Assembly (NCBI RefSeq): GCF_900104845.1
Contig: NZ_FNSR01000001.1
Location: forward strand, 1,116,001 to 1,180,000
DNA: 64,000 nucleotides
Reading direction: 5' to 3'
DNA from: Paraburkholderia caballeronis
GTDB lineage: Bacteria > Pseudomonadota > Gammaproteobacteria > Burkholderiales > Burkholderiaceae
The notes beneath the pieces are model-generated. The model made no database searches and was not told where the DNA came from. It saw only the letters and a list, made by a program, of their open reading frames with translations. Shown one piece after another: positions 1 through 64,000 of the stretch; the first letter of the stretch is position 1, and each line of letters opens with the position of its first letter. The position numbers were made by a program, and so were the translations under genes.

Positions 1-597
<597 letters not shown>

Positions 598-634
598 ACC
601 CCGCTTCATGACGCGATAACAGCGCCATAAAAAC

Positions 635-670
635 AAAGCCGCATGTGCGTGACGCACATGCGGCTTTTTT
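635..670 (+). terminator. Intrinsic terminator after livF
   Basis: Stem AAAGCCGCATGTGCGT / ACGCACATGCGGCTTT with almost no loop, followed by a T run. It lies 38 bases after the livF stop codon and separates livF from the convergent ypeA gene. A-rich bases on the left side mean it could also act on the opposite strand. Confidence 0.88.
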
Positions 671-693
671 CATGGTCTCGGCCTGCGAGCGTT

Positions 694-1191
694 TCAGCTT
701 TCCGCAACCGGCTCCGGTTGTTTCGCTTCGAGCCGCTTGCCGAGGCTCACGACCGGATCGGCGCGATAGCCGAGCGCGTCGTAGAAACGCATTACGTCCG
801 GCTTGTCGGGCATCACCTGCAGGTTCACCTTCGGGCAGCCGCGCGCGACGAGCGCCGCTTCCGCGTGCGCGACGAGCCGCGTGCCGATGCCGAGCCGGCG
901 CGCGGCCGGATCGACCGCGAGCGAGTACAGCCAGCCGCGATGTCCGTCGTAGCCGGCCATCACCGTGCCGACGATCGTTGCGTCGCGCGTCGCGACGAAG
1001 AACAGATCGGGCTGCGTGGCGAGCTTGTTCGCAATCGACAGACGCGGGTCGCGATGCGGCTTGCCCGGCTCCCGGTACTCGGGGAACGCGTGCTGCCACA
1101 ACGCGATCACCGCGTCGGTGTCGGCTGCGACGAAACCGCGGATCGCGAGCGGCGCGTCCAGTGCCTGCGGCATGTGCGGCATGTGGGTCAT
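694..1191 (-). CDS. ypeA: GNAT-family N-acetyltransferase, YpeA-like
   Basis: 165-residue cytoplasmic acetyltransferase; the substrate of YpeA is not established. The acetyl-CoA binding motif RRLGIG is at about residues 99-104. The segments GTVMAGYDGHRGW, ARGCPKVNLQV and SLGKRLE match the E. coli YpeA protein closely, apart from an N-terminal extension of about 15 residues. The gene starts 19 bases after the argD stop on the same strand, so the two are very probably cotranscribed. Several Met codons sit near the N terminus (MTHMPHM), so the exact start is not certain. Confidence 0.85.
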   Translation of the reverse strand: MTHMPHMPQALDAPLAIRGFVAADTDAVIALWQHAFPEYREPGKPHRDPRLSIANKLATQPDLFFVATRDATIVGTVMAGYDGHRGWLYSLAVDPAARRLGIGTRLVAHAEAALVARGCPKVNLQVMPDKPDVMRFYDALGYRADPVVSLGKRLEAKQPEPVAES

Positions 1192-1210
1192 CGCGTCGGC
1201 CTCGTTGCGC

Positions 1211-2395
1211 TTACAGCGAGTCGAGCACGGTGCGAAGCATCGCCATCATCTGGTCGATTTCTTCGTTCGTCACGTTCAGCGCCGGCATGAAGCGCAGCAG
1301 GTTCGGCCGCGCGGCGTTCAGCAGCAGGCCGTCCGGCTGCATCAGGCGCGCCTTCTCGACGATCTGCGGGCCGATGTCCTTGCCGAGCAGCAGCGCGCGC
1401 AGCAGACCTTCGCCGCGCTCGCCTTCGAAGCCGCGCTCCGCCGACAGTTCGAGCAGCTTGTCGCGCAGATACTCGCCGCGCGCGCGCACGCCTTCGAGGA
1501 AACCCGGCGCGGTCAGCTGCGAGATCACCGAGTAGCCGACCGCCGTCATCAGCGGATTGCCGTTGTACGTGCCGCCCTGGTCGCCGGCCTCGAACACCGT
1601 GACTTCTTTCTTCGACAGCAGCGCCGCGAGCGGCACGCCGCCGCCGATGCCCTTGCCGAGCGTCATGATGTCCGGCTCGACGCCCGCCAGTTCGTACGCG
1701 AACAGCGTGCCCGCACGGCCGCAGCCGCTCTGCACTTCGTCGACGATCAGCAGCAGGCCGTGCTTCTTCGTCAGCGCGCGCAGTTGCTGCATGAACTCGC
1801 GCGTCGCCGGAATCACGCCGCCTTCGCCCTGGATCGGTTCGAGCATCACCGCGACCGTCTTGCCGGTGATGAGCTTCTCGACCGATGCGATGTCGTTCAG
1901 GTCCGCCTTCGGGAAACCCGGCACCTGCGGCGCGTAGATCGTGTCCCAGCCGGGCTTGCCGCTGGCCGACATCGTCGCGAGCGTGCGGCCGTGGAAGCTG
2001 TGGTCGAACGTGATGATCTCGTAGGCGCCGTCGCGGAATTTCTTCCCCCACTTGCGCGCGAGCTTGATCGCGCCTTCGTTCGCTTCCGCGCCGCTGTTCG
2101 CGAAGAACACCTTGTCGAAGCAGCTATGCGTCGTCAGCAGTTCGGCGAGCTTCGCCATCGGCTCGTTGTAGAACGCCGGCGACGGATTGATCAGCAGTCG
2201 CGACTGCCTGTCGAGCGCCTCGATCATGCCTTCGTTGCAGTGGCCGAGCGCATTCACCGCCCAGCCCTGGATGAAGTCGAGATAACGCTTGCCCTCGTTG
2301 TCGTAGAGCCACGACCCCTTGCCGTGCGTGAAAACGATTTCGGGCCGGTTGGTGATGTACATCAGCGACTCGATCGGGTACTCGGAGAAATTCAT
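1211..2395 (-). CDS. argD: Acetylornithine transaminase (class III PLP aminotransferase)
   Basis: 394-residue cytoplasmic enzyme interconverting N-acetylglutamate 5-semialdehyde and N-acetylornithine in arginine synthesis; many ArgD proteins also act on succinyldiaminopimelate. The class III features are all visible: NSGAEANEGAIK for cofactor phosphate binding, SFHGRT, EPIQGEGG, DEVQSGCGR, and the PLP lysine in TLGKGIGGG near residue 250. The reading frame stays open about 38 codons further upstream, but family alignment begins at MNFSEYP, so 2395 is chosen. Upstream lies a hairpin with a T tract on this strand and an arginine-rich mini-ORF, suggesting attenuation control. An ornithine or succinylornithine aminotransferase role cannot be fully excluded. 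Confidence 0.88.
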   Translation of the reverse strand: MNFSEYPIESLMYITNRPEIVFTHGKGSWLYDNEGKRYLDFIQGWAVNALGHCNEGMIEALDRQSRLLINPSPAFYNEPMAKLAELLTTHSCFDKVFFANSGAEANEGAIKLARKWGKKFRDGAYEIITFDHSFHGRTLATMSASGKPGWDTIYAPQVPGFPKADLNDIASVEKLITGKTVAVMLEPIQGEGGVIPATREFMQQLRALTKKHGLLLIVDEVQSGCGRAGTLFAYELAGVEPDIMTLGKGIGGGVPLAALLSKKEVTVFEAGDQGGTYNGNPLMTAVGYSVISQLTAPGFLEGVRARGEYLRDKLLELSAERGFEGERGEGLLRALLLGKDIGPQIVEKARLMQPDGLLLNAARPNLLRFMPALNVTNEEIDQMMAMLRTVLDSL

Positions 2396-2466
2396 GGGGG
2401 GCTCCACGCGGGGACTGCGATAACGGTTGAAAGAAGCGGCTCGACAACGACGAGCCCGGAAAAGCA

Positions 2467-2492
2467 AAAAAGCCACGGAGGACCGTGGCTTT
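2467..2492 (-). terminator. Terminator hairpin in the argD leader (possible attenuator)
   Basis: On the minus strand a 10-bp perfect stem AAAGCCACGG / CCGTGGCTTT closes a TCCT loop and runs into TTTTT-GC-TTTT. It lies 60 bases after the stop of the mini-ORF at 2552-2602 and 72 bases before the argD start, so read-through would be needed for a transcript from the promoter at 2610-2639 to reach argD. It could instead simply end a transcript of the upstream reductase gene. Confidence 0.75.
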
Positions 2493-2551
2493 AGTGATTC
2501 GAACTGCATGTGCGCCGAAGGCAGAACGCACGTCCGTGACCAAGCCTGGCC

Positions 2552-2602
2552 CTAAGGAAGGGGCGAGCGGCGACGTCGGAGGGCGGACAGGGTGCGGTTC
2601 AT
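2552..2602 (-). CDS. Possible arginine leader peptide (16 aa)
   Basis: The mini-ORF encodes MNRTLSALRRRRSPLP with four successive arginine codons (CGA CGT CGC CGC) and ends in TAG. No Shine-Dalgarno is visible, but a good promoter ends seven bases before its ATG, so the transcript could begin at the start codon (leaderless), as in rhizobial trpL. A terminator hairpin and then argD follow. This layout is that of classical ribosome-mediated attenuation. Translation and regulation are inference; no experiment or homologue is known to me. Confidence 0.45.
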   Translation of the reverse strand: MNRTLSALRRRRSPLP

Positions 2603-2609
2603 GCGCGCA

Positions 2610-2639
2610 AGAATACGATAAGGCGAACGCCGGTGTAAA
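2610..2639 (-). promoter_or_regulatory. Sigma-70-like promoter of the argD leader
   Basis: Minus-strand -35 TTTACA (2639-2634, 5 of 6 consensus) and -10 TATTCT (2615-2610, 4 of 6) are separated by 18 bases. The expected start of transcription is at 2602-2603, right on the ATG of the mini-ORF. Confidence 0.5.
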
Positions 2640-2730
2640 CCATCAATTGCGCGCGGCCGACAATTTTTTCGCCGGCCGCGTGTGCGCACTCGCGCGGATG
2701 CGCGATTCGAAACGATTTCAGGCCGCGATT

Positions 2731-3762
2731 TCAGACCGGATTCGCGAGGTCGGCCGCGCTCGTGAACGAGTCCGCATAAAACTCGTTTTCGGGCAGTCCG
2801 TGATGCTGCGAGAAGTCGCGCTGCGCGGACTCGACCATCACCGGCGCGCCGCACGCATACACCTGATGGCCGGACAGATCGGGAAGATCCTCGATCACCG
2901 CGCGATGCACGAAGCCCGTGCGGCCGGTCCAGTTGTCGGCCGCGTCCGGCTCGGACAGCACCGGCACGAAGCGGAAGTTCGGCACGTCCTTCGCCCATTG
3001 CTCCGCGAGGTCCATCAGGTACAGGTCCTTGCGGCGGCGCGCGCCCCAGTACAGCGTGATCGGGCGCGCGATCTGCTTGTGGATCGCATGTTCGACGATC
3101 GCCTTGATCGGCGCGAAGCCGGTGCCCGACGCGAGCAGCACGATCGGCTTGTCCGAGTCTTCGCGCAGGAAGAACGTGCCGAGCGGCGCTTCGAAGCGCA
3201 GGATGTCGCGCTCCTTCAGCGCGCCGAACACGTGGTCGGTGAACTTGCCGCCCGGCATGTGGCGGATGTGCAGTTCGAGCGGGCCTTCGTCGTGCGGCGC
3301 GCTCGCCATCGAATAACAGCGGCGCGTGCCGTCCTTCAGGATGAATTCGAGGTACTGGCCGGCGAGATATTGCAGGCGCTCGTTCGCCGGCAGTTGCAGC
3401 TTCAGCACGACGACGTCGTCGGCCTTGTGTTCGATCGCGTTCACGCGGCACGGCAGCTTGCGCACCTGCACGTCGCCGACGCCCGCGACTTCGCGGATGT
3501 CGATTTCGAGGTCCGACTGCGCGGTCGCGCAGCAGAACAGCGCCATGCCGCGGGTCTTTTCGTCGTTCGACAGCGCGGATGCCGCATGCGCGCGCTGCTC
3601 GATGTCGCCGCTGATGACCGAGCCCTTGCACGAGCCGCATGCGCCGTTCTTGCAGCCATACGGCAGGCCGATGCCCTGGCGCAGGGCCGCGTTGAGGACC
3701 GGTTCGTCCGGCTCGACCTGGAACTGCCGGCCGCTTTGCTTGAGCGTTACGTTGAATGCCAT
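2731..3762 (-). CDS. AscD-type NAD(P)H/flavin/2Fe-2S oxidoreductase
   Basis: 343 residues: an N-terminal plant-type ferredoxin domain followed by a ferredoxin-NADP reductase-like FAD/NAD(P) domain. The [2Fe-2S] cysteines are in CKNGACGSCKG plus the later FCCAT. The FAD motif RCYSMAS, the NAD(P) motif LASGTGFAPIKA and the C-terminal YACGAP are present. Proteins with this order include CDP-6-deoxy-L-threo-D-glycero-4-hexulose-3-dehydrase reductase (AscD) and oxygenase reductases. Nothing nearby makes deoxysugars, so a general electron-transfer role is as likely as the annotated sugar function. The start MAFNVTL is chosen by alignment with the ferredoxin domain; it is divergent from the SDR gene. 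Confidence 0.85.
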   Translation of the reverse strand: MAFNVTLKQSGRQFQVEPDEPVLNAALRQGIGLPYGCKNGACGSCKGSVISGDIEQRAHAASALSNDEKTRGMALFCCATAQSDLEIDIREVAGVGDVQVRKLPCRVNAIEHKADDVVVLKLQLPANERLQYLAGQYLEFILKDGTRRCYSMASAPHDEGPLELHIRHMPGGKFTDHVFGALKERDILRFEAPLGTFFLREDSDKPIVLLASGTGFAPIKAIVEHAIHKQIARPITLYWGARRRKDLYLMDLAEQWAKDVPNFRFVPVLSEPDAADNWTGRTGFVHRAVIEDLPDLSGHQVYACGAPVMVESAQRDFSQHHGLPENEFYADSFTSAADLANPV

Positions 3763-3843
3763 GTTCGAAGAAGCGAGTGTCTGTAATCTGGAATCCGGAA
3801 GGGCCGCCCGCAAGGGGTTCCTCGCAGCTAAAATGCGTGCACC

Positions 3844-4959
3844 ATGACTGTCACACGAACCCTGCGCCGTCCGCGCATCCTGATCGTCGGCTGCGGCGAC
3901 GTGGGTCTGCGTTGCGTCGAGCGGCTGCGTGGCCGTGCGCGGGTGTTCGCGTTGACGAGCCAGCCGTCGCGCCGTGCGACGCTGCGCGATGCGGGCACGC
4001 TGCCACTGGTCGGCGACCTCGACGTGCGCGGCAGTCTCGCGCGGCTCGCCGGGCTCGCGCCCGTCGTGCTGCATCTCGCGCCGCCGCAGAAGGCCGGCGA
4101 CGACGATCGCCGCACGCAGGCGCTGATCGCGGCGCTGACCGCGCGGCGCCGTGCGCCGTCGCGTCCTTCGACCGGTTACGGGGCCATCGGACGACTGCGC
4201 AGCACGACGACGCCGGGGTCGCTGCCGCCCCCGGCGATACACGGTGGCGCGGCTACCGGACCGTCGCGGCACGCGTTATCGACCCGGCCTGACGCCCGCG
4301 CGGCGAGCCGCCGCAAAGCGTCCGCTATTGTACCCGAGCGGGCTTTCGCGCCCGCCTGCCGCCTGCCGGCGCGTTTGCGCATCGTCTATGCGAGCACGAC
4401 CGGCGTGTATGGCGACTGCGGCGGCGCGCGGATCGACGAAACGCGGGTGGTGCAGCCGGCCACGCCGCGCGCGCGACGGCGCGTAGCGGCCGAACGGCGG
4501 TTGCGCCGTGCGACCGCGCGCGGCGCGCTGGCGGCGACGATCGCGCGGATTCCGGGCATCTACGCGGCGGACCGGCTGCCGCTCGCGCGTCTCGCGAAAG
4601 GCACGCCCGCGCTCGCGCAAGCCGACGACGTGTACACGAGCCACATCCACGCGGACGACCTCGCGGCGATCCTCGTGCGTCTCGCGACGCACGGCCGGCC
4701 GTCGCGCGTGATTCACGCGTCGGACGACAGCGAACTGAAGATGGGCGCGTATTTCGACCGCGTCGCCGATGCGTTCGGCATCGCGCGCGCGCCCCGCGTG
4801 AGCCGCGCGGATGCGGAACGGCAGATCGATCCGATGCTGCTGTCGTTCATGCGCGAATCGCGCCGGCTGTCGAACCGGCGGCTGAAACGCGAATTGCGCG
4901 TGCGCCTGCGTTATCCGACCGTCGACGATTTCCTGCGCACGCTGCCGCCGCGCGCGTGA
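3844..4959 (+). CDS. NAD-dependent epimerase/dehydratase (SDR) family protein
   Basis: 371 residues. The N terminus RPRILIVGCGDVGLRCVERL is a Rossmann NAD(P)-binding motif of extended/atypical SDR type, as in YeeZ-like proteins. The segment RIVYASTTGVYGDCGG is the usual central strand with Thr-Thr-Gly-Val-Tyr. Between the two lies about 75 Arg/Ser/Pro/Ala-rich residues (about 100-178) that look like a low-complexity insertion and may be unstructured. The downstream part (SHIHADDLAAILV, HASDDSELKMGAYFD) aligns with the family again. Substrate unknown. It is divergent from the AscD-type gene. Confidence 0.8.
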   Translation: MTVTRTLRRPRILIVGCGDVGLRCVERLRGRARVFALTSQPSRRATLRDAGTLPLVGDLDVRGSLARLAGLAPVVLHLAPPQKAGDDDRRTQALIAALTARRRAPSRPSTGYGAIGRLRSTTTPGSLPPPAIHGGAATGPSRHALSTRPDARAASRRKASAIVPERAFAPACRLPARLRIVYASTTGVYGDCGGARIDETRVVQPATPRARRRVAAERRLRRATARGALAATIARIPGIYAADRLPLARLAKGTPALAQADDVYTSHIHADDLAAILVRLATHGRPSRVIHASDDSELKMGAYFDRVADAFGIARAPRVSRADAERQIDPMLLSFMRESRRLSNRRLKRELRVRLRYPTVDDFLRTLPPRA

Positions 4960-5002
4960 CGACGGAGCGCGGCCGCCGCGATACGCGTCGCGTCCCGCGG
5001 CT

Positions 5003-5191
5003 TCAAAGCAGGGCGGGCAATGTTTCGAGCAGCAGGAAGCAGAACAATGCGCCGATCAGCGCGCCGATCAGGTCCGGTCGATACTGGCGCCGCGCACGCA
5101 TGCCGACGAGCAGCCCGCCGATCAGCAACACGGCAAGCCCCACGAACGCGATCAGCCAGTACGAAATCCCGAATGTGCCATTGATGATCAT
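5003..5191 (-). CDS. Small two-helix membrane protein, function unknown
   Basis: 62 residues with two clear hydrophobic segments (ISYWLIAFVGLAVLLIGGLLV and LIGALIGALFCFLLLETLPALL) separated by a basic loop MRARRQYRP. The start at MIINGTF is supported by GGAGG six bases upstream; the frame is open further but lacks a ribosome binding site. I do not recognise a named family. It stands between convergent and divergent neighbours and is probably transcribed alone. Confidence 0.65.
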   Translation of the reverse strand: MIINGTFGISYWLIAFVGLAVLLIGGLLVGMRARRQYRPDLIGALIGALFCFLLLETLPALL

Positions 5192-5344
5192 GATCGCCCT
5201 CCAGCCCGGTTTTTGTGGTTGTTTCAGCGAGTATAGGGCGGGTCGTTCGCAACGGCATGCTGCGGCGCGGCGCAAACGGCCGCATTTCCTGCGTCAGCGT
5301 GCGCCGGCCCACGCGCACGGCGGGTGGCTTCGCGTTTACCCCTT

Positions 5345-6049
5345 TTACCCGTTACGCAGCGCGGCGAGCTGTTCCGCGTCGAGCCATCGCCATGCGCCCG
5401 GCGCGAGATCGGCGGGCAACGCGAAGCCGCCGATGCGCTCGCGATGCAGCGCGTCGACGCGATTGCCGGCCGCCGCGACCATCCGCTTCACCTGGTGATA
5501 CTTGCCTTCGAGCACCGTCAGTTCGAGTTCGCGCTCGCCGCGTGCGCGCGCCGCGACGGCCGCGCTCGGCTCGCGTTCGCCATGCAGCAGCACGCCGTCG
5601 CGCAGTGCGTGCAGTTGCGCGTCGTCGAGCGGATGGCGCGTCGTCGCGACGTACAGTTTCGGCACCTTGCGTTTCGGCGATGTGAACGCGTGCACGAACT
5701 GTCCGTCGTCGGACAGCAGCAACAGGCCGGTCGTGTCCTGATCGAGTCGGCCGACGCACTGCACGCCGCGCGCCGCGAACGGCGGCGGCAGCAGATGGAA
5801 CACGCTCAGGTGATGCTGCGGATCGCGCGAGCATTCGTAGCCGGCGGGCTTGTTCAGCATCAGATACGCGTGCTCGTGGAACGGCCAGACCTCGCCGTCG
5901 ACGGTGAACGCGAGCCCGTCGGTGTCGAACGACGCGAGCGGATCGGTGCAGGCCGCGCCGCCGATCGCGACGCGCGCGTCGGCGATCAGCGCGCGGCACT
6001 GCCGGCGGGAGCCGAAGCCCTGCGTGAAGAGGATGCTTTCGAGATTCAT
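5345..6049 (-). CDS. rsuA: 16S rRNA pseudouridine(516) synthase RsuA
   Basis: 234-residue enzyme that isomerises U516 of 16S rRNA to pseudouridine during small-subunit assembly. It has an N-terminal S4-like RNA-binding region (ESILFTQGFGSRRQCRALI), LMLNKPAGYECSRD, and the catalytic-Asp motif GRLDQDTTGLLLLSDDG. It ends with GKYHQVKRMVAAAGNRV, a hallmark of the RsuA/RluBEF branch. Length matches RsuA. A closely related RluE/F activity cannot be separated on motifs alone. Confidence 0.88.
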   Translation of the reverse strand: MNLESILFTQGFGSRRQCRALIADARVAIGGAACTDPLASFDTDGLAFTVDGEVWPFHEHAYLMLNKPAGYECSRDPQHHLSVFHLLPPPFAARGVQCVGRLDQDTTGLLLLSDDGQFVHAFTSPKRKVPKLYVATTRHPLDDAQLHALRDGVLLHGEREPSAAVAARARGERELELTVLEGKYHQVKRMVAAAGNRVDALHRERIGGFALPADLAPGAWRWLDAEQLAALRNG

Positions 6050-6348
6050 GGCATGCGATGCGCGGCAAACCGCAGCATTCTAACCGGCGCGGCGCGCGTC
6101 CCTTCCTGCACGGTCTGGTTTCCAGCACGTATCGCCGCGATGGCGTAACGTAGCGACGTGCGGTTCGATGCGCACGCAGTCAGCGGCCCGCAAGGCCGCG
6201 CGCGCCAATCGCAAGCTTCCCTTCAGCGGCATTCGCCGCGCCTTTCTTCCGGTTTCCAGCACGGCGCGTGCATGCGTGGTGTGTCCGCCGGCACGCCGAC
6301 ATCGTCGCGTCCGATCCCGTTAGCAACCCGTAGCAAACGGAGGACTGT

Positions 6349-8067
6349 ATGGCCAACACAATCGCGGACTTTCTGGCAAAGACACTCGAAGCCGCCGGCG
6401 TCGAGCGGATCTGGGGCGTGACGGGCGACAGCCTGAACGGCCTTTCGGACAGCCTGCACCGGCTCGGCACGATCCGCTGGATGCATACGCGGCACGAGGA
6501 GGTCGCCGCGTTCGCCGCGGGCGCCGACGCCGCTTCGACCGGTCGGCTCGCGGTGTGCGCGGGCAGTTGCGGGCCGGGCAATCTGCATCTGATCAACGGG
6601 CTCTATGATTGCCATCGCAATCGCGTGCCGGTGCTCGCGATCGCCGCGCACATTCCGTCCACCGAGATCGGCCTCGGCTACTTTCAGGAGACGCATCCGC
6701 AGCAGCTGTTCAAGGAGTGCAGCCACTACGTCGAGCTGGTGACGAACGCATCGCAGTTTCCGCGCGTGCTCGCGACCGCGCTGCGCACCGCGATCGACGA
6801 CAGCGGCGTCGCGGTGATCGTGCTGCCGGGCGACGTCGCGCTGCTCGAAGCGCCGGAAGAAACGCCGTCGTGGACGCAGTCCGCGCGGCCCGCGGCGGCG
6901 GCGCCGGCCGCGGACATCGACCGGCTCGCGGACCTGCTGAACCATTCGGGCGGCGTGACGCTGCTGTGCGGCAGCGGCTGCAAGGATGCGCACGACGACG
7001 TCGTCGCGTTCGCCGACACGCTCGGCGCGCCGACCGTGCATGCGCTGCGCGGCAAGCAGTACGTCGAATGGAGCAACCCGTACGACGTCGGGATGACCGG
7101 GCTGATCGGCTTCAGCTCCGGTTATCACGCGATGATGTCGTGCGACACGCTGGTGATGCTCGGCACCGACTTCCCGTATCGCAACTTCTATCCGCCGCAC
7201 GCGAAGATCGTGCAGATCGACAGCGACCCCGCCGCGCTCGGCAAGCGCGCGCCGCTCGCGCTGGGGCTCGTCGGCGACGTGCGCGAGACGCTGCGCGCGG
7301 TCACGCCGAAGCTCACGCGCAAGACCGATCGCCGCTTCATCGAACGCGCGCGCGAGCACTACGCGAATGCGCGCAAGGGACTCGACGAACTCGCGCGGCC
7401 GTCGGCGGCGGGCAAGCCGGTTCATCCGCAATACCTGACCGCGCGCGTCGATGCGCTCGCGGCGGACGACGCGATCTTCGCGGTCGATGTCGGCACGCCG
7501 ACGCTGTGGGCCGCGCGTTATCTGACGATGAACGGCAAGCGCCGTCTGCATGGCTCGTTCAATCACGGGTCGATGGCGAACGCGATGCCGCAGGCGCTCG
7601 GCGCGCAGGCGGCCAGCAAAGGGCGGCAGGTGGTGTCGCTCTCCGGCGACGGCGGGCTGTCGATGCTGATGGGCGATCTGCTGAGCGCGCGCCAGCTCGA
7701 CCTGCCGATCAAGATCGTCGTGTTCAACAACAGTTCGCTCGGCTTCGTCGCGATGGAGATGAAGGCGGGCGGCTACCTCGATACCGGCACCGACCTGAGC
7801 CCGACCGACTTCGCGGCGATCGCGCGCAGCGCGGGGATTTTCAGCGTGCGCGTCGAGACGTCCGCGCAGGTCGACGAGGCGCTGCAAAGCGCGTTCGCGC
7901 ATCCGGGGCCGGCGCTCGTCGACGTCGTGACCGCGAAGCATGAACTCGCGATGCCGCCGAAGCTGCAATGGGCGCAGGCGAAAGGGTTCAGCCTCTACAT
8001 GCTGCGCGCGGTGCTGAGCGGGCGCGGCGACGAGGTGATCGAGCTGGCGGCGACGAACCTGCGTTGA
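6349..8067 (+). CDS. poxB: Pyruvate dehydrogenase (quinone) / pyruvate oxidase PoxB
   Basis: 572-residue ThDP- and FAD-dependent enzyme that decarboxylates pyruvate to acetate and passes electrons to ubiquinone at the inner membrane. The glutamate of the ThDP active site is in [15 protein letters not shown], and [16 protein letters not shown] is typical of PoxB. The ThDP-binding [15 protein letters not shown]...VVFNNSSLG lies near residues 430-465, and the C terminus [22 protein letters not shown] matches the membrane-binding tail of E. coli PoxB. AACGGAGGACTGT precedes the ATG as ribosome binding site. Monocistronic, ending at a long hairpin. Confidence 0.92.
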
Positions 8068-8076
8068 GCGGGGCAA

Positions 8077-8115
8077 GCGTCATCGCGAACCGTTGCATCG
8101 GGTTCGCGATGACGC
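8077..8115. terminator. Long hairpin between convergent poxB and tartrate dehydrogenase genes
   Basis: A perfect 15-bp inverted repeat, GCGTCATCGCGAACC / GGTTCGCGATGACGC, surrounds a 9-base loop. There is no T tract on either side, so it is either a bidirectional non-canonical terminator or an RNA 3'-end protecting structure. It lies in the 80-base gap between two convergent genes. Confidence 0.55.
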
Positions 8116-8147
8116 GCGGGTGATGGACGCCCGATGCGGATGCGTGC

Positions 8148-9239
8148 TTAACCCGCGTGGTCGGCGACGCGTTTCGCGATCGCATCGCCGAGGTCGCCGG
8201 TCGATGCGCTGCCGCCCATGTCGCGCGTATGCGGACCCTGCTTCAGCACGTCGGCGATCGCCGCGACGATCGCGTCGTGCGCATCGCGCTCCGCGCCTTC
8301 GTGATGGCCGAGGAAGTCGAGCATCATCGCGGCGGACCAGATCATCGCGACCGGATTCGCGATCTGCTGGCCGGCGATGTCCGGCGCGGAGCCGTGCACC
8401 GGCTCGAACAGCGACGGGAAGCGCCGCTCCGGATTCAGGTTCGCGGACGGCGCGATGCCGATCGTGCCGGTGCACGCGGGACCGAGGTCCGACAGGATGT
8501 CGCCGAACAGGTTCGACGCGACGACCACGTCGAAGCGCTGCGGATGCAGCACGAAGCGCGCGCACAGAATGTCGATGTGCTGTTTGTCCCACGTGATGTC
8601 CGGATACTGCGCGGCGATCTCGGCCGCGCGCGCGTCCCACCACGGCATGCTGATCGCGATGCCGTTGCTCTTCGTCGCGACCGTCACGTGATGCCGCTCG
8701 CGCCGCCGCGCGAGATCGAACGCGAACTTCAGCACGCGTTCGGTGCCGGTGCGCGTGAACACCGACTGCTGCACGACGAACTCGCGCTCGGTGCCTTCGA
8801 ACATCGTGCCGCCGACCGACGAATATTCGCCTTCGGTGTTCTCGCGGACGATCAGGAAATCGATGCCGTTGCTGTTCGCGAGCGGCGAGCGCACGCCGTC
8901 GAACGTGCGCGCGGGACGCAGGTTCACGTACTGGTCGAACTCGCGGCGAAACTTCAGCAGCGAGCCCCACAGCGAGATGTGGTCGGGCACGGTGTCCGGC
9001 CAGCCGACCGCGCCGAACAGGATCGCGTCGACGTCCGCGAGCTGTTCCTTCCAGTCGTCCGGCATCATCTTGCCGTGCTTCACGTAGTAGTCGCAGCTGG
9101 CCCAGTCGATGTGGCGATAGTCGAGCTGCACGCCGAAGCGGCGGCTCACGACGTCGAGCACGCGCAGCGCTTCGGGCATGACTTCGCGGCCGATCCCGTC
9201 TCCGGGGATCACCGCGACGCGATGGAGTTTGGCGGTCAT
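8148..9239 (-). CDS. ttuC: Tartrate / D-malate dehydrogenase
   Basis: 363-residue member of the isocitrate/isopropylmalate dehydrogenase family, oxidising tartrate or D-malate with NAD+ and a divalent metal. It begins with VAVIPGDGIGREVMPEALRVL and carries the FLIVRENTEGEYSSVGG loop typical of the tartrate dehydrogenase/DmlA branch and the metal/cofactor motifs DVVVASNLFGDILSDL and FEPVHGSAPDIAGQ. The start MTAKLHR fits the family length; upstream in-frame codons do not. LeuB is less likely because the substrate loop lacks the LeuB pattern. Confidence 0.86.
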   Translation of the reverse strand: MTAKLHRVAVIPGDGIGREVMPEALRVLDVVSRRFGVQLDYRHIDWASCDYYVKHGKMMPDDWKEQLADVDAILFGAVGWPDTVPDHISLWGSLLKFRREFDQYVNLRPARTFDGVRSPLANSNGIDFLIVRENTEGEYSSVGGTMFEGTEREFVVQQSVFTRTGTERVLKFAFDLARRRERHHVTVATKSNGIAISMPWWDARAAEIAAQYPDITWDKQHIDILCARFVLHPQRFDVVVASNLFGDILSDLGPACTGTIGIAPSANLNPERRFPSLFEPVHGSAPDIAGQQIANPVAMIWSAAMMLDFLGHHEGAERDAHDAIVAAIADVLKQGPHTRDMGGSASTGDLGDAIAKRVADHAG

Positions 9240-9482
9240 AGACAAAGGCTCTGAAGTGAGGTCGCGCGACGCGGAGCAGGCACGGCTCGCGCGACGGGCT
9301 CGCGACGGAGCGGCTATTTTAGGCCCGAACATCGCGGGACGCCGTGAACGCAGCGGCAAAGGGCGGCTTCGCATTCGCGTCGTGCGCAGGCGGATTTCCG
9401 TGCCGGCGCGTCCACACGCTTTCACCCATCAATCTTTCCGCTTACGTGCCGATAACCACGATGTCGCTCACATCCGCTCACG

Positions 9483-9950
9483 ATGCCCATGACGATCTCG
9501 CCTCTGTCCGGCGCAACGCCGGTGGTTTCCAATGCGTCGACCGACGCGAGCCAGACCGCGTCCGGTCAGACGTCGGGCAATGCCAGTGCCGGTTCCGGCT
9601 CCAGCGCGGCGTCGTCTTCGAACAAGGGCGGCGCTACCGGCGCGGGCGGCGGCGGGGCGGTTCAGCCGTCCGGTTCGTCGAGCACGTCGGCGTCGACGGA
9701 GCTTGCCGTGCAGGAACTGAAGAAGCTGATCGAACAGCTTCAGCAGCAGTTGCGCTCCATCGAAGCGCGACTGGCGGAACTTGCGAACCGGAACCGGCAG
9801 GGGGAGCCGGACGCGCAGGCGCAGACGGCCGCGCTGCAACAGCAGGCGTCGAGCATTCAGGCCGCGTTGAGCATCGCGGAGTCGTCGCTCGCGAATCTGC
9901 TGTCGGGCAAGACGTCGAGCGTTGGTTCCAACGTCGATACGACGGCCTGA
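9483..9950 (+). CDS. FlxA-like coiled-coil protein
   Basis: 155 residues. The first 75 are Ser/Gly/Ala/Thr-rich and probably disordered. Residues about 78-140 form a Gln/Leu/Glu-rich coiled coil (LAVQELKKLIEQLQQQLRSIEARLAELANRNRQG) resembling the FlxA-like family, named after an E. coli protein under flagellar sigma control. No signal peptide is seen. Role unknown; the resemblance is to a domain of weak functional meaning. The next feature is the terminator that originally followed tRNA-Leu. Confidence 0.65.
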   Translation: MPMTISPLSGATPVVSNASTDASQTASGQTSGNASAGSGSSAASSSNKGGATGAGGGGAVQPSGSSSTSASTELAVQELKKLIEQLQQQLRSIEARLAELANRNRQGEPDAQAQTAALQQQASSIQAALSIAESSLANLLSGKTSSVGSNVDTTA

Positions 9951-10064
9951 CGCGTCGCTGCTCGCCGTCGTTCATCTTGCGCGATGACGCACGCCGGCGC
10001 GGACCACGCCCGATGAACGCTTAAAGCGCCGGGTGCCGGCCGCGGACGCCCGGGCGTTTGCAGC

Positions 10065-10099
10065 AAAAAACCCGCGAAGCCTTGTGCTATCGCGGGTTT
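10065..10099 (-). terminator. Original tRNA-Leu terminator, now left of the element
   Basis: On the minus strand AAACCCGCG / CGCGGGTTT with a 14-base loop is followed by a T run. It has no minus-strand gene before it now, but it lies just outside the left attachment site, at the distance and orientation expected for the terminator of tRNA-Leu before integration. A similar hairpin carried by the element now serves the tRNA at 20616-20650. Confidence 0.75.
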
Positions 10100-10132
10100 C
10101 TGTACTTCCGTGGAACTTGCTGGAATATTCTT

Positions 10133-10150
10133 TGGTGCTCGGGCCGGAAT
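10133..10150. repeat. Left attachment site (attL)
   Basis: The sequence TGGTGCTCGGGCCGGAAT repeats the last bases of the tRNA-Leu gene (TGGTGCCTCGGGCCGGAAT at 20684-20702) except for one missing C. The 13 bases CTCGGGCCGGAAT are identical. Homology stops on the right, where element sequence begins. Confidence 0.75.
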
Positions 10151-10207
10151 AAAACTCTTCCGGCAAAGCCTTATGCAATGGAGTTTTTGGCTTTTTTGTG
10201 GTTTCAC

Positions 10208-10227
10208 ATACCCCCGTAGATACCCCC
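10208..10227. repeat. Left integrase arm-type repeats
   Basis: Two copies of ATACCCCC start 12 bases apart. The same octamer, with the same 12-base period but inverted, overlaps the start of int at 20499-20518, and three ATACCCC copies follow at 20550-20578. Paired repeats at both ends of an element and at its integrase gene are the usual form of arm-type binding sites. Confidence 0.55.
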
Positions 10228-10294
10228 ATATGACGATGCGACTTTGGTTCGGTGCCGGACATTGAAACGACAGAGCCGGAAGCTGAAAACGCGT

Positions 10295-10397
10295 GGGAAC
10301 AGCGGGAACAGGTCAGGTAGACGGATGATTTTCAATGATTTTTTTGTTCCCAAGTTGTTCCCAAAACACTCATATATATGGGAACAAATTGGGAACA
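10295..10397. repeat. Iteron cluster 1 (GGGAACA), candidate ori or crr
   Basis: Three pairs of the heptamer GGGAACA/TGTTCCC: 10295 and 10304 (direct), 10345 and 10356 (inverse orientation), 10380 and 10391 (direct), with in-pair spacing of 9-11 bases. A second cluster of the same heptamer lies 8 kb away after the primase gene. In P4 the alpha protein binds repeats at both ori and crr; the similarity here is in arrangement, not in repeat sequence. Confidence 0.55.
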
Positions 10398-10567
10398 ATC
10401 GCCAGCATACGTATAGTTTGGCTGGGGGATCGTTCTGGCCTGATCGCGTTGAGCTACCCGCCTCTGGAACGCTACGCGCAAAAGAATTGCCCGTGCCGCC
10501 GCCCTTCGGGCCGCGAACGAAAACGGGCCTTGCGGCCCGTGCAAAGTGACTTTTGGATGTAGAGGCG

Positions 10568-11143
10568 TCACGCCGTCGCGCGCACGCGCATGATGGTTTG
10601 GCGGCTCGTGCCATATTGACGCGCGAGCGCCGCCACGCTCTTACCGTCCGCCAGCTCACGCAGCACTTCGGTTCGCTGTTGCTCCGAGAGGGCAGTGGGG
10701 CGGCCCATTGCCTTTCCTTCAGCCTTGGCCCGCGCGATGCCCGCATTCGTGCGCTCGATGAGTAGATCGCGTTCGAACTCAGCGACGGCATTTAGAACCT
10801 GCATCGTCATGCGGCCCGCCGCGCTGGTCAGATCGACACCGCCGAGGGCGAGGCAATGAACGCGCACGCCGCGTTCCGCCAGCGCTTCGACCGTCGTGCG
10901 AACGTCCATAGCATTGCGGCCGAGGCGGTCCAGTTTCGTCACGATCAACACGTCGCCTTCCTCCATGCGGTCGAGCAGCTTGGCGAAACCCGGACGTTGT
11001 TCCGCGCTCACGCTCCCGCTGATGCTCTCGGACACGACGCGGCGCTTGTCGACCGCGAAGCCTGCCGCCTCAATCTCGCGGACTTGGTTGGCGGTAGTTT
11101 GGTCGGACGTGCTGACGCGGACATAGGCGAACGTGCGGGACAT
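10568..11143 (-). CDS. Serine recombinase (resolvase/invertase family)
   Basis: 191 residues, the usual size of small serine recombinases. The nucleophilic serine is in [10 protein letters not shown] near the N terminus, followed by the active-site segment [14 protein letters not shown] and the conserved [29 protein letters not shown]-terminal helix-turn-helix ([19 protein letters not shown]) binds DNA. Upstream repeats TGTACGAA may be its res-like site or operator. It could resolve dimers, invert DNA or help excision of the element; there is no inverted-repeat pair flanking a promoter to prove inversion. The start at MSRTFAYV fits the family. Confidence 0.88.
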
Positions 11144-11156
11144 ATCAGCTCCGATG

Positions 11157-11195
11157 TGTACGAAAAGGATGTACGAATTATAGGTAGTGTACGAA
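11157..11195. repeat. TGTACGAA repeats upstream of the serine recombinase
   Basis: Three direct copies of TGTACGAA at 11157, 11170 and 11188, with a degenerate inverted copy (TTCCGTACA) at 11212-11220. They lie 14-52 bases upstream of the recombinase start, where res sites or autoregulatory operators of serine recombinases are found. Confidence 0.5.
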
Positions 11196-11393
11196 ACTGT
11201 GCAACCCTTATTTCCGTACATGTTGATTAAGGTATGTCTAAAAGGGTTCGGTTTCGGACATATCCGACAACCGCCGCCACCCGCGCTCAATCCTGCGAAA
11301 ATATCGACCGTCGAGCCTAGGGCGGCCACCCGAAAACCGGATACCTTCACCGGCTGGCTCGACGCTTCATGAAGGTCCACGTGAAGGGTGGAT

Positions 11394-12443
11394 ATGGCAT
11401 TCAAACTGCGACTTGATCCGCGTCTGCGTGCAGCGGATATTTCGGAGGCTGATACGGCCTCGACGACGGCACCAATTCCCGCCCCGCCAACACTGCATGA
11501 GCTTGTCCGGAGCATGGAGCGCGCGAACGTCAACGCGATCGCTGCCATGCGCAATCAGGCCAGCACGATAGAGCAAGGCAAGAAGCGGACTTTTGGCAAA
11601 TTTCGCGCGCGCTGCGCGCGCTCTGCCATCACCTCAATTTCGGTCGAAGCTCCGGCATGGTTGCGCGAGGCGCGGGAGATAAACCGCGAAGCGCGTGAGA
11701 GACGCGACACCGCGCAGGCTGCTGAAAGGGCTGCCGTGCTGGAGCGCGATCATTTCGACCGGCGATACGTCGATAACCAGCGGATATTTTTCTTTTACCT
11801 CACCACCAAAACGCGACCATTCGAGATAGATGCGCTGGCCGTCGCAGTGGCAGAGAGCGGGCCCGGTAAGTATGACCGTGCGAACCTGTTGGCCGCTGTC
11901 ATGCGTTGCGCTGCCGAGGCCGCAGCGAGCGCAGCACAAGAAGGCGTGGCGCTTACGGCACCCCCGCCCGAAGTCGCCGCTGCCCTGCGAAAGATCCGGC
12001 AGTTCGGTGACGATATCGACGGTGCTATTGAGTACGCGGTAACCGGTCAATGCAGCGTCATGCAGCGCTCATACCGCGTTTTCGCTCTGGTCTACAGTCA
12101 TATGTCCCGCCAGCACGATACGACCTGCCGAAAAATAGCTGCGGCATTGCCGGCACCCTGTCCGCCGTCTACCGAGACAGCGAATTCCGATGCCACCACG
12201 TCGTCGTTGAAAAAAAGGCGTGGCGAAACCGGTAGAGACGCAAACGCGATCAAGGGCAGCAGGACCCGCGCCAAAGTCCACGCCGCCGCCGCCAAAATCA
12301 TCGCAGAGCACGGCACGCTTGCTTCGGCCGATACAGCGATCATCGCCAAGAAAGCCGGCGTGTCACCAAGACACGCGCGACGTGTTCTCGACGGTGCCGG
12401 CGACGAAATCCAGCGCTTGGCTGCGGACATTCAAACCACGTGA
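11394..12443 (+). CDS. Unknown element protein with C-terminal HTH-like segment
   Basis: 349 residues, not recognised. The N-terminal third is Arg/Ala-rich and helical, with a probable coiled coil around residues 85-115 ([29 protein letters not shown]). The middle has [24 protein letters not shown], and the C terminus [25 protein letters not shown] looks like a helix-turn-helix. ATG at 11394 is preceded by GAAGGG five bases away; a GTG two codons earlier is also possible. It is divergent from the recombinase. A DNA-binding regulator or partition/replication accessory is plausible but unproven. Confidence 0.65.
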
Positions 12444-12545
12444 CATTCCACAAACGCGGACATGCTGTTTTGAGATGCCTCGCGGTGCGCTGAAACTTCG
12501 CTCCAACCTATGCCCAAAGTCGGCTTAGGACAGCTAGGAGCGAAT

Positions 12546-12800
12546 ATGACCCCACCGAACCGACGTGCCATGCGCGCCGCCAGAGAATTACCTCTGGACG
12601 GCTTCTCGCGCTGGAGCGATTTGCAGAGATTCATCCCCGTGTCCCGCGAAACGGTGCGCCAGCACGAGCTGGCGGGCCGCTTTCCGCGTCACCAAAAGAT
12701 CACCCAGCGTTGCACGGTCTGGCCGAACAGGGAAATTCACCGATGGCTGGCGGACCCCGTGAACTATCGCGCCAGCGACATCATCGGGGAGGCCGCATGA
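12546..12800 (+). CDS. AlpA-like excisionase/transcriptional regulator
   Basis: 84 residues with a MerR/excisionase-type winged helix: LDGFSRWSDLQRFIPVSRETVRQHELAGRFPRHQKI...VWPNREIHRWLADP. Proteins of this family are small DNA-binding factors of P4-like and related elements that activate integrase or direct excision. TAGGAG lies seven bases before ATG 12546; the frame is open 12 codons upstream but with no ribosome site. The stop overlaps the next start (ATGA), so translation is coupled with the following gene. Confidence 0.8.
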   Translation: MTPPNRRAMRAARELPLDGFSRWSDLQRFIPVSRETVRQHELAGRFPRHQKITQRCTVWPNREIHRWLADPVNYRASDIIGEAA

Positions 12801-13240
12801 TCGAATTCACCTGCAACGAGGGTACGAAACGCGCTCAGCTCGATAACCTCACGCTCGCCTACTCGGGGGCGTATCGCCGTTGCACAGACCCGCACGCCCG
12901 GCGGATGGGTTCGGCACTGCGTTCGGCATCGAGCCAGCTCTGGACCGCTGGCGGCCCGGAAAACGTCGCGGCCAGCGTGCGCGCCGCCCAGCTCGCAATG
13001 CTGGCCGTCCAGCCCGTCAAGCTGTCGTGCGGCACGAACGCGTATCTCCGCGAGGCTCGATCGGACGTGAACGGTGCTATCGGGTACGAGATGGGCGACA
13101 GCGACGAGCTGGCGGAGGATATCCGGCCGCTCGATGAGGTCGCGGAGGTGTTCTGGTATCGCGGCGACGACAAACACGGGCGGGCCGCTATCGCCGTGCT
13201 GTGCATCATCGAGCGCCTGTTAGCGGCGGAGGTGCAGTGA
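12797..13240 (+). CDS. Unknown small element protein (147 aa)
   Basis: No family recognised. The protein is soluble with no signal or membrane segment. Its middle is Ala/Arg-rich, and the C terminus ends with GRAAIAVLCIIERLLAAEVQ. Its ATG overlaps the stop of the AlpA-like gene and GGGGAGG lies a few bases upstream; its own stop overlaps the next start. It therefore belongs to a tightly packed operon. Confidence 0.68.
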   Translation: MIEFTCNEGTKRAQLDNLTLAYSGAYRRCTDPHARRMGSALRSASSQLWTAGGPENVAASVRAAQLAMLAVQPVKLSCGTNAYLREARSDVNGAIGYEMGDSDELAEDIRPLDEVAEVFWYRGDDKHGRAAIAVLCIIERLLAAEVQ

Positions 13241-13527
13241 TGGCCGACCCCATCAAGGAGGCCGCATCGCTGCGCGACGTAGCGAACGCGGACAAGAAAG
13301 CGGCGGATGCCGCGCTCTACGCAGCTCAAATTGCCCGCCAGCGCGAGCGTTACGCCGCCGCGTATAGCCGCTGTTCCGACGGCGCACGACAGGAAGCAGC
13401 GCGCGGCATCTGCGTGGCTGCGGCCGTGTTCGAGAATGACGCGAAGCGGATGCCGACGCGGGCAAAGCGGGCCGTCGAGCTGCTGAAACACGCGGTTTTC
13501 ATGCTCGATCCGAAGGCCCCGGCATGA
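13240..13527 (+). CDS. Unknown small element protein (95 aa)
   Basis: 95 residues starting MADPIKEAASLRDVANADKKAADAALYAAQIARQ, mostly helical and Ala/Arg-rich. The ATG overlaps the preceding stop and is preceded by GGAGGTGCAGTG. The last base triplet again overlaps a possible ATG (13524). Function unknown. Confidence 0.65.
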   Translation: MADPIKEAASLRDVANADKKAADAALYAAQIARQRERYAAAYSRCSDGARQEAARGICVAAAVFENDAKRMPTRAKRAVELLKHAVFMLDPKAPA

Positions 13528-13614
13528 CGCGCGGCCAAAGTCACTTTATCCACGTGCCGGCGTCGCCGGTTCGCGCCGCCAGTCCCTTCGCTGGAACGTT
13601 CCAGACGGGGCTGG

Positions 13615-13643
13615 TTGCGCGAAGCGGCGGCGCACGCTATTCT
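13615..13643 (+). promoter_or_regulatory. Promoter of the candidate antisense RNA
   Basis: TTGCGC (13615-13620) and TATTCT (13638-13643) are separated by exactly 17 bases, predicting transcription from about 13650. An inverted repeat TGGAACGTTCCA lies upstream at 13592-13603 and could be an operator. Confidence 0.5.
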
Positions 13644-13649
13644 GAGATA

Positions 13650-13723
13650 GCCGCTGAGACAACAGCGGCCGGGTTTGGAAGCCCGAAAATGTTGGCGGAC
13701 AACCGCCGCTGTGCGGTTTTTTT
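13650..13723 (+). ncRNA. Candidate C4/CI-like antisense immunity RNA (about 74 nt)
   Basis: The predicted transcript folds into successive hairpins: GCCGCTG/CAGCGGC (13650-13669), CGGG/CCCG with an 8-base loop (13670-13685), then GGCGG/CCGCC (13694-13707), which competes with the terminator AACCGC/GCGGTT followed by seven T (13701-13723). The segment GTTTGGAAGCCCG (13673-13685) is complementary to 13858-13874, just before the Shine-Dalgarno of the next gene, with a 4-base bulge. Phage P1 c4 and P4 CI RNAs work this way, pairing with a downstream leader to cause premature termination. The assignment rests on architecture, not on a database match. Confidence 0.52.
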
Positions 13724-13889
13724 ACGTCCGTACGCCTTCGCGCGCCCTTACGATCAATGGGCGGGCCTTGGTGGGGAGGGCTTCGGCCCTGCCGGTGCCA
13801 ACGTTCCGGCCTTCCAACCTTGCCATGTGCCCGCTCACCCCATTTGGAAGTGGGAAGCGGGCTTTCAACCAAACGTTGGAGGCCGCACC
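13724..13889 (+). promoter_or_regulatory. Structured leader upstream of the small-gene/replication operon
   Basis: Contains AGGGC-TTCG-GCCCT, a CCCGCT...AGCGGG hairpin (13830-13861), and GGCC-T-TCCAAC (13809-13819) complementary to GTTGGA-GGCC (13875-13884), which would sequester the Shine-Dalgarno GGAGG. CCAACGTT (13799-13806) can also pair with AACGTTGG (13872-13879). These alternative pairings, together with the antisense RNA above, suggest control of translation and read-through. Confidence 0.45.
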
Positions 13890-14066
13890 ATGCGCCAACT
13901 CACGCACGCCCATACCGGGCAAAACCCCATCCTCATTCAGTCCGTCATCCGCGACGCCCTGTGCGCCGCAGCAACCGCCGACACGTATCAATCCGCGCTC
14001 GATGCAACCGGCGCGGCGCTCGTCGCTATCTCGGCACTCGTCCGTACGGAGGTGCGCCATGGCTAA
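13890..14066 (+). CDS. Unknown small element protein (58 aa)
   Basis: 58 residues from MRQLTHAHTGQNPILIQSVIRDALCAA; the ATG has GGAGG seven bases upstream. The same frame is open back to an ATG at 13524 (180 residues), but that longer product would read through the antisense RNA and its structured target, where the translation looks unnatural; the short form is preferred. First gene downstream of the putative immunity RNA. Function unknown. Confidence 0.55.
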   Translation: MRQLTHAHTGQNPILIQSVIRDALCAAATADTYQSALDATGAALVAISALVRTEVRHG

Positions 14067-14340
14067 GGCAAAGTCCCTTCGTTGCCGCCCCGGCGATCTG
14101 GCGCGGGTGATCGAGTCGATCTATCCGGCTCTTGTCGGGCGAATCGTGTTCGTCGAGGCATGGGGCGCGCACGACCGCTGGAATGTGACGCTCTTGGGTG
14201 AGCCTTTCTTCGGTTTCGCGCTTGTCACTGGCAGTCCGATCCTCGGTAACAAGACGATGTTCTACGACTCGTCACTGATGCCGCTGCGCGGCGACACGCC
14301 GGACATGTCCACGCAGAAGCCGGAGGCGATCCATGGCTAA
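14059..14340 (+). CDS. Unknown small element protein (93 aa)
   Basis: 93 residues, MAKAKSLRCRPGDLARVIESIYPALVGRIVFVEAWGAHDRWNVTLLGEPFFGF. The N-terminal half resembles short SH3-like beta barrels found in many phage accessory proteins (CRPGDLA...GRIVFVE...WNVTLLG), but I cannot name a family. It starts inside the last codons of the previous gene with GGAGG before the ATG, and its stop overlaps the next start. Confidence 0.68.
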   Translation: MAKAKSLRCRPGDLARVIESIYPALVGRIVFVEAWGAHDRWNVTLLGEPFFGFALVTGSPILGNKTMFYDSSLMPLRGDTPDMSTQKPEAIHG

Positions 14341-14581
14341 TGCTGACACGCAGACATCCATCATCGAAATGATGGAGAAAATCCAGGACGAAATCATGCA
14401 GGTCAATGGCGGCCTCCATGCCCTTAAGTGGGCAGCGTCGCACGCCTTCGACAACATGGAAGCTTTCTGCGAGTTGTCCATCCGGATACTGCAACCCCTC
14501 ATTGACGGGACCAACTGCGCTGCGGTTCGCCTCGATGACCTGTGCGACGCGCTCACGAAAAGCGAGGTCAACCATGACTAG
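14333..14581 (+). CDS. Unknown small element protein (82 aa)
   Basis: 82 residues, acidic and helical (QTSIIEMMEKIQDEIMQVNGGLHALKWAASHAFDNMEAFCELSIRIL). GGAGGCGATCC precedes the ATG, which overlaps the upstream gene by eight bases; the stop overlaps the next gene. No family recognised. Confidence 0.65.
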   Translation: MANADTQTSIIEMMEKIQDEIMQVNGGLHALKWAASHAFDNMEAFCELSIRILQPLIDGTNCAAVRLDDLCDALTKSEVNHD

Positions 14582-14921
14582 CACGACAATCCGCACGGCC
14601 GTCCTCGAAGCTGTCGATAACGCTCCCGCGCTCGATACCGGCGCACCGCTCGAACTGCAATTCGCCGTCAAACTCGGTGCAACCTGTGCCGATGCCTGGC
14701 TGGAACTGAAAGGCACTGTGCGCCTGCACGACTACGCCGCGCATCAGGCGGATGCGTTCTCGCGTGGCCTGTCGGGCGCGATGCACGAAGCGGGCGAATT
14801 CGACTCGCACCGGCTGGCTGTGAGCCGTCAGGCGTTCGCGGCCGGGATGATGGGGCGGGTGCAGCAGCACCTGCTGGCGGCGCTCGGCATGGTCACGCGC
14901 GATGAGCGCGTAACGCATTAA
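14574..14921 (+). CDS. Unknown small element protein (115 aa)
   Basis: 115 residues, MTSTTIRTAVLEAVDNAPALDTGAPLELQFAVKLGATCADAWLELKGTVRLHDYAAHQADAF, soluble, no recognised domain. Start at 14574 overlaps the previous stop by eight bases and has GCGAGG upstream. It lies in the same coupled series that ends in the primase gene. Confidence 0.65.
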   Translation: MTSTTIRTAVLEAVDNAPALDTGAPLELQFAVKLGATCADAWLELKGTVRLHDYAAHQADAFSRGLSGAMHEAGEFDSHRLAVSRQAFAAGMMGRVQQHLLAALGMVTRDERVTH

Positions 14922-14930
14922 GGGGGAGCC

Positions 14931-15206
14931 ATGCAAAACGCTGACATGGTGCCGCTCCGCGAGGAAAAAAACAGCGTGTTGCGTATCAGGTGCAGTGATG
15001 CGCGCGATGTCTATGCGGAGGCGGTATCCCGTGCCGAACTGGCGCGCGGGCTGGCGGATTCGATGTGCTCTATCGACGTGCTCAATGACGATGGCGTGGC
15101 ACTGCTGCACAACGTAACGGCCGCAATCGACGCCCTGATTGGTGACGCGATGGGTCTTTACCGCTGCGCCCACGACATGCAGGCGAAACCGAAGCGCATC
15201 GAGTAG
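14931..15206 (+). CDS. Unknown small element protein (91 aa)
   Basis: 91 residues with a regular Shine-Dalgarno (AAGGGGGAGCC) and a nine-base gap from the preceding gene. Rich in Ala, Asp and Leu, helical, no signal peptide. Last small gene before the replication gene. Function unknown. Confidence 0.65.
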   Translation: MQNADMVPLREEKNSVLRIRCSDARDVYAEAVSRAELARGLADSMCSIDVLNDDGVALLHNVTAAIDALIGDAMGLYRCAHDMQAKPKRIE

Positions 15207-15297
15207 CCGTATCAACAGGGTTGATTAGCCGGGTAGCTGGCGGTGCGGTTTGCACTACTAATCGCATGCCAGTCCGGCCATAACGTGGCAAGGAAAT

Positions 15298-18162
15298 ATG
15301 CCGGATACACCATTGTCAGAATACGAGCGCGCACGGATCGCGCTCGATCATGTTCCGCCGGATGACCGCGAAACGTGGCGTAAGGCCGGGATGGCGCTAA
15401 AGGCCGAATTCGGCGAGGAAGGATTCGCCCTCTGGAACGAGTGGAGTCGCGCCGCCAGCAGCTACAAGGAAAGCGACGCGCGGGACGTCTGGAAGTCGTT
15501 CAAGGGCAGCAGGATAACCATCCGCACGCTGTACCACCTCGCGAAAGCTGGCGGCTTCGATCCGCGAGCGCACAAGGCAAAGTCACTTTCGCCGGCCGAA
15601 CGGCAGAAGCGCGACGACGAACGCAAGGCACGCGAAGCCAGCGAGCGCGAGGCGATGGCGAAGCGTCACGATGAGGCCGCCAGCGAGGCGGAGCGGCTTT
15701 GGCTGGCAGCCGCGCCCGCGCCAGCCGATCATCCATATCTTGTCTGCAAGCGGATCGACGCGGGTGCGCTGCGCATCTATCGCGGCCCGATGCGGATCGG
15801 CACGGCAGCGTGCGACGGTGCGTTACTCGTGCCGGCGTTCGATGCAGCCGGCAAGCTTTGGACGCTGGAATTCATACTGGAGGATGGTCAGAAACGGTAC
15901 CTGCCGAAGGGCCGCAAGTCCGGCGGCTTTACGCTCATTGGCGGTCCGGTCACGGATACCGTGCTGGTTGGCGAGGGTTACGCTACGTGCACCACGCTCG
16001 CGGCCGCCACGGGCCTGCCGGCGGCCGTCGCATTCGACGCGGGCAACCTGCTTGCGGTCGCAACGGCACTGCGTGGGCGGCATCCGGCCGCCCGCATCAT
16101 CCTGTGCGCCGACGACGACCACAAGACAAAGGGCAATCCGGGTGTCACGAACGCCCGCGCGGCCGCCGTGGCGGTTGGCGGCCAGCTCGCGATTCCGCGG
16201 TTCGGCAATGACCGGTCCGACACCGCTAAAGACTTTAATGACCTTGGCGCGCATCTTGGGCTGGATGTGGTAGCCGCGTGCGTGCGCGCTGCGGAGGCCG
16301 TGGGAGGCCCGGAGGCGTCCGGCAAGGGCGGAGCGTCAGCCGCGCCAGCGAAGGCCGCCAGAAAGCCGAAAACGACCCACGCGAGCGACGGCCGGTCGCG
16401 CTTTCGCGTGGATGGGCGTGGTGTCTGGTACGAGGGGTATGACCGCGAAGGTAACAGGCTGCCGCCGCAATGGATCTGCGATCCGCTGGAAATCGGCGCG
16501 GAGACCCGCAACGAAGCCAATACGGAATGGGGCGTGCTGCTTGAATTCGCGGACCGCGACGGTAATCCGAAGCGTTGGGCGATGCCGCGCCGGATGTTGG
16601 CGGGCGACGGTGCGGAGTATCGCGCGATCCTGATGGACATGGGGCTAAACATCGACCCGTCGTCGTCAGCGAAACAGCGGCTCGCGAGCTATATCCAGAA
16701 TGCGCGCAGCGATGGGCGTGCGCGCTGCACAAGCCGCGTCGGCTGGCATGGAAACGCATTCGTTCTGCCGGACCAGACCATCGGCATGGGCGACGATCTG
16801 ACGATTTTCCAGACGGACGGCAGCATCGAAAGTCATTTCCGGCAGAGCGGTACGCTCGATGACTGGAAGCGCGAGCTGGCGGCGCTGTGCGTTGGCAACA
16901 GCCGCGTCATGTTCTGCGTGTCGGCGGCCTTCGCTGGTGCGCTGCTGCGGTTCTCCGGGCAGGGTTCGGGGGGCTTCCATCTCGTCGGTAACAGCACGGT
17001 CGGCAAGACAACGGCGCTGCGGGCCGCCGCCTCGGTGTTCGGCGGCCGCGATTACCTGCGGAGCTGGCGGGCCACGTCGAACGCGATGGAATCGACAGCC
17101 GCGCAGCATAGCGACGGGCTGCTGATTCTCGATGAAATCGGGCAGGTCGAGCCGAAGGAAGTGGGCGATATCGTCTACATGATCGGCAATGAGGCTGGCA
17201 AGGGCCGCGCCACGCGGAACGCGACGGCAAAGCCGGTGCTCACGTGGCGGTTGCTGTTCCTGTCGAGCGGCGAGAAAACGCTGGCGGCGATCATGGGCGA
17301 AGCGAATAAGACCGCGAAGGCCGGGCAGGACGTTCGCCTCGCAACCGTGCCGGCGGATGCGGGGCGCGGATACGGCATGTTCGAAGAGTTGCACGGGTTC
17401 GCGTCTGCGAAAGAGCTGGCGGATCGCCTGACGCATGCCGCCGGCCAGTATCACGGCGTGGCCGGGCTGGAGTTTATCCGGTACGTTTCGGGGTACGCGG
17501 AGGGAATGCCGGATACGGTCAGCCGCATGGTGTCGCAGCTCGTCGGCGAGTGGGTTCCGCAAGATGCGGATGGACAGGTTTCCCGTGTCGCGCAGCGGTT
17601 CGCGCTTGTGGGTGCGGCTGGCGAGATTGCGGGCGCTGCCGGTTGCACGGGATGGGGCGAGGGCTATGCGGTCGAGGCCGCGCGGGCGTGTTTCGATGCC
17701 TGGGTTCGTGAGCGAGGCGGTGTCGGTAACGCCGAATCGACGGCAATCATTCGGCAGGTGCGCGGCTTTCTGGAGGCGCACGGCGACGCGCGTTTCACGT
17801 GGGTCCAGCGTGTCGATGATGACCATGCGGGCAAGACAATGCACCGGGCCGGATTCAAGCGCCCCATGTCGGCCGACAGACCCGTGAATTCGGACCGGGA
17901 ATACATGGCTGAATATGGGGAAAAAATGTCAGCCGCCGATGCCGAACGCAGCGATACAGAATACCTTGTGCTGACGGAGCCGTTCCGCAAGGAAGTCTGC
18001 AACGGATACGACCATCGTGCCGTTGCGCAACTGCTGGCGGATGTTGGCGTGCTGAAGGTTGAAGGCGGCGGCCGTCAGGACTGCAAGGTCCGCATTGGCT
18101 CCCTTGGCTTGATGCGCGCGTACCGTATCCAGTCATCAATCTTTTCTCTCGATATTGATTGA
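15298..18162 (+). CDS. Primase-helicase: PriCT, Toprim-like and DUF927 domains
   Basis: 954-residue replication protein, functional counterpart of P4 alpha. Residues about 8-85 match the PriCT-2 domain (RETWRKAGMALKAEFGEEGFALWNEWSR...WKSFKG). Residues about 140-320 form a Toprim-type primase region with VLVGEGYATCTTLAAATG and ARIILCADDDHKTKGNPG. Residues about 365-680 are a DUF927 ATPase with Walker A GNSTVGKTTA and Walker B GLLILDEIG. The C-terminal part has KEVCNGYDHRAVAQLLADVGVL, probably a winged helix for origin binding. AAGGAAAT precedes the ATG. It should prime and unwind the element from the iteron sites; 15579-15589 inside the gene is one of the AAAGTCACTTT sites. Confidence 0.88.
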   Translation: MPDTPLSEYERARIALDHVPPDDRETWRKAGMALKAEFGEEGFALWNEWSRAASSYKESDARDVWKSFKGSRITIRTLYHLAKAGGFDPRAHKAKSLSPAERQKRDDERKAREASEREAMAKRHDEAASEAERLWLAAAPAPADHPYLVCKRIDAGALRIYRGPMRIGTAACDGALLVPAFDAAGKLWTLEFILEDGQKRYLPKGRKSGGFTLIGGPVTDTVLVGEGYATCTTLAAATGLPAAVAFDAGNLLAVATALRGRHPAARIILCADDDHKTKGNPGVTNARAAAVAVGGQLAIPRFGNDRSDTAKDFNDLGAHLGLDVVAACVRAAEAVGGPEASGKGGASAAPAKAARKPKTTHASDGRSRFRVDGRGVWYEGYDREGNRLPPQWICDPLEIGAETRNEANTEWGVLLEFADRDGNPKRWAMPRRMLAGDGAEYRAILMDMGLNIDPSSSAKQRLASYIQNARSDGRARCTSRVGWHGNAFVLPDQTIGMGDDLTIFQTDGSIESHFRQSGTLDDWKRELAALCVGNSRVMFCVSAAFAGALLRFSGQGSGGFHLVGNSTVGKTTALRAAASVFGGRDYLRSWRATSNAMESTAAQHSDGLLILDEIGQVEPKEVGDIVYMIGNEAGKGRATRNATAKPVLTWRLLFLSSGEKTLAAIMGEANKTAKAGQDVRLATVPADAGRGYGMFEELHGFASAKELADRLTHAAGQYHGVAGLEFIRYVSGYAEGMPDTVSRMVSQLVGEWVPQDADGQVSRVAQRFALVGAAGEIAGAAGCTGWGEGYAVEAARACFDAWVRERGGVGNAESTAIIRQVRGFLEAHGDARFTWVQRVDDDHAGKTMHRAGFKRPMSADRPVNSDREYMAEYGEKMSAADAERSDTEYLVLTEPFRKEVCNGYDHRAVAQLLADVGVLKVEGGGRQDCKVRIGSLGLMRAYRIQSSIFSLDID

Positions 18163-18318
18163 CCGCGCCCGTGCCGTGGCGGCGGCGCGGGCCTTTCATT
18201 TGCGCGTCAATCTGCCGGCGGCCGCGTTCAAAGTCACTTTGGATGAATGCTCCAGCGAGTGATTCAGCGGCTTATCGCTGGTGCTTATCTGTGCGATATT
18301 CGTAACAATTGACTGACC

Positions 18319-18490
18319 TGTTCCCAAACGCCCTTTTCTCGGTGGGTACAGCCGTAATCCTTCTCTAGTAAGGCGTTTGGTTACTTGTTCCCAAATTCCC
18401 TGCCGTCTGTTCCCATCTCTAACGGGAACGCTGGAAGCCTTTCCTGTATTGCTACACAGGCTATTTGAAAGGCATGTTCCCCATGTTCCC
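18319..18490. repeat. Iteron cluster 2 (TGTTCCC)
   Basis: TGTTCCC at 18319, 18386, 18408, 18475 and 18484, plus GGGAAC at 18424. The last two are nine bases apart, the same spacing as a pair in cluster 1. Location directly after the primase gene matches a replication origin. Confidence 0.55.
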
Positions 18491-18654
18491 AGTAAAAAAT
18501 GATATGGAGGGAAGGGAGCAAGGGCATTGCACAGACAGGGTATGCCAATAATGGCGGGCGTTGCGGGCAATTCGGTACAAGAAAACGTGGCTTAAGGCGA
18601 GGCTACGGCAGTCCGGCGTCGGGTGCCGATCATTGCAAATTGAGAAAAGGCGAC

Positions 18655-19002
18655 GCGGGTAATTCGAGCCCCGTTCCGTTTGTACGGACAGCGCGGGCTA
18701 GGGGGTTGTAGCCGCGTGTCGGTCGCTGCCGAGCTGGCGGCCATCAGTAGCGGGGGACCCTGAGAACGACGACGGATGCGGGTAATTCGAGCCCCGTCCT
18801 TTTTGTACTAACCCCGCGAGGGGTGGGGGTTGTAATAGTACGGTGTCGGCATGGCGGACAGGTTGAATCAAGGGGAAACCCTTATGGGGTCGGCCTGCAC
18901 TCACCCGCTGAGCCCGGTTTTTAGGGGTTTTCACCTATGTTCACGCGGGATTGTCGCGGGTCCTCCCGGCGACTTTTCGAGCAGGGGTAATTCGAGCCTC
19001 GT
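18655..19002 (+). repeat. Triplicated GGGTAATTCGAGCC repeat
   Basis: Copies at 18655-18674, 18778-18797 (20 identical bases each, beginning GCGGGTAATTCGAGCC) and 18984-19002 (one T for C). The first two are each followed by a degenerate copy of about 50 more bases with TTTGTAC, GGGGGTTGTA and GTGTCGG in the same order. Function unknown; all are in the same orientation. Confidence 0.6.
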
Positions 19003-19030
19003 TACATGCGCGGTCGCCAGTGTTTTTATG

Positions 19031-19273
19031 GGTAGTCACTTGGGTGGTCATTGGGCGTCCGCCATCCCAATCCCGCGCTCTGGTGCGCTTCCGGCGTCTG
19101 GACGTACTCTGCCATCAAGCCGACCGCGCTCGCCCGCCAGCGGCGCGAAAAGTGCCCGCGCCGCGCCGCTTTCGTACGAAATGGCGCGCTCGCTATTCTG
19201 GGCAGGCCGTTGCCGGGTGACTACCTTGGGTAGTCAGGTGGTCGCTTCGGGTGGTCGGGTAGTCAGGTGGTCA
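19031..19273. repeat. GGTRGTC repeat array next to integrase 3' end
   Basis: Eight copies of GGTAGTC or GGTGGTC: 19031, 19043, inverted at 19217-19225, then 19229, 19237, 19250, 19258 and 19266. The last five fall in 44 bases with 8-13-base spacing, like binding sites for a cooperative protein. Confidence 0.55.
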
Positions 19274-19283
19274 CGTGTGCGGG

Positions 19284-20498
19284 TTATCGCGCGGCCGTCA
19301 GTGGAATCACCTTGGCCCCGGCCTTAAGGCGGTCGAGATAGTCCGCCCATATCTGCATCATCGCCCGTCTGTCCTTGATAAACCGCGTGCGGTTGTATGC
19401 TCCGCCAAGCGCGTCTGGAACGGCGTGCGCGAGCTGGTGCTCAATGACCTCCGGCTTTTGCTCCAGTTCCTCATGCAGGATCGTGCGCGCCATCGCCCGG
19501 AATCCGTGCCCGGTAATTTCCGTGCGCGTATCGTATCCGAGGCGGCGCAGGGCGGCATTGATTGCCGCCTCGCTCATTGGTCGCTTACGGTCGCGCGCAC
19601 CGGGAAACACGTATTGCCCGTTCCCAGTGAGCTCGTGCAGCTCGCGCAGGATCGCGACGGCTTGTCGTGCCAGCGGCACGAGGTGAGGTGTATCCGTCTT
19701 TGTGACGAGGTAACGCCACTCGCCCCTGTCCAGATCTATCTCTGACCACTCGGCCTGCCGCAGCTCACCGGGCCGCACGAACAGCATCGGCGCGAGCCGG
19801 AGCGCACATAGCACCGGAAACGTACCGCTGAAGCCGTCGAAAGCCCGCAGCATTTCTCCCACCTTGATGGGCTCCGTTATCGACGCGAAATGCTTCGTCT
19901 GGGACGGCGGGATTGCGCCTATCAGGTCGGCGGCCGGGTCGTGACGGCAGAAGCCGTGCTTGATGCCGAATCGGAAAACGCGACTGATTTCACCACGCAA
20001 CCGATGGGCTGTGAACCGTGCGCCCCGGCTATCCACGCGCTTGAGCACGTCCAGAATCTCCGGCGCGTCGATCTCGGAAATAGGTCGCTTGCCGAGCCAG
20101 GGGAGCGCATCGTTTTTGAAGCGTGCCAGCGTCTTTTCGTACTGCGCGGGCTCCACGTAGGACTGGCGTTCCTCCATCCATCCGTTAGCGACGGCCTCAA
20201 ATGAATTGGCGGCGGCGATCCGTGCCGCACGTGCATCGGCTTTCTTGGCTTCGCCCGGATCAATGCCGGCCGCCAGCTTCTCGCGGGCTTCCTCGCGGCG
20301 CTTGCGTGCCGCAGCCAGTGACACTTCGGGATAGACGCCGAGCGCCAGCAGCTTCTCTTTTCCGGCGAAGCGGTATTTGAGCCGCCAGTAACGCTGTCCG
20401 GCGACCGTCAGCAGCAGGAACAGGCCGCCAGCGTCAAAGAGCTTGCGCGGCTTGTCTGCGGGCTTGGCGTTCCTGATTGCAGTGTCTGTGAGGGGCAT
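19284..20498 (-). CDS. P4-type tyrosine integrase
   Basis: 404-residue site-specific recombinase that inserts the element at tRNA-Leu. The N-terminal DUF4102 domain (LTDTAIRNAKPADKPRKLFDAGGLFLLLT) is typical of P4 integrases. Catalytic residues are visible: Arg in FVRPGELRQAEW, HGFRAMART (His-x-x-Arg), HQLAH, and the Tyr in GGAYNRTRF. It points away from the tRNA with its start 186 bases from it, the normal position. Two GGGGGTAT arm repeats overlap its start codon, so the protein probably represses its own gene. Confidence 0.93.
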   Translation of the reverse strand: MPLTDTAIRNAKPADKPRKLFDAGGLFLLLTVAGQRYWRLKYRFAGKEKLLALGVYPEVSLAAARKRREEAREKLAAGIDPGEAKKADARAARIAAANSFEAVANGWMEERQSYVEPAQYEKTLARFKNDALPWLGKRPISEIDAPEILDVLKRVDSRGARFTAHRLRGEISRVFRFGIKHGFCRHDPAADLIGAIPPSQTKHFASITEPIKVGEMLRAFDGFSGTFPVLCALRLAPMLFVRPGELRQAEWSEIDLDRGEWRYLVTKTDTPHLVPLARQAVAILRELHELTGNGQYVFPGARDRKRPMSEAAINAALRRLGYDTRTEITGHGFRAMARTILHEELEQKPEVIEHQLAHAVPDALGGAYNRTRFIKDRRAMMQIWADYLDRLKAGAKVIPLTAAR

Positions 20499-20578
20499 GG
20501 GGGTATCCGTGGGGGTATTTTTTAGTCGCGGTAGCAGCGCTCGCCGGAGATACCCCTAAAAATACCCCCTAATACCCC
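20499..20578. repeat. Right integrase arm-type repeats
   Basis: GGGGGTAT at 20499 and 20511 and ATACCCC at 20550, 20562 and 20572, spaced 10-12 bases. They cover the int start and its upstream region and mirror the pair at 10208-10227. Confidence 0.55.
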
Positions 20579-20615
20579 TCGCTGTCACTGGTGAAACCTA
20601 GTGAACCCTAGAAAC

Positions 20616-20650
20616 AAAAAACCCCGCTCAGGCTTATCTGGCGGGGTTTT
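20616..20650 (-). terminator. Element-borne terminator after tRNA-Leu
   Basis: Minus-strand stem AAAACCCCGC / GCGGGGTTTT with a T run, 34 bases beyond the tRNA 3' end. It is inside the element and replaces the displaced chromosomal terminator at 10065-10099, which it resembles in stem, loop content (AGGCTTAT versus AAGCCTTGT region) and distance. Confidence 0.8.
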
Positions 20651-20683
20651 CTGGCGAAACTTGTGCAACGTTTGATAACCTAA

Positions 20684-20768
20684 TGGTGCCTCGGGCCGGA
20701 ATCGAACCGGCACTCCTTTCGGAACCGGATTTTGAGTCCGGCGCGTCTACCAATTTCACCACCGAGGC
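20684..20768 (-). tRNA. tRNA-Leu(CAA), also the right attachment site
   Basis: 85 bases with encoded CCA. Acceptor stem GCCTCGG (20768-20762) pairs with CCGAGGC (20694-20688). The anticodon loop CTCAAAA gives anticodon CAA, reading UUG. The long variable arm and GGTTCGATTCC T-loop are typical of leucine tRNA. Promoter-like TTGCTC (20823-20818) and TAAAAC (20801-20796), 16 apart, lie upstream. The 3' bases to 20702 match attL, so integration left a complete tRNA gene. Confidence 0.95.
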
Positions 20769-20889
20769 ATTTCCGGCATCGTCGTGCTCGACGACGTTTT
20801 ATCCGCGCCATGGGCGCGAGCAAACGCAAATTATGACGTAAATCCCCTGGCCGGGCAACCAGGACGAGGTTCGTCCGCCAGGTCGCCGG

Positions 20890-22275
20890 TCAGACCGTGC
20901 GCGAGAACCGTTCGGCCCGCTGCGCGCCGAGATAGCGGTCGAACACCATCGCGATGTTGCGCACCAGCATCCGCCCGGCGGGCAGCACCTCGATCCGGTT
21001 CGTGCTGCGAGCCACGAGTCCGTCCTTCTCGAACTCGCGCAGCCGCTCCAGTTCCGGCGCGAACGCGGTCGGGAAATGCACGCAATGGGCGGCTTCGACC
21101 TCGTCGAAGCGCAGTTCGAGGTTGCACATCAGTTCGGTGATGATGTCGCGCCGCAGCCGGTCGTCCGCGGTGAGGCGCACGCCGCGCGTGAGCGCGAGCC
21201 GTCCGCCGCCGATCGCGGCGGCGTAGCCGGGCAGGTCCTTCGCGTTCTGCACGTAGACGTCGCCGACCTTGCCGATCGACGACGCGCCGAAGCCGATCAG
21301 GTCGCAGTCCGCGCGCGTGCTGTAGCCCTGGAAGTTCCGGTGCAGCGTGCGTTGCGCCTGCGCGCGCGCGAGTTCGTCGGTCGGCAGCGCGAAGTGGTCC
21401 ATCCCGATGTACACATAGCCGGCGGCGGTCAGCCGTTCGGTCACGAGCCGCAGCAGCGCGAGCCGCTCCTGCGGCGACGGCAGCGCGGCGGCATCCATCT
21501 GCCGCTGCATCTTGAACAGATGCGGCATGTGCGCGTAGCCGAACACCGACAGCCGGTCCGGCGCCAGCGACAGCATCGTGTCGAGCGTGCGCGCGAAGCT
21601 CCCGACGGTCTGATGCGGCAGCCCGTAGATCAGGTCCACGCTGACCGACTGGAAGCCGCTCGCGCGCGCGGCGCCGATCACGTCCTCGGTCAGTTCCAGC
21701 GGCTGCACGCGGTTGATCGCCTGCTGCACGATCGGGTCGAAGTCCTGCACGCCGAGGCTCAGCCGGTTGAAGCCGAGCGCGCGCAAATGCACGATCGTGT
21801 CGGCGGACGCTTCGCGCGGGTCGATCTCGATCGAATATTCGCCTTCGTTGTCCGGCCGCAGCCGGAAATGGTCGCGGGTCGCGGCCATCAGCTCCGACAT
21901 CTGGTCGAGCGACAGGAAGGTCGGCGTGCCGCCGCCCCAGTGCAGCTGGGACACCGGGCGCGCGGTGTCGAACAGTTGCGCCTGCAGTTCGATTTCGCGC
22001 CGGATCTGTTCGAGGTACGGCTTCGCGCGCGAACGGTTCTTCGTCGCGACCTTGTTGCAGCCGCAGTAGAAGCACACGGTGTCGCAGAACGGAATGTGGA
22101 AGTACAGCGACAGGTCGGTTTCGGCCGCGCCGGGGTCGGCGGCGGCGCGCGCGTAATGCTCGCTGTCGAAGTCGTCGCGGAACTGCAGCGCGGTGGGGTA
22201 GGACGTGTATCGCGGGCCGTTCGCGCTGTACTTGGCGAGCAGGTCCGGGCGGAACAGGATGTCGGCGGTGGTCAT
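20890..22275 (-). CDS. hemN: Oxygen-independent coproporphyrinogen III oxidase HemN
   Basis: 461-residue radical-SAM enzyme converting coproporphyrinogen III to protoporphyrinogen IX without oxygen in haem synthesis. The [4Fe-4S] motif is in [16 protein letters not shown] (Cys-x3-Cys-x2-Cys), preceded by the HemN-specific [10 protein letters not shown], with GGGTPTFLS following. Length and start ([16 protein letters not shown]) match HemN rather than the shorter HemW. It ends about 120 bases from tRNA-Leu and is divergent from the next gene. Confidence 0.93.
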
Positions 22276-22474
22276 GATGGAGGGCTGTCTGGGTCGGGGA
22301 CGCGCCGTGCGGATCACCCGTTTGCGGCCGGACGGCCTGGATCTGACAGCGCAGGTCGGGCCAGTGTACGGGAGCGTCGTCGCAGCCGATTGCGTAAAAA
22401 GGCCGCAGCGGCTTGATGGCACAATGCGGTTCGCGCACCGCCGTGCGCCCGAAACACAGACTGGCAGGAAGCAA

Positions 22475-22795
22475 ATGGCGAGTTCAGGTTCCCCGTCCGA
22501 CGCGCAAGGCTACGCGTGCCGCCCCGGCTGCGGCGCGTGCTGCATCGCGCCGTCCATTTCGAGCCCGATACCCGGGATGCCGTTCGGGAAGCCGGCGAAA
22601 ACGAGGTGCGTCCAGCTCGACGAAAACGAGCGGTGCATGATTTTCGGACACCCTGACCGGCCCGCCGTCTGCGCGTCGCTGCAACCGGATCCGGTGATGT
22701 GCGGCGATAACCGCGAACAGGCGTTGCGCTGGCTGGGTTACGTGGAGACGGTCACCGCGCCGGCGCATCCGGATGGCGGCGCTGACGGCTCGTAG
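22475..22795 (+). CDS. YkgJ-type cysteine-cluster (zinc/iron-chelating) protein
   Basis: 106 residues with the Cys-rich pattern of this family: CRPGCGACC near residues 14-22, then [23 protein letters not shown] and a later Cys in PVMC. The cysteines are expected to bind a metal ion or cluster. Cellular role unknown. GGAAG lies a few bases before ATG 22475; the longer open frame upstream overlaps the hemN promoter region and is not used. Confidence 0.82.
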
Positions 22796-22925
22796 CCGCT
22801 GCGGCAGGCAACGGACTTCTCCGGCTGGACGTTATCTGGCCCGGTGAGCGAAGAATGCTAGCATCCGACGACACTCGATCCGCATTCGTCCACGGTGCCT
22901 AGTCGCCGCTCACCGGAGATACCGC

Positions 22926-23513
22926 ATGACCCGATCCGCAACGCGCATTTCCCGGCGCACCTTCCTGCTCGCCGCGTTGACCGCGGCCGGCGCGAGCGTG
23001 TCGCTGGGAGCGTGCGCGACGGGGACTTTTCCGTTCATTCCCGACCACTACACGTTTTCGCGGCAGCAGGTGCAGGACGCGGTGCAGCGCAAGTTCCCGT
23101 ACCAGCGGTCGGTGTCGCAGCTCTTCGACGTCTCGCTGACGAACCCGGTCGTCGAGCTGCTGCCCGAGCGCAATCGCGTGTCGGTGCGGCTCGACGTGCG
23201 GCTCACGAGCCCGCTGATCCGCCAGCCGGTCAACGGCGCGTTCATGCTGTCGAGCGAACTCGCGTACGACAGCGCGAGCCGCTCGGTGGTGCTGCGCTCG
23301 CCGTCGGTCGATCGCGTGGACGTCGACGGCGACGCGGCGCCCTACGCGCAGCAGATCAATGCGGTCGCGGCGCTCGTCGCGACGCAGTTGCTCAACAACT
23401 ATCCGGTCTACACGTTCAAGCCGGACCAACTGCAGTTTGCCGGGGTGAACTACGAACCCGGTACAATCACCATCCTTACAAACGGCATACGCGCGCAGAT
23501 CGTCGAAAAGTGA
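22926..23513 (+). CDS. DUF1439 lipoprotein
   Basis: 195 residues. The N terminus [23 protein letters not shown] combines a twin-arginine-like motif with a lipobox (SLGAC), so it should be exported and lipidated. The mature part ([44 protein letters not shown]) matches the DUF1439 family of periplasmic beta-rich proteins such as YceB. Molecular role unknown. It precedes uppP by 90 bases on the same strand. Confidence 0.85.
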
Positions 23514-23604
23514 CGATGCCGGCGCGTGCGGCCGTCGGAGGGCCGCGTGCCTGGGTACTGGCCCGTCCGGCCCGAACCTTCACTCACGACAAGAAAGGTC
23601 ACGG

Positions 23605-24468
23605 ATGGACTGGATCCTCATCTGCAAGGCGCTGGTTCTCGGCGTCGTCGAAGGGTTGACCGAGTTTCTGCCGGTGTCGAGCACCGGGCATCTGATCATC
23701 GCGGGCAGCGTGCTGAACTTCAGCGGCGAGTTCGCGAAGACTTTCGACGTCGTGATCCAGCTTGGCGCGATCTTCGCGGTCTGCTGGGAATTTCGCCGCA
23801 AGATCGGCCGCGTCGTCGCGGGGCTGCCGACCCGTCCGGACGCACGGCGCTTCGCGCTGAACGTGATCGTCGCGACGGTGCCGGCCATCGTGCTCGCGCT
23901 GCTGTTCGAAAGGGCGATCAAGTCGGTGCTGTTCGCGCCGGTGCCGGTCGCGTTCGCGCTCGTCGCGGGCGGCGTGATCATCCTGTGGGTCGAGTCGCGG
24001 CGGCGCACCGGCCAGGCGTCGGGCGACGCGCGGCTGGCGCAGACGGCGCGCGTGCAGTCGATCGACGACATCACGGTCGTCGACGCGCTGAAGGTCGGTT
24101 TCGCGCAGTGCTTCGCGCTGATTCCGGGGATGTCGCGTTCCGGTTCGACGATCATCGGCGCGATGCTGTTCGGCCTCGAACGGCGCGTCGCGACCGAGTT
24201 TTCGTTTTTTCTGGCGATTCCAGTGATCTTCGGCGCGACCGTATACGAGCTGCACAAGGCGTGGCACACGCTGTCCACCGACTGGCTCGGCATCTTCGGC
24301 GTCGGATTCGTCGCGGCATTCGTCAGCGCGTTTGCCTGCGTGCGCTGGCTGTTGCGCTATGTCGCGTCGCACGACTTCGTGCCGTTCGCGTGGTACCGGA
24401 TCGCGTTCGGTCTGGTGATCCTGCTGTTCGGTTACGGCGGCGGACTGGGCTGGGACATTCCGACCTGA
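23605..24468 (+). CDS. uppP: Undecaprenyl-diphosphatase UppP (BacA)
   Basis: 287-residue integral inner-membrane enzyme that dephosphorylates undecaprenyl pyrophosphate to recycle the lipid carrier of peptidoglycan and other polymers; overproduction gives bacitracin resistance. Both signature motifs are intact: [16 protein letters not shown] near residue 16 and [21 protein letters not shown] in the middle. Multiple membrane segments as expected. GAAAGGTC precedes the ATG. Followed by a hairpin terminator. Confidence 0.94.
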
Positions 24469-24481
24469 CCGACCCGACGCG

Positions 24482-24506
24482 ATGCCCGGCGGGGAGCCGG
24501 GCATTT
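24482..24506. terminator. Terminator between convergent uppP and trmB
   Basis: ATGCCCGGC / GCCGGGCAT stem with a five-base loop and a short T run on the plus side, lying 13 bases after uppP and 12 before the trmB stop. Confidence 0.7.
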
Positions 24507-24518
24507 CACCTGCGAGCC

Positions 24519-25277
24519 TTAGTCGGCGCGGCGGCGGAACACGAGGTCCCACACGCCATGGCCGAGCCGCAGCCCGCGGCGCTCGAACTTCGTGACCGGC
24601 CGGTAGTCGGGGCGCGGCGCGTAATCCGCGGCGGTGTTTTCGAGCGCCGGCTCCGCGCCGAGCACGTCGAGCATTTGTTCCGCGTAGTTCTGCCAGTCGG
24701 TCGCGCAGTGCAGATACGCGCCCGGCTTCATCCGCGACACGAGCAGCGCGACGAACTTCGGCTGGATCAGCCGGCGCTTGTGATGACGCGCCTTGTGCCA
24801 CGGGTCCGGGAAGAAGATGTGCACGCCGTCGAGGCTCGCCGGCGCGATCATCCGCTCCAGCACTTCGACGGCGTCGTGCTGGATGATCCGGATGTTCGTC
24901 AGGTCGTGTTCGCCGATCAGCTTCAGCAGCGCGCCGACGCCCGGCTCATGCACCTCGACGCCGAGAAAGTCGTCGTCCGGCCGCCGCGTTGCGATCTCCG
25001 CGGTGCTTGCGCCCATCCCGAAACCGATCTCCAGCACGCGCGGCGCGCTGCGGCCGAACATGGCGCTCCAGTCCGGCTCCGTTTCCGCGTACGGGACGAC
25101 GAAGCGCGGCCCCAGTTCGTCGAGCGCGCGGCGCTGGCCGGTCGATACCCGTCCGGCGCGCGTGACGAAACTGCGGATCCGGCGACGGTGCAGCACGTCG
25201 TCGGGGGCGGCTGACGCGTCGGCGGCGGCGGATGGCGTGGAGTCGTGCGAAGCGGAGTCGTTCGGGTCGTGAATCAT
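24519..25277 (-). CDS. trmB: tRNA (guanine(46)-N7)-methyltransferase TrmB
   Basis: 252-residue SAM-dependent enzyme forming m7G46 in the tRNA variable loop. SAM motif [16 protein letters not shown], the [19 protein letters not shown] active-site segment and the [13 protein letters not shown] region are all diagnostic. The first 30 or so residues (Ser/Ala/Asp-rich) are a poorly conserved extension; start 25277 gives a normal family length, though the frame stays open further upstream. Confidence 0.92.
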
Positions 25278-25563
25278 CGTCGGGACTACGGGGTGTGGGT
25301 GGTGCGCTTGCGCGTCGGGACGCGCGGGGGTGTGGCTCGGGTGTGGCTCGATTGTTCGTGACGCGGCGTAGTGTGCGTGGGCCGCCCGCCTCTGTGGCGG
25401 CGACGGCCTTTTGCAGCTGCTGCACCGCGCTGGCCGTTGAACGTGTCGCTCCAACTGGCCGCAACGTTGGTCGTAAGGCCGCGCGAGGCCTGCCAGAAGC
25501 GTCGCGCATTATAGCAGCGCGGTTATGCGGGTTCGGCGCGTCGCGCCGGCCGCGCAGCATCCG

Positions 25564-25797
25564 CTAGCTTTCCGATTCCGACGACACCGTCACGTGGATC
25601 GGCGTCGGGTGCATCAGTTCGAATGAATCGACGCGTCCGGCGCGCACGTCGAGGAGCAGACGCTCCAGCGCGATTGCGCCATCGCGCATCCGCTGCGCGT
25701 CCGCCGGAAGGCGCTCGTCGGCGTGCGCGAGCATCGTCCTGCGCGCAGTCACGATCAGGGCGATGGCGCGCGTGCGAGGCATGAAGAATCGTTCCAT
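25564..25797 (-). CDS. Hypothetical protein (77 aa)
   Basis: 77 residues, MERFFMPRTRAIALIVTARRTMLAHADERLPADAQRMRDGAIALERLLLDVRAGRVDSFELMHPTPIHVTVSSESES. The composition is protein-like and the third-position GC is normal, but I recognise no family. A Met six codons in is an alternative start. It lies between trmB and tRNA-Gly on the same strand as both. Confidence 0.5.
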   Translation of the reverse strand: MERFFMPRTRAIALIVTARRTMLAHADERLPADAQRMRDGAIALERLLLDVRAGRVDSFELMHPTPIHVTVSSESES

Positions 25798-25990
25798 TTA
25801 TGGCATCCGCGCTGACGGGAGGCGAGTGAAACGGGTTGGTACCGGGCGTTCGCATGCGCTGGTGGCTCGACTGCCGTGCCGCCGGAGCCGATCGACCCGT
25901 CCGGAGCCGGCGACGGGAAGTGAAAGAACCAGCAGGGATCCGGTGCGCTGCGCCTGCGCGAAGCCTCTGACCGAGGCCGGCAAGCCGGTG

Positions 25991-26065
25991 TGGAGCGGGC
26001 GATGGGAATCGAACCCACGTCTCCAGCTTGGGAAGCTGGGGTAATGGCCATTATACGACGCCCGC
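25991..26065 (-). tRNA. tRNA-Gly(CCC)
   Basis: 75 bases with encoded CCA. Acceptor stem GCGGGCG / CGCCCGC, anticodon loop TTCCCAA giving anticodon CCC, T-loop GGTTCGATTCC. A promoter fits upstream: TTGCAA (26105-26100) and TAAAAT (26081-26076) with an 18-base spacer. Confidence 0.94.
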
Positions 26066-26105
26066 AGAGCGCGCCATTTTACGCGGCTTTGGGGTGATTT
26101 TGCAA

Positions 26106-26651
26106 TCGGCGGCTCGCTGCGGTCCGGTTGCGCGGGGTGCGCCGCCTCTATTTGAAGCACGTTCCGCGTTGCCGGACGCGACCCGCTACGCGCCAGTCGT
26201 CCCCGCTCCGGCTCACCCGCACGCAGAGCGGCGGCAGGCTCCATCGACGTCATGCAGTAGTCCCCGTAGTGATGTTTTCCGCGAATCGAATGCGCGCGGC
26301 TATTCAGCAAACGTTTCAGCGTGCCGTTATATCACTGGAGCTTCAACTTTGCTCGTCGGTATATCGGGATTCTCGCGTGCCGGGGACAGGCGTCGACTGC
26401 AGGCGAATCGCGCAGCAGGTTCGCCTGCCGTTATCTATTTGGCAGGCAAAGATCGGCGGTAGCCGCCGCCGTCCGAACGACCGGCGAACGGCGAACGACG
26501 ACGGACGCACGCGTAACGGCGTGCGGTGAGGTTAAGGTTAATTGGGCTTGCGGGCGACGTCCCGCAGGCAGGCGAGCGTTGCACGGGTGCCGGCGCCCAG
26601 CGTTCGGGGCAACGGGCCGGCACGCGAGCAATCCACCCATCGAACAACGAT
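26106..26651. other. Long intergenic region with no supported gene
   Basis: Between the tRNA-Gly promoter and the lipoprotein gene. Base composition drops around 26260-26460 compared with the neighbouring genes, and the open frames on both strands have unnatural translations. GC-rich inverted repeats such as GCGGGCGACGTCCCGC (26560s) occur. It may be degraded sequence or a long leader of the lipoprotein gene. Confidence 0.45.
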
Positions 26652-27080
26652 ATGAAAAGCGGTTTCTGTCTTGCTGCTGCGCTGGCATCGATCACGTGCC
26701 TGATGAGCGGCTGCAACGGGGTTTCCAGTTCCGACGAGCAGTTCGTCGAGGCGTCGATGCCGGATACGTTCCTGTCCTTCCGGATGTACGACTCGGGCGG
26801 CCAGTCCGGGCGGCGGCAGGCGTGCACGGCGACGATCCGCACGCCGCAGGGCGACGTGAACGAAGTCGTCGTGCTGGAGCGCGGCTCGGGCATGGTATTC
26901 GACGTCGCCGCGACGCGCGATGGTTCGGACTGGACCATCACGTCGGAAGGGACGGCGCCGACGGACGAGAATTCGCCGGTGTTCCGCTATCTGCTCGTGG
27001 ACTGCGTGTCGGCGCTTGAGGACAAGTATCGGGCGGAGCCGTATGGCTATCGCAGCAGGCAGTCGCCGCTGCATCGGTGA
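26652..27080 (+). CDS. Small predicted lipoprotein, function unknown
   Basis: 142 residues. MKSGFCLAAALASITCLMSGCNG is a signal peptide with lipobox LMSGC, so the mature protein starts at the Cys near residue 21 and is anchored in a membrane. The mature part has VVVLERGSGMVFDVAATRDGSDWTITSEGT and two further cysteines, which may form a disulphide. No family recognised. No clear Shine-Dalgarno before the ATG. Confidence 0.65.
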   Translation: MKSGFCLAAALASITCLMSGCNGVSSSDEQFVEASMPDTFLSFRMYDSGGQSGRRQACTATIRTPQGDVNEVVVLERGSGMVFDVAATRDGSDWTITSEGTAPTDENSPVFRYLLVDCVSALEDKYRAEPYGYRSRQSPLHR

Positions 27081-27155
27081 TGCAGCCGATGCAGCGTCTG
27101 ATTGCACTCGCTGCCGCCGCGATGGCGGCAGCGTCGGCGGCAATGGCGCCGATGC

Positions 27156-27719
27156 TCAGATCCCGAACAGCGTCAGCGACACCGCCGCGCGCGTGACCAC
27201 CATCAGCAGGATCTGCACGATCACGAACAGCAGGATCGGCGACAGGTCGAGACCGCCCAGTTGCGGCACGATCCGGCGCAGCGGATTCAGCAGCGGCGCG
27301 GTCAACTGATAGAGGACCGGCATCGCCGGGGAATTCGGGTTCAGCCACGACAGCAGCGCCATCAGGATCGTGAGCCACAGAGCGAGGTTCAGCGCCCACT
27401 TGATCACGGTGAGCAGCGCGACGATCAGCAGTGTCGGCAGCGCGCCGAGCGGATCGACGCCGGCGAGCGTCACCATCAGCAGCACATACGCGACGGAGGC
27501 GATCAGCGCGGCGACGATGCTGGCCCAGTCGATGCCGCGCACGCCGGGAATCACGTGCCGCAGCGGCAGCACCAGCCAGTTCGTGACCTGCTGCACGGCA
27601 TGCGAGACCGGGTTGTACGCGGGCATCCGGACGAACTGCAGCCACGCGCGCAGCAGCAGCGCGGCGCCGAACAGCGTGAAAACGGTATTGAGCAGAAAGC
27701 GGGCGATCTCGCCGAACAT
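27156..27719 (-). CDS. YggT-family membrane protein
   Basis: 187 residues with two copies of the YggT unit: LLRAWLQFVRMPAYNPVSHAVQQVTNWLVLPLRHVIPG near the N terminus and LSWLNPNSPAMPVLYQLTAPLLNPLRRIVPQLGGLDLSPILLFV in the second half, each with flanking transmembrane helices (about four in total). The family is linked to envelope and osmotic functions but lacks a defined activity. The start MFGEIARF is preceded by GGAAACCCG; the frame is open farther upstream. Confidence 0.85.
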   Translation of the reverse strand: MFGEIARFLLNTVFTLFGAALLLRAWLQFVRMPAYNPVSHAVQQVTNWLVLPLRHVIPGVRGIDWASIVAALIASVAYVLLMVTLAGVDPLGALPTLLIVALLTVIKWALNLALWLTILMALLSWLNPNSPAMPVLYQLTAPLLNPLRRIVPQLGGLDLSPILLFVIVQILLMVVTRAAVSLTLFGI

Positions 27720-28026
27720 CGGGTTTCCTTTTTCCTTCAGATAGCGCGCGGCGCTGGACAGGGGAGGGTGCGCGCACGGAACGGCATCCGTGCGGCGCGA
27801 ATCAGCACGACACCTGGGGCGCGCCGGCTGGCATCGCACGGGCGCCGTGGTTCGTGGATCCGGAGTGATTGCCGCAAAGGCGCGGCGCGGCGCGGGACAC
27901 GCCGTCGAGGCGGCTCCCGCGATACCGATACAGGATGCTGACCTTGCTCATTTTGCGTTCTCGTCGAGGGTCCCGAAGCGTGGGGCGCACGCGGCTGGCG
28001 TGCGCCGGTCGTCACATTATCATGGC

Positions 28027-28983
28027 TTACGCGTTGCCTGCATCCTTCGGCAGGGAGTCCATTTCATGGGCCGCGCGGGCGAGCGTCGCTTCGACCGCGT
28101 CGCCGATCGCGTCGAGCGACGCAGGCGGACGCGAGCGCTGCCGCGCGAGCGCCACCGCGCGACGCGTCATCAGCGCGTACAGCATCGCGTGATCGCCGCC
28201 GAGCGCCTCCATCGTCGCCAACTGCTTTTCGACCACACCGCCGTCGCCGCGCGACACCGGTCCGGCGAGCGCGCCCGCGAGGCCGTTGTCGCGCGCGGTT
28301 TCGATCGTGCCGGCGAGCATCGGCAGCAGCGCGCGCAGCGCGTCATTTTCGTCGAAGCCCAGCCCGTCCCGCCACAACTGCACGCATTCGGCGAGGCCGC
28401 ACAGCGCGAAGCTGGCCGCGTAATGCGCGGCGCCGTGGTACAGCATCCGCGAGCCGCGCGGAATCGACAACGGATGGCAGCCGAGCGCGCCGGCGAGCGC
28501 GACGAGCACTTCCTTTAGCTTGCCGTCGGCTTCGATCGTCACCGAGCAGCCGGCGATGCGCGCAAGGTCCGCCTGGCTGCCGCCGAACAGATACAGCGGG
28601 TGAAACCCGCCGGTTGCCGCGCCCTGCTCGCGCGCCCGATCGAGCAACTCGACCGGCGACGCACCGCTGCAATGGACGAGCGCCCATGCGCCGTGGCTCT
28701 CGTTCGTCGCTGCCGGCGCGGCGAAGCGCAGAATGTTCGCTGTCGTACCGATGCGATCGTCAGGCACCGCTAGAAAGACAATATCGGCGTTATCGACGAC
28801 CTGCTGCGGATCGGCATACGCGGCGCAGCCGGGAATCTGACCGGCCAGCCCGGCAGCGGATTCCGGCGTGCGGCTCGCGACCGCGACGACCGGATAAGCG
28901 GCGCGCGAAAAGCCGTGCGCGAGACACGACGCCAGTCGCCCGGCACCGATGAAGCCGATGCGCGGCGGCGGGTTTGCGGACAT
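28027..28983 (-). CDS. Rossmann-like/DUF2520 oxidoreductase
   Basis: 318 residues. The N terminus PRIGFIGAGRLASCLAHGFSRAAY is a dinucleotide-binding motif as in the ProC/NADP-F420-type family; the C-terminal helical DUF2520 domain includes RGSRMLYHGAAHYAASFALCGLAECV and the conserved LAGPVSRGD. Predicted to be a short-chain reductase-like enzyme of unknown substrate. Start 28983 has GGGGAG upstream. Its upstream region (29000-29250) faces the small plus-strand gene at 29284. Confidence 0.8.
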   Translation of the reverse strand: MSANPPPRIGFIGAGRLASCLAHGFSRAAYPVVAVASRTPESAAGLAGQIPGCAAYADPQQVVDNADIVFLAVPDDRIGTTANILRFAAPAATNESHGAWALVHCSGASPVELLDRAREQGAATGGFHPLYLFGGSQADLARIAGCSVTIEADGKLKEVLVALAGALGCHPLSIPRGSRMLYHGAAHYAASFALCGLAECVQLWRDGLGFDENDALRALLPMLAGTIETARDNGLAGALAGPVSRGDGGVVEKQLATMEALGGDHAMLYALMTRRAVALARQRSRPPASLDAIGDAVEATLARAAHEMDSLPKDAGNA

Positions 28984-29283
28984 GACGGGCTCCCCGGCTG
29001 GACAGGATTCAGCCTCGGAGTATCGCGCATCCATAAGTCGATGGGTATTCGGGCGCAATCGCGAACGAACACGAGGCGGTGGAGAATCGGCGCGGTGAAC
29101 CGCGCGAGGTCCTGCCGGCGCGGGTACGGCGATTGCTAACGTCGCCGCGGCGTGCGGCGCTCGCGCAACACTGCCGCCAGCGCGGCCAAAATTGAGCACA
29201 ATAGGCCGTCAGCTTTTCCGGTTTGCCGTTGTGGTTGCGGAAGTGGGTTTTTCCTGTCCGGTTGTCCGATTCGGGAGTTCACA

Positions 29284-29445
29284 ATGAGCATCTTCGCTTA
29301 CCGAAAGCATCTGCGGTTCTTGACCCCCATTCAGCGTCGCCGCTGGTGGGATCAGAAGAAACGACTGTCCCCGAGAGTCCAGATCAGCGGCGCATACGTG
29401 CCGCCGAGCGTCACCCGCGAGTTCACGTACGTGAAGGTCGGATAG
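29284..29445 (+). CDS. Hypothetical small basic protein (53 aa)
   Basis: 53 residues rich in Arg and aromatic amino acids (YRKHLRFLTPIQRRRWWDQKKRLSPRVQ). CGGGAG lies six bases before the ATG. No hydrophobic segment. Not recognised; the ribosome site and start make it plausible. Followed by the GATGCCCGG/CCGGGCATC hairpin at 29486-29511. Confidence 0.5.
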   Translation: MSIFAYRKHLRFLTPIQRRRWWDQKKRLSPRVQISGAYVPPSVTREFTYVKVG

Positions 29446-29843
29446 TGCGGGACGCCCGCGGCGGACGACGAACCGCGCGCATGAGTGGATGCCCGGTATG
29501 TGCCGGGCATCGCGCGTTTACGGAGCGCCAAGGCCTGACGGCGTCGCTCAGGCAATTTGTAATTAAACATTACCGTTCCGATGCGACCGGGCGGCCGCAT
29601 GGCCGGTAAAAACGCCCGCTGCGGCGGAGTGGCTCTCCAGAAGCCTTGATTCGTCGGAATTTCCAGCCGGGCAATGCCGCATGGTGGAATCGCGGCCGAC
29701 CGCCGCGCCGAGTCGTTCTTTTTGTGAATTGCAATTTGCAACAAATGGTCTTCTCCGCCGGTCTGCCTTTTCGATACATTGGTACGCGTAGGCAGTATTC
29801 GTCATGCGGTGCGGCACGGTTGCCGGCCGCGAGGAGAAGAGAA

Positions 29844-30125
29844 GTGAACAAGAGCGTTCCGTATATCGTCGCCGCGGCGTTGGCCGTCGGCCTTGTCAGC
29901 GCGGCAGATGCCCATGTTTCGGTCGGGATCGGCATCGGCCTGCCGATCGCGCCGGCTTATCCGGTCGTCGCAGCGCCACCGGTCGTGTACTCGCCGCCGG
30001 TCGTTTATGCTCCGCCGCCGGTGGTGTACGCGCCTCCGCCGGCTGTCGTGGTCGGCGGTTATTACGGCCGTCCGTACTGGCATCACGGCTACTATCGCGG
30101 TTATCGCGGCTACTATCGTCGCTGA
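29844..30125 (+). CDS. Secreted Pro/Val/Tyr-repeat protein
   Basis: 93 residues from a GTG start with GAGGAGAAG upstream. A signal peptide (VPYIVAAALAVGLVSAADA) is followed by a repeat of the type PPVVYSPPVVYAPPPVVYAPPPAVVV and a Gly/Tyr/His/Arg-rich end (YYGRPYWHHGYYRGYRGYYRR). This resembles short envelope or surface proteins common in Burkholderiaceae, with no known biochemical role. The plus-strand terminator at 30162-30206 ends the unit. Confidence 0.7.
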   Translation: MNKSVPYIVAAALAVGLVSAADAHVSVGIGIGLPIAPAYPVVAAPPVVYSPPVVYAPPPVVYAPPPAVVVGGYYGRPYWHHGYYRGYRGYYRR

Positions 30126-30161
30126 GCGGGCAGGCGGCCGTCGGCTACCTTCGAATGCGAG

Positions 30162-30206
30162 AACGGCGCAACGCCGGCTATCCGCCGGGTTGCGCCGTTT
30201 TGTTTT
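30162..30206 (+). terminator. Intrinsic terminator after the Pro/Tyr-repeat gene
   Basis: 11-bp stem AACGGCGCAAC / GTTGCGCCGTT, loop itself partly paired (GCCGG/CCGG), followed by TTTTGTTTT. Confidence 0.85.
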
Positions 30207-30228
30207 CCGGTGAAGTTCGTGTTGTGTG

Positions 30229-30912
30229 TTACAGCGCGCCGGCGGCGTTCGCGCCGTTCACGATCAGATCCCGGTAGCCGTGGACGATCACGCTGTACGA
30301 GAAATACGCAAACAGCAGCGCGGACAGCACATGGCAGCCGCGCAGCAGTCCTGCGCCAGCCCGCTTGCGTCCATGGCTTGCGAGGCCGCACAGGAAGATC
30401 GTCCATGCGAGCCCGCCGAGGAAGAATCCGCCGAGGAACAATAGGGCCGTGCCCGCCGTCGTCGCGCCCGACTTCGCAATCAGCGCGCCGCCGACCGCCG
30501 CGAACCACAGGATCGCCGTCGGCGACGACAGCGCGAGCAGCGCGCCGCGCAGGAAGCCGCGCGACGCATCGAGGTTCGGCGACGCCGCATCGGCTTCGCC
30601 CTCGACCGGCGGCGCGGCCGCCGGATTAAGCGCCTCGCGGGCCATCTTCCACGTGAGCATCAACAGGATTGCCGCGCCGCCGATCCACACGACCCAGCGG
30701 ACCGGGCTGAATTGCAGTAGCGCGGCCATCCCGGCCAGCGCGAGCGCCGCATAGGTCAGGTCGCCGAAGCATGACCCGAGGCCGAGCCAGAAACCGGGCC
30801 GGAAACCGTGCGACAGCGTCAGCGAGATGATCGCGACATTGACGAGGCCGATATCGAGACACAACGACAGCGACAGGAAAAATCCATCGGACAGCAGCGA
30901 CAAGTGAGACAT
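30229..30912 (-). CDS. LysE-family translocator
   Basis: 227 residues with about six transmembrane segments. The N terminus MSHLSLLSDGFFLSLSLCLDIGLVNVAIISLTLSHGFRPGFWLGLGSCFGDLTYAALALAG matches the LysE/RhtB amino-acid exporter fold, and ALSSPTAILWFAAVGG is a second conserved stretch. Substrate unknown. It starts 79 bases after the ubiD stop on the same strand and may be cotranscribed with it. Confidence 0.85.
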   Translation of the reverse strand: MSHLSLLSDGFFLSLSLCLDIGLVNVAIISLTLSHGFRPGFWLGLGSCFGDLTYAALALAGMAALLQFSPVRWVVWIGGAAILLMLTWKMAREALNPAAAPPVEGEADAASPNLDASRGFLRGALLALSSPTAILWFAAVGGALIAKSGATTAGTALLFLGGFFLGGLAWTIFLCGLASHGRKRAGAGLLRGCHVLSALLFAYFSYSVIVHGYRDLIVNGANAAGAL

Positions 30913-30990
30913 GCGGACAGCTTTTTATTCGGATGAAGCGGCGGCGCGACCCGGTGCGCGCCGTATTAAAAAGATCGGTGAATCCCGCGG

Positions 30991-32562
30991 TCAACCCAGC
31001 CCAAGCTCACCGGCCAGACGATCGATACGCTGCTTCACCGCGTCGTCCATCTGGATCGCGCGTCCCCATTCGCGGGTCGTTTCGCCGGGCCATTTGTTGG
31101 TCGCGTCCAGACCCATTTTCGAGCCGAGCCCCGCGACCGGCGACGCGAAGTCCAGATAGTCGATCGGCGTGTTCTCGACCAGCACCGTGTCGCGGGCGGG
31201 GTCGATGCGCGTCGTGATCGCCCAGATCACTTCTTTCCAGTCGCGGATGTTCACGTCGTCGTCGACGACCACGATGAACTTCGTATACATGAACTGCCGC
31301 AGGAAGCTCCACACGCCGAACATCACGCGCTTCGCGTGGCCCGGATAACTCTTCTTCATCTGCACGATCGCCATCCGGTAGCTGCATCCTTCGGGCGGCA
31401 GATAGAAGTCGGTGATCTCCGGAAACTGCTTCTGCAGCAGCGGCACGAACACCTCGTTCAGCGCGACGCCGAGCACGGCGGGCTCGTCGGGCGGCTTGCC
31501 GGTATACGTCGAGTGATAGATCGCGTCGCGGCGCATCGTGATCCGCTCGACCGTGAACACCGGGAACCACTCCTGTTCGTTGTAGTAGCCGGTGTGATCG
31601 CCGTATGGTCCTTCGAGCGCGTGTTCGTACGCGGCGCTCGCGCCTTTCACAGGACGCGGCGGCGCGCCCGCGGGCGCGGGCTCCGGCGATCCCTGCTGCG
31701 GGTAGATGAAGCCTTCGAGCACGATTTCCGCGCGCGCCGGCACCTGCAGCGTATCGACGCCCGGCGTCAGGCATTGCGCGAGTTCCGTGCGCGCGCCGCG
31801 CAGCAGGCCGGCGAACTGGTACTCGGACAGCGTGTCCGGAACCGGCGTGACCGCGCCGAGGATCGTCGCCGGGTCCGCGCCGAGCACGACGGCGACCGGG
31901 TAAGGCTTGCCCGGATTCTTCAGCGCGAACTCGCGGAAATCGAGCGCGCCGCCGCGATGCGCGAGCCAGCGCATGATCAGCTTGTTGCGGCCGATCAGTT
32001 GCTGCCGGTAGATGCCGAGGTTCTGCCGCGTCTTGTTCGGGCCGCGCGTGACGGTGAGCCCCCACGTGATGAGCGGACCCGCGTCGCCGGGCCAGCAGGT
32101 CTGGATCGGCAGCTTCGCGAGGTCGACGTCATTGCCTTCCCAGACGATTTCCTGACACGGCGGCGAACCGACCGTCTTCGGCGCCATGTCCCAGACCGCC
32201 TTCACGAGCGACAGCAGCTTGCCGGCGTCCTTCAGCCCGCGCGGCGGCTCGGGTTCCTTCAACGCGGACAGCAGCCGGCCGACGTCGCGCAGCGATTCGA
32301 GCGCCGCGCCGTCGCCGGCGCTTTCCGGCGCATCGATGCCCATCCCGAGCGCGACGCGGCGCGGCGTGCCGAACAGATTGCCGAGCACCGGGAACGCATG
32401 GCGTTCGCGATTCTCGAACAGCAACGCGGGACCGCCGGCGCGCAGCACGCGGTCGCACAGCTCGGTCATTTCGAGCACCGGCGACACCGGCTGCGCGATG
32501 CGGCGCAGTTCGCCGAGCGTCTCCAGGCGACCGACGAAGTCGCGCAGATCTTTATATTTCAT
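30991..32562 (-). CDS. ubiD: 4-hydroxy-3-polyprenylbenzoate decarboxylase UbiD
   Basis: 523-residue prenyl-FMN-dependent decarboxylase of ubiquinone synthesis. It carries [60 protein letters not shown] and the catalytic ExxxR-D region around [21 protein letters not shown]. Length is typical. The prenyl-FMN supplier UbiX is not in the window. Start MKYKDLRDF is standard. Confidence 0.94.
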
Positions 32563-32783
32563 CAGGACCGGATTGAGGCCGCGCGAAGCGGCAAACGGGG
32601 GACGCCGCGGACCGCGGAATCGGCGGGCCGCATGCGCAAACGATTGTCGATTTTACCTGTGTTGGCTGGCACACGCTGGCGACCACTATGCACACCGGCT
32701 GGAAACGCGCATGGCGCGCGGGTTTGATCGGACTGAACACTGTTCATAATTACAATTAGTTATGACTTTGCTTTGTTATAGTG

Positions 32784-32811
32784 TTGACGATCTATAAAAC
32801 CCTGATAGAAT
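32784..32811 (+). promoter_or_regulatory. Plus-strand sigma-70-like promoter
   Basis: TTGACG (32784-32789) and TAGAAT (32806-32811) with a 16-base spacer; expected start near 32818. It lies about 335 bases upstream of the transglycosylase start. Confidence 0.55.
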
Positions 32812-32817
32812 CCGTCC

Positions 32818-32955
32818 ACACTGGTTGCAGGGCTTGAAATTTTTAACCATTGTCCCGGTCCTTCAGACGCAACGCGTCGCCGTTTTGCCGATTTCCTGCA
32901 CGGCCTAGTACGGTCTAGTTTTGCTGTCCTCGCCAGCGCCCCTGCGCTGGTTTTT
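32818..32955 (+). ncRNA. Candidate small RNA or attenuated leader (about 138 nt)
   Basis: Bounded by the promoter above and by the terminator CCAGCGC-CCCT-GCGCTGG-TTTTT at 32933-32955. There is no mini-ORF with an obvious ribosome site. It may be an independent small RNA or the attenuated leader of the transglycosylase gene. I do not recognise the sequence. Confidence 0.4.
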
Positions 32956-33152
32956 CCGCGCGAGAGTCTCGGCGCGTGCCCCTTGGCATGCTGACTTTCT
33001 GTCCCGAGAGACTCCGCGCACGGCGTATTTGCCGTATTCCCGACGTCGCTGCTGCTTAAGCCAGGGCGCGAGGCGTCGTGATCCCGCGAAAGGCTGCCGG
33101 CTTCATTGTCAGGCTGCCGCTCCACGGATCATGCAACATGGGAGATCTGTAG

Positions 33153-34328
33153 ATGAACACCTGGTTATCGTGGTGGCGTGCTGACGAGCGTATCGCTCAG
33201 GTGCTGCGCGCGTTGCTGCGTCGCGGGACGCGACTGAGCCACCACCTGTTCAGCATCGTCGGCGGTTGCGCCGTCATGCTCGCACTCGCTGTCTGGTTGT
33301 TGCCTTCGTGGCGCGGCACGCTCGCCGCGCGCGTGATGCCGTTCGTGTCGGCCGCCGTGCAGGCCGGTCCCGCGCGGCTGCTGCAGGGTAATCCGTTGCC
33401 GTCGTTCGCGCCGTCTGGCGCGAAGCCGGACGACGACTCGCTCGCCGACAACGCCGGCGGCCCGACGCCGACCGCCACGCTCGCGGATGCGGGTACGGCC
33501 GCAGCCGGCGGCAACGTCGCGGGAGCGACGACGCTCGACGCGGTTACGCTGAACGGCCTCGACCCGCGCGCGCTGCCGAGCGTCGGCGCGCTCGCACGGA
33601 TGATCCCGTCGCAACGGATCACGCCCGACGCGCGCGACGACCGCGTGCTCGTGTCGGAGCGCGAGCAAGGGCTTGTCTCGACCTACCTGTCGCGCCGCTA
33701 TCGCGTCGCGCAGGAGCCGGTCGGCGAACTGGTGAAGGCCGCGTTCGACACCGGCCGCGAAGTCGGCCTCGATCCGCTGCTGCTGCTCGCCGTGATGGCG
33801 ATCGAATCGGGCTTCAACCCGTACGCGGAAAGCGGCGTCGGCGCGCAGGGGCTGATGCAGGTGATGTCCAAGGTCCACTCGGACAAGTTCCAGTATTTCG
33901 GCGGCCAGAGCGCGGCGCTCGATCCGCTCGCGAACATCAAGGTCGGCGCGCTGGTGCTGAAGGACTGCATCGCGCGCGGCGGTTCGGTGCCGGGCGGGCT
34001 GCGGCTGTACGTCGGCTCGACGTCGCAGGACGATGGCGGCTACGGCGCGAAGGTAATGGCCGAGCGCGGCCGTCTGCGCGACGTCGCGCGCGGCCGTCGC
34101 GTGTCGATCACCGCGCCGCAGGCGCCGACGCCGACGCCGGCCCCGGCTGCGACCACCGTCAGCACGCCGGTGCCACAGCACGATGGGCGTCGTGTGCAGG
34201 TGACGCTCGACGGCGCGCATCCGCTGACCGAAAAGACCGCGTCGTCGCCGGCGAAGGCCGCATCGGAGCAGGACGACGCGAGCACGGCTGCGCAGAAGCA
34301 CGCGCAAGCGTCGGAGATGGGCGTCTGA
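33153..34328 (+). CDS. Membrane-anchored lytic transglycosylase (SLT domain)
   Basis: 391 residues. A transmembrane anchor (HLFSIVGGCAVMLALAVWLLPSW) is followed by a Pro/Ala/Gly-rich linker. The catalytic domain spans about residues 190-310: LDPLLLLAVMAIESGFNPYAES with the catalytic Glu, GAQGLMQVM, and DPLANIKVGALVL. The tail after residue 320 is Pro/Thr/Ala-rich. It cuts peptidoglycan to 1,6-anhydro products in the periplasm. GGGAGATCTGTAG precedes the ATG. It has a very long upstream leader region. Confidence 0.88.
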   Translation: MNTWLSWWRADERIAQVLRALLRRGTRLSHHLFSIVGGCAVMLALAVWLLPSWRGTLAARVMPFVSAAVQAGPARLLQGNPLPSFAPSGAKPDDDSLADNAGGPTPTATLADAGTAAAGGNVAGATTLDAVTLNGLDPRALPSVGALARMIPSQRITPDARDDRVLVSEREQGLVSTYLSRRYRVAQEPVGELVKAAFDTGREVGLDPLLLLAVMAIESGFNPYAESGVGAQGLMQVMSKVHSDKFQYFGGQSAALDPLANIKVGALVLKDCIARGGSVPGGLRLYVGSTSQDDGGYGAKVMAERGRLRDVARGRRVSITAPQAPTPTPAPAATTVSTPVPQHDGRRVQVTLDGAHPLTEKTASSPAKAASEQDDASTAAQKHAQASEMGV

Positions 34329-34375
34329 CGACGGACAGTGGCGGGCAGCCGCCGCGCCGCTATCGGCGCAAAACG

Positions 34376-34402
34376 AAAAAGGCACCGCGAGGTGCCTTTT
34401 TT
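34376..34402. terminator. Bidirectional terminator
   Basis: GGCACC-GCGA-GGTGCC flanked by AAAAA on the left and TTTTTT on the right, between the convergent transglycosylase and aminotransferase genes. Confidence 0.88.
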
Positions 34403-34452
34403 CATTGGGCCGGTTGAGCAACCTGCCCGAAACGAAACAGTGTCTGGCCGCG

Positions 34453-35646
34453 TCAGCGGCCAAACAGCCCGCGCAGCCGCTCGACTGCTTCTTCGAGCCG
34501 CTCATACGCGGTCGCGTAGGACAACCGCACGTACTGCCGGGGCGCGGCGACGCCGAAGTCCATCCCCGGCACCAGCACCGTGCCGGCCTCGTGCAGCATC
34601 GCGCGCGTGAGCGCGTCGCTGTCGCCGGCGGCCGGGTGCGCGACGCCGGTGCAGTCCGCGTACACGTAGAACGCGCCGTCCGGCATCACCGGCACCGAGA
34701 AGCCCAGCGATTCGAGCGCCGGCGCGATGAAGTCGCGCCGGCGGCGGAATTCGAGCCGGCGCGCCTCGTAGATCGCGAGGGTGTCCGGCTCGAAACACGC
34801 GAGCGCCGCATGCTGCGCGAGCGCCGACGCGCAGATGAACAGGTTCTGCGCGAGTTTTTCGAATGCGCCGGTGAGCGCCGGCGGCACCACGAGCCAGCCG
34901 AGCCGCCAGCCGGTCATGTTGAAGTACTTCGAGAAGCTGTTGACGGTCACGACGTCGTCGCCGAACGACAGCGCGGACACCGGCGGCGCGTCGTAGCTGA
35001 GCCCCTGGTAGATCTCGTCGACGATCGTGAAGCCGCCGCGCGCGCGGACGGCCTCGACGATCCGCTTTAGCTCGTCGGCCTCGATCGACGTGCCGGTCGG
35101 GTTCGACGGCGACGCGAGCAGCACGCCGCGCGTGCGCGGCGTCCACAGCCGCTCGACGTCGGCCGCGCTCAACTGGAAGCGCACGTCCGGGCCGCTCGGC
35201 ACGAGCACCGGCTTGCCTTCGGCCGCCGCGACGAAGTGGCGGTTGCACGGGTAGCTCGGGTCCGGCATCAGCACTTCGTCGTCGCGATCGACGAGCGCGG
35301 TGCACGCGAGCAGCAGCGCCGCCGACGCGCCCGCGGTGACGACGATCCGCGCCGGATCGATCGTCAGGCCGTACGCGTGCGCGTAGTGCGCGGCGATCGC
35401 TTCGCGCAGCGCCGGGATGCCGAGCGCGCTCGTGTACTGCGTGACGCCGCGGCGCAGCGCGGCTGCGGCGGCCTCGACGACGGGTTCCGGCGCGGTGAAG
35501 TCGGGCTCGCCGATGCCCATGTGGATGATGTCGCGTCCCGCGCGTTCGAGTTTCGCGGCTTCCTTCGCCAGTTCCATCACGTAGAACGGCTGGATCGCGT
35601 CGACGCGGGCGGCAAGCCGCAGCAGCGGCTCGGCAACGGTGTTCAT
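34453..35646 (-). CDS. Class I/II PLP-dependent aminotransferase
   Basis: 397 residues of the aspartate-aminotransferase fold. Visible motifs: MGIGEPDFTAPEPV, VTAGASAALLLA, PSYPCNRHF, SPSNPTGT, DEIYQGLSY, and the PLP lysine in VNSFSKYFNMTGWRLGW. The substrate cannot be set; similar proteins are annotated as aspartate or aromatic/alanine-type aminotransferases. The start MNTVAEPLL is chosen by alignment. It lies downstream of nusB on the same strand with a 130-base gap. Confidence 0.85.
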   Translation of the reverse strand: MNTVAEPLLRLAARVDAIQPFYVMELAKEAAKLERAGRDIIHMGIGEPDFTAPEPVVEAAAAALRRGVTQYTSALGIPALREAIAAHYAHAYGLTIDPARIVVTAGASAALLLACTALVDRDDEVLMPDPSYPCNRHFVAAAEGKPVLVPSGPDVRFQLSAADVERLWTPRTRGVLLASPSNPTGTSIEADELKRIVEAVRARGGFTIVDEIYQGLSYDAPPVSALSFGDDVVTVNSFSKYFNMTGWRLGWLVVPPALTGAFEKLAQNLFICASALAQHAALACFEPDTLAIYEARRLEFRRRRDFIAPALESLGFSVPVMPDGAFYVYADCTGVAHPAAGDSDALTRAMLHEAGTVLVPGMDFGVAAPRQYVRLSYATAYERLEEAVERLRGLFGR

Positions 35647-35776
35647 GCGGTGCTTCCGGTGGTAGCGGGGAGGGTGGCCGGCCGGCGCGGGCAAACCGCG
35701 CCGCCGGACGACGCACGCCGTGGCGCGCGTCGGAAAAGCGGGGGCGCGGACGGGTGAAGCGGCCCGCGCCCGGCTG

Positions 35777-36211
35777 TCACGACCGGCGGGCCGCCTGCGT
35801 TTCGGCGGCGCGCAACTGCACGGACAGCTTGTCGAGCACGCCGTTCACGTACTTGTAGCCGTCCGAGCCGCCGAACGTCTTCGCGAGTTCGACTGCCTCG
35901 TTGATTACGACGCGGTACGGAATGTCGACGTGATGCTTCAACTCGTACGTCGCGACGAGCAGCACCGCGCGTTCGACCGGCGACAACTGGTCGATCGGCC
36001 GGTCGAGGCTCGGCGCGATCGCGGCGGACAGCGTGTCCGACTCGCGGATCACGCCGTGCAGGATCGCGTCGAGATGCTCGTGGTCAGCCTTGTCGTAACC
36101 CTGGGCGCCGCGCAGTTGCGCGTCGATTTCGCCGGCGGGCACGCCCGACAGCAGCCACTGATACAACCCCTGCGTGGCCAGTTCGCGGGAGCGGCGGCGC
36201 GCGCTCTTCAT
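35777..36211 (-). CDS. nusB: Transcription antitermination factor NusB
   Basis: 144-residue all-helical RNA-binding protein that, with NusE, binds boxA in rRNA leaders. Recognised from [75 protein letters not shown]. The ATG overlaps the stop of ribH by four bases, the widespread ribH-nusB coupling. Confidence 0.94.
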
Positions 36212-36717
36212 TGGCGTTCCTCTTCCTCGTCTTCTTCTTCGTCGTCGTCGCCGTCGAGCTGTTCGAGCGCGACCGTCAGGTTCGCCATCTCGACCGCGAC
36301 GCGGGCCGCGTCACGACCCTTCTCGGTCATCCGGGCGACGGCCTGTTCGTCGTTCTCGGTCGTCAGCACCGCGTTCGCGACCGGCACGCCGAAGTCGAGC
36401 GCGACGCGCGAGATGCCCGCGCCGCTTTCGTTCGACACGAGTTCGAAGTGGTAGGTCTCGCCGCGCACGACCGCGCCGAGCGCGATCAGCGCGTCGAACT
36501 GGCCGCTTTCGGCGAGCTTCTGCAGCGCGAGCGGGATTTCGAGCGCGCCCGGCACGGTGACGAGCAGCACGTCCTCGCCGGTGACGCCGAGGCGTTCGAG
36601 TTCTTCGATGCACGCGTCAGCAAGGCCGTTGCAGACGGGTTCGTTGAAGCGGGACTGGACGATGCCGATGCGCAGTCCGTCGCCGTCGAGGTTCGGTTGG
36701 TATTGTCCGATTTCCAT
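36208..36717 (-). CDS. ribH: 6,7-dimethyl-8-ribityllumazine synthase RibH
   Basis: 169 residues. Condenses 5-amino-6-ribitylaminouracil with dihydroxybutanone phosphate, the penultimate step of riboflavin synthesis. [64 protein letters not shown] and [15 protein letters not shown] are the family landmarks. A 15-residue acidic tail ([15 protein letters not shown]) is unusual. Start at [10 protein letters not shown]. Confidence 0.94.
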
Positions 36718-36785
36718 GGTGGATCCGTAGTGTCGGTTGAGCGGGTGGCGCGGAGGGTGGGCCGCGCGCGGATTACGCGTGCAGA

Positions 36786-37958
<1,173 letters not shown>

Positions 37959-38151
37959 GTCGGGTTTCTGTCGGGAAAGCGCACATTTTACGCCACGCGG
38001 GCGGGCGCGTCGCCGTCGCGACCGTGCGCGGCGCGGCGGCGGCCGGTTGCCCGGGGCGCACGGGATGCCCGGGATGCTGCACGGTCCGCCGCGCACCGCA
38101 CGCCGGGTCGGCCGAACGGCCAACTGTGCGGCGCGCGATACAACAGGCACC

Positions 38152-38190
38152 ATAGTAACGGTTGACGTTATTAACGTGAGGCGTTACTAT
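38152..38190 (+). promoter_or_regulatory. higBA promoter within a nested palindromic operator
   Basis: -35 TTGACG (38162-38167) and -10 TACTAT (38185-38190), 17 apart. Outer arms ATAGTAACG / CGTTACTAT (38152-38160 and 38182-38190) enclose the palindrome ACGTTATTAACGT (38165-38177). Expected transcription starts at or next to the HigB ATG (38195). HigA or the HigBA complex is the likely ligand. Confidence 0.6.
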
Positions 38191-38194
38191 CACC

Positions 38195-38473
38195 ATGATT
38201 TCTTCGTTCGCATGCCGCGATACCGCGGCGCTCTTCGCGGGGCGCCGCATCGCCCGGTTCGTCCAGATCGAAACAGCCGCGATCCGCAAGCTGCAGCAGC
38301 TCAATGCCGCCGCCACGCTGTCGTTCCTCGCGGTGCCGCCCGGCAACCGGCTGGAACGGCTCGACGGCGACCGCGCCGGGCGCTATAGCCTTCGCATCAA
38401 CGCGCGATGGCGCATCTGCTTTCGCTTCGACGACGGCGACGTGACGGAGGTCGAAATCGTCGACTACCACTGA
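38195..38473 (+). CDS. higB: HigB-type RelE-superfamily toxin
   Basis: 92-residue mRNA endonuclease-type toxin acting on translating ribosomes. IRKLQQLNAAATLSFLAVPPGNRLERLDGDRAGRYSLRINARWRICFRFDDGDVTEVEIVDYH is the characteristic C-terminal half of HigB/Doc-like RelE proteins encoded before their antitoxin. No Shine-Dalgarno is seen, consistent with a leaderless transcript. Followed after 11 bases by the antitoxin. Confidence 0.9.
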   Translation: MISSFACRDTAALFAGRRIARFVQIETAAIRKLQQLNAAATLSFLAVPPGNRLERLDGDRAGRYSLRINARWRICFRFDDGDVTEVEIVDYH

Positions 38474-38484
38474 GGAGCACTCAC

Positions 38485-38784
38485 ATGGCACGGGAAGTAC
38501 CGCTCGCCACGCCCGGCGAGATCCTGTCGGAAGAGTGGCTGACGCCGATGGGCATCAGCCAGTACGCGCTTGCGAAGGCGATCGGCGTGCCGCCGCGCCG
38601 CATCAACGAGATCGTGCTCGGCAAGCGCGCGATCACCGCGGACACCGCCGTGCGGCTCGCCGTTTTCTTCGGCACCGACGCGCGCAGCTGGATGGACTTG
38701 CAGGCTCACTACGACACGGAGCTTGCCAGCGAGCAGTTGCGCGACGTGCTCGCGCGGATCAAGCCGCACGTGGCGCATGCGTGA
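38485..38784 (+). CDS. higA: HigA antitoxin (XRE-type HTH)
   Basis: 99 residues. The HTH is LTPMGISQYALAKAIGVPPRRINEIVLGKRAITADTAVRLAVFFGTDARSWMDLQAHYD, the standard HigA pattern. GAGGAGCACTCAC precedes the ATG, giving the antitoxin the better ribosome site. It neutralises HigB and represses the operon by binding the upstream palindrome. Confidence 0.92.
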   Translation: MAREVPLATPGEILSEEWLTPMGISQYALAKAIGVPPRRINEIVLGKRAITADTAVRLAVFFGTDARSWMDLQAHYDTELASEQLRDVLARIKPHVAHA

Positions 38785-38847
38785 GCGGCGGCGCGGCGTG
38801 TTTCGTTTGACCGGGCGTGGCGGCGGGCAGCGGGTTAGCTGCGCGGG

Positions 38848-41220
38848 TTAGCTGCTCCGGCCATTCCCCATCAGGTCGAACGCGGCTTCGATCTGCCGCG
38901 CGAACCGTGCGCCGTCCATCAGCGGCGAACGTTCGAGACGCGCGCGCAGGCTCTCGCGCAACGCCGCGAGCCGGTCCACGTCGCGCGCGAGCGCAACGGC
39001 GGTTTCGACGAACGCGGCGTCGTCGTGCGCGGCCAGTTCCAGCAGATCGAGATTCGCCAACTGGCTCAAGCCTGCGCGGCCGGCCGCGGTCCCGCCGACG
39101 CGCGTCACCACCGGCACGCCCATCCACAACGCGTCGAGGCTCGTCGTGTGGCCGTTATATGGAAACGTGTCGAGGCCGACGTCGATCGTGTGATAGGTCG
39201 CGAGGTAGGCCGCACGCGGGCGGAACGACACGAAGTCCACCCGCGCCGCGTCCAGCCCCTGTGCGTGCATGCGCTGCGCGATGCGCGCGCGGCTCGCGCC
39301 GGGCGGCACCATCAGCACCATCCGCGCGGCGGGGAGCGCATCGAACACGCCGGCCCACAATCGCAACGTGCGATCGGTCAGCTTGCAGGGGTTGTTCAGG
39401 CAGCCGAACGTGATCCGGCCCGTCGCCAGCGCGGGCAGCGCGTTCACCGCGGGGCCATCGGCCAGCGGCGCGTAGCACCAGAACGAATCGGCAAGGCGGA
39501 GCGAGCGTTCGCGGTAATGGCGGTCGCTTCCGGCCGGGTCGAGATGCGGGTCGGTCAGCCGGTAGTCGATCGACGCGAGCCCCGACGTGCCCGGATACGC
39601 AAGCCAACTCGCCTGCACCGGCGCGGGCCGGCGCGCGAACACGCCGAGGCGTCCGTCGGCCATGTGCATCGTCAGATCGACGAGGATGTCGATTCCATCG
39701 TCGCGGATCAGTTGCGCGACGCTCGCGTCGTCGAGGTCGCGCACGTCGCGCCACCGGTCGACATAACCGGCGAGCCGTCGCGTCATCGCGTCGGGGCGCG
39801 CGACGTTCGCATAACAGACGATCTCGAATCGCTCGCGGTCGTGATGCGCGAGCAGCGGCACGAGGAACAGCGCCTGGCAATGGTCGCGGAAGTCCGCGCC
39901 GACGTAGCCTACCCTCAGCCGCCGGCCGGATACGGACATCGGTCTTGCGGCAACGCGCGCATGAGCGTCGGGCTGCGACGCCAGCAGCGGCGCCTCGTGC
40001 TGCACCGACCAGTTCAGCGCCTCCGCGAGCACCGGGCCGGCCGTCTCCGACTGGAACCCGAGCGCATAAACGAGGTTGCTGTGCGCGACCACGTTCCGCG
40101 GATCGCTGGCGACGGCGCGACGGTAGCAGTCGATCGCGTCGTCGAGCGCGCCGCCGTCCTTCAGCACGTTGCCGAGATTGTTCAGCGTCGCCGAATGTCG
40201 CGGATCGTACGTGAGCGCGATCCGCAAATGCGCTTCCGCGTCGTCGTGCCGGCCGAGCACTCGCAGCAGGTTCGCCGCGTTGTTGCGCGCGGCGATGAAG
40301 TCCGGGCGCAGGCGCAATGCCGCGTCGAACGCATCGGCGGCCGCGCCGAATTCGCCAAGCCGCTTGCACACGCTGCCGAGGTTGTTGAACGCGTCCGCGT
40401 GCGCCGGATCGAGCGCGACCGCGCGCCGGAACTGTGCGGCCGATTCCGCATGGCGACCCGCGCCGTGCAGCGCGTTGCCGAGGTTGTACGCGGCTTGCGC
40501 GTCGTGCGGATCGAGTTCCGCCGCGCGCGCCAGCCATTGCGTGGCTTCGGCGAACGCCTGTCCGTCGCAGAGCGCGACGCCGAGATTGATCAGATTCGCG
40601 GTCGCTCGCGGATCGACGCGCACCGCGTCGCGCAGCAGCACAATCGCTTCATCGAGCCGGTCCTGTTCGCGCAGCAGCGTGCCGAGATTGGTGAGCGCGC
40701 TCGCGTGAGCAGGCTGCGCCGCGAGCGCGGCGCGATACGCGCGTTCGGCCGCGTCGGCCGCGCCGCTTTGCCGATGGCTGATGCCGAGGTTGTTCGCGGC
40801 GTCCGCGTGGGCCGGGTCGAGCGCAAGCGTCTGCGTATAGGCGTCGATCGCATTGGCGTGATCGCCGAGCGCCTGCAACGCGTTGCCGAGCGAGCAGTGC
40901 AGATCCGCCGACGCGGGATCGAGCGCGAGCGCCGCGCGGCATGCCGAGGCCGCGTCCGCGAAACGGTTCAGGCCGTGCAGCACCTGCGCGCGCACGAAGT
41001 GGCAGCGAAGGTCATCCGGCGCGGTCGCGAGCGCGTCGTCCAGTTGCGCCAACGCGCCGACGCCATTGCCGCATTGCCATTCGAGGATGCCAAGCCGGAA
41101 GCGGATCTCCGCGACGTCGAGGCCGTTGGCGAGCGCGGCTTCGTAAAGCGTTCGCGCGGTGTGCAGATCGCCGGCGAGATGGCGCGCGCGGGCTTCGGCG
41201 ACGAGCGGGTTCGCCGTCAC
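38848..41220 (-). CDS. TPR protein with OGT (GT41) glycosyltransferase domain
   Basis: 790 residues. About the first 420 are successive tetratricopeptide repeats (for example LDPAHADAANNLGISHRQSGAADAAERAYRAAL). The C-terminal part is an O-GlcNAc-transferase/SPINDLY-like fold: RLRVGYVGADFRDHCQALFLVPLL, LVDLTMHMADGRLGVFARRPAPVQASWLAYPGTSGL, TFGCLNNPCKLTDRTL, DTFPYNGHTTSLDALWMGVPVVTR. It should transfer a sugar from UDP-sugar to protein Ser/Thr or Asn. The GTG start overlaps the preceding stop (GTGA), so the two are coupled. Target unknown. Confidence 0.82.
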   Translation of the reverse strand: MTANPLVAEARARHLAGDLHTARTLYEAALANGLDVAEIRFRLGILEWQCGNGVGALAQLDDALATAPDDLRCHFVRAQVLHGLNRFADAASACRAALALDPASADLHCSLGNALQALGDHANAIDAYTQTLALDPAHADAANNLGISHRQSGAADAAERAYRAALAAQPAHASALTNLGTLLREQDRLDEAIVLLRDAVRVDPRATANLINLGVALCDGQAFAEATQWLARAAELDPHDAQAAYNLGNALHGAGRHAESAAQFRRAVALDPAHADAFNNLGSVCKRLGEFGAAADAFDAALRLRPDFIAARNNAANLLRVLGRHDDAEAHLRIALTYDPRHSATLNNLGNVLKDGGALDDAIDCYRRAVASDPRNVVAHSNLVYALGFQSETAGPVLAEALNWSVQHEAPLLASQPDAHARVAARPMSVSGRRLRVGYVGADFRDHCQALFLVPLLAHHDRERFEIVCYANVARPDAMTRRLAGYVDRWRDVRDLDDASVAQLIRDDGIDILVDLTMHMADGRLGVFARRPAPVQASWLAYPGTSGLASIDYRLTDPHLDPAGSDRHYRERSLRLADSFWCYAPLADGPAVNALPALATGRITFGCLNNPCKLTDRTLRLWAGVFDALPAARMVLMVPPGASRARIAQRMHAQGLDAARVDFVSFRPRAAYLATYHTIDVGLDTFPYNGHTTSLDALWMGVPVVTRVGGTAAGRAGLSQLANLDLLELAAHDDAAFVETAVALARDVDRLAALRESLRARLERSPLMDGARFARQIEAAFDLMGNGRSS

Positions 41221-42686
41221 GCCGGCGCAACCGGTGACGAAAGCGGCGAAGCGAGCGGTGAATCCATGCGGCCGCCTCGTGCATCCAGCATCCGTTCGAA
41301 CGCGGCGGCGATGCGCTCGATGAACGGGTTCTTGTGCGCAAGCGGCCCGTTGCGCGCTTCGCGGTGCGCGAGCATCGTCGCATTGGCCTCGAACACGAGC
41401 ACCTGTTGCGCGGACGTGAGCGCGAAATCGAGTCCGCCGTAATCGAGGTCGAGCCCCCGGCCGATCTCGACGATCGCGTCCATCGCGCGTGCGCCGAGCG
41501 CCGCGCGCGGGTCGGCGAGAAAGCGCGTTTCTTCTTCGAGCTTCCAGCGGGTGTCGGTCATCTCCGCCGAGAAGTAGTGGACCATCCACTGCGGCGAGAT
41601 CGCGAGGTGATACGCATACGGCTCGCGATCGACATAGATCACGCGGTACTTGCGGAAGTAGCCGTCGGCGCTGCGAAAGTCGTGATACGCGGTCAGGTAA
41701 CACGGCGCATCGAGTGCGACGAGCGCGGGCCATAGCGTGTCGATCGACGCGTGCCGCGCAAGCTGCTCGCCGCCATGCACCGCGAGCGGCCGCATCAGCA
41801 GCGGGAACGTCACGTCATGCTGCGCGAGTTGCCGGGCGAGCGCGTCCGCGCTTGCGGGCTTCGCGTCGAGCCGGATGCAGCGCGGCACGATCGCGTCGCG
41901 CACCGGCGCGAGTTGCGTGGCGGTGCGATGACGAAACGTGCGCTCGATCGCATCGGGCGGATTGAGCACCGGACGTCCGCACCGGCGCGCGAAACGCGCG
42001 ATGCGCGGCGACAACGGCTGCGCGATGTCCGGATCGCCGATCGCGTTGAACACCACGTCGTACGGCGGCAACCGCGCATCTTCCGCATCGTCCGCGTAGT
42101 CGATCGCATAACGGATGCGCGAGGTCGTCTCGAACGACAGCATCGCGTCGATCGGCACGTTGCCGGTCCCTTTGCCGACGCCGAGGATCAGCACGCGCCG
42201 CCGCTCGTCACGGACCGCCGGCTCGACGAACGCGCGCTGAAGCCGGTATGCGCGGTCGCGATGCGATAGCGCGCCGCGTTTGTCGCCTGCCGCTTCGAGC
42301 ACGGCCGCGAGGTTCTGATGCGCGATCGCGAGATCGGGATGCACGCCGAGCGCGTGGAGATACCAGCGGATCGCGTCGTCGCGCCGGCCCTTGATCGCAT
42401 AGACGGTCGCGACGTTGTACAGCACCAGTGCCATCTGTTCGGGCGGCGCATTGCCGAGCGCGGCGAGCGCCGCGAGCGCGAGCCGATGCGCGGTAAAACC
42501 CGCTTCGTCGCGCGCCGCGTGCGTCGCCTCGATCATCCGCGCATGCAGCGTCGCGTCGAGCGGCGCGGCGTCGAGTGCGCGCGACAGCCGTTCGATCGCA
42601 TCGCTTTGCTGCTGCGTTTCCTGTTGAGGCGATCCATCGGACCTCGCGGACGCGTCGGGCGCGGGAGATTCGTCGGTGGGCGTCAT
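41217..42686 (-). CDS. TPR protein with ATP-grasp-like C-terminal domain
   Basis: 489 residues. Residues about 60-150 hold tetratricopeptide repeats (EQMALVLYNVATVYAIKGRRDDAIRWYLHALGVHPDLAIAHQNLAAVLEAAGDKRGAL). The remainder (RRVLILGVGKGTGNVP, PPYDVVFNAIGDPDIAQPL, FPLLMRPLAVHGGEQL, FRKYRVIYVDREPYAYHLAIS, LDLDYGGLDFALTSAQQVLVFEANATM) has the layout of an ATP-grasp ligase, with GGLDF and FEANATM as the metal/nucleotide region. Coupled to the glycosyltransferase. Substrate unknown. Confidence 0.75.
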   Translation of the reverse strand: MTPTDESPAPDASARSDGSPQQETQQQSDAIERLSRALDAAPLDATLHARMIEATHAARDEAGFTAHRLALAALAALGNAPPEQMALVLYNVATVYAIKGRRDDAIRWYLHALGVHPDLAIAHQNLAAVLEAAGDKRGALSHRDRAYRLQRAFVEPAVRDERRRVLILGVGKGTGNVPIDAMLSFETTSRIRYAIDYADDAEDARLPPYDVVFNAIGDPDIAQPLSPRIARFARRCGRPVLNPPDAIERTFRHRTATQLAPVRDAIVPRCIRLDAKPASADALARQLAQHDVTFPLLMRPLAVHGGEQLARHASIDTLWPALVALDAPCYLTAYHDFRSADGYFRKYRVIYVDREPYAYHLAISPQWMVHYFSAEMTDTRWKLEEETRFLADPRAALGARAMDAIVEIGRGLDLDYGGLDFALTSAQQVLVFEANATMLAHREARNGPLAHKNPFIERIAAAFERMLDARGGRMDSPLASPLSSPVAPA

Positions 42687-42715
42687 CTGATGTCCTGGGC
42701 GGGTCGGATTCGGCG

Positions 42716-43813
42716 TCAAACCCGCTGCACGCTGAATTCGGTCAGCGTTTCGCACAGCGTTTCGACGGCTTCCGGCGTGACCGCGTTGTACAGCGACGCG
42801 CGCAATCCGCCGAGCGAGCGGTGGCCTTCGAGGCCGACGATCCCGCGTTCGCCGGCCGCGTCGACGAACGCGCGGTCGAGCCGTTCGTCGCCGAACGTGA
42901 ATGCCGCGTTCATCCGCGAGCGCCACGGCAGCGCGGCATGCACGGCGACGGCGTCCCGCAGCGCGTCGAGCGTGCCGTACAGACGCTGCGCCTTCGTTTC
43001 GTTGATGCGCTGCATCGCCGCGAGTCCGCCAATGTCGTCGCGCAGCCAGCGCGTGACCAGCGTGAGCACGTAGATCGCGAACACCGGCGGCGTGTTGTAG
43101 TTCGAGCGATGGGCGATCTGCGTGCGCAGGTCGAGAATGTGCGGCAGGTCGCCGGGAATCCGCGCGAGCATCTCGCGGTCGATCAGCGCGACGGTGACGC
43201 CGGCCGGGCCGAGGTTCTTCTGCGCGTGCGCGTAGATCATCGCGAAGCGGTCGGCGGCGAGCGGCTTCGACAGGAAGTCCGACGACATGTCCGCGATGAG
43301 CGGCACCGACGGCGCGCGCGACGGCTCCGCGAACTGCAACCCTTCGACGGTCTCGTTCGTCACGTAATGCAGATACGCGGCATCGGCCGCGACGTCCAGC
43401 CGATCCAGCGCGGGCAGCTCGCGATAACCGCCGCGCTGTCCATCCCATGCGATCCGGCACGCGCGGACGCGGCCCGCTTCGGCCGTCGCGCGGCTGCTCC
43501 AGTAGCCCGAGTTCACGTATTCGGGCGGCGCATACGCATCCGTTGCGAAGTTCATCGGGATCGTCGCGAACAGCAGGCTGCTGCCGCCCTGCACGAACGT
43601 CACCGCGTAGCGGTCGGACAGGCCGAGCAGTTGCCGGATGTTGCGCTCGGCTTCGTCGAGGATCGCGCGGAACCAGTCCGACCGGTGGCTCATGCCGAGC
43701 ACCGACAGCCCCGTTTCGGGCAGCGCGGCGATCGCGTCGCGCGTCTGGTTCAGCACGATGGGCGGCAGGGCTCCGGGGCCGCCGGAGAAGTTCAGGGCGT
43801 TGGGGGTCATCAT
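42716..43813 (-). CDS. serC: Phosphoserine aminotransferase family protein (SerC-like)
   Basis: 365 residues. LNFSGGPGALPPIVLNQTRDAI, LGMSHRS, FVQGGSSLLFATIPMNF, IADMSSDFLSKPL, YAHAQKNLGPAGVTVALI (PLP lysine in AQKN) and HRSNYNTPPVFAIYV all match SerC. SerC converts 3-phosphohydroxypyruvate and 4-phosphohydroxythreonine precursors in serine and pyridoxal phosphate synthesis. It is 29 bases upstream of the TPR/ATP-grasp gene on the same strand, away from the usual serC neighbours (gyrA, pheA), so it may be a second copy. A Met codon one position later is an alternative start. Confidence 0.85.
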   Translation of the reverse strand: MMTPNALNFSGGPGALPPIVLNQTRDAIAALPETGLSVLGMSHRSDWFRAILDEAERNIRQLLGLSDRYAVTFVQGGSSLLFATIPMNFATDAYAPPEYVNSGYWSSRATAEAGRVRACRIAWDGQRGGYRELPALDRLDVAADAAYLHYVTNETVEGLQFAEPSRAPSVPLIADMSSDFLSKPLAADRFAMIYAHAQKNLGPAGVTVALIDREMLARIPGDLPHILDLRTQIAHRSNYNTPPVFAIYVLTLVTRWLRDDIGGLAAMQRINETKAQRLYGTLDALRDAVAVHAALPWRSRMNAAFTFGDERLDRAFVDAAGERGIVGLEGHRSLGGLRASLYNAVTPEAVETLCETLTEFSVQRV

Positions 43814-44106
43814 CCGTGGGTCGAAAGCCGTCGGTCGGCCGCCGGACGTTCCGCGGACGAGGGAGAGGCGATCACGACAGGCTATCAACGGACGGCGCCG
43901 CGCAACGCGTGAAGCAAAGGGGTGAACCCATGCCTATTCCGGAACAAATGCCGGATGCGATGTATTTGGGACCCCGATATACGTCGTTTTCGTATAAAGC
44001 CGAAATAACGCGTAACTTTGGTAAGGACTTCGTTTGCGCGACAAGCCGTGCGTAAAGCCGGGCGGCGGGGTGTTTTCCCGTGCGCGGGCTTCTCACGGCA
44101 AGCGCG

Positions 44107-44919
44107 TCATTCGGCGGCGGACTGCGGCGCGCGTCCGTCCAGCCAGTTGCCGATGCCGTCGAGCACCTCCCGCTCGATGCCGAGGAAACCGTGCGGCGAG
44201 TGTCCGCCGCACTCGGCCTTCGCGTCGCCGCCGCCTTCGGTCGAATCGACCGCGACGAACGCGAAGTGATTGCGTTCGGCCAGCGCGCTGCCGCTCGCGA
44301 ACGCGGACGCCGCGCAGCCGTCGTGCCGGTTCGCGACGACGAGCACGCGGGCCTTTGTGCCGTCCGCGTCGAGGCCCGACACGCCGGGCCTGCCGCGCTG
44401 CGAGACCGACACCGGCGAGGTCAGCACGTACGCGTCCGCGAGCGCCGGATCGCGTTGCAGCGCATTGCCGACCGACACGGTGCCGCGGCTCGTGCCGACG
44501 AGCGCGATCTTCGACGACGGGAAACGCTGCCGCAGCGCAGTGACGATCGCCTGGGTGTCCGCGAGCGATTCCTTGCCGAGCCGGAACAGGTCTTCGGAGC
44601 CGCTGGCGTGATCGGACGGCGTATCGACGAGCACCGCGGCGTTGCCGTGCCGGACCCAGTAGCCGGCGGAGCGGATCAGGAAGTTGCCCTTCAGCGAGGT
44701 TGGGCCGTCCGCGTTCAGATGCAGGTCGCCGTCGTTGCCGGCGAACAGCACGACGACCCATGGCGGGTTCGGCGTGGATGTTTCGACGTAGATCGGCTGC
44801 GTGACGCCGTCGCGGCTCGGCAGCGCGATCAGTTCGCCGGTCTGCGCGGCCGCGCCGTCGGCCAGGAGGAATCCCGTTGCGGACAACAGAATCGCGAGTG
44901 CGACCGTCGTGCGTTTCAT
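44107..44919 (-). CDS. Secreted alpha/beta-hydrolase
   Basis: 270 residues. MKRTTVALAILLSATGFLLADGAAAQ is a signal peptide with a cleavage site after AAA. The mature protein has WVVVLFAGNDGDLHL (oxyanion-hole region) and the nucleophile elbow ALVGTSRGTVSVGNAL, with a possible acid Asp in VVANRHDGC and a His in CGGHSPHGF. Cys residues suggest a disulphide. Substrate unknown. Confidence 0.8.
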   Translation of the reverse strand: MKRTTVALAILLSATGFLLADGAAAQTGELIALPSRDGVTQPIYVETSTPNPPWVVVLFAGNDGDLHLNADGPTSLKGNFLIRSAGYWVRHGNAAVLVDTPSDHASGSEDLFRLGKESLADTQAIVTALRQRFPSSKIALVGTSRGTVSVGNALQRDPALADAYVLTSPVSVSQRGRPGVSGLDADGTKARVLVVANRHDGCAASAFASGSALAERNHFAFVAVDSTEGGGDAKAECGGHSPHGFLGIEREVLDGIGNWLDGRAPQSAAE

Positions 44920-45049
44920 TGTGATTGTCCTGTATCGGTCAGACGGCGATGGACGAAAAAAAGCACCTGCATCGCGGCAGGCGCCAGCATATAGCGTTTG
45001 TCGTCGCAGCGGCGGGTGAGCGCCGCTGAAGCGCCGGGCGCGGCGCTCG

Positions 45050-45685
45050 TCAGCGCGGCGTGCCCGGCGTGTCGCCGGAGGTCGAGAGCATCCGCTCCAC
45101 GTAGCGCGCGATCAGATCGATCTCCAGATTGACTTGCTTGCCCGCCGCGAGATGCTTGAGCGTCGTGACCTCGACCGTATGCGGGATCAGGTTGATCGAA
45201 AACTCGCAGCCGTCCGCGCGGTCGTCCACCGAATTCACGGTGAGGCTCACGCCGTTCACCGTCACCGAACCCTTGTATGCGAGGTAACGGCCGATGTCGC
45301 GCGACGCGAGAATCCGCAGTTCGTGCGACTCGCCGACCGGCGCAAAACGCGTGACCGTGCCGAGCCCATCGACATGGCCCGACACGATATGGCCGCCGAG
45401 CCGGTCGTGCGCGCGCAGCGCCTTCTCCAGATTCACGTCGCCCAGCTCGCCGAGACCGACCGTGCGGTTCAGGCTCTCGCGCGACACGTCGACGTCGAAC
45501 GTCGTCGCGGTCTTTTCGATCACGGTCATGCACGCGCCCTGGATCGCGATGCTGTCGCCCAGTTGCACGTCGTCGAGCCCGAGCGCGCCGGCCCCGACCG
45601 TCAGGCGGACGCCCGCGTCCGCATCGCCGCCGAGCGGGCGGACCGATTCGATGCGGCCCACGGCCGCGACGATTCCTGTAAACAT
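45050..45685 (-). CDS. ribE: Riboflavin synthase, alpha subunit
   Basis: 211 residues with two homologous lumazine-binding domains, each with the family start: MFTGIVAAVGRIESV at the N terminus and RLGGHIVSGHVDGLGTV at the domain junction. It dismutates two lumazine molecules to riboflavin. Directly downstream of ribD with a 37-base gap, same strand. Confidence 0.94.
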   Translation of the reverse strand: MFTGIVAAVGRIESVRPLGGDADAGVRLTVGAGALGLDDVQLGDSIAIQGACMTVIEKTATTFDVDVSRESLNRTVGLGELGDVNLEKALRAHDRLGGHIVSGHVDGLGTVTRFAPVGESHELRILASRDIGRYLAYKGSVTVNGVSLTVNSVDDRADGCEFSINLIPHTVEVTTLKHLAAGKQVNLEIDLIARYVERMLSTSGDTPGTPR

Positions 45686-45722
45686 CGTGCTGTCCCTTCA
45701 GTTCAGTGCGTTCGAAAAAGAG

Positions 45723-46844
45723 TCATCGCGCGGCGTTCGCCGCGGCGAAGCGGGCGAGGATGCGCAGATCGTCGCCGACGCGATCCACGCTATGGAACGT
45801 GAGCCGCGTGCGCGCGTCGAGCGACGCGGGCGCGGCGAGGTCGATCATCCCGAGCGCGTCGGTGCCGAGCAGCGACGGCGCAACGTAGATCAGCAGTTCG
45901 TCCACGCAGCCTTCGCGCAGCAGCGATCCGTTCAGCTTGTACCCGGCCTCGACGTGCAGTTCGTTTACGCCGCGCCGCGCGAGTTCGGCGAGCATCGCGG
46001 GCAGATCGACCTTGCCATGCTCGTTGCCGAGCGCGACCAGCTCCGCGCCGCGCGCGCGCAGCGCGTCGGCGCGCTCCGCCGCGCGTTCGTCGAGCGACGA
46101 GCAGAACACGAGCGTCGGCGCGCCCACGAGAATCTGCGCGTCCGGCGACACGTCGAGCCGGCTGTCGATCAGCACGCGCTTCGGCTGGCGCGGCGTATCG
46201 ACCGCGCGCACGGTCATCCGCGGGTTGTCTTCCTTCACGGTGCCGATGCCGGTCAGGATCGCCGACGCGCGCGCGCGCCACGCATGGCCGTCCGCGCGCG
46301 CCGCGTCGCCGGTGATCCACTGGCTTTCGCCGGACGGCAGGCCGGTGCGTCCGTCGAGCGACGCGGCGATCTTCATCCGCACCCACGGCCGGTTGCGCGT
46401 CATCCGCGACACGAAGCCGATGTTCAGTTCGCGCGCCTCGTTCGCGAGCAGCCCGCAGCGCACCTCGATGCCCGCGTCGCGCAGCATCGCGAGCCCGCGT
46501 CCGGACACCTGCGGATTCGGGTCTTCCATCGCGGCGATCACGCGCGCGACCTTCGCTTCGATCAGCGCGTTCGCGCACGGCGGCGTGCGGCCGAAGTGGC
46601 TGCACGGTTCGAGCGTCACGTACGCGGTCGCGCCGCGCACGTCGTGGCCGCGCGAGCGCGCGTGCTTGAGCGCCTGGATTTCCGCATGGTCCTGGCCGGC
46701 CGGCTGCGTGAAGCCTTCGCCGATCACGGCGCCGTCCTTCACCAGCACGCAGCCGACGCGCGGATTCGGATCGGTCGTGTAAAGGCCGCGCACCGCGAGG
46801 GCGAGCGCACGTTCCATATGGACGAAATCGGTCTGCGAAAACAT
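45723..46844 (-). CDS. ribD: Bifunctional riboflavin deaminase/reductase RibD
   Basis: 373 residues. The deaminase zinc site is HAEIQAL plus PCSHFGRTPPCANALIEA; the reductase half follows with RPWVRMKIAASLDGRTGLPSGESQWITGDAARADGH and the C-terminal ELHVEAGYKLNGSLL. It performs the deamination and side-chain reduction steps of riboflavin synthesis. Start MFSQTDFVHMERAL. Confidence 0.94.
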   Translation of the reverse strand: MFSQTDFVHMERALALAVRGLYTTDPNPRVGCVLVKDGAVIGEGFTQPAGQDHAEIQALKHARSRGHDVRGATAYVTLEPCSHFGRTPPCANALIEAKVARVIAAMEDPNPQVSGRGLAMLRDAGIEVRCGLLANEARELNIGFVSRMTRNRPWVRMKIAASLDGRTGLPSGESQWITGDAARADGHAWRARASAILTGIGTVKEDNPRMTVRAVDTPRQPKRVLIDSRLDVSPDAQILVGAPTLVFCSSLDERAAERADALRARGAELVALGNEHGKVDLPAMLAELARRGVNELHVEAGYKLNGSLLREGCVDELLIYVAPSLLGTDALGMIDLAAPASLDARTRLTFHSVDRVGDDLRILARFAAANAAR

Positions 46845-46917
46845 CGGGCTCTTCTGCTGATGACGGATTCGGAATGGGCCGCAATCGCGCGGCGAATGCC
46901 GCGCGACGCGGTGCGGC

Positions 46918-48213
46918 TTATTCGGCCTGCGCGGCGAACGCGCGACGGGCGGCCGCGATCGTTTCGTCGATCACCGCGTCGTCGTGCGCGCTCGACACGA
47001 AACCCGCTTCGTACGCGGACGGCGCGAAATAGACGCCCGCGTCGAGCATCCGGTGGAAGAACTGATTGAAGCCCGCGATGTCGCTTTTCGTCACGTCGGA
47101 GAAGCGCGCTGGCACGTTGTCCGCGAAATACAGGCCGAACATGCCGCCGACCGAATCGGCGACGAACGGCGCGTTCGCTTCGCGCGCCGCTTCGGTCAGG
47201 CCTTGCGCGAGGCGCGCGGTCTGCGCGCCGAGGCGCTCGTAGAAGCCGGGCGCCTGGATCAGTTGCAGCGTCTTGAGGCCGGCGGCGACGGCGATCGGGT
47301 TGCCCGACAACGTGCCGGCCTGATAGACCGCGCCGTTCGGCGCGAGATGATCCATGATGTCGCGGCGGCCGCCGAACGCCGCCGCCGGCATCCCGCCGCC
47401 GATCACCTTGCCGAGGCAGGTCAGGTCCGCCTCGATGCCGTACAGCTGCTGCGCGCCGCCGACCGCGACGCGGAACCCGCACATCACCTCGTCGAAAATC
47501 AGCACGCTGCCGTGCTTCGTGCACAGCCGGCGCAGCGCGCCGAGGAAGTCGGGCGAGCCCTTCACGAGATTCATGTTGCCGGCGACCGGCTCGACGATCA
47601 CCGCGGCGATCTCGTCGCCGAACGCGTTGAACGCTTCCTCGATCGCTTCGACGTTGTTGTATTCGAGCACGGTCGTGTGTTTCGCGATGTCGACCGGCAC
47701 GCCGGCGGACGTCGGGTTGCCGAACGTCAGCAGGCCGGAACCGGCCTTCACGAGCAGGCTGTCCGCGTGACCGTGATAGCAGCCTTCGAACTTGACGATC
47801 CGGTCGCGTTTCGTGAAGCCGCGCGCGAGGCGCAGCGCGCTCATCGTCGCCTCGGTGCCGCTCGACACCATCCGCACCTGCTCCATCGACGGCACGAGCT
47901 TGCAGATTTCCTCGGCGATCTCGATCTCGGCCTCGGTCGGCGCGCCGAACGAGAAGCCCTGCGACAGCACGCGCTCGACGGCCGCGAGCACGTCCGGATG
48001 CACGTGGCCGACGATCATCGGCCCCCACGAGCCGATGTAGTCGATATAACGCTTGCCGTCGGCGTCCCAGAAGTACGGGCCTTGCGCGCGCTCGATGAAG
48101 CGCGGCGTGCCGCCGACCGAACGGAACGCGCGGACCGGCGAGTTGACGCCGCCGGGGATGGTGCGCTGCGCGCGCTCGAAAAGAAGCTGGTTCCGGGACT
48201 GGGTGTTCGACAT
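46918..48213 (-). CDS. hemL: Glutamate-1-semialdehyde 2,1-aminomutase HemL
   Basis: 431-residue PLP enzyme forming 5-aminolevulinate in the C5 route to haem. [82 protein letters not shown] and the PLP lysine in [17 protein letters not shown] are diagnostic. A Met three codons upstream (48222) is an equally possible start; neither has a strong ribosome site. Upstream of ribD by 73 bases on the same strand. Confidence 0.94.
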
Positions 48214-48222
48214 GAGGGACAT

Positions 48223-48643
48223 GAGAGCAGGACCGTGAGTGATGACGCGCGGCGGGCGCTGCGGGCGCGGATGGACGGGCCAAACGGCGGGCGCGGGGCG
48301 CGGCGACGGGAGGTTTCGGCTGAAATTGTACCGGACTGGCGGGAATCGGGCCGGGGCGGCCGGAGCGGCGCGGGGGCGGGCGATGGGACGGTTCCGGGGC
48401 GTGCGTCGGGTGGGTTTGCCGCCAGAACGCCCTGGAAAAAGAACGCTCCGAACGCCGGGTTCCTCCAGCGGGGCGGCGTTTCGAACGTCAAGGCGTTCGG
48501 ATGCGGCGCGCATCGAAGGGGACGCGTGCCGGAAACCCGAATCGTTGACGCGGGCAGGGCGGCCGCAGGCGCGACCCGACCGGCGGCCGGATCGACAACG
48601 GCCGGACCTGCCGGCGACGTCCACGCGGCCGTGCAGCCGTTCG
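48223..48643. other. hemL upstream region without a supported gene
   Basis: 420 bases of very high G+C (about 70%) with no convincing coding frame. It must hold the hemL promoter on the minus strand and the end of the EVE-like gene; no clear -10/-35 pair could be picked out. Confidence 0.5.
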
Positions 48644-49219
48644 CTACGCGCTGCGCGGCGCGCGTCTGTGTCGCGCTGGCGTTGGTGCAGATGCAGGTGC
48701 AGGTGCAGATGCCGGCGCGGGCGACTCCATCGCGGTTTGCTGCGTCAAGCCGCCGCCCGCGACCGGCAGCGCCGGCATCGGCCGTTTTCCGACCAGTTGC
48801 ATCCAGCGTTTTTCCAGCGCGCCTTCGGCGATCGGCTTGATCGTCGTCCCCGAGCTTTGCGCGTCCCACGTCTGCACCGAGAACGGATGCACGCGCAGGT
48901 CGTCGCGCGCGATCACCACTTCGCGGTTCGCATCGACGAGCCAGTCGTACACGAAGTCGATGCACAGCCGGTAGCCGCGCTTGTACGTGGGGTCCGGCAC
49001 CTCGTAGGGCGCGCGCGTCACGTAGCCGGAGCCGAACAGTCCGCGCGGCGCCGACGACACGCGATGCAGGAACACGCGGTCGCCGGGCAGGATGCCGCGC
49101 GCGAAGCCGCAGCCCCACGTGTCCGCGACCGCGTCGCCCGCGCTCACGCGCCGCGCGAAGTCGGGCAGTTCGGGCCACGGCCACTTCTTCGGGCTCCAGA
49201 TCAGCAGAAAGGCGGTCAT
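48644..49219 (-). CDS. EVE/PUA-like domain protein with Ala-Pro tail
   Basis: 191 residues. [69 protein letters not shown] matches a PUA/EVE-like modified-base or RNA-binding fold that in other bacteria is often fused to an HNH nuclease; no nuclease is seen here. The last 35 residues are repeats of [15 protein letters not shown]. Function unknown. The start is set by alignment; the frame is open farther upstream. Confidence 0.72.
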
Positions 49220-49467
49220 CGAGGTCGGCGGCGCGGGGCGTCGAAAGGGCAAAGCCCGCAGCTTACCCTGGCTGCGGCGGGCCGCGCGGCGTCCCGGCGC
49301 GTGCCGCGACGGGGAGGCGCGAGGCGCAGTCGGGCCGCCGGGCGTCGGGTACAATGCGACCCACTCATGGCCGCTTCGCGAGCGCCTCGCGAAGCGGCCG
49401 ATAAACCGATTCAGATTCGGTTGCGCGAACATCGACCGCGCGGCCGGACGGCTTCCGCGGATTCCCG

Positions 49468-50700
49468 ATGCCTCACTCGACCCGACGCCGGCCCGATGGC
49501 CGGCTGATCCTGTTGCTCGGCGCGCTCGCCGCCTGCGGCCCGCTCGCGACCGACATGTATCTGCCGAGCCTGCCGTCGATCGCGCAGTCGTTCGGCGTAT
49601 CCGCTGCGGCCGCCGCCGCGACGCTGACGAGCTTCATGGCGGGTTTCTCGATCGGGATGCTGCTGTACGGCCCGGTGTCCGACGCCTACGGCCGCCGTCC
49701 GGTGCTGCTCGCGGGCGTCGCGCTCTTCATCGTCGCGAGCATCGCGTGCTGGCTGTCGTTCTCGATCGGCAACCTGATCGTGATGCGCTTCCTGCAGGCG
49801 CTCGGCGCGGGCGCGGCGTCGGTGCTCGCGCGTGCGATCGCGCGCGACGCGCACGAGCCGTCCGACGCCGCGAAGGTGCTGTCGATGGTCGCGCTCGTCA
49901 CCTCGGTCGGCCCGCTGCTCGCGCCGCTGATCGGCGGGCAGTTGCTGCTGATCGGCGGCTGGCGCACGGTGTTCGTCGTGCTGACGCTGTTCGGCGTCGC
50001 GTGCGTGGTCGCCGCGTGGCTGCGCGTGCCGGAGACGTGGCCGCCCGAGAAGCGCGCGAGTTCGGCCGTGCTCAAGTCGTTCGCCGCGTATGGCCGGCTG
50101 CTGCGCGACCCGATCGTCTGGGGGCACATGCTGTGCGGCGGGATGGCGTTCGCGTCGATGTTCACGTATATCTCCGCGACGCCGTTCGTGTACATCCAGT
50201 ATTTCCACGTGTCGCCGCAGCACTACGGGCTGTTCTTCGGGCTGAACGTGTTCGGCATCATGACCGGCAACTTCCTGAACACGCGTTTCGTCGGCCGGCT
50301 CGGCGCGCTGCGGCTCGTGTCGATTGCATCGACGATCAGCTGCGTCGCGTCGCTGTTCGTCGCGCTGATGTGCGTGACCGGGTGGGGCGGGCTGTGGTCG
50401 ATCGTCGTCGGGCTGTTCTTCGTCGTCGCGGTGGTCGGCGTGCTGTCCGCGAACTGCGCGACCGACCTGATGTACCGCTATCCGCGTAACGCGGGCGCGG
50501 CCGCCGCCGTGTTCGGCGCAACGCAGCTCGGCCTCGGCGCGCTCGCGAGCGTCGCCGTCGGGCTGTGGCCCGGCATCTCGCCGGTCGGGATGGGCTGGAC
50601 GATCGGCGTCTGCGGCGTGCTGTGCTACGTCGGCCGCATGATGGTCGTGCGCTGGCACGGCCGGCCCGCGCCGGGCGAAGCGAACGCGGTGTCGTCCTGA
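49468..50700 (+). CDS. Bcr/CflA-family MFS drug-resistance transporter
   Basis: 410 residues, twelve predicted transmembrane helices. LILLLGALAACGPLATDMYLPSLPSIAQSFGV is the Bcr/CflA signature, and YGPVSDAYGRRPVLLAGVALF is the MFS motif A. Probable proton-coupled exporter in the inner membrane; substrate unknown. It is followed by a terminator shared with the convergent glk/hexR gene. Confidence 0.9.
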   Translation: MPHSTRRRPDGRLILLLGALAACGPLATDMYLPSLPSIAQSFGVSAAAAAATLTSFMAGFSIGMLLYGPVSDAYGRRPVLLAGVALFIVASIACWLSFSIGNLIVMRFLQALGAGAASVLARAIARDAHEPSDAAKVLSMVALVTSVGPLLAPLIGGQLLLIGGWRTVFVVLTLFGVACVVAAWLRVPETWPPEKRASSAVLKSFAAYGRLLRDPIVWGHMLCGGMAFASMFTYISATPFVYIQYFHVSPQHYGLFFGLNVFGIMTGNFLNTRFVGRLGALRLVSIASTISCVASLFVALMCVTGWGGLWSIVVGLFFVVAVVGVLSANCATDLMYRYPRNAGAAAAVFGATQLGLGALASVAVGLWPGISPVGMGWTIGVCGVLCYVGRMMVVRWHGRPAPGEANAVSS

Positions 50701-50743
50701 CGGGCCTGCCTGTCGCTTGCGCGGTTCAGCCTGGCCGCGCTTC

Positions 50744-50780
50744 AAAAAAACAAACCCCACGTTCCGAAAAACGCGGGGTT
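50744..50780 (-). terminator. Terminator of the zwf-pgl-glk/hexR operon
   Basis: Minus-strand stem AACCCCGCGTT / AACGTGGGGTT (one mismatch) followed by TTTGTTTTTTT. It is 70 bases after the fusion gene stop. Confidence 0.8.
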
Positions 50781-50848
50781 GGTCGACAGTCGATACGGGT
50801 TGAAGCGTCGGCCGCGCGTCGCACCGCGCGGCCTCCCGTCGACGACGC

Positions 50849-52765
50849 TCAGTCGCGCGTCGTCGACGACGCGCCGTGACTCAGCCAGTCGAGCACCGCG
50901 GTCGCATCGTCGTCGGCGTTCTCCTTCGCGCGCGCAACCGCGTCGCTGACGTCGGCGTCCGGCGACGCGCGGCGGATCGCGACGCCGACCGCGAGAATGT
51001 CGATCATCAGCAGATGCAGGATCCGCGAGATCATCGACAGTTGCGACTCGCGCATCTCGATGTGGTCGGTTTCGAGCGCGACGGTCGCGCGCTTCGCGAG
51101 CGGCGTGTTGCTCGACGTGATCGCGATCACCTTCGCGCCGGCCTGCATCGCGACTTCGAGCACGCGCAGCAGTTCGGGCGCGCGGCCCGACTTCGACACC
51201 GCGACGATCACGTCGCCCCGGCCGAGCAGCGCGGCCGACGCGGCCTGCATGTACAGGTCGCCGTACGCGATCGTCGGAATGCCGAAGCGGAAGAACTTGT
51301 AGTGCGCGTCCTGCGCGACGATGTGCGAGTTGCCGAGCCCGTAGAACTCGATGCGGCGCGCGCTGTTCAGCAGCGTGATCGCCTGTTCGACGTGCTCGAA
51401 GTTCAGGTGCTCGCGCAGTTGAAGAATCGCGGACACGGTGTTGTCGAGCACCTTCGCGCCGAAGTCGGTTGCGGTGTCGCCGAGGTGCACCTGGCTGTGG
51501 CTCACCGGGATCGTGCCGGTCAGGCCGGTCGCGAGTTTCAGCTTGAAGTCGGACAGCCCCTGGCAGCCGAGCGAGCGGCAGAAGCGGATCACCGTCGGCT
51601 GGCTCACGTCGGCCTTGCGCGCGATGTCGACGATCGGGTCGTTGATGATCGAGCGCGGGTGATTCAGCGCGAGGTCCGCGACGCGGCGTTCGGCCGGCGT
51701 CAGCGCGTCGCGCATCTGGCGGATGCGCTCGAACACCGCCGACGAGCCGCCGCCCGCGCGGTTCGACAACTGCTCCGCGAGGATCGCGGACACGCCGAGG
51801 AACGCCGGATATTCGGCGGTGATCACGTAGGTCGGCACGTTCGCGAGATACGCGTCGAAGCGGCCCTTCGCCTCGAAGCGCGCGCGGAACGACGAGCGCG
51901 TGAACAGTTCGCCGAGGCGCGGCACGACGCCGCCGCCGATGTAGATGCCGCCGAGCGCGCCGAGGGTCACCGCGATGTTGCCGGCGAACGAGCCGAGAAT
52001 CCCGCAGAAGCATTCGACCGCCTCGGCCGCGAGCGGCTCGCCTCCCTGCGCGCGCGTCACGACGTCGGCGGTGTCGAGGTTCGCGGGCAGGCGCTTCTTG
52101 TCGCGCGCGGCGAGCGCGCGGTAGATCAGTTCGATGCCCGGCCCTGCGCACACGCGCTCGAACGACACGTGCGGCCATTTCTTGCGCGCGAATTGCAGCA
52201 CCAGGTCTTCGCGCTCGTCCTGCGGCGAGAAACTCGCGTGACCGCCTTCGCTGCCGAGGGCGATCCAGCGGTCGTCGGCCGGAATCAGGCCGGACACGCC
52301 GAGGCCGGTGCCCGGCCCGAGCAATCCGATCACGCTGTTCTGCCGGCGCTGGCCGCCGCCGACCTGTTGCCGCTGCGTGTCGGTCAGGCCCGGCAGCGCC
52401 ATCGCGAGCGCGGTGAAGTCGTTCACGACGAGCAGCGTGTCGAAGCCGAGCGCGCGGCGCGTCGCTTCGATCGAAAAAGTCCAGTCGTGGTTGGTCATGC
52501 GCACCTGGTCGCCGTCGACCGGGTTCGCGATCGCGATCGCCGCGTGGTTCACGCGGCTGACCTTCGTGTCTTTCAGGTATTGCGCGATGACGTCGGCGAC
52601 GCCCGGATAGTCCGCGCACGGATACACGCGCACCTGGCCGATCTCGCCCGGCGCGGTTTCGAGCGCGAAGCGCGCGTTGGTGCCGCCGATGTCGGCGAGC
52701 AGCCTCGGTCCGTCGGCGTGCTGGCCCGCGGTCGGGGCGGTTCTAGTTTGCACACCAGTAGACAT
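50849..52765 (-). CDS. glk: Glucokinase - RpiR/HexR-type regulator fusion
   Basis: 638 residues. Residues about 20-330 are a ROK-independent Glk glucokinase ([52 protein letters not shown]) that phosphorylates glucose. Residues about 345-625 are an RpiR-type regulator: N-terminal [34 protein letters not shown] and a SIS sugar-phosphate-binding domain ([53 protein letters not shown]). This fusion is characteristic of Burkholderia. It probably senses a product of its own enzyme. The start overlaps the end of pgl by 23 bases. Confidence 0.93.
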
Positions 52766-53471
52766 CGAGTTTCACTCCCTTATCGTTGGCCAGCTTCGAG
52801 ATGGCGTTTTTTTGTGGCGCGGCTGCGGCCTGTTGCAGCACCGCGAGCTTGCGGTCGCCCGCGATCAGCAGGAACAGGCGCCCGACCTGGCGCAGCGCGG
52901 CGAGCGACCAGCTCACGCGCGCATGCGGCGCGCTCGCCGGATGCACGGCGACGAACGGGCGCGGGGTCGTGATCGCTTCCTGCCATTCGGGCGCGTCCGC
53001 GAAGATCGACGCGGTGTGGCCGTCCTCGCCCATGCCGAGCACCGCGACGTCCGGCAGCAGCCGGCGCGGGTCCGCGTTCAGCGCGGCGATCTGCTCGTCC
53101 AGCGTTCGCGACGTATCGACGAGCGGCAGGAAGCGCGCGTGCGCGGCCTCGTTCTGCAGCAGCGTTTCATGTGCGAGGCGCGCGTTGCTCGCGGAGTCGG
53201 TGTCCGGCACCCAGCGGTCGTCGACGAGCGTGACGTCGATGTGCGGCCAGTCGAGGCGGTGGGTGGACAGCGCCGCGAGAAACGGGCGCGGGCTCGTGCC
53301 GCCGGACACGGCGAGGGTTGCACGGCGTGCGGGCAGGCCGGACGCGGCGGCCGGTGCGGCCACGTCGGGGGGCGCCTGAGCGGCGAGCGACGCCTGTAGC
53401 GCGTCGCCCACGGCTCTCGCCAGCGCGTCGATCTGGACGCGCGGGTCGTCGAAAGCGTGAAGCTCGATCAC
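52743..53471 (-). CDS. pgl: 6-phosphogluconolactonase
   Basis: 242 residues hydrolysing 6-phosphoglucono-lactone. [41 protein letters not shown] and [20 protein letters not shown] are family motifs. A GTG start is chosen because GGAGGAGAA sits directly before it; the open frame upstream has no ribosome site. It lies between zwf and glk/hexR with an overlap on the downstream side. Confidence 0.92.
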
Positions 53472-53558
53472 TTCTCCTCCATCCTGCTTTCTTGTTGGTC
53501 TGCGGTGTATTCCATCGGGATCCGGCGCATGCGCGTGGCGCACGGGCCGCCTTGCAAG

Positions 53559-55019
53559 TCAGTTCTCTTCTTCGAGCCAGCAGGTGCCGTGCTGCGCGAG
53601 CATCGCGCTCGACGCGGCCGGTCCCCACGTGCCCGCCGCATACGGCTTCGGCGGACGCGGCGAACTCGCCCATTCGTTCAGGATCGGCTCGACCCACTTC
53701 CATGCCGCTTCCTGCTCGTCGCGCCGCACGAAAAGCGCGAGCCGTCCGTTGATGACGTCGAGCAGCAGGCGTTGATACGCTTCCATCTGGCCTTCGCGGA
53801 AGAACTGGTCGAACGCGAGGTCGAGGTGCACGCTCGCGAGGTTCATCCCTTCGCCCGGCTGCTTCGCGAGACAGTACAGACGGATCGTCTCGTTCGGCTG
53901 CAGCCGGATCACGAGGCGGTTCGAGCCGGCCCGCAGCGCGGTTGCGCCGAGCGCCGAATGCGGCACCGGACGGAAGTTCACGACGATCTCCGCGACGCGG
54001 TCCGCGAGACGCTTGCCGGTGCGCAGGAAAAACGGCACGCCGGCCCAGCGCCAGTTCTCGATCTCGACCTTCAGCGCGGCGAATGTCTCGGTGCGGCTGT
54101 CCGGCTTCACGCCTTTCTCGGTCGCATACGCGGGCACCGGCTGGCCGCGGATCACTCCCGCATGATACTGGCCGCGCACCGCGACCTTCGGGATGTCGAG
54201 CGGATTGATCGGCTTCAGCGCGCGCAGCACGCGCAGCTTTTCGTCGCGCACCGAGTCCGAATCCATCGAATGCGGCGGCTCCATCGCGACGATCGACAGC
54301 AGTTGCAACAGGTGGTTCTGGACCATGTCGCGCAGCGCGCCGGTGTTGTCGTAGAAGTCGCCGCGGCCTTCGACGCCGAGTTCCTCCGCGATCGTGATCT
54401 GGATGCTCTCGACCCATTCGCGGCGCCACAGCGGCTCGAACAGCGCGTTGCCGAAGCGCAGCGCGAGCAGGTTCTGCACCGGCTCCTTGCCGAGATAGTG
54501 GTCGATCCGGTAGATCTGGCCTTCCGCGAAGATCTCGCCGACCGCGTCGTTGATCGCATTCGACGACTTCAGGTCGTAGCCGAGCGGCTTTTCGAGGACG
54601 ATGCGCGCGTTGCCGTTCAGGCCGACGCCCGCGAGCGCGCGGCAGATCGGCACGAAGAGCGACGGGCCGGTCGCGAGATAGAACACGCGGATGCCGGGCA
54701 GCGGTTCGACGGCGTCGCGCAGTTTCGTGAAGTCCTCCGCGCGCGACAGGTCGAGCTTCACGTACACGATGCGTTCGAGGAAGCTGGCCCATGCGCTTTC
54801 GTCGAGGCCGTTCTTCGCGACGTGCGGCTTCACATGTTCTTCGACCCAGTTCAGATAGTCGTCGCGGGTTTCCTCGTGGCGCGCGACGCCGACGATCTTG
54901 CCCGACGGGGCAAGCATCCCCGAGCGATGCGCTTCATAAAGAGCCGGCAGGATCTTGCGCATCGACAGGTCGCCGGTTGCGCCGAACAGAACGAACGTGA
55001 AACTCAAATCGGTTTGCAT
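53559..55019 (-). CDS. zwf: Glucose-6-phosphate 1-dehydrogenase
   Basis: 486 residues. NADP-binding FVLFGATGDLSMRKILPALYE, active-site RIDHYLGKEPVQNLLALRFGN, and DNTGALRDMVQNHLLQLLS identify it. First step of the pentose-phosphate/Entner-Doudoroff route. First gene of the zwf-pgl-glk/hexR operon; promoter overlaps the palindrome at 55101-55119. Confidence 0.95.
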   Translation of the reverse strand: MQTDLSFTFVLFGATGDLSMRKILPALYEAHRSGMLAPSGKIVGVARHEETRDDYLNWVEEHVKPHVAKNGLDESAWASFLERIVYVKLDLSRAEDFTKLRDAVEPLPGIRVFYLATGPSLFVPICRALAGVGLNGNARIVLEKPLGYDLKSSNAINDAVGEIFAEGQIYRIDHYLGKEPVQNLLALRFGNALFEPLWRREWVESIQITIAEELGVEGRGDFYDNTGALRDMVQNHLLQLLSIVAMEPPHSMDSDSVRDEKLRVLRALKPINPLDIPKVAVRGQYHAGVIRGQPVPAYATEKGVKPDSRTETFAALKVEIENWRWAGVPFFLRTGKRLADRVAEIVVNFRPVPHSALGATALRAGSNRLVIRLQPNETIRLYCLAKQPGEGMNLASVHLDLAFDQFFREGQMEAYQRLLLDVINGRLALFVRRDEQEAAWKWVEPILNEWASSPRPPKPYAAGTWGPAASSAMLAQHGTCWLEEEN

Positions 55020-55090
55020 GTGTCTCCGTCACAGTCCTTGGACGGCCGCCCACTGCTGCGCGCAACGGCCGTAGTGCGATAAAAATATTT

Positions 55091-55128
55091 TTGACACTGA
55101 ATTGTAGTTTAACTACAATCCAAATCAA
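55091..55128. promoter_or_regulatory. Divergent zwf/glucose-ABC promoters with HexR-like operator
   Basis: The perfect palindrome ATTGTAGTTTAACTACAAT occupies 55101-55119. Rightward: TTGACA (55091-55096), 17 bases, TACAAT (55114-55119). Leftward: TTGATT (55128-55123), 16 bases, TACAAT (55106-55101). Both -10 boxes are the arms of the palindrome. The core TGTAGTTTAACTACA resembles proteobacterial HexR sites. Occupancy would block both promoters. Confidence 0.75.
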
Positions 55129-55547
55129 GAGGTAACGTTCATTCGACGAAAAAAGCGTGGCGGGCAAGCGGTACGGGCCTTCTCGCGCGGCTCTCCCGGG
55201 TGGGCGGGACGTCCTCGCATGTTAACGGACAACGGGTCTGTTCATGCAGGAGCCGGGCAGCCGGCTCGGGGGCGTGAGCCGCATGGCGCGCGGCACCTCG
55301 ACCTGTCGCGGTTGCGCATGGCGCAGCGGCGGCCGGTGAAAATCAAAAGAGGAGACAGTCAGTTGCATTCCGAACCACTCATCTCTTGAGCGTCCAGCGG
55401 CCGGATACCGGCACGCGGCCCATGCGCGCGACGCGCGAGGCCAGTCCGGCGCCGACCGTCCAGTGTTTTGCCTGTTTGACCAACCACCGCACCCTGGCGA
55501 CATCAGGGGCATTCGTTATTTGTTCAGGTGTCTGGAGGAGATAAGCA
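55129..55547 (+). other. Long leader of the glucose ABC operon
   Basis: About 420 bases between the rightward promoter and the binding-protein start. No convincing gene. GAGGAGACAG before a TTG codon at 55362 is followed by only eight codons to TGA. TCTGGAGGAGATAAGCA at the 3' end is the ribosome site of the next gene. An internal promoter is possible but no good -10/-35 pair is evident. Confidence 0.5.
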
Positions 55548-56795
55548 ATGAAATTCCGTGCGATCATGGGCGCACTGTGCGCCGCGGGTCTGATGTGTGG
55601 CGCAGCGTCGGCGCAGGCAGCCGAGTCGTTGTCGGTGCTGCACTGGTGGACTTCGGGCGGCGAGTCGAAGGCGGTCGGCGTCCTGAAGGACGACATGCAG
55701 AAGCAGGGCTACGTCTGGAAGGACTTCGCGGTCGCCGGCGGCGCCGGCGCCGCGGCGATGACCGCGCTGAAGACCCAGGTGATCTCGGGCAACGCGCCGA
55801 GCGCCGCGCAGATCAAGGGGCCGCTGATCCAGGAATGGGCCGAGCAGGGCGTGCTGGTGCCGATCGATTCGGTCACCGGCGACTGGAAGGCGAACCTGCC
55901 CCCGCAGATCGACAAGATCATCCAGGCCGACGGCCACTACGTTGCCGCGCCGTTCTCCGTGCACCGCGTGAACTGGGTGTGGATCAACAAGGCCGCGCTC
56001 GACAAGGTCGGCGCGAAGCCGCCGACCACGTGGGCCGAATTCTTCACGGTTGCCGACAAGCTGAAGGCCGCCGGCATCCAGCCGGTCGCCGCGGGCGGCC
56101 AGCCGTGGCAGGACCTGACGCTGTGGGAAGACGTGGTGCTGTCGCAAGGCGCCGACTTCTACAAGAAGGCGATCGTCGATCTCGACCAGAAGACGCTGAC
56201 GTCGCAGCAGATGGTCGGCGTGTTCGACACGGTCCGCAAGATCGAGTCGTACATGGACAACGGCCGCACCGGCCGCGACTGGAACCTCGCGACCGCGATG
56301 GTCATCAACGGCAAGGCCGCCATGCAGTTCATGGGCGACTGGGCGAAGGGCGAGTTCGCGAACGCGGGCAAGCAGCCGGGCAAGGACTACATCTGCGCGC
56401 CGGTGCCGGCGACCGAGAAGGCGTTCACGTTCAACGTCGACTCGTTCGTGTTCTTCCAGCAGAAGGACCAGAAGGCGGCGACGCCGGGCCAGCTCGCGCT
56501 CGCGAAGACCATCATGACGCCGGCGTTCCAGGAGCAGTTCAGCCTGTACAAGGGCTCGATCCCGGTGCGTCTCGGCGTGCCGATGGACCGCTTCGACGAC
56601 TGCGGCAAGCGCGCGTACGCGGACGAGCAGGTCGCGATCAAGGCGGGCGGTTATGTGCCGTCGCTCGCGCACGGGATGGCGCAGCGTGACGCGACCGCCG
56701 GCGCGATCACCGACGTCGTGACGAAGTTCATGAACTCGACGCAGGATTCGAAGAGCGCGGTCGAAGCGCTCGCACGGGCTGCGAAGACGAAGTAA
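55548..56795 (+). CDS. gtsA: Glucose-type ABC transporter substrate-binding protein
   Basis: 415 residues. Signal peptide MKFRAIMGALCAAGLMCGAASAQA, then SLSVLHWWTSGGESKAVGVLKDDMQKQGYVWKDFAVAGGAGAAAMTALKTQVISGNAPSAAQIKGPLIQEWAEQG, which closely resembles the Pseudomonas GtsA glucose-binding protein. It captures sugar in the periplasm. First gene of a four-gene transporter operon under the HexR-like operator. Confidence 0.9.
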   Translation: MKFRAIMGALCAAGLMCGAASAQAAESLSVLHWWTSGGESKAVGVLKDDMQKQGYVWKDFAVAGGAGAAAMTALKTQVISGNAPSAAQIKGPLIQEWAEQGVLVPIDSVTGDWKANLPPQIDKIIQADGHYVAAPFSVHRVNWVWINKAALDKVGAKPPTTWAEFFTVADKLKAAGIQPVAAGGQPWQDLTLWEDVVLSQGADFYKKAIVDLDQKTLTSQQMVGVFDTVRKIESYMDNGRTGRDWNLATAMVINGKAAMQFMGDWAKGEFANAGKQPGKDYICAPVPATEKAFTFNVDSFVFFQQKDQKAATPGQLALAKTIMTPAFQEQFSLYKGSIPVRLGVPMDRFDDCGKRAYADEQVAIKAGGYVPSLAHGMAQRDATAGAITDVVTKFMNSTQDSKSAVEALARAAKTK

Positions 56796-56932
56796 TCATG
56801 AAGTAAGCGGCGGGCCTTCGCATGAAGGCCCGCCGTGCATCGCGGCTCGACGAGAGCCGGACCCCGCGCAACGGCGGCCGCGCAACGCGCAGCGAAGCGG
56901 CCGCCGGCGCGCACAGTTCCAGGAGTTGCGCA

Positions 56933-57877
56933 GTGACTGCTTCTCTTAGCGGAAAGGGCAACGCATCGACGTCCGCGCCCCGCCGCCGCACGTCGCCGAT
57001 GGCGGCGCTTGCAGACCGCTGGATCCCGAAGCTGGTGCTTTCCCCCAGCATCCTGATCAGCCTCGTTTTCGTCTACGGTTTCATCGCGATTACCGGCTGG
57101 CTGTCGTTGACCAACTCGCGACTGCTGCCGCGCTACGACTTCGCCGGCTTCGAGCGTTATCGCGAGCTGTTCGCGAACGACGTCTGGTGGACGTCGGCCG
57201 CGAACCTCGGCTGGTTCGGCATTCCGTTCATCGTGATCTGCGTCGCGCTCGGGCTGTTCCTCGCGATCCTGCTCGACCAGCAGATCCGCAACGAAGGCGC
57301 GCTGCGCGCCGTGTTCCTGTACCCGATGGCGCTGTCGTACATCGTGACCGGCACCGCGTGGCAGTGGATCCTGAATCCGGACCTCGGCGTGCAGCAGGTG
57401 CTGCGCGACTGGGGCTGGACGAGTTTCGCGTTCGACTGGCTCGACGACCCGGACCGCGCGATCTTCTGCATCGTGATCGCGGCCGTGTGGCAGTCCACCG
57501 GGTTCGTGATGGCCCTCTTCCTCGCGGGGCTGCGCGGCGTCGACGGCGAAATCTTCAAGGCCGCGCAGGTGGACGGCGCGACGCTGCCGACCATCTACCG
57601 CAAGATCGTGATTCCGAGCATGCGGCCGGTATTCTTCTCGGTGCTGCTGATCCTCTGCCACATCACGATCAAGACGTTCGACCTCGTGGTCGCGCTGACC
57701 GCGGGCGGGCCGGGCACGTCGTCGTCGCTGCCGGCGATCTTCATGTACACGTTTTCGTTCAACCGTGGGCAACTGGGGGTCGGCGCGGCGTCGTCGATGA
57801 TGATGCTCGCAACCGTCGTGGCCGTGCTCGTGCCGCTGATGTACATGGAGTCGAGGAGCACGCGCAATGCAGCCTAA
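56933..57877 (+). CDS. gtsB: Sugar ABC transporter permease (MalF-type)
   Basis: 314 residues with six transmembrane helices. The EAA loop for coupling with the ATPase is in EIFKAAQVDGATLPTIYRKIVIPSMRPVF. A GTG start at 56933 has AGGAG seven bases upstream and fits the family; the frame is open 37 codons further but low in similarity. Overlaps the next gene by 11 bases. Confidence 0.88.
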   Translation: MTASLSGKGNASTSAPRRRTSPMAALADRWIPKLVLSPSILISLVFVYGFIAITGWLSLTNSRLLPRYDFAGFERYRELFANDVWWTSAANLGWFGIPFIVICVALGLFLAILLDQQIRNEGALRAVFLYPMALSYIVTGTAWQWILNPDLGVQQVLRDWGWTSFAFDWLDDPDRAIFCIVIAAVWQSTGFVMALFLAGLRGVDGEIFKAAQVDGATLPTIYRKIVIPSMRPVFFSVLLILCHITIKTFDLVVALTAGGPGTSSSLPAIFMYTFSFNRGQLGVGAASSMMMLATVVAVLVPLMYMESRSTRNAA

Positions 57878-58724
57878 GATGACGATAAGCCGCGCGGTCG
57901 TCTACGCGGCGCTGATCCTGTTCGCGCTTTATTTCCTGTTTCCGCTGTACGTGATGCTGTCGACGTCGTTCAAGGGCCTCGACCAGCTGCACACCGGCAA
58001 CATGCTGACGCCGCCGTCGAACCCGAGTTTCGCCCCGTGGGTCAAGGCGTGGAGCGAGGCGTGCACCGGCGTGCGCTGCGACGGCATGAAGCCGTTCTTC
58101 ATGAACTCGGTGAAGATGGTGATCCCGGCGGTGCTGCTGTCGTCGATCATCGGCGCGTTCAACGGCTACGTGCTCACGCACTGGCGCTTTCGCGGCGCGG
58201 ATGCGTTCTTCACGATGCTGCTGGTCGGCTGCTTCATTCCGTTCCAGGCGATCCTGCTGCCGATGGCGCGGCTGCAAGGCTACTTCGGCCTGTCGAACAC
58301 GATTCCCGGCCTCGTGCTCGTGCACGTCGTGTACGGGATCGCGTTCACGACGATGTTCTTCCGCAACTTCTACGTGAGCGTGCCGGCCGAGCTGGTGAAG
58401 GCCGCGCGCATCGACGGCGCGGGTTTCTTCATGATCTTCACGCGGATCATGATGCCGCTGTCGCTGCCGATCTTCATGGTGTGCCTGATCTGGCAGTTCA
58501 CGCAGATCTGGAATGACTTCCTGTTCGGGATCGTGTTCTCGGGCGTCGATTCGATGCCGATCACGGTGGCGCTGAACAATCTGGTGAACACGTCCACGGG
58601 CGTGAAGGAATACAACGTCGACATGGCCGGCGCGATCATCGCCGCGCTGCCCACGCTGCTCGTCTATGTGATCGCCGGCCGCTACTTCGTGCGCGGCCTC
58701 ACGGCGGGCGCGGTGAAGGGTTGA
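57867..58724 (+). CDS. gtsC: Sugar ABC transporter permease (MalG-type)
   Basis: 285 residues, six membrane segments. EAA loop in ELVKAARIDGAGFFMIFTRIMMPLSLPIFMVCLIWQFTQIWNDFLFGIVF. Heterodimer partner of the preceding permease; translationally coupled to it. Confidence 0.9.
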   Translation: MQPKMTISRAVVYAALILFALYFLFPLYVMLSTSFKGLDQLHTGNMLTPPSNPSFAPWVKAWSEACTGVRCDGMKPFFMNSVKMVIPAVLLSSIIGAFNGYVLTHWRFRGADAFFTMLLVGCFIPFQAILLPMARLQGYFGLSNTIPGLVLVHVVYGIAFTTMFFRNFYVSVPAELVKAARIDGAGFFMIFTRIMMPLSLPIFMVCLIWQFTQIWNDFLFGIVFSGVDSMPITVALNNLVNTSTGVKEYNVDMAGAIIAALPTLLVYVIAGRYFVRGLTAGAVKG

Positions 58725-58761
58725 CCATTCAAACAAGGCAGGACTGAAGGAGATTCACGGC

Positions 58762-59880
58762 ATGGCAAGCCTTTCCATTCGCGACGTGACCAAGACCTAC
58801 CCGAACGGGGTGCCGGTCCTGAAGGGCGTCAACATCGACATCGAGGACGGCCAGTTCCTCATCCTCGTCGGCGGTTCGGGCTGCGGCAAGTCCACGCTGC
58901 TCAACATGATCGCGGGCCTCGAAACGGTGACGAGCGGCGAGATCTCGATCGACGGCAAGGTGGTGAACAACCTGTCGCCGAAGGATCGCGACATCGCGAT
59001 GGTGTTCCAGTCGTACGCGCTGTATCCGTCGATGACGGTGCGCGAGAACATCTCGTTCGGCCTCAACATCCGCAAGGTGCCGAAGGCCGAGCAGGCGCAG
59101 ATCGTCGAGCGCGTGTCGAACATGCTGCAGATCCAGCATCTGCTCGACCGCAAGCCGGGACAACTGTCCGGCGGCCAGCGCCAGCGCGTCGCGATGGGCC
59201 GCGCGCTCGCGCGCGACCCGGTGATGTTCCTGTTCGACGAGCCGCTGTCGAACCTCGACGCGAAGCTGCGCATCGAGATGCGTTCCGAAATCAAGCTGCT
59301 GCATCAGCGCGTCGGCACGACGATCGTCTACGTGACGCACGACCAGATCGAGGCGATGACGCTCGGCGACCGGATCGCGGTGATGAAGGACGGCATCGTC
59401 CAGCAGTTCGGCGCGCCGCAGGAAATCTACGATTCGCCGTCGAACCTGTTCGTCGCGGGCTTCATCGGCGCGCCGCCGATGAACTTCATCAACGGCAAGC
59501 TGGTCGAGCAGGGCGCGGGCGTCGGCATGGAACTCGATACCGGCGTCGCGCGCGGCGTGCTGAACCTGCCGTTCGACGCGAACAAGGTGCGCGGCCACGT
59601 CGGCCGCGAGGTGGTGCTCGGGCTGCGCCCGGAGCGCATCACCGACGCGCGCAGTTCGCACGACGGCCACGGCGGCGAGTTGCAGACGCACCGCGTCCGG
59701 GTGGACGTGATCGAGCCGACCGGCCCGGACACGCTGGTGTTCGCGCAGGTGAACGGCAAGCGGATCGTGAGCCGCGTCCACCCGGGCGCGAACCCGTTGC
59801 CGCAGACGGACATGGACCTGCTGTTCGACGTGTCGAAGGCGGTGCTGTTCGATCCGCAGACGGAAGAGCGGATCGCGTAA
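58762..59880 (+). CDS. Sugar ABC transporter ATPase (MalK/UgpC-type)
   Basis: 372 residues. Walker A VGGSGCGKSTLLNMIAGLE, signature QLSGGQRQRVAMGRALARDP, Walker B FLFDEPLSNLDAKLR, His switch YVTHDQIEAMTLGDRIAVM. The C-terminal TOBE/OB domain from about residue 235 (FMNFINGKLV, VVLGLRPERI) is typical of MalK-type ATPases and can carry regulation. Last gene of the operon, ended by the terminator at 59913-59942. Confidence 0.92.
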   Translation: MASLSIRDVTKTYPNGVPVLKGVNIDIEDGQFLILVGGSGCGKSTLLNMIAGLETVTSGEISIDGKVVNNLSPKDRDIAMVFQSYALYPSMTVRENISFGLNIRKVPKAEQAQIVERVSNMLQIQHLLDRKPGQLSGGQRQRVAMGRALARDPVMFLFDEPLSNLDAKLRIEMRSEIKLLHQRVGTTIVYVTHDQIEAMTLGDRIAVMKDGIVQQFGAPQEIYDSPSNLFVAGFIGAPPMNFINGKLVEQGAGVGMELDTGVARGVLNLPFDANKVRGHVGREVVLGLRPERITDARSSHDGHGGELQTHRVRVDVIEPTGPDTLVFAQVNGKRIVSRVHPGANPLPQTDMDLLFDVSKAVLFDPQTEERIA

Positions 59881-59912
59881 GCGGGCGGCGGGGTTGTCTG
59901 CGTGCCGACGTT

Positions 59913-59942
59913 AAAAAGCCTCGTGCGTGCACGAGGCTTTTT
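59913..59942. terminator. Bidirectional terminator after the glucose ABC operon
   Basis: 14-bp perfect stem AAAAAGCCTCGTGC / GCACGAGGCTTTTT, T-rich on both strands, between convergent genes. Confidence 0.9.
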
Positions 59943-59974
59943 CGTGTGTGCGGCCGCACGCGCGGGCAGGCCGG

Positions 59975-60601
59975 TCAATGCGGCAGCCGCACGTCGAACC
60001 GATAGGTGAGCAGCCGCGCAAGCAGGATGAAGGTCGTGGACAGCAGCACGTTGTACACCGCGTCGAGCGGCGTCTGCGCGAGCAGCAGATAAAGGCCGCA
60101 GCCCGCGAACGCGCAGGTCGCATAGGGCCGCGAGTCGCGCAGGATCAGCGGCACCTCGTTGCACAGCACGTCGCGCAGGATGCCGCCGAACACGCCGGTG
60201 GCGACGCCCATGATGACCGACGTGAACCACGGCATCTGGGCCGACATCGCGAGCGACGTGCCGGAGATGCTGAAGAGCCCGAGGCCGATCGCGTCCGCGA
60301 CCAGCAGCGCGCGGTCGGACAGCACGCGCGACGTCCACTTCAGCACGACCGGCGCGAAGAACGACAGCACGAAGATCGCGAGCGCGTAGTTCTGGTGCTC
60401 GACCCAGTAGAACGGCCGGCGTTCGAGCAGCACGTCGCGCACGGTGCCGCCGCCGAACGCGGTCGCCATCGCGACGAGGAACGTGCCGACCGGATCGAGC
60501 CGCCGCCGGCGCGCCTCGATGAAGCCGGAAATCGCATACGCGAAGATCGCGAGGCGCTCGGCGATCGACAGCGCGAGCATCAGGCCGGGATGTTCGATCA
60601 C
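59975..60601 (-). CDS. TRIC-type cation channel family protein (UPF0126)
   Basis: 208 residues with about seven transmembrane segments arranged as two repeats, each with a conserved glycine motif: FLVAMATAFGGGTVRDVLLERRPFYWVEH and VIMGVATGVFGGILRDVLCNEVPLILR. Bacterial homologues (YicG) are trimeric intracellular-cation-channel-like membrane proteins. The stop is 33 bases from the terminator. Confidence 0.88.
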   Translation of the reverse strand: MIEHPGLMLALSIAERLAIFAYAISGFIEARRRRLDPVGTFLVAMATAFGGGTVRDVLLERRPFYWVEHQNYALAIFVLSFFAPVVLKWTSRVLSDRALLVADAIGLGLFSISGTSLAMSAQMPWFTSVIMGVATGVFGGILRDVLCNEVPLILRDSRPYATCAFAGCGLYLLLAQTPLDAVYNVLLSTTFILLARLLTYRFDVRLPH

Positions 60602-60611
60602 GCGGGCTCCG

Positions 60612-61391
60612 TCAGCGCAACGGCGCCGGACCGCGATGCGCGCCCGGCGACTGCGGCTGCAGCAGCACGAGCACCGCGCCCGCGCCGCCGTCGTGCGGCC
60701 GCGCCTGGCAGAATGCGATCACTTCTTCCTTCTGCACGAGCCACGCGCGGACCTTGCCCTTCAGCACCGGCTCCTTGCCGACCGAGCCGAGCCCCTTGCC
60801 GTGGATCACGCGCACGCAGCGCAGCCCGCGCTTGCCCGCCTCGCGGATGAACGCCTGCAGCGCCTCGCGCGCCTCGTCGCGGCGCAGGCCGTGCAGGTCG
60901 AGTTGCGCCTGCACGATCCACGTGCCGCGCCGCAGCTTGCGCACGACCTCGCTGCTGACGCCGGGACGGTGGTAGTACAGCGAGTCGTCGGTGTCGAGCA
61001 GCGTTTCGGGATCGAAGTCGTCGGAGATCGCTTCGTGCAGCACGGCCTGTTCGTCGAGCTGCGTCTGCAAGGGGAGCGGCACTGGCGGCGCGCGCCGCTT
61101 CGGCGCGCGCGGCGGCGCGGTCAGCGGCGCGACCGCGCCGATCTCGCGGCGGAAGAGTTCGCTGTCCGCGGCGGACTCGACGCGCGCGGCGGCGGCTTCG
61201 GCCCGTTCGCGCTCGCGCTGCTGCGCCTGCGTCTTCAGCGCGGCGCGCAGTCCGCCGAGCCCGGAGAAGCCGTTGACCGGCTTGCCCGCAGCGTCGGGTT
61301 CGGCCGGCTGCGGGGCGTCGTTGCGCGGCGTCGCACGCTGGGCGGTGGAGGCGCGCTTCGGCTCGCCGGGATGGGGCACGTTCTTCGGCAT
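60612..61391 (-). CDS. Smr/MutS2-type nuclease domain protein
   Basis: 259 residues. The Smr domain is C-terminal (residues about 165-250): AQLDLHGLRRDEAREALQAFIREAGKRGLRCVRVIHGKGLGS with the LDLHG motif and HGKG. The N-terminal half is charged/Ala-rich and low in complexity. Standalone Smr proteins are nicking endonucleases of DNA or RNA. Start MPKNVPHPGEP; it is 10 bases upstream of the TRIC-type gene on the same strand. Confidence 0.85.
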   Translation of the reverse strand: MPKNVPHPGEPKRASTAQRATPRNDAPQPAEPDAAGKPVNGFSGLGGLRAALKTQAQQRERERAEAAAARVESAADSELFRREIGAVAPLTAPPRAPKRRAPPVPLPLQTQLDEQAVLHEAISDDFDPETLLDTDDSLYYHRPGVSSEVVRKLRRGTWIVQAQLDLHGLRRDEAREALQAFIREAGKRGLRCVRVIHGKGLGSVGKEPVLKGKVRAWLVQKEEVIAFCQARPHDGGAGAVLVLLQPQSPGAHRGPAPLR

Positions 61392-61473
61392 GACAGAGAC
61401 GTTCGAGAAATCGGACGGACATCGCGACGCCGGCAGCGCGTGAGCATGCCGGATCGCGGGTCGGCGCGGGGGC

Positions 61474-61510
61474 AAAAGAAAAGGGCCGCGGCTCACAGGC
61501 CACGGCCCTT
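61474..61510 (-). terminator. Terminator after trxB
   Basis: Minus-strand AAGGGCCGTGGC / GCCGCGGCCCTT-type stem (one mismatch) followed by TTCTTTTGCC, between trxB and the Smr gene. Confidence 0.75.
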
Positions 61511-61600
61511 CTTCGGGCGCGCCGACTGGCTTCAGGACGCTATTCTAGCCAGGCCTGCGACAGTCCGCGCGGCCGGCCGGTCCCGCAATGTGATCGACGA

Positions 61601-62988
<1,388 letters not shown>

Positions 62989-64000
62989 ATGGCCAAAGCT
63001 CCCTATTCCGCGCACGCGCAGGCTCTGCCTCACCGCATGTCGCGTCTCTTTACCGAAATCCGCTGGATTCTGCAGGTCGCGCTGTGCGTGTTCCTCGTGA
63101 TGGCGCTCATCAGCTACAGCCGGCGCGATCCGAGCTGGACGCACGCCGCGCAGGTCGATCACATCTCGAACTGGGCGGGCCGCGTCGGCGCGTGGACGTC
63201 GGACATCCTGCTGCTGCTGTTCGGCCTGTCCGCGTACTGGTGGGTCGTGCTGCTCGCGCGGCGGATCTCCGCGAACTACCGGCGCATCACGAACCAGGAC
63301 ACGCTCGACGACGCCGGTGAAGATGCGCCGCGCGACCACGGCTGGATCGCGGAGGCGTTCGCGTTCGTGCTGGTGCTGCTCGCGAGCAACGGGATCGAGG
63401 CGCTGCGGATGTGGTCGCTGAAGGTGCAATTGCCGCGCGCGCCGGGCGGCGTGATCGGCGAGGCGGTCGCGCGCGGCGTGTCGCATGCGCTCGGTTTTAC
63501 CGGCGGCACGCTCGCGCTCCTGCTCGCGCTCGCGATCGGGCTGTCGCTGTATTTCCGCTTTTCGTGGCTGTCGGTTGCGGAGCGGGTCGGCGAAGGCATC
63601 ATTTCGGCCGTCACGTTCGCGAAGCTGCGCCGCGAGGCGGGCCGCGACCGCAAGCTCGGCGAGGCCGCCGCGGTCACGCGCGAGGGCAAGGTCGAGCGTG
63701 GCCGCGTGAAGATCGAGGAACACGAGCCGGTGACGATCGTGCCGCCGGTGCTGACGCCGCAGCGCTCGGAGCGCGTCGAGAAGGAGCGCCAGGTGCCGCT
63801 CTTCACCGACCTGCCGGGCGACTCGACGCTGCCGCCGATCGCGCTGCTCGATCCGGCGCCCGCGGCGCAGGAGACGATTTCCGCCGACGCGCTCGAATTC
63901 ACGTCGCGCCTGATCGAGAAGAAGCTGAAGGACTTCGGCGTCGACGTCGCGGTGATCGCCGCGTATCCGGGGCCGGTCGTCACGCGCTACGAGATCGAGC
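62989..64000 (+). CDS. ftsK: FtsK DNA translocase (3' end beyond window)
   Basis: 337 codons present. N-terminal membrane domain with four helices (WILQVALCVFLVMALISY, ILLLLFGLSAYWWVVLLAR, EAFAFVLVLLASNGIEALRM, LALLLALAIGLSLYF), then the linker and the start of the alpha domain (LEFTSRLIEKKLKDFGVDVAVIAAYPGPVVTRYEIE). The motor and gamma domains lie outside. It links division with chromosome dimer resolution. Start MAKAPYSAHAQ. Confidence 0.93.
   Translation, partial: MAKAPYSAHAQALPHRMSRLFTEIRWILQVALCVFLVMALISYSRRDPSWTHAAQVDHISNWAGRVGAWTSDILLLLFGLSAYWWVVLLARRISANYRRITNQDTLDDAGEDAPRDHGWIAEAFAFVLVLLASNGIEALRMWSLKVQLPRAPGGVIGEAVARGVSHALGFTGGTLALLLALAIGLSLYFRFSWLSVAERVGEGIISAVTFAKLRREAGRDRKLGEAAAVTREGKVERGRVKIEEHEPVTIVPPVLTPQRSERVEKERQVPLFTDLPGDSTLPPIALLDPAPAAQETISADALEFTSRLIEKKLKDFGVDVAVIAAYPGPVVTRYEIE

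Follow-up and report, generated by a model that had tools for sequence, protein, structure and literature searches.

The window analysed here, a stretch of 64,000 nucleotides from Paraburkholderia caballeronis, contains a proposed island of approximately 10.6 kb, the putative ends of which are marked by a pair of short repeats of the 3′ end of a tRNA-Leu gene; this repeat, TGGTGC(C)TCGGGCCGGAAT, is present at 10133-10150 and again at 20684-20702, with one base of length difference between the two copies. The features of the island, as assigned by Pfam and Rfam searches and from the sequence, are as follows:

10133-20702: proposed island bounded by the tRNA-Leu repeat pair
10568-11176, minus strand: serine resolvase near the left end of the island (Pfam)
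11310-11375, plus strand: int-alpA RNA (RF02996, 63.3 bits, cut-off 35.8)
12546-12797: AlpA-like gene, a weak match (Pfam, 19.9 bits, cut-off 21)
13615-13889, plus strand: the RNA module considered in this study
13890-14066, plus strand: first gene of the operon, encoding 58 amino acids
14333-14578 and 14574-14918: the next small genes
15298-18162, plus strand: primase/helicase-like protein with PriCT_2, Toprim_3 and DUF927 matches (Pfam), downstream of the module and on the same strand
18652-19003: direct repeats
19284-20498, minus strand: tyrosine integrase (Pfam)
20684-20768: tRNA-Leu gene

Itself excluded, the 58-amino-acid gene has 27 homologs (E ≤ 1e-3), and every organism name given by the source was that of a Burkholderiaceae genus, many rows being nameless; a Pfam search assigned its product to no family, and the products of the two small genes that follow it likewise gave no Pfam match. 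Among eight related loci of 14-16 kb, five (L102, L103, L105, L106 and L108) carry a relative of the primase together with one of the integrase, with integrases 31-43% identical to that of the window, and L104, L107 and L109 gave a match to neither. The serine resolvase has relatives in L102 (33%), L108 (82%) and L109 (70%). The int-alpA RNA is located upstream of a gene for 351 amino acids, which gave no Pfam match, and of the AlpA-like gene. Between the primase and the integrase genes, the region 18652-19003 contains three copies of the 19-base unit GGGTAATTCGAGCCCCGTT together with a 44-base direct-repeat pair at 82%, and may represent an origin or an array resembling attachment sites. The Burkholderia small RNAs BcKCsr7 and Bp1_738 (Rfam) flank the island at 2466-2616 and 32750-32957, both on the minus strand.

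As read from the sequence, the plus strand between 13615 and 13889 holds in succession a promoter, a leader RNA of 74 nucleotides, a second structured RNA and the leader of the 58-amino-acid gene, all transcript ends being predicted. A blastn search with 13630-13900 gave matches in 100 of 299 Burkholderiaceae genomes, these being an even draw from a larger group, and a search with 13400-14400 gave 20 matches in plasmid records (17 from Burkholderia and 3 from Paraburkholderia) and none in phage records at E 1e-5. The window, 29 other genome loci from blastn and 10 of the 20 plasmid loci were aligned with MAFFT, and one locus (L065) was omitted as its contig ends within the module, thereby giving a set of 39 modules selected by similarity to the window (alignment A3); a second, stricter set consisted of 14 representatives less than 75% identical. 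The elements of the module, all on the plus strand, are given below with the percentage of alignment cells that are paired and the number of base pairs with two-sided change; segments X and Y are named a′ and b′ in the analysis scripts.

13615-13643, plus strand: sigma-70-type promoter TTGCGC-17-TATTCT, conserved in the aligned modules (-35 at 13615-13620, -10 at 13638-13643)
13650-13723, plus strand: IsrK or seqA-like leader RNA (Rfam RF01394), a C4 target, with a predicted intrinsic terminator at its end
13650-13669, plus strand: IsrK hairpin 1 (95.6% of cells paired; two-sided change in 7 of 7 pairs)
13670-13685, plus strand: IsrK hairpin 2, presenting Y1 in and around its loop (98.7%; 2 of 4 pairs)
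13675-13681, plus strand: Y1, partner of C4 segment Y
13688-13697, plus strand: X1, partner of C4 loop X, overlapping the 5′ arm of the antiterminator
13694-13707, plus strand: proposed antiterminator hairpin GGCGG-ACAA-CCGCC
13702-13723, plus strand: predicted intrinsic terminator of IsrK, its 5′ arm common to the antiterminator (82.4%; 4 of 5 pairs)
13753-13842, plus strand: C4 antisense RNA (Rfam RF01695, 60.6 bits, E 3e-9; fold z -2.83)
13796-13805, plus strand: C4 segment X, a hairpin loop (swap and ungapped-helix tests)
13811-13817, plus strand: C4 segment Y, a junction strand (pair counts with Y1 and Y2; word complementarity)
13829-13862, plus strand: leader hairpin GCCCGC/GCGGGC, presenting Y2 in its loop (two helices, 89.7% and 94.7%)
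13844-13850, plus strand: Y2, target in the leader
13872-13879, plus strand: X2, target overlapping the Shine-Dalgarno sequence
13878-13882, plus strand: Shine-Dalgarno sequence GGAGG, with the ATG 7 bases downstream

Both RNAs of the module scored above the curated Rfam cut-offs, 13650-13723 as isrK (RF01394; 60.8 bits, cut-off 50) and 13753-13842 as C4 antisense RNA (RF01695; 60.6 bits, cut-off 45), which excludes the 74-base transcript as the antisense RNA. The original prediction, made from the sequence, had assigned the locus to the class of C4/CI-type antisense switches, in which two short segments pair and a target adjoins the Shine-Dalgarno sequence of the first gene, and this assignment is borne out by Rfam and by comparative pairing. 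It had also taken the RNA at 13650-13723 to be the antisense molecule, which was incorrect, as this RNA is the IsrK, or seqA-like, target and C4 is the next element; the Rfam C4 covariance-model search that it had suggested found a C4 RNA above the cut-off, at 13753-13842 and not at the 74-base RNA. The case corrects an easy error, in which a target RNA is mistaken for an antisense RNA. The individual elements that the prediction described were found in the sequence. The promoter is present as described and is conserved among relatives (TTG of the -35 element in 35 and TAnnnT of the -10 element in all 39 of the aligned modules), hairpins 1 and 2 are present and mostly paired across the 39 modules, and the mutually exclusive hairpin and terminator proposed for 13694-13723 correspond to an antiterminator (13694-13698/13703-13707), the 3′ arm of which is shared with a terminator (13702-13706/13713-13717) followed by a T run to 13723. 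In addition, at a looser threshold 13637-13689 matched RF03163, c4-a1b1, described as the a1 and b1 targets of C4 antisense RNA, with 44.6 bits, just under the cut-off of 46.7, and works like a C4 target of this kind though it scores below that cut-off. The two segments complementary to a ribosome-binding-site target that are expected of RF01695 are found as X and Y, with X2 and Y2 as their targets, on the evidence of covariation and swap tests, and the same-strand order of the P4 type, in which seqA, the antisense RNA and seqC precede a replication operon, is found as IsrK, C4 and the targets at 13844-13879, followed by the primase gene at 15298-18162.

Of 299 Burkholderiaceae genomes, at least 135 contained C4, 130 of them with a score above the cut-off, and of 399 Burkholderiales genomes at least 55 contained IsrK, 12 of them above the cut-off; both counts are lower bounds, as no more than 14 C4 and 11 IsrK candidates were scored per genome, and the genomes were drawn from a larger group. 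C4 was located directly downstream and on the same strand in all 20 scanned IsrK loci, these being the best-scoring 20 of 29 fetched besides that of the window, and IsrK was located upstream (E ≤ 0.001) in 13 of 20 scanned C4 loci of the 30 fetched. Owing to this adjacency, IsrK in the scanned loci is more aptly regarded as the leader of a C4 module than as an independent small RNA. Modules of the IsrK-C4 type were also observed on Burkholderia and Paraburkholderia plasmids (L092-L101), and in nine of these ten loci a protein of approximately 300-400 amino acids is annotated just downstream of the module; a Pfam search of ten plasmid-module proteins, eight of them encoded by the large gene after the module, gave no match. 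One locus (L044:1501-2437) carries three same-strand C4 RNAs in less than 1 kb, with IsrK directly upstream (E ≤ 0.001) of the first only, and L041 and L047 contain sub-threshold symR-like matches near C4 (50.2 and 52.1 bits; cut-off 61). Several genomes of genus g176 have 14 or more C4 matches.

The pairing of C4 with IsrK and with the leader of the first gene was assessed by swap tests across the 39 modules. C4 and its own IsrK gave a mean of -33.9 kcal/mol as compared to -23.4 kcal/mol for swapped partners (z -17.0), and C4 and its own leader gave -34.6 as compared to -26.5 kcal/mol (z -15.2), with none of 5000 permutations as good in either case. In the 14 representatives less than 75% identical the corresponding z values were -8.0 and -6.9, and the other arm of C4, used as a control in this set, gave no pairing signal. 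The own partner was the single best in 24 of the 39 modules for IsrK and in 19 of the 39 for the leader; for the C4 of the window its own IsrK ranks first, and three foreign leaders pair better than its own. Within the window alone, dinucleotide shuffles matched the pairing of C4 with IsrK in 9 of 1000 cases and that with the leader in 97 of 1000, and since GC-rich shuffles often pair as well, complementarity within a single window was rejected as the sole test. The predicted pairing of C4 with the leader is by itself unexceptional in the window, and its support is comparative.

At the level of individual segments, Y is paired with Y1 in 97.1% of cells and with Y2 in 273 of 273, with two-sided change in six of seven pairs each. 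Over the whole of the C4-IsrK and C4-leader interactions, the percentage paired, the number of cells with two-sided change and the covariation score each exceeded those of all 500 shuffles, and the number of pairs with two-sided change exceeded 496 and 489 of the 500, respectively; the count of further pair types was not above that of the shuffles (31 versus 30.9 for IsrK and 23 versus 29.5 for the leader). Pairing of X with X1 and X2 amounts to 62.3% and 59.7% of cells on alignment A3, where X is misaligned because its loop length varies. Compared as ungapped helices in swap tests, X and X1 gave a z of 19.0 and X and X2 a z of 20.4, each with none of 5000 permutations as good, and the control combination of X1 and X2 gave 2.3 (78 of 5000). 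Y occurs as seven words in the 39 modules, and Y2 is its exact complement in all 39, Y1 in 33 as aligned; X occurs in 30 forms, and X and Y together in 32 combinations. Co-evolution shows the predicted pairing of C4 both with IsrK and with the leader.

A different helix had been put forward in the original prediction, in which 13673-13685 of the 74-base RNA pairs with 13858-13874 of the leader. The complementarity is indeed exact, with 13 Watson-Crick pairs and a 4-base bulge, and in the window alone it is weakly better than chance, as dinucleotide shuffles of IsrK pair equally well with the leader in 48 of 1000 cases and those of hairpin 2 in 22 of 1000; its maintenance in relatives was not observed, as no co-evolution was found. 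In the 39 modules IsrK and its own leader gave -20.4 as compared to -21.2 for swapped partners, with 4769 of 5000 permutations as good, the 14 divergent representatives gave a z of +1.3 (4578 of 5000 as good), and the 13-base-pair helix was paired in 66.7% of cells, the mean of the shuffles being 67.2%. Pairing of IsrK with 13858-13874 was consequently rejected, own partners being no better than swapped ones and the cells being paired as in shuffles. The reading in which the 74-base RNA would itself be the antisense repressor, pairing with 13858-13874 and thereby blocking the first gene, can draw on the perfect helix in the window, on the presence of a promoter and terminator of its own, and on the finding that over the 39 modules the helix exceeds versions slid by 1-3 columns (66.7% versus 32.0-46.3%), a control that tends to favour a structure taken from one row. 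Against this stand the lack of co-evolution in the swap test, the cell counts and the divergent representatives, and the covarying leader hairpin, which accounts for 13857-13862, and we regard such a role as highly improbable. These bases appear to be better explained as the arm of the leader hairpin that pairs with 13829-13834, a segment that is also the 3′ end of C4; this hairpin shows two-sided change in 4 of 10 pairs over the 39 modules, as exemplified on alignment A3 by GCCCGC/GCGGGC and GCCTGC/GCAGGC.

With a probability of roughly 0.9, we take the whole region to be an antisense module of the C4/CI type, by which a small integrated island controls its replication operon. The leader would be made from a single promoter (13615-13643); a polymerase stopping at 13723 would leave the IsrK/seqA RNA, and read-through beyond this point would produce a transcript carrying C4 (13753-13842) and then the first gene. 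Once made, C4 is predicted to bind two places on further transcripts by means of its loop X and strand Y. On IsrK it would, as co-evolution indicates, cover Y1 and X1, and X1 extends into the 5′ arm of the antiterminator; with this arm covered the terminator may form and transcription may stop, as folding suggests for some members of the family. Binding to the leader would likewise, judging by co-evolution, cover Y2 and X2, and as X2 overlaps the Shine-Dalgarno sequence, translation of the 58-amino-acid gene would presumably be blocked. The leader can also hide the GGAGG by itself, as originally proposed, with a predicted pairing probability of 1.00 in the window and of at least 0.5 in 23 of the 39 modules.

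The terminator step was evaluated by comparative analysis and by folding. For the IsrK hairpins and the terminator taken together, 92.4% of cells in the 39 modules are paired, and 13 of 16 pairs show two-sided change. The antiterminator on alignment A3 is paired in 79.3% of cells, with two-sided change in only one of five pairs; in the alignment as it stands two pairs are disrupted in 13 of the 39 rows, the GCGC type of antiterminator not being aligned with the GGCGG type on A3. A script search found a terminator-like hairpin in 38 of the 39 modules (L091 being without one) and an overlapping antiterminator-like hairpin in 36, counts that include wrong terminator picks in L073, L075, L076 and L080 and wrong antiterminator picks in L073 and L075. 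When the C4-bound bases were held single-stranded, the window showed a rise in the pairing probability of the 3′ arm of the terminator from 0.14 to 0.80, and the mean terminator-arm pairing of the 39 modules rose from 0.55 to 0.91; blocking hairpin 1 in place of the C4-bound bases, as a control, gave a terminator-arm probability of 0.54. An increase of at least 0.2 was obtained in 21 of the 39 modules, among them the window and, barely reaching this value with 0.20, L084. For the remaining 18, the terminator already stands at 0.82-0.99 without C4, and the static folding model gives the attenuator no support there; the GCGC type accounts for eleven of these (L064, L072 and nine of the ten plasmid modules) and the GGCGG type for seven (L069, L071, L078, L081, L085, L086 and L088). 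We infer an attenuator step, for which roughly half of the family, including the window, gives support.

Rho-dependent termination is a mode of action of C4/CI in P1 and P4, and C4 might here act only on translation or through Rho-dependent termination, with the overlapping IsrK antiterminator being incidental. Such a restricted action would be in keeping with the overlap of X2 and the Shine-Dalgarno sequence, with the 18 of 39 modules in which C4 shifts the predicted terminator by less than 0.2, and with the single antiterminator pair of five that shows two-sided change on A3; we nevertheless find it somewhat doubtful, as an antiterminator overlapping the terminator recurs despite a change of letters from GGCGG/CCGCC to GCGC/GCGC, and as X1 abuts the 5′ arm of the antiterminator in the alignment. 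It may also be that terminated IsrK titrates free C4 as a decoy. Given the strong complementarity of the two RNAs, terminated IsrK would be expected to be capable of binding free C4, and short IsrK of Salmonella is reported to bind its own read-through mRNA and to raise its translation (PMC4825925). There is, however, no sign in the sequence here of an amount of IsrK above that of C4, and a co-expression result in Salmonella is at odds with simple titration (PMC4825925), so that titration appears an unlikely explanation; binding of C4 by IsrK is compatible with the C4/CI-type antisense module as a feedback layer. With regard to that module, we also advance, tentatively and at less than even odds, that the IsrK/seqA RNAs of this clade are terminators under RNA control: by invading the antiterminator, the loop of C4 would force termination, C4 being an attenuator effector as well as a translational repressor; terminated IsrK, carrying the same two words, would act as a decoy that caps C4; and the words would represent an immunity-group barcode common to chromosomal islands and plasmids. 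The antiterminator offers a concrete mechanism for how an antisense RNA might stop transcription.

The arrangement is of the known P4 CI-seqA-seqC and P1 c4 type, as is evident from the literature on P4, P1 and IsrK-C4, and is here situated before a primase operon in a tRNA-Leu island. The first gene and the island genes presumably differ from those of P4. The sources state that the Rfam C4 and isrK families detect relatives of P4 CI and seqA (PMC10111431), that P4 SeqA is a structural homolog of IsrK and that CI pairs with the flanking seqA and seqC (PMC4825925). As in P4 (PMC10111431, PMC4825925), the order of seqA, antisense RNA and seqC occurs within one leader, the antisense RNA would derive from read-through, the matching segments are short and replication genes would be controlled. 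The likeness to P1/P7 c4 lies in the C4 fold and in two pairing segments, one of them over the ribosome-binding site (PMC5320573 and, for heteroimmunity, PMC12197685); in P1 c4 the segment occluding this site is named b′ (PMC5320573), and X of the present module would therefore correspond to P1 b′. PMC5320573 further describes P1/P7 c4 as processed to an RNA of approximately 77 nucleotides by RNase P. Unlike P1/P7 c4, which controls the antirepressor ant, the module studied here precedes a 58-amino-acid orphan gene and a downstream operon encoding a primase, and no antirepressor gene was recognised among the island genes searched with Pfam. In the Salmonella Gifsy-1 IsrK-orf45-anrP locus, IsrK similarly has an intrinsic terminator and a stable read-through RNA is complementary to it, whereas the reported role of IsrK there is activation in trans, with anrP/antQ as the output (PMC4825925). 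Its authors raise the possibility that the IsrK terminator is acted on by a C4-like RNA, which might in turn be inactivated by IsrK, one co-expression result not fitting; the string 'attenuat' is absent from PMC4825925. The c4 and c4-a1b1 motifs are listed in PMC2864571, and adjacent isrK and C4 on one strand of Xylella appear in a table in PMC12189769. What is new here is the Burkholderiaceae-island member, the demonstration of co-evolution and the proposed antiterminator, each as a refinement; the antiterminator of IsrK was not found in the literature searched, a body of text outside which the subscription papers on P4 and P1 largely fall, and its novelty is accordingly unproven.

On the model of P1 and P4, a resident island would silence itself and any incoming island that carries the same X and Y words, and immunity of this kind, in which the resident copy silences the incoming one, is an analogy drawn from those two systems. 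Word sharing was evaluated in 107 C4 modules from 32 genomes, hand-picked from genomes with at least two matches among those listed. Among these matches, none of 187 within-genome pairs of C4 shared both words, as compared to a permuted mean of 2.3, and 187 of 2000 permutations were as low. In genus g176 none of 163 within-genome pairs among the matches listed shared X and Y (permuted mean 5.0; 8 of 2000 as low), and in the other genera none of 24 did so (permuted mean 0.03). Y alone was shared by 15 within-genome pairs of the 107 modules among the matches listed, and X by none. An exclusion of shared words would thus be in the expected direction in g176, weak over the whole set and empty elsewhere, and it could also come from vertical inheritance of islands at fixed sites. 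The comparative data make the two-word code readable, in that sequence alone predicts which elements should silence which, and with C4 found in at least 135 of 299 genomes this RNA logic looks like a common route by which the mobile elements of the Burkholderiaceae control themselves.
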